A DNA stretch of 12,079 nt from Candidatus Mcinerneyibacteriota bacterium (GTDB taxonomy: Bacteria; AUK180; JAQVHJ01): NCBI GenBank assembly GCA_030630935.1, contig DAOVMD010000048.1:1-12079 (forward strand), written 5' to 3'. Numbering within the stretch: position 1 is the first letter of the stretch; the number at the start of each line of letters is the position of its first letter. Position numbers and translations under genes: made by a program. The notes beneath the pieces are model-generated. The model was not told the DNA's origin. It was given only the letters and a program-made list of their open reading frames with translations, and ran no database searches. Positions 1 through 12,079 of this stretch are shown one piece after another.

Positions 1-2435
1 GCTTTATTGATGTAATACATACCGCGACTGAGAAGGAGTCCGGTATCTTTCTTTTTGAGTACATAAGTGATCGGAATTGACCCGGTCTCTGTGGTACTGA
101 ATATCCCTGAAGTATTGATAATAATCTCATTGTCTTTTATGAGATTTATATCAGATTCAAATATTTTATTGGTATCATCAAAACCAAGATACCCGGTAAA
201 TATACAACCCAGGTCTGAATTACTGTTAATCCTCGTAGTAAACTTAATCTCTTCACCATTGAAATATGATGGTTTATCCGTACTGAAATCAATGATTCTA
301 ATCCAAAATCCTCTAACATCAATCGGATATCGGTAGTCCTTACCATTAAATGAATATTTAATATCATAACTCCCCTGGTAAACTTCGGTAGGAATATCAA
401 AACTAAAGTTCAAGCTTTTCGGACCGGTAATTTCAAATGAACTCTCCCAGTCAAATGGAGATTTTACATTTAAAGTTCCTGTATTATTTACAATAGCTGT
501 GCATAAAACTTTGTCGTTCGAGTTATAAACAGATTTATCCGTATAGAATGTGATATCATCACCAATCAGGTTAAGATACTTATAACCCAAGTACACATAC
601 CGCCCGGTCTCTAATGAAAGTCCTACCGTAATCTTAGTACTGCCATCAACAACAGGTATATTAAACTGCAAAGAATGTGTTTCTTCAAGCGTGAAATCCC
701 GGATATGATCAAGACCGGCATAAGTAATTTTCGCAGATAAAACCGGTGAGATCTCGGTGTTCAGGTTTGTAATGTTAACGGTTAATAATGCGGTATCACC
801 CGGTTCATAGAGCTGTTTATCGAGAATTGTTTCAACCTGAATCTCCACACCTTTAACATGGAATTTAACTATTCCGGTTTCATTATTAAACCTGTACTCA
901 GCGAAATAATCACCAGTCCTGATGTCATACGGAACCTGGAAATTACAAACGATATCCTTCTCTTCTCCCGGGTTCAATGTAGTTGTATACTTATTATCTG
1001 TATTCTCCAGGATATCAATTTCAAAACTGCATTCGCCGGTCTTTGACCCGGTATTCTTTATAGTAAAGGTCATTGAATTAAAGATATTAACATTATATGT
1101 CGGATAGACAGGTTTAGATATAATAACAAACTCAGGTTCCGTAACCTCAAAATCAAATGACTTTATTACGATTGGATCAAGTTCTTGATCCAGAACAACT
1201 CCGTATCCGGTATAGATTCCGGCTTCAATATTCTCAACAGAAATATATGCAGGCCAGGTAAAAACGGAATCTTTAGGAATATTAATATATTCATACATCA
1301 CCCAGAAATCAGTTGCAACAGAAACATAACCCTTGAATTCATGGAACCCGTTATTTGTAACCTGAAGGGTAACAGGGATAAGTCCGTTATTCTCAATGCC
1401 TGCAATTATATCGAGAGAGATATCAATCCCGGGAATTACTTCAAAGGTTTTGATATCAGAGTCATAGGGACATACAACCTCAATGGTGTATATTCCTGGA
1501 ATCAAAACAAGTTCAACATTCTCTGTTCTCTCATCACCGGGTTCAAGTTCATACATTTTATCAAGTGAATATTTAACTGACCCAAGATTATCCTTAACCA
1601 CAATTGAGACCGGCAGCATCTCAGATACTTCACCGGTATTCTTTATTAATACAGGAATCGTAAACTCCGAATCCGGATATTGAGGTTCAGAGTTAATGAT
1701 AACATCTGCATCCTCACCAAACCTGATTACCTGTGTAATCTTCTGAGAATAATCACCTGTAATGTTAATATTAAACTCGGTATCCTCTATAATTCCAAAG
1801 TACTCTTTAAATATCTTCTTCTCATCGGGATTAAGTTCAAATGATTTCACAATGCCCTGAATATTAATGTTCCCGGAAATATGGATACCGGTTGGATTAT
1901 ACAATTCAACTTGAATCGGGAAGATCTCTATACCAACGACTTCAGGAATATCGGTTTTAATTTCAATGACAGACTCTTCAACATTAATATTTAATTCATT
2001 ATAGAAATCTCCAACCCGGCTGCCAAGGAAGAACGCGGTTTGTGAAGTTGTTGAGATAGAGAACGGGTAAGCCTTACCAGGTGAAAGTTCAGGTATGTTT
2101 TCCGAATGAATTTCAGAACCGTCTTTATAAATGTAATAGGTTATATTATTTTCGACAACCGTTGAATTATTCCCGACATGACCGGTTATGATAATATTTT
2201 CACCGGGCTTATAACCGGTTTTATCAGTCTCTGCAGTAATATATAATTGGCTGCCAATTACAAGGAAATCCTTTTTATCAGATGCTATTACCTGCGAAGT
2301 ACCTATACCTGGGTCATTCTTCCAGATGGATTCATAAGTATATTTTCCAGGCTCTGTAATCACCAGAGCATTAACATCAGTGTTCTTGGATGAGTTGGCG
2401 AGAATATCAACTTTCCTTGTCTCTGACCAGATAGG
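1..2435 (-). other. Second array of CARDB-like/Ig-like repeats in the giant protein (continues past left edge)
   Basis: From about residue 2346 to the window edge. It shows the same repeat style as residues 980-1660: N-x-T/N-N-G turns such as ITGHVGNNSTVV, IPVLIKNTGEVSEMLPVSIVV, VTLQVTNNGFHEF and FTIKNTGSKTGECSFEID, each leading into 'PGe...' segments (LEPGDERTEN, LNPGEEKDIV). About seven units of 100-120 residues are visible, and the array is cut by the window edge. The CARDB-like assignment follows from the family pattern, with a stalk or adhesive role inferred. Confidence 0.75.
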
Positions 2436-5400
2436 TGAATTAATCTTCTTATAATTCAGAACAATTTTACTGATTTCAGGTGTTACATCGTGCTCCTGGG
2501 TCTCCAGCTGAACCTGGATCTCTATAAATCTACCCGGTTCAATATCCAGATCGATACCGGCGGTTATCCATCCTGACCAGGATTTGGTCTCGAGCCCGAC
2601 CTCGGAATCTGCAGTACGTAACTTTAACTTAACCGATGTTCCAACCGGTTCCAGTTTATCAAATGAAATTGATTCAAATACAGAGGCCATACCGCAATCA
2701 TGAATATATGACCAGGTTCCGTAAGGCGGGATTGAATTATTGAATACTTCAAGATAACTCCCACTCCAATCTGACATAGGAATAAAGACCTCACCTTTAC
2801 TATTTATTTCTATTGCATCTAACCAGAAATGCCTTGGTTGCGACCAATCTAAATCCTGTCCATAATTCTCTATTCCCCCAACTCTTTCACCCGAATCATT
2901 AAATACATTAATTGAATATAAACGTGTATTCCTGTCATAGTTTATTACATACAGCAAATTCAAACCGGGATCATAAGCAATATCAGCAATTGGAATAGTC
3001 GTATTATATGTAAAAAGAAGATTTCCTGAAGAATCAACCTTCAAAACATCCTTACCTCTATTATAACTTACATCAACAATAAACAGGTTACTATTCCCAT
3101 CTCCGGTTATACACCAGGGTTCAGGGTAAATACTCCATTCGAAAGTGTTAGAATCTATATCTATTGAAGTAAGAGGCAAATTTCTTTCACACATAAATAT
3201 TCTATCAGAAAATTTGTCATAATATAGATCAAAAATCCATGTATTTCTGATATAATAGTCAATTGATTTCGTATATTGGAGATTGTAATCAAACTGAGCT
3301 ATGGGGTAATTGTCATCAGATTCGTTTGAAGAATAGATATTTATTCCATCTGAAGTGACTGCCTCCGGATACCAAAACCAAAGATTTTCCTCAAGATAAT
3401 TAGATTTCGAATACTTATATGTATTGGTTTCTTCATTGAATAACGATATCATATCATAATTACTATCGGCTAAAATGATATTGTCATTATCATCAATATC
3501 AATGTCCCATATAAAACTAAATCGAGGTTGATTCAGCTTACCCCAAATTTCTATATCACCTATATAATTAAAATTAGTATCATATTTCTTAATCCAATAT
3601 TCCCCTCTTCCATAAACATAAATATAACCATTATTTACAGTAAGTTTATTAGCCCAAAATCTATTACCCCAGGAACCATCTCCTTCAACTGGAACAGTTG
3701 TGTCATTACCATGTAAATCTGTTTTATATATTTCACTACTAAGCCATCTTACATAATTTGAACCTATAAAAACAATCTTTGAGAGACAATATAAAAATCC
3801 ATCATTTTGAAATTCAAGATCAGCAATTTGTTTATAAGTATTATACGAAGATACCTCGATACTATCCAAACCATATTTTCTGATTGTTTCATCATTGTTG
3901 TTTACTACATAGATATAGGTTACATTATTCTCTTTTCCAACGGTAAAACAAGTAGAGGTATAATTTAATATAATTGAAGTGTTAAGGTTCAGATTTAAAT
4001 CATAAATTCTAATTTTGCCGGAAGTGCTGATATAAATTTGATTATCAAAATAATTGATCTCTTGAACATTTAATTTCTCTCCAAGATTATAGGTCTCGAG
4101 ATAATTTAAATCGTTATCATATTTAATAATCTTCGTTTCATTCGAATCGCTGTTATCAACAACAAACAACCTGCCAAAGTCATCAACAACATATTTAATA
4201 TCTTGTTCCCCTTGATATTTTTCTATATCATAAATCTCTTTTTCATAATCTAAATTTGAATTTAATTTAAATAAAATGTTAGGCAGAAAAACAAACATCT
4301 CTCCATCACTATCGAAAACAAGATTTGTTATCCATCTCCTATAAATGCAATACCCACCATACTGCCGGTCAAGGTAATAATCTCTCTTAAGTCTGATTGC
4401 ATTATTCTCGGCAATGGTATTGTCAAAAGAACCGAGGTTGTAATCGGCATTGGTTAACCATGACTTGGAATCTTTATCTACTTCTTTGAAAATCCTGTAC
4501 TCAATTTGGGAGGAGTTTATGTTTAATCCGGATTGATTCTCAATCAAGGATGTTCCCGATACAACTTCTGAAGTGGAGAAAAGATTCTTATCAGTGTTTA
4601 TGGTGATACCACCCGATATCCCGGTAATATTAATAAATTCGGTGAGATTGACTTCGTTCCCGGTTTCGGTATCAAGGCAGGTCAAAACAACAGTATATTT
4701 GCCCGATTTCAGTTGCCCGGGAATAGTGAAAGATTGGTTAAAGATACTCTTTGCATTGATGTCACCGGAGAAGATATGGTTAATAACTTCCTTACCGGAA
4801 TCATCGCTCATGGATAGGTTAAGGTTATGCGATGTATTCTCACCTCCGGTGTTGGATATAGTTACAACACAATTATCTCCTGAGTTGAACTCTGTCTTCG
4901 AAATAAAGAGTGCTAACCTGGAATCGGAGATATAATACGGAATTGAAATATCTTTTACTTTTTCCTGACCAAAGTATCCTTTAAATAAAATTAGGTGCTC
5001 CCCGTTTGAAACATTGTTATTTAATTCAAATTCTCTATTTATTATTATCTCATCACCGGGTAATAACGTAATTGATTCGTTATAAATATCGTTTGAAATC
5101 GGAGTGCTTAAATCATAAGAGATTCCCAACTTAAATCGCCCGGTATTTCTTAAAGCTAAATTTGAAGTTAAGGTTTCGCCTTCGTTGTATTCTTCTTTAT
5201 CATTTGTTACGGAGACTTCAAAATATGATGGAATAATTTTTGATAATGGATATTCTCCTGAACTGGTCTTTAATGTTCCGGAGATAAGGTAGTTGCCCAA
5301 TTTAAGCTCTGAATTATTAACGGAAATATCAAAGTTCTTAAGAACTTCCGAACCTGAAATGATTTCCGTAAATAAAATTAGCCCTGGTTGGGTTAACAGA

Positions 5401-8400
5401 AGATTTCCATCAGGTAATTTGATTTCAAACTCTGCATTAGCATATTTTAAGTCAGTTTGAGAATTGTTCTTGACTTTTAACCCGGTTATATTGTTTCCTG
5501 CGTCATAAATATCTGCAAGGACGAACTCAGATGTTATATCGAATTTCTTTACCCGGATTATCTTCCTTGCAGGAATGCCCTGGCCTTCTACAGTGATAAC
5601 TATTTCACAGATATAATTTCCTGATTCAGGATATATGTCCATTATATTACTGAATACTACATCCGCATCACCGTTGCTGGAAATATTGACAAGTTTATTA
5701 TCAACCGGAATCTTTACAAGGTTCGGGTCATAGAAATTATATTCAACATTTATGTCGGTAAAATCTGTTGACATCTTATTCTTAATATTACAGAAAAGAT
5801 TAATCTCGTCTCCACCTTGGTAAAATTCCTTATCCATCTGAATGGTTACTTCAAACGGTGAATCAATTACTTTTACAACTTTACTGGTAGAGGTGAGGTA
5901 TTTGCCAGTCTCGAACGGGACATTATGCGGGTTATATGTACCAGAATCATTAGGGTCAACCAGGTGAACCCATAACCGGCCAAGGTCGGACTCGGTCACG
6001 GGAATCTGATATTGAATGGTCTCAATATATTCTGAATGAGGTTCAAGGATAATAGTTTTATAGAATGTCTTGAAATGGTGAAGCCAATCATGGTAAATAT
6101 CAACCGTTCTCTGGTCATCTGTGTTGTTCCAGATATGTAAATTAAACGGAACAACCTCACCCTCAACCACATTCTCAAAGTCGCAGATTAAAGCACATTT
6201 AATCTTATTGCCTTCGTATGGCTCCGGCTTATAAATTACAGCCATACGCTTGGCTTCGTATTCTTCGGCAATCTTATTACCGTGTGAATCGAATAACTTG
6301 TATCCTACCCACCAGATACCCAGGTCTTCGACATAGAATTGGATGTTATATGTAATCGTGCTTGATTGGCCGGTGGAAAGGTTAATGGAATATGTCTTGG
6401 TATTAACAGAAGTTTTTTCCGGAGTATATAGTTCAAACTTAACAGAGACCGCTTTAGTGTTCCCGGTGTTTTCAATTTCAACAGGGATAACCCTCGAATA
6501 TGTTCTGTACTGAACTTCAGGTATATTATCCCTGCCTTCCTCTTTCTTTGACCAGGCAATGATGTCCCGGACAAGTTGAATCTCACTGTAGGAGGCCATC
6601 TCAACTCCATACGCATAGTCAGTATATAACGATGAAAGGATTACATGACCGTTCCCGTAAGGGTAGATTAATAGACAAGGTTGGCCGTTTGCTGTTCTTC
6701 TTAAAAGAACTGTTGCATCGGACGGGTACTCAGTGAAGAAACCGTCAAAGTGAGCAGTTGCAGGATTCTCTGTGATACTGGCAAGCATCGGATGCCATGT
6801 ATCAATATATGTAGAACGAGTAAAACAATTCTGATCCTCAACATAACCAAAACCTTCTGGTGAACCGGGAAGAACCTTGAAATCCGTTCCACGTTTTTGT
6901 GAAAACACAAATAGAATCCCGCCGGCATTAACATAGTCATGGAACTTCTGCGCAAGGGCACTGTCCTCTCCTCTTCCGATCAATGAACCCGAAGGTAATA
7001 AAACCATCTTATGTTTCTTAACAAATTCCTCAGGATTCCATAGTTTACTGTGAACTAACTTCGTCGGATTTAATAGATTTGTAGTCATAACATCCATTGC
7101 AGGGTATGTACCTGCGAGGAAAACTCCTGCCTCATGTCCTTTTAAATAACCTTCATAAGTGGGATTGTAATAATCATAAGAAAAAGAAGATTTACTATCA
7201 AGCGTTTTTGAATCTGTGTTATTAGAATATTCATCATTTCTACTTGCATCTTTATATATATCAATATCGTCAGGCGGATCTTCAAAACATTCTTCCTCAT
7301 CAGGATAACGTTCAGTATAAATATAACCGATACAATAATCCATTAAACTCCTGGCAGTCCCATATAACCCTGACTTTGTTGAATCTCCATAATTAGGATG
7401 GGTGGGAGTCATATTTCCGGCAAGATCCGTTGCATAAACATAGAGTTCCTTATAACCGGATTCCAATAATGGACACTCAGAATAACCTGTGGAGTGATCT
7501 GCTGTTTGAATTGTATAAACTGCCTTATATGGAAGATCAGTTTCAGGATCATTTAATAAAACTTTTAAACCGGGTAAGAAAACTCGTTTCCCAGTCAAAT
7601 CATAAAAGTAAACTCCGAATTTAGTTGGGTCAATTAAATCACTTAAACCCCCTTTGGTGTCTGGTGGATTATATGCACTAATTCCAGAAACTGCATCTTC
7701 AAGTAGTATAATATGCTCATTTTTACCGGTTGCTTTAGATTTCGTGTCTTTATCCTTTTTCTTTGGCGCTTCAAAATCTAATTTAATTATATGCTGAGTA
7801 TCTGCAACATTCTCATTCTCATTAAATGCCCACGCGTAATTATTGGAAGGATCTCTATATGCAATTGTTGTGGGATTCCCATCAAAATCTTTTTCTTGGA
7901 AATCTTTTACATTTTTAACTTTTATACATATCTCTTTAGAGCCTTTAAAATCAGATATCGGAATAATTATTTTTTCTAATCTATATGTCCAATTTCCATC
8001 TTGTTCTTTTACCCAACTTCCCTTTGAACTGTCTGGAGTAAAAACTTTATTGGTGTCTGAAACAATTGATACATCAGGTTTAGGAACATCTGTTGAAAAA
8101 GATAAACGTAAGGGTTCTGAGAATTTTAATAAAATATCTACCTCTTTTCCTGGAATTGGTTTGTCTTTTATAATTTCAATCTTTGCTTTATTTTTCTGTG
8201 TTAGATCAGGAGATTCTGGATTGCCACAATAACTTATCTTACCATTATAATATTTCTTTTTTACCCCAAGTAAATTCTTTTCAGAATTACAAATCTCAAC
8301 TTCAGATAAATACAAACAGAAATTATCAATAAATACTATTTCATTTTTAGGATCTGATAGGTCATTATCACCCTTGTCACTTCCTGCTCTTATAATTATT

Positions 8401-9470
8401 TTATGTTTCCCATCAGGATATTGAGGACCATAATCATCCTCCATGCTATTTATTAGTGCATCTTCACCATCCCAATCTTCTGCCTTTCTAAGTTTTGTAT
8501 TCCACCTTCCATCTTTATCAATATCAGAAGGTTTTCCAGAAAAATTTTTACAGTTTGTTAAAATATAATAATATGAATGTCCGCGGCGACCTGTTGTACT
8601 ATACGGACTTGGTTTATCATTTGTCTTTTTATGAAAAATTGTTTGTACAAAATTTTTTTTGTCATAATTTCTTAAATGTCCATCCCACTTACCATCTTTT
8701 ATCAAATATTTTTCAGAATCATTTTTCCCAATTTTATAGAAAATATGCATTATTCCTGAATGAAGACCCAATTTATATTTCCTGTCTTTTAATGTTTTTG
8801 TAGGATCATATGCTTCACAAATAATATCAACATTCCCTGATAAAACATAAGGTTCATTTTTATTTTTTTCTGTTATTCCCCAACGATATTCATCTTTTTC
8901 GAAAAATACTTCTTCAATAACTGGTCTTATTTTTATATGATTTCCAGTATCATCAGTGTTGTGTAATTCCCTATCTAATAGATCTCCTTGAGGAGATAAA
9001 GGATTATACTCTTTTAATTTATTAAGATCCTTACATGCTATATGTATATGATAACATGCGAAATTTCCTTTGTATATTTCACCAATTTCTTGATTTACTC
9101 CTACGGTATCATTATTCTTAACAGATGGAATTATATGGTGATAAACGATAACATGCTTATCTTCTGTTTGTATCATACAAGTATGTTTTAAAGGATCAGT
9201 ATCTCTAATCAATCCTCCTACAATAGAATAAACTTTAACATTATCAGTATCATTAACCGCACAATCAACACCCAGATGTAGACGATATTTCTTATCATCA
9301 GTATAACGATATGAACAATATACATCTGAAATTTCTCCAACATTCTTATAATTTTGACCATCTTTTACTTTTAAAGGCCATTCTTTAGCTGTTGTAGATA
9401 CAGAAAATTTAAATAAATTAATAACTATTAAAAGAAAAACAAAACCCTTAAAAATAATTTTATTTTTCAT
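1..9470 (-). CDS. Giant secreted multidomain protein: M23 peptidase domain, GATase-like domain, CARDB-like repeats, beta-propeller (3' end outside window)
   Basis: An unbroken frame of 3,156 codons (roughly 345 kDa) with no stop before the left edge, so the C-terminus is missing. I checked the frame at more than ten points along its length and it stays in register. The start is the ATG at 9470, preceded by GGAGG (9482-9486) and followed by a signal peptide (residues 1 to about 28: Lys-rich start, then a hydrophobic core). Domain order by residue: M23 peptidase 43-160; beta-rich region 165-560; Ig-like segment ending in YATDLAGN near 580-700; acidic linker about 718-768; GATase-like fold 775-975; CARDB-like array 980-1660; propeller 1700-2235; jelly-roll 2236-2345; second CARDB-like array 2346 onward. 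It is probably cell-surface or secreted, acting in adhesion, carbohydrate binding or wall remodelling (inference). It is second in an operon with the gene at 9476-10558. No sorting or anchor signal can be assessed, because the C-terminus lies outside. Confidence 0.95.
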   Translation of the reverse strand, partial: MKNKIIFKGFVFLLIVINLFKFSVSTTAKEWPLKVKDGQNYKNVGEISDVYCSYRYTDDKKYRLHLGVDCAVNDTDNVKVYSIVGGLIRDTDPLKHTCMIQTEDKHVIVYHHIIPSVKNNDTVGVNQEIGEIYKGNFACYHIHIACKDLNKLKEYNPLSPQGDLLDRELHNTDDTGNHIKIRPVIEEVFFEKDEYRWGITEKNKNEPYVLSGNVDIICEAYDPTKTLKDRKYKLGLHSGIMHIFYKIGKNDSEKYLIKDGKWDGHLRNYDKKNFVQTIFHKKTNDKPSPYSTTGRRGHSYYYILTNCKNFSGKPSDIDKDGRWNTKLRKAEDWDGEDALINSMEDDYGPQYPDGKHKIIIRAGSDKGDNDLSDPKNEIVFIDNFCLYLSEVEICNSEKNLLGVKKKYYNGKISYCGNPESPDLTQKNKAKIEIIKDKPIPGKEVDILLKFSEPLRLSFSTDVPKPDVSIVSDTNKVFTPDSSKGSWVKEQDGNWTYRLEKIIIPISDFKGSKEICIKVKNVKDFQEKDFDGNPTTIAYRDPSNNYAWAFNENENVADTQHIIKLDFEAPKKKDKDTKSKATGKNEHIILLEDAVSGISAYNPPDTKGGLSDLIDPTKFGVYFYDLTGKRVFLPGLKVLLNDPETDLPYKAVYTIQTADHSTGYSECPLLESGYKELYVYATDLAGNMTPTHPNYGDSTKSGLYGTARSLMDYCIGYIYTERYPDEEECFEDPPDDIDIYKDASRNDEYSNNTDSKTLDSKSSFSYDYYNPTYEGYLKGHEAGVFLAGTYPAMDVMTTNLLNPTKLVHSKLWNPEEFVKKHKMVLLPSGSLIGRGEDSALAQKFHDYVNAGGILFVFSQKRGTDFKVLPGSPEGFGYVEDQNCFTRSTYIDTWHPMLASITENPATAHFDGFFTEYPSDATVLLRRTANGQPCLLIYPYGNGHVILSSLYTDYAYGVEMASYSEIQLVRDIIAWSKKEEGRDNIPEVQYRTYSRVIPVEIENTGNTKAVSVKFELYTPEKTSVNTKTYSINLSTGQSSTITYNIQFYVEDLGIWWVGYKLFDSHGNKIAEEYEAKRMAVIYKPEPYEGNKIKCALICDFENVVEGEVVPFNLHIWNNTDDQRTVDIYHDWLHHFKTFYKTIILEPHSEYIETIQYQIPVTESDLGRLWVHLVDPNDSGTYNPHNVPFETGKYLTSTSKVVKVIDSPFEVTIQMDKEFYQGGDEINLFCNIKNKMSTDFTDINVEYNFYDPNLVKIPVDNKLVNISSNGDADVVFSNIMDIYPESGNYICEIVITVEGQGIPARKIIRVKKFDITSEFVLADIYDAGNNITGLKVKNNSQTDLKYANAEFEIKLPDGNLLLTQPGLILFTEIISGSEVLKNFDISVNNSELKLGNYLISGTLKTSSGEYPLSKIIPSYFEVSVTNDKEEYNEGETLTSNLALRNTGRFKLGISYDLSTPISNDIYNESITLLPGDEIIINREFELNNNVSNGEHLILFKGYFGQEKVKDISIPYYISDSRLALFISKTEFNSGDNCVVTISNTGGENTSHNLNLSMSDDSGKEVINHIFSGDINAKSIFNQSFTIPGQLKSGKYTVVLTCLDTETGNEVNLTEFINITGISGGITINTDKNLFSTSEVVSGTSLIENQSGLNINSSQIEYRIFKEVDKDSKSWLTNADYNLGSFDNTIAENNAIRLKRDYYLDRQYGGYCIYRRWITNLVFDSDGEMFVFLPNILFKLNSNLDYEKEIYDIEKYQGEQDIKYVVDDFGRLFVVDNSDSNETKIIKYDNDLNYLETYNLGEKLNVQEINYFDNQIYISTSGKIRIYDLNLNLNTSIILNYTSTCFTVGKENNVTYIYVVNNNDETIRKYGLDSIEVSSYNTYKQIADLEFQNDGFLYCLSKIVFIGSNYVRWLSSEIYKTDLHGNDTTVPVEGDGSWGNRFWANKLTVNNGYIYVYGRGEYWIKKYDTNFNYIGDIEIWGKLNQPRFSFIWDIDIDDNDNIILADSNYDMISLFNEETNTYKYSKSNYLEENLWFWYPEAVTSDGINIYSSNESDDNYPIAQFDYNLQYTKSIDYYIRNTWIFDLYYDKFSDRIFMCERNLPLTSIDIDSNTFEWSIYPEPWCITGDGNSNLFIVDVSYNRGKDVLKVDSSGNLLFTYNTTIPIADIAYDPGLNLLYVINYDRNTRLYSINVFNDSGERVGGIENYGQDLDWSQPRHFWLDAIEINSKGEVFIPMSDWSGSYLEVFNNSIPPYGTWSYIHDCGMASVFESISFDKLEPVGTSVKLKLRTADSEVGLETKSWSGWITAGIDLDIEPGRFIEIQVQLETQEHDVTPEISKIVLNYKKINSPIWSETRKVDILANSSKNTDVNALVITEPGKYTYESIWKNDPGIGTSQVIASDKKDFLVIGSQLYITAETDKTGYKPGENIIITGHVGNNSTVVENNITYYIYKDGSEIHSENIPELSPGKAYPFSISTTSQTAFFLGSRVGDFYNELNINVEESVIEIKTDIPEVVGIEIFPIQVELYNPTGIHISGNINIQGIVKSFELNPDEKKIFKEYFGIIEDTEFNINITGDYSQKITQVIRFGEDADVIINSEPQYPDSEFTIPVLIKNTGEVSEMLPVSIVVKDNLGSVKYSLDKMYELEPGDERTENVELVLIPGIYTIEVVCPYDSDIKTFEVIPGIDISLDIIAGIENNGLIPVTLQVTNNGFHEFKGYVSVATDFWVMYEYINIPKDSVFTWPAYISVENIEAGIYTGYGVVLDQELDPIVIKSFDFEVTEPEFVIISKPVYPTYNVNIFNSMTFTIKNTGSKTGECSFEIDILENTDNKYTTTLNPGEEKDIVCNFQVPYDIRTGDYFAEYRFNNETGIVKFHVKGVEIQVETILDKQLYEPGDTALLTVNITNLNTEISPVLSAKITYAGLDHIRDFTLEETHSLQFNIPVVDGSTKITVGLSLETGRYVYLGYKYLNLIGDDITFYTDKSVYNSNDKVLCTAIVNNTGTLNVKSPFDWESSFEITGPKSLNFSFDIPTEVYQGSYDIKYSFNGKDYRYPIDVRGFWIRIIDFSTDKPSYFNGEEIKFTTRINSNSDLGCIFTGYLGFDDTNKIFESDINLIKDNEIIINTSGIFSTTETGSIPITYVLKKKDTGLLLSRGMYYINK
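2436..2765 (-). other. Jelly-roll (F5/8 type C-like) domain in the giant protein
   Basis: Residues about 2236-2345. The segment reads GTSVKLKLRTADSE, then WSGWITAGIDLDIEPGRFIEIQVQLE and a closing TPEISKIVLNY. It resembles the jelly-roll module that often follows propellers in secreted bacterial proteins, with the typical 'PGRyiqvrv.l' and 'tP.l..v...Y' strands. Such modules commonly bind sugars or other surfaces. Its placement straight after the propeller suits the two forming one functional unit (inference). Confidence 0.6.
2766..4373 (-). other. NHL-like beta-propeller region in the giant protein
   Basis: Residues about 1700-2235. Repeating short strands alternate with 'D.dG.lyV.D' style turns, for example FDSDGEMFVF, VDDFGRLFVVDNSDS, DIDDNDNIILADSNYD and GDGNSNLFIVD. 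Each is followed by a strand with I.kYD or similar. This matches NHL/6-bladed propeller blades, which act as protein or ligand binding platforms. The number of blades cannot be fixed by eye. The DNA here is visibly poorer in CCGG words and lower in GC than either flank, which hints that the propeller entered the gene as a separate block. Confidence 0.7.
4491..6533 (-). other. First array of CARDB-like/Ig-like repeats in the giant protein
   Basis: Residues about 980-1660. Roughly six units of 100-120 residues recur, each built around an N-x-G or N-N/N-T-G turn between strands, for example PVEIENTGNTKAVSVKFELY, LALRNTGRFKLGISYDLS and CVVTISNTGGENTSHNLNL. Each unit ends in a segment like 'sGnY.i...v'. 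This is the usual look of CARDB/APHP beta-sandwich repeats that form extracellular stalks and adhesion surfaces. Individual repeats have diverged strongly and no near-identical tandem copies are visible at DNA level. Confidence 0.75.
6546..7148 (-). other. Glutamine-amidotransferase-like (class I GATase fold) domain in the giant protein
   Basis: Residues about 775-975. Alternating strands and turns are visible: AGVFLAG, then KMVLLPSGSLIG, then DYVNAGGILFVF, then a closing GNGHVILSS segment. This order resembles the GATase-like fold found in ThuA-type and beta-galactosidase trimerisation domains. The position where a nucleophile elbow Cys would sit (after the KMVLLP strand) reads SGSLIG, so there is no catalytic Cys and the domain is probably non-enzymatic, used for binding or oligomerisation (inference). 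It stands out as an alpha/beta domain in an otherwise beta-rich protein. The assignment rests on pattern recognition only. Confidence 0.6.
8991..9344 (-). other. M23 (LytM-type) metallopeptidase domain in the giant protein
   Basis: Residues about 43-160. The first zinc motif reads HLGVD (H65, D69; H65 at 9276-9278). A central VIVYHHII supplies the first catalytic-type His (H111 or H112). The closing HIH (H141, H143 at 9042-9050) supplies the second catalytic His and the third zinc ligand. The 78 residues between H65 and H143 are close to the spacing in LytM, and a YSIVGGLI strand lies between, as in the family's 'dG.V' strand. Family members hydrolyse peptidoglycan cross-bridges. Since all expected residues are present, activity is plausible, but many surface M23 domains have other roles. 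Five Cys residues (52, 70, 98, 139, 146) lie in or beside the domain, two of them bracketing HIH. Confidence 0.85.
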
Positions 9471-9488
9471 ATTACTTAATCCCTCCCC
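9471..9488 (-). promoter_or_regulatory. Ribosome binding site of the giant gene, inside the upstream gene's 3' end
   Basis: Reading on the minus strand, GGGGAGGG (9488-9481) lies in the last codons of the upstream gene. Its GGAGG core leaves 11 bases to the ATG at 9470. The upstream stop (TAA, 9478-9476) lies between the Shine-Dalgarno and the ATG, so ribosomes finishing the first gene clear this site. That arrangement favours translational coupling and supports the ATG at 9470 as the start. Confidence 0.8.
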
Positions 9489-10558
9489 TTGTTATTAATA
9501 TCACTTTCGTTTATTTTAATTCTATTATTAATTAATAATTCTTTATTCTCTTTATTTATAGAAATCGAGGAAAATTCTTCCTGAAATTCTTTTGAAAATA
9601 ATATTTCTCCATTAAAGTTAATAATTTCTAGTTTAAATTCACCATCAGCTCTTTGGGATATTACAGCTATATTTTTATTATTAAAAAATTTAACATCTCT
9701 TAAAATTTCAGATTCTTCATATTCAATAATTTTAGATTTCTTACTATTTTCTAAAATTATATTTATTTGTTTCCTATTTTTTTTATTATCACTTATATTT
9801 GCAGTAAGGCAAATATTTTCTTCATCATTGAACCTTATTAAGGAATTACAATAAAAAGATCCTCTTACTTCTCCTTTTTTTATTTCTTTCCCAAATTTGT
9901 CTAAAAGTATAAATTCATAAATATCTGAACGAATATTTCTATTATCTAAAATTAAAATTAAATCTTCTTTCTTTTTTGAAGAAGAAAAATTAATTGCTTC
10001 ATGTTTGATTTGTTTCTTAAATTTTATTTTACCTTTACAATCAAATTTTATAAAATAGATTAATTTTTCTCCATTTTGATTTTCTAAAATTACGTTTAAA
10101 TATAAATTATTGTTAACAAATTTTACTATATTAGGAAAAAATATTTCTTTAAATTCTAAATCATTAACCATTGTTCCACTTCTAAAACTTATTTCCTTTG
10201 AATTAGAGAAATTATAAAATGTAATTTCTTCACCTGAAAATACATTTGTTCCTGATATTGATATAATATCACCGCAATCAGAAATATATAAAGTATCATA
10301 AATACCTGAAGTATAAAAATATATCGAACCAAAGTCCCTGATTATTGAATTTTGATTATCTAGAAGAAAAAATTTATTATCCTTTTTCACTAAACGGAAT
10401 TTTTTATTAGAAGAATAAGAAATTATTTCACTATTTTCTATGTTAATTTTTTCTTTAATCTTATTTTTATCTTCTAAGATTCCTTGTTTTTCATTCACAC
10501 AATAAATCAATGAAAAAACAAAAAACAAAATAAAAATTAAAAACCATACTTTCTTCAT
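9476..10558 (-). CDS. Exported beta-propeller-like protein, possible lipoprotein, first gene of the operon
   Basis: 360 residues. The start ATG at 10558 is preceded by AGGAG (10566-10570) at 7 bases, a good fit. The N-terminus MKKVWFLIFILFFVFSLIYC is an export signal: two Lys, a hydrophobic core, then a Cys at residue 20. The Cys could be the lipidated residue, but Tyr at -1 is atypical for a lipobox, so lipidation is uncertain. The mature protein is rich in Lys, Asn, Ile and Glu, and consists of short strands with DG/NG-type turns, for example KKDNKFFLLDNQNS, LLDKFGKEIKKGE and IINFNGEILFSKEF. This is a pattern of WD40/6-bladed propeller relatives, with no family certain. The gene is very AT-rich. 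It ends 5 bases before the giant gene, so a joint surface role is likely (inference). Confidence 0.85.
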   Translation of the reverse strand: MKKVWFLIFILFFVFSLIYCVNEKQGILEDKNKIKEKINIENSEIISYSSNKKFRLVKKDNKFFLLDNQNSIIRDFGSIYFYTSGIYDTLYISDCGDIISISGTNVFSGEEITFYNFSNSKEISFRSGTMVNDLEFKEIFFPNIVKFVNNNLYLNVILENQNGEKLIYFIKFDCKGKIKFKKQIKHEAINFSSSKKKEDLILILDNRNIRSDIYEFILLDKFGKEIKKGEVRGSFYCNSLIRFNDEENICLTANISDNKKNRKQINIILENSKKSKIIEYEESEILRDVKFFNNKNIAVISQRADGEFKLEIINFNGEILFSKEFQEEFSSISINKENKELLINNRIKINESDINNKGRD

Positions 10559-10563
10559 CTTAA

Positions 10564-10570
10564 CACTCCT
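10564..10570 (-). promoter_or_regulatory. Ribosome binding site of the propeller-like protein gene
   Basis: Minus strand AGGAGTG, with the AGGAG core at 10570-10566 and 7 bases before the ATG at 10558. It fixes the start so that the signal peptide is included. Confidence 0.8.
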
Positions 10571-10706
10571 GATTTGATTTTAAATTTGATTAGTGTTATT
10601 AAATTATTAATGAAAACTTTCCTTATTTGCTTCTGGCCTTTTTTGTATTTGTTCATCTCTAATTCATTCATTAAATTCATTCTTCCTATTACTAACTTCG
10701 ATTTAT
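10571..10706 (-). other. Long AT-rich 5' leader of the operon
   Basis: Between the promoter's -10 and the first RBS lies an AT-rich stretch of about 136 bp with no open frame of note. It holds a short direct repetition of ATTCATT words (about 10660-10680 on the plus strand). I saw no strong hairpin and no recognisable riboswitch. Confidence 0.5.
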
Positions 10707-10735
10707 AGTATATCATAAATCTATAAAATTGTCAA
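10707..10735 (-). promoter_or_regulatory. Sigma70-type promoter with extended -10, for the two-gene operon
   Basis: On the minus strand TTGACA (10735-10730) is followed by exactly 17 bases and TATACT (10712-10707). The -35 is a perfect match and the -10 matches five of six consensus positions. A TG-A precedes the -10, giving an extended -10. The start point would fall near 10700, giving a leader of about 142 nt. The stretch upstream of the -35 (10740-10800) is very AT-rich with a T-tract, which could act as an UP element. It faces the genes at 10558 and 9470. Confidence 0.8.
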
Positions 10736-10883
10736 GTAAAATCTGTGAAAAAAAGAGTAGATAAATCTAAATCATATTTTATTATATAAACATTATTTCT
10801 TATATGAGTGCGAGCCTCTTTATTACCCAATATACTGATATTTTGTAATATCTATAACTTCTTTTCAGTTCTTTATAAACCAT

Positions 10884-11007
10884 CTTTTGCACAATATACT
10901 GTGCAGATTTTCCCAAACTTAAACCAAAACACCATATATAACCCCAACACAACGCATTTTAATTATATGCACAACAAACTGTGCATCATAATAAATTTGT
11001 GCAAAAG
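10884..11007. repeat. 11-bp inverted repeat enclosing two TGCACA-N6-TGTGCA dyads
   Basis: CTTTTGCACAA at 10884-10894 is answered by its exact reverse complement TTGTGCAAAAG at 10997-11007. Inside, two dyads of the same format occur: TGCACA-N6-TGTGCA at 10888-10905 and again at 10968-10985, spaced 80 bp apart. A further TGTGCA half-site is at 10998-11003. The N6 spacers differ (ATATAC and ACAAAC), so the half-sites are what is conserved, as for an operator bound by a dimeric repressor or activator. The function is unknown. It lies about 150 bp upstream of the operon's -35. Confidence 0.7.
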
Positions 11008-11047
11008 CCGGAAATTTTCATAATTCTAATATAGTCACGAAGAATTT

Positions 11048-11260
11048 GCTTAGCCACGAAGACGCCCCGAAGTGAATTCGGGGTAAACTCCGAACACGAA
11101 AGCAAAAAACAGAAAAATATATTTTTTTACTTACTTTTTTGTACTGGGTTATATCAATACTTTGAACCATAAAGCTAATGATACTTAAAATGCATTCCTG
11201 TGTAATCTTTACAGGGATTAAGCGGATTAAAGAGATTACTTTAAAATTTAAAATATGAAA
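11048..11260. repeat. Compound intergenic repeat, copy 1
   Basis: It begins with CTTAGCCACGAAG and contains a 27-bp hairpin-forming segment (11065-11091: CCCCGAA, loop GTGAA, TTCGGGG, then TAAACTCC), CACGAA motifs, an A-rich then T-rich stretch, and a 32-bp block at 11175-11206 that begins CTAATGATACTT and ends CCTGTGTAAT. The same order recurs in copy 2. No coding frame with a sensible product is seen here. Confidence 0.75.
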
Positions 11261-11289
11261 GAAGTAATAGACCAGCACCCTATCCTAAA

Positions 11290-11552
11290 CCACGAAGTTT
11301 CTTAGCCACCCCGAAGTGAATTCGGGGTAAACTCCAGACACGAAGAACACGAAAAACAAAAAACATTATATATTGATCGCTTCGCTCAAAATTTAAAAAT
11401 CAAAAAAAACACAAAAAAAATATATCCTTACTTATTTTTTTGTTATATGTTATAATGTTACTTAAAACCAAAAAACTAATGATACTTTAAATGCATTCCT
11501 GTGTAATTGTACTTGGATTTAATTGATTAGCAAGATTAAATTTTAAATTAAA
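11290..11552. repeat. Compound intergenic repeat, copy 2
   Basis: It has the same elements in the same order as copy 1: CCACGAAG, CTTAGCCAC, the identical 27-bp hairpin segment (11309-11335), CACGAAGAACACGAAAAAC, an A-rich/T-rich stretch, and the 32-bp block at 11476-11507, which differs from copy 1 at one base. The hairpin-to-block distance is about 57 bp longer here because extra AT-rich sequence containing GATCGCTTCGCTCA lies in between. The copies are probably an old duplication or two members of a dispersed family. Confidence 0.75.
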
Positions 11553-11562
11553 TATTCAAAAA

Positions 11563-11645
11563 GTTTGAATCCGTTCAGCTGCACAATGATAAAATGGAGT
11601 TATCGAACAGTCTCGATGTAGTTCTGTTGTTCATTTTTTAATTCC
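11563..11645. other. Short intergenic gap downstream of the methyltransferase gene
   Basis: This 83-bp stretch separates the methyltransferase stop from repeat copy 2. It holds one more TGCACA half-site (11580-11585) with no TGTGCA partner at the N6 spacing, and only weak imperfect dyads. No clear intrinsic terminator with a U-tract is visible for the methyltransferase gene. Confidence 0.4.
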
Positions 11646-12079
11646 TTAAAATATTTTAGGAATCATTCTCCATGGAACCTTTCTCTTATATTCTTCATAT
11701 TCCTCTCTATATTTTTCAAGAAGATCTTTTTCTTCAAAATATATAATTGGTAAATAAAGAAGTGTGTAAGGTATTGAAAATATAAGTGCATACAACGACT
11801 TAAAAAGAACAGCCATACCAATTGCTAATAAACCATTACTTAAATATAGAGGATTTCGAACAACGCTATATATACCTGTTGTAATTACTTTTCCTTTCCT
11901 CTTTAAAGCCGGGATCAAACCTATCTCCTTTTGAGATACTATCTTGAGATAGAAATTTAGACCTAAGAAAATTGCACCCAAGATTAATGAGATCGATGTT
12001 GGAATTGCTATTTTGGGACCTTTGGTAAATGGTAAGGCAACCAACGGTGCAATAAAGGTTAAAAAAATAAAAATCCTAA
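11646..12079 (-). CDS. Isoprenylcysteine carboxyl methyltransferase (ICMT/PEMT) family membrane protein, N-terminus outside window
   Basis: The open frame runs to the right edge, so only the C-terminal 143 or so residues are seen. A TTG at 12044 is not the start: the frame continues upstream as a hydrophobic segment (FIFLTFIAPLVALPF). Numbered from that TTG, the family signature is present: a TTGIYSVVRNPLYLS stretch (R63, N64, P65, Y67; the common RHPxY-type site with Asn for His), then two hydrophobic spans (about 69-101), FEEKDLLEKY with the conserved Glu pair (E104, E105), EYEEYKRKVP and a C-terminal IPKIF. Members are membrane-embedded SAM-dependent methyltransferases. The substrate cannot be read from sequence, and bacterial members vary widely. 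The gene ends with TAA at 11648-11646. Confidence 0.85.
   Translation of the reverse strand, partial: RIFIFLTFIAPLVALPFTKGPKIAIPTSISLILGAIFLGLNFYLKIVSQKEIGLIPALKRKGKVITTGIYSVVRNPLYLSNGLLAIGMAVLFKSLYALIFSIPYTLLYLPIIYFEEKDLLEKYREEYEEYKRKVPWRMIPKIF

Follow-up and report, generated by a model that had tools for sequence, protein, structure and literature searches.

Organisation of the locus

The window (the whole stretch of DNA analysed) is the entire 12,079 bp contig C288 of a draft genome that comprises 3.16 Mb in 471 contigs and is 80% complete; the phylum was sampled through seven genomes. A giant ORF occupies most of it and is directly preceded by a shorter gene on the same strand. The features of the two genes are as follows.

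9476..10558, reverse strand: upstream gene, 360 residues, secreted, propeller-like, with a possible lipobox (SLIYC)
9481..9488, reverse strand: Shine-Dalgarno-like GGGGAGGG, within the final codons of the upstream gene (direct reading)
3..9470, reverse strand: giant ORF, 3,156 residues, open at the contig end, with the C-terminus beyond it
9387..9470, reverse strand: Sec-type signal peptide, residues ~1-28, without lipobox
8976..9380, reverse strand: M23/LytM peptidase domain, residues ~31-165 (Pfam, profile, alignment and structure prediction)
8271..8933, reverse strand: post-head region, residues ~180-400, with a GNVDI..EAYD motif common to other M23 proteins (alignments, matches to L055 and L051)
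6336..7037, reverse strand: body-paralogue domain, residues ~812-1045, common to eight loci of the phylum
4662..4847, reverse strand: MG2 domain, residues 1542-1603 (Pfam)
1962..2246, reverse strand: CARDB domain, residues 2409-2503 (Pfam, best of 3 stretches)

Hydropathy of the giant ORF product peaks at 2.07 at residue 5, within the signal peptide, and no second transmembrane-like segment was found after it along the 3,156 residues. The post-head region is probably Ig-like, and weaker Ig-like Pfam matches occur in the body. The domain at residues ~812-1045 weakly resembles a GH42 trimerisation/amidotransferase-like fold, as judged from relative L053 (GH42M, E 0.0024); neither GH42M nor any other Pfam match was found for this domain in the window itself. 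An earlier note on this DNA had described a 3,000-residue CARDB/propeller stalk. CARDB was recovered by Pfam, while the propeller was seen in the window by sequence pattern only (the equivalent part of L053 contains an SBBP repeat), and the ORF is truncated at the contig edge.

The possibility that the giant ORF was an assembly chimera was rejected, as all three of its parts have independent relatives: the body aligns with L053 and L054, and the head and post-head region with L051, a paralogue. In the segment that holds the head and the upstream gene (8001-11000), GC content falls to 22-30%, as compared to 29-41% over the body, and the low GC may reflect a mosaic origin. At 11646-12077, on the reverse strand, the window also carries an isoprenylcysteine methyltransferase-like fragment (49.9 bits, cut-off 160).

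The head of the giant protein is an M23/LytM-type domain

The earlier note had proposed an M23 peptidase domain with a complete active site at 8991-9344, which corresponds exactly to residues 43-160 of the giant ORF on the reverse strand. This segment does lie in the M23 domain, but the domain starts earlier, at about residue 31, with a WP strand. When the 223-residue head alone was searched with PF01551, as the note had suggested, it gave E 5.4e-5 and 23.7 bits, below the curated cut-off of 28.7, which is a detection threshold and not a biological feature. Standard annotation would therefore miss the peptidase. The same model scored 31.1 bits with relative L080. A genome-wide PF01551 search (E 0.001) did not list the domain of the window, and phmmer with the head alone found no match in PDB. 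A profile of six related heads, searched against PDB sequences, matched the M23 peptidase 5kqb best (E 1.5e-7), and LytM, lysostaphin and SpoIIQ were also among its matches. The domain of the window thus matches M23 far beyond chance.

In an alignment of 29 M23 domains, to the others of which the domain of the window is ~16-25% identical, the only fully invariant columns were those of H65, G67, D69, H112, H141 and H143. The codons of the active-site residues are located as follows.

9276..9278, reverse strand: H65, zinc ligand (HxxxD)
9264..9266, reverse strand: D69, zinc ligand
9135..9137, reverse strand: H112, catalytic histidine
9048..9050, reverse strand: H141, catalytic histidine of HxH
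9042..9044, reverse strand: H143, zinc ligand of HxH

All metal and catalytic positions are present, confirming the claim of a complete active site. The note had named H65, D69, H111/112, H141 and H143, and all of these occur at those positions; conservation decides between the two adjacent histidines, H112 being invariant and H111 variable, and assigns the catalytic role to H112.

We then modelled the head with AlphaFold2. With only 5 sequences the pLDDT was 36, and the alignment of 29 sequences solved the model (pLDDT 84.0, pTM 0.79). The predicted fold is LytM-like, as the note had anticipated. All Foldseek matches with E<=1e-3 were M23/LytM proteins, and VIA matched the model to ShyA (Z 15.9), StM23 (15.5), lysostaphin (14.1) and LytM (13.9), with DipM, Csd3, EnvC, LasA and pseudoalterin also among the matches. 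A metal geometry like that of M23 enzymes is suggested by superposition of the whole predicted domain on their structures. The head shares the LytM fold (Z ~13.8-15.9) and the HxxxD, catalytic H and HxH elements with LytM/lysostaphin-type M23 proteins (PF01551; PDB 2b13, 4lxc, 9gy1, ShyA 6ue4). Whereas these proteins span a few hundred residues and carry small targeting domains, the enzyme here heads a giant protein and falls below the Pfam cut-off. By its fold and active-site residues, the head is a member of M23.

Enzymes with the M23 residue set are normally active, and EnvC-type domains have lost that set. The high rank of the EnvC and DipM LytM domains in the fold comparison, together with the strong divergence of the domain, could suggest a non-catalytic binding or structural module of their kind. 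This is very unlikely, as none of the five metal and catalytic positions varies among the 29 divergent domains, every aligned giant head included.

Long proteins with M23 heads recur in the phylum

The earlier note contrasted the M23 head on a very long protein with most M23 enzymes, which are short and have a LysM, SH3b or coiled-coil partner, and suggested a search for other such proteins. Our results support an M23 head on a secreted giant protein, an uncommon architecture. No close relatives of the window protein were found in a first scan of genome contigs or in viral contigs; a second scan of genome contigs detected the orthologous pair L048 and L050, both in metagenome-assembled genomes. 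M23-headed long proteins were found in at least four of the seven genomes and also in another phylum. Within the phylum, L048 has a complete frame of 5,924 residues, its orthologue L050 is cut at 986 residues, the paralogue L051 from the genome of the window is cut at 724 residues, and L061/L093 is cut at 898 residues; in L055, from another genus, the frame appears to start just after the M23 head. In L080, from the different phylum, the M23-headed frame exceeds 6,180 residues and includes Kelch, NHL, fn3, Ig and lectin-like domains. Among the matches listed in two head-profile surveys (386 genomes each), giant frames were confined to these loci, and the other matches were mostly of 200-1,100 residues, on contigs which may be cut. 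Beyond the giants, the nearest relatives are M23 proteins of ~240-1,100 residues.

The genome of the window also encodes L052, which carries a subtilase (S8) domain and whose later part matches residues 582-1045 of the window protein (45% identity, E 2.7e-113). With a subtilase head on the same type of body in the same genome, enzyme heads look exchangeable on a common body. The subtilase-headed frame (L052:1-4608, reverse strand, contig C336) starts with a lipoprotein-type signal (MMNSC). Two contigs of genome G002 start in a glycine-rich PPGGGGGG stretch (L053:1-60 and L058:7180-7239), and the heads of L053 and L058 were therefore lost at assembly breaks.

The head of the window protein belongs to a compact M23 subfamily. 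Compact heads cluster in the M23 tree, but not as one clean clade, and their placement is unsure owing to long branches, that of the window among them; the tree no more than suggests that the compact type has a common ancestor. Widespread M23 proteins of ~500-900 residues (L081-L092) share the WP...(T/S)FGEYR..H.G.D motif and an order like that of the giant protein (signal, M23, a probably Ig-like region), but have an insert of ~30 residues after the catalytic histidine and lack the giant body.

Giant ORFs with presumed extracellular or adhesive modules have been described in Omnitrophota and other uncultured bacteria (PMC10066038). The proteins reported here resemble them in their very long ORFs and in their occurrence in uncultured bacteria, but carry an enzyme head and lack transmembrane helices after the signal. 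The main text of that paper mentions no M23 or peptidase head, and our literature search found no description of M23-headed giants. The architecture, together with the gene partnership given below, is new, the peptidase family itself being known.

Export and possible function of the giant protein

Omp85 was present in 7/7 genomes of the phylum. The SprA model TIGR04189 likewise matched in 7/7, above its cut-off in 3, the matches in the genome of the window being split and below it; a Pfam search for SprA_N gave no match, nor did any control match. A Por_Secre_tail domain (27.7 bits) forms the C-terminal end of L054, a relative of the body. In the complete relative L048, neither a clear transmembrane anchor nor a terminal sorting domain was found, and its terminus is a helical-looking stretch. 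Omp85 and a SprA-like translocon are compatible with export of the giant protein; taken with the Por_Secre_tail of L054, they make surface export plausible and type IX export possible.

The reading that we favour, at about even probability, is that of a secreted M23 zinc endopeptidase at the head of a giant extracytoplasmic carrier of CARDB/MG2/propeller type, aimed at peptidoglycan or similar peptides. The protein would leave the cytoplasm by Sec, then possibly by a type IX-like route, and come to lie at or beyond the outer membrane; the body would probably hold the enzyme outside the cell, where the head would cut peptide cross-links of peptidoglycan, either of other cells or of shed wall, or similar peptides. 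A subtilase head on the same type of body is what one would predict for a body that carries hydrolases. The earlier note had gone further, to a possible surface-displayed hydrolase at the tip of an adhesive protein and aimed at neighbouring cells or at its own envelope. An M23 head on a secreted giant stands; the adhesive nature of the body, the target cells and, with no visible anchor, the placement of the head at a surface tip were suggestions of that note which the data leave as such.

The best structural matches include own-wall enzymes or activators (ShyA, DipM, Csd3 and EnvC), and shorter M23 relatives are widespread across bacterial genomes. Both would fit a protein in or spanning the periplasm, whose head trims the peptidoglycan of its own cell like ShyA or Csd3. 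We consider such own-wall remodelling rather unlikely, as a body of >3,000 residues (5,924 and >6,180 in relatives) far exceeds what the periplasm needs. The subtilase head swap also speaks against it, as do the SprA matches and the sorting domain found among the genomes of the phylum.

Some M23 enzymes, such as LasA and pseudoalterin, cut proteins rather than wall, and the head might likewise degrade glycine-rich or matrix proteins outside the cell, as part of a scavenging lifestyle. The paralogue with a subtilase head in the genome of the window would fit this, as would the structural matches to pseudoalterin and LasA. This is unlikely, given that most of the nearest matches, by sequence and by fold, are endopeptidases that act on wall. 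A secreted carrier with a wall-directed or similar peptidase remains our preferred reading.

A secreted propeller-like protein is encoded directly upstream

The stop of the upstream gene lies 5 bp before the ATG of the giant ORF, and the giant protein is probably co-translated with this secreted propeller-like protein. Compact-head M23 relatives similarly have a gene for a secreted propeller-like protein of 350-550 residues directly upstream. In a leave-one-out profile test (E<1e-3 at Z=1000; the best of 200 shuffles per neighbour was not below 0.15), the upstream neighbour was recognised in 12/15 other loci, which are related by descent and thus do not count as independent trials. The neighbours of L061 and L105 were not recognised, and that of L124 is a photolyase. 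Five of these (L121-L125) were added once the pairing had been noticed, and 4/5 were positive; L121 and L122 then joined the seed set of the profile, each being left out when tested. Such an upstream gene was seen in 0/8 long-type M23 loci, one of which had too little upstream sequence, the exception being the long-type L063 with an NHL-like propeller gene upstream; it is generally absent from L081-L092 as well. The upstream protein of the window scored 18.0 bits with a larger profile (best of 500 shuffles, 5.1) and was not significant in the leave-one-out test. As a generic propeller, the neighbour of L063, scores equally well, 'propeller-like' is the limit of the assignment.

The recurring family, the replacement of the head by a subtilase and the coupled upstream gene in most relatives go beyond what the earlier note had described. 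They suggest that uncultured bacteria have modular proteins for enzyme display, with the head, the partner and the body as testable units. Tentatively, and on the unlikely side of even, the propeller-like protein and the compact-type M23 protein may form a widespread, unnamed two-gene surface system, with a body of ~100 to >5,000 residues and exchangeable heads, which would attack or process the envelopes of other cells.

A second pair of genes, for a lipoprotein and then a 439-residue M23 protein, lies just upstream of the 5,924-residue giant (L068:4562-10008, forward strand). REP-type transposase-like genes (285 residues) flank this pair on both sides.
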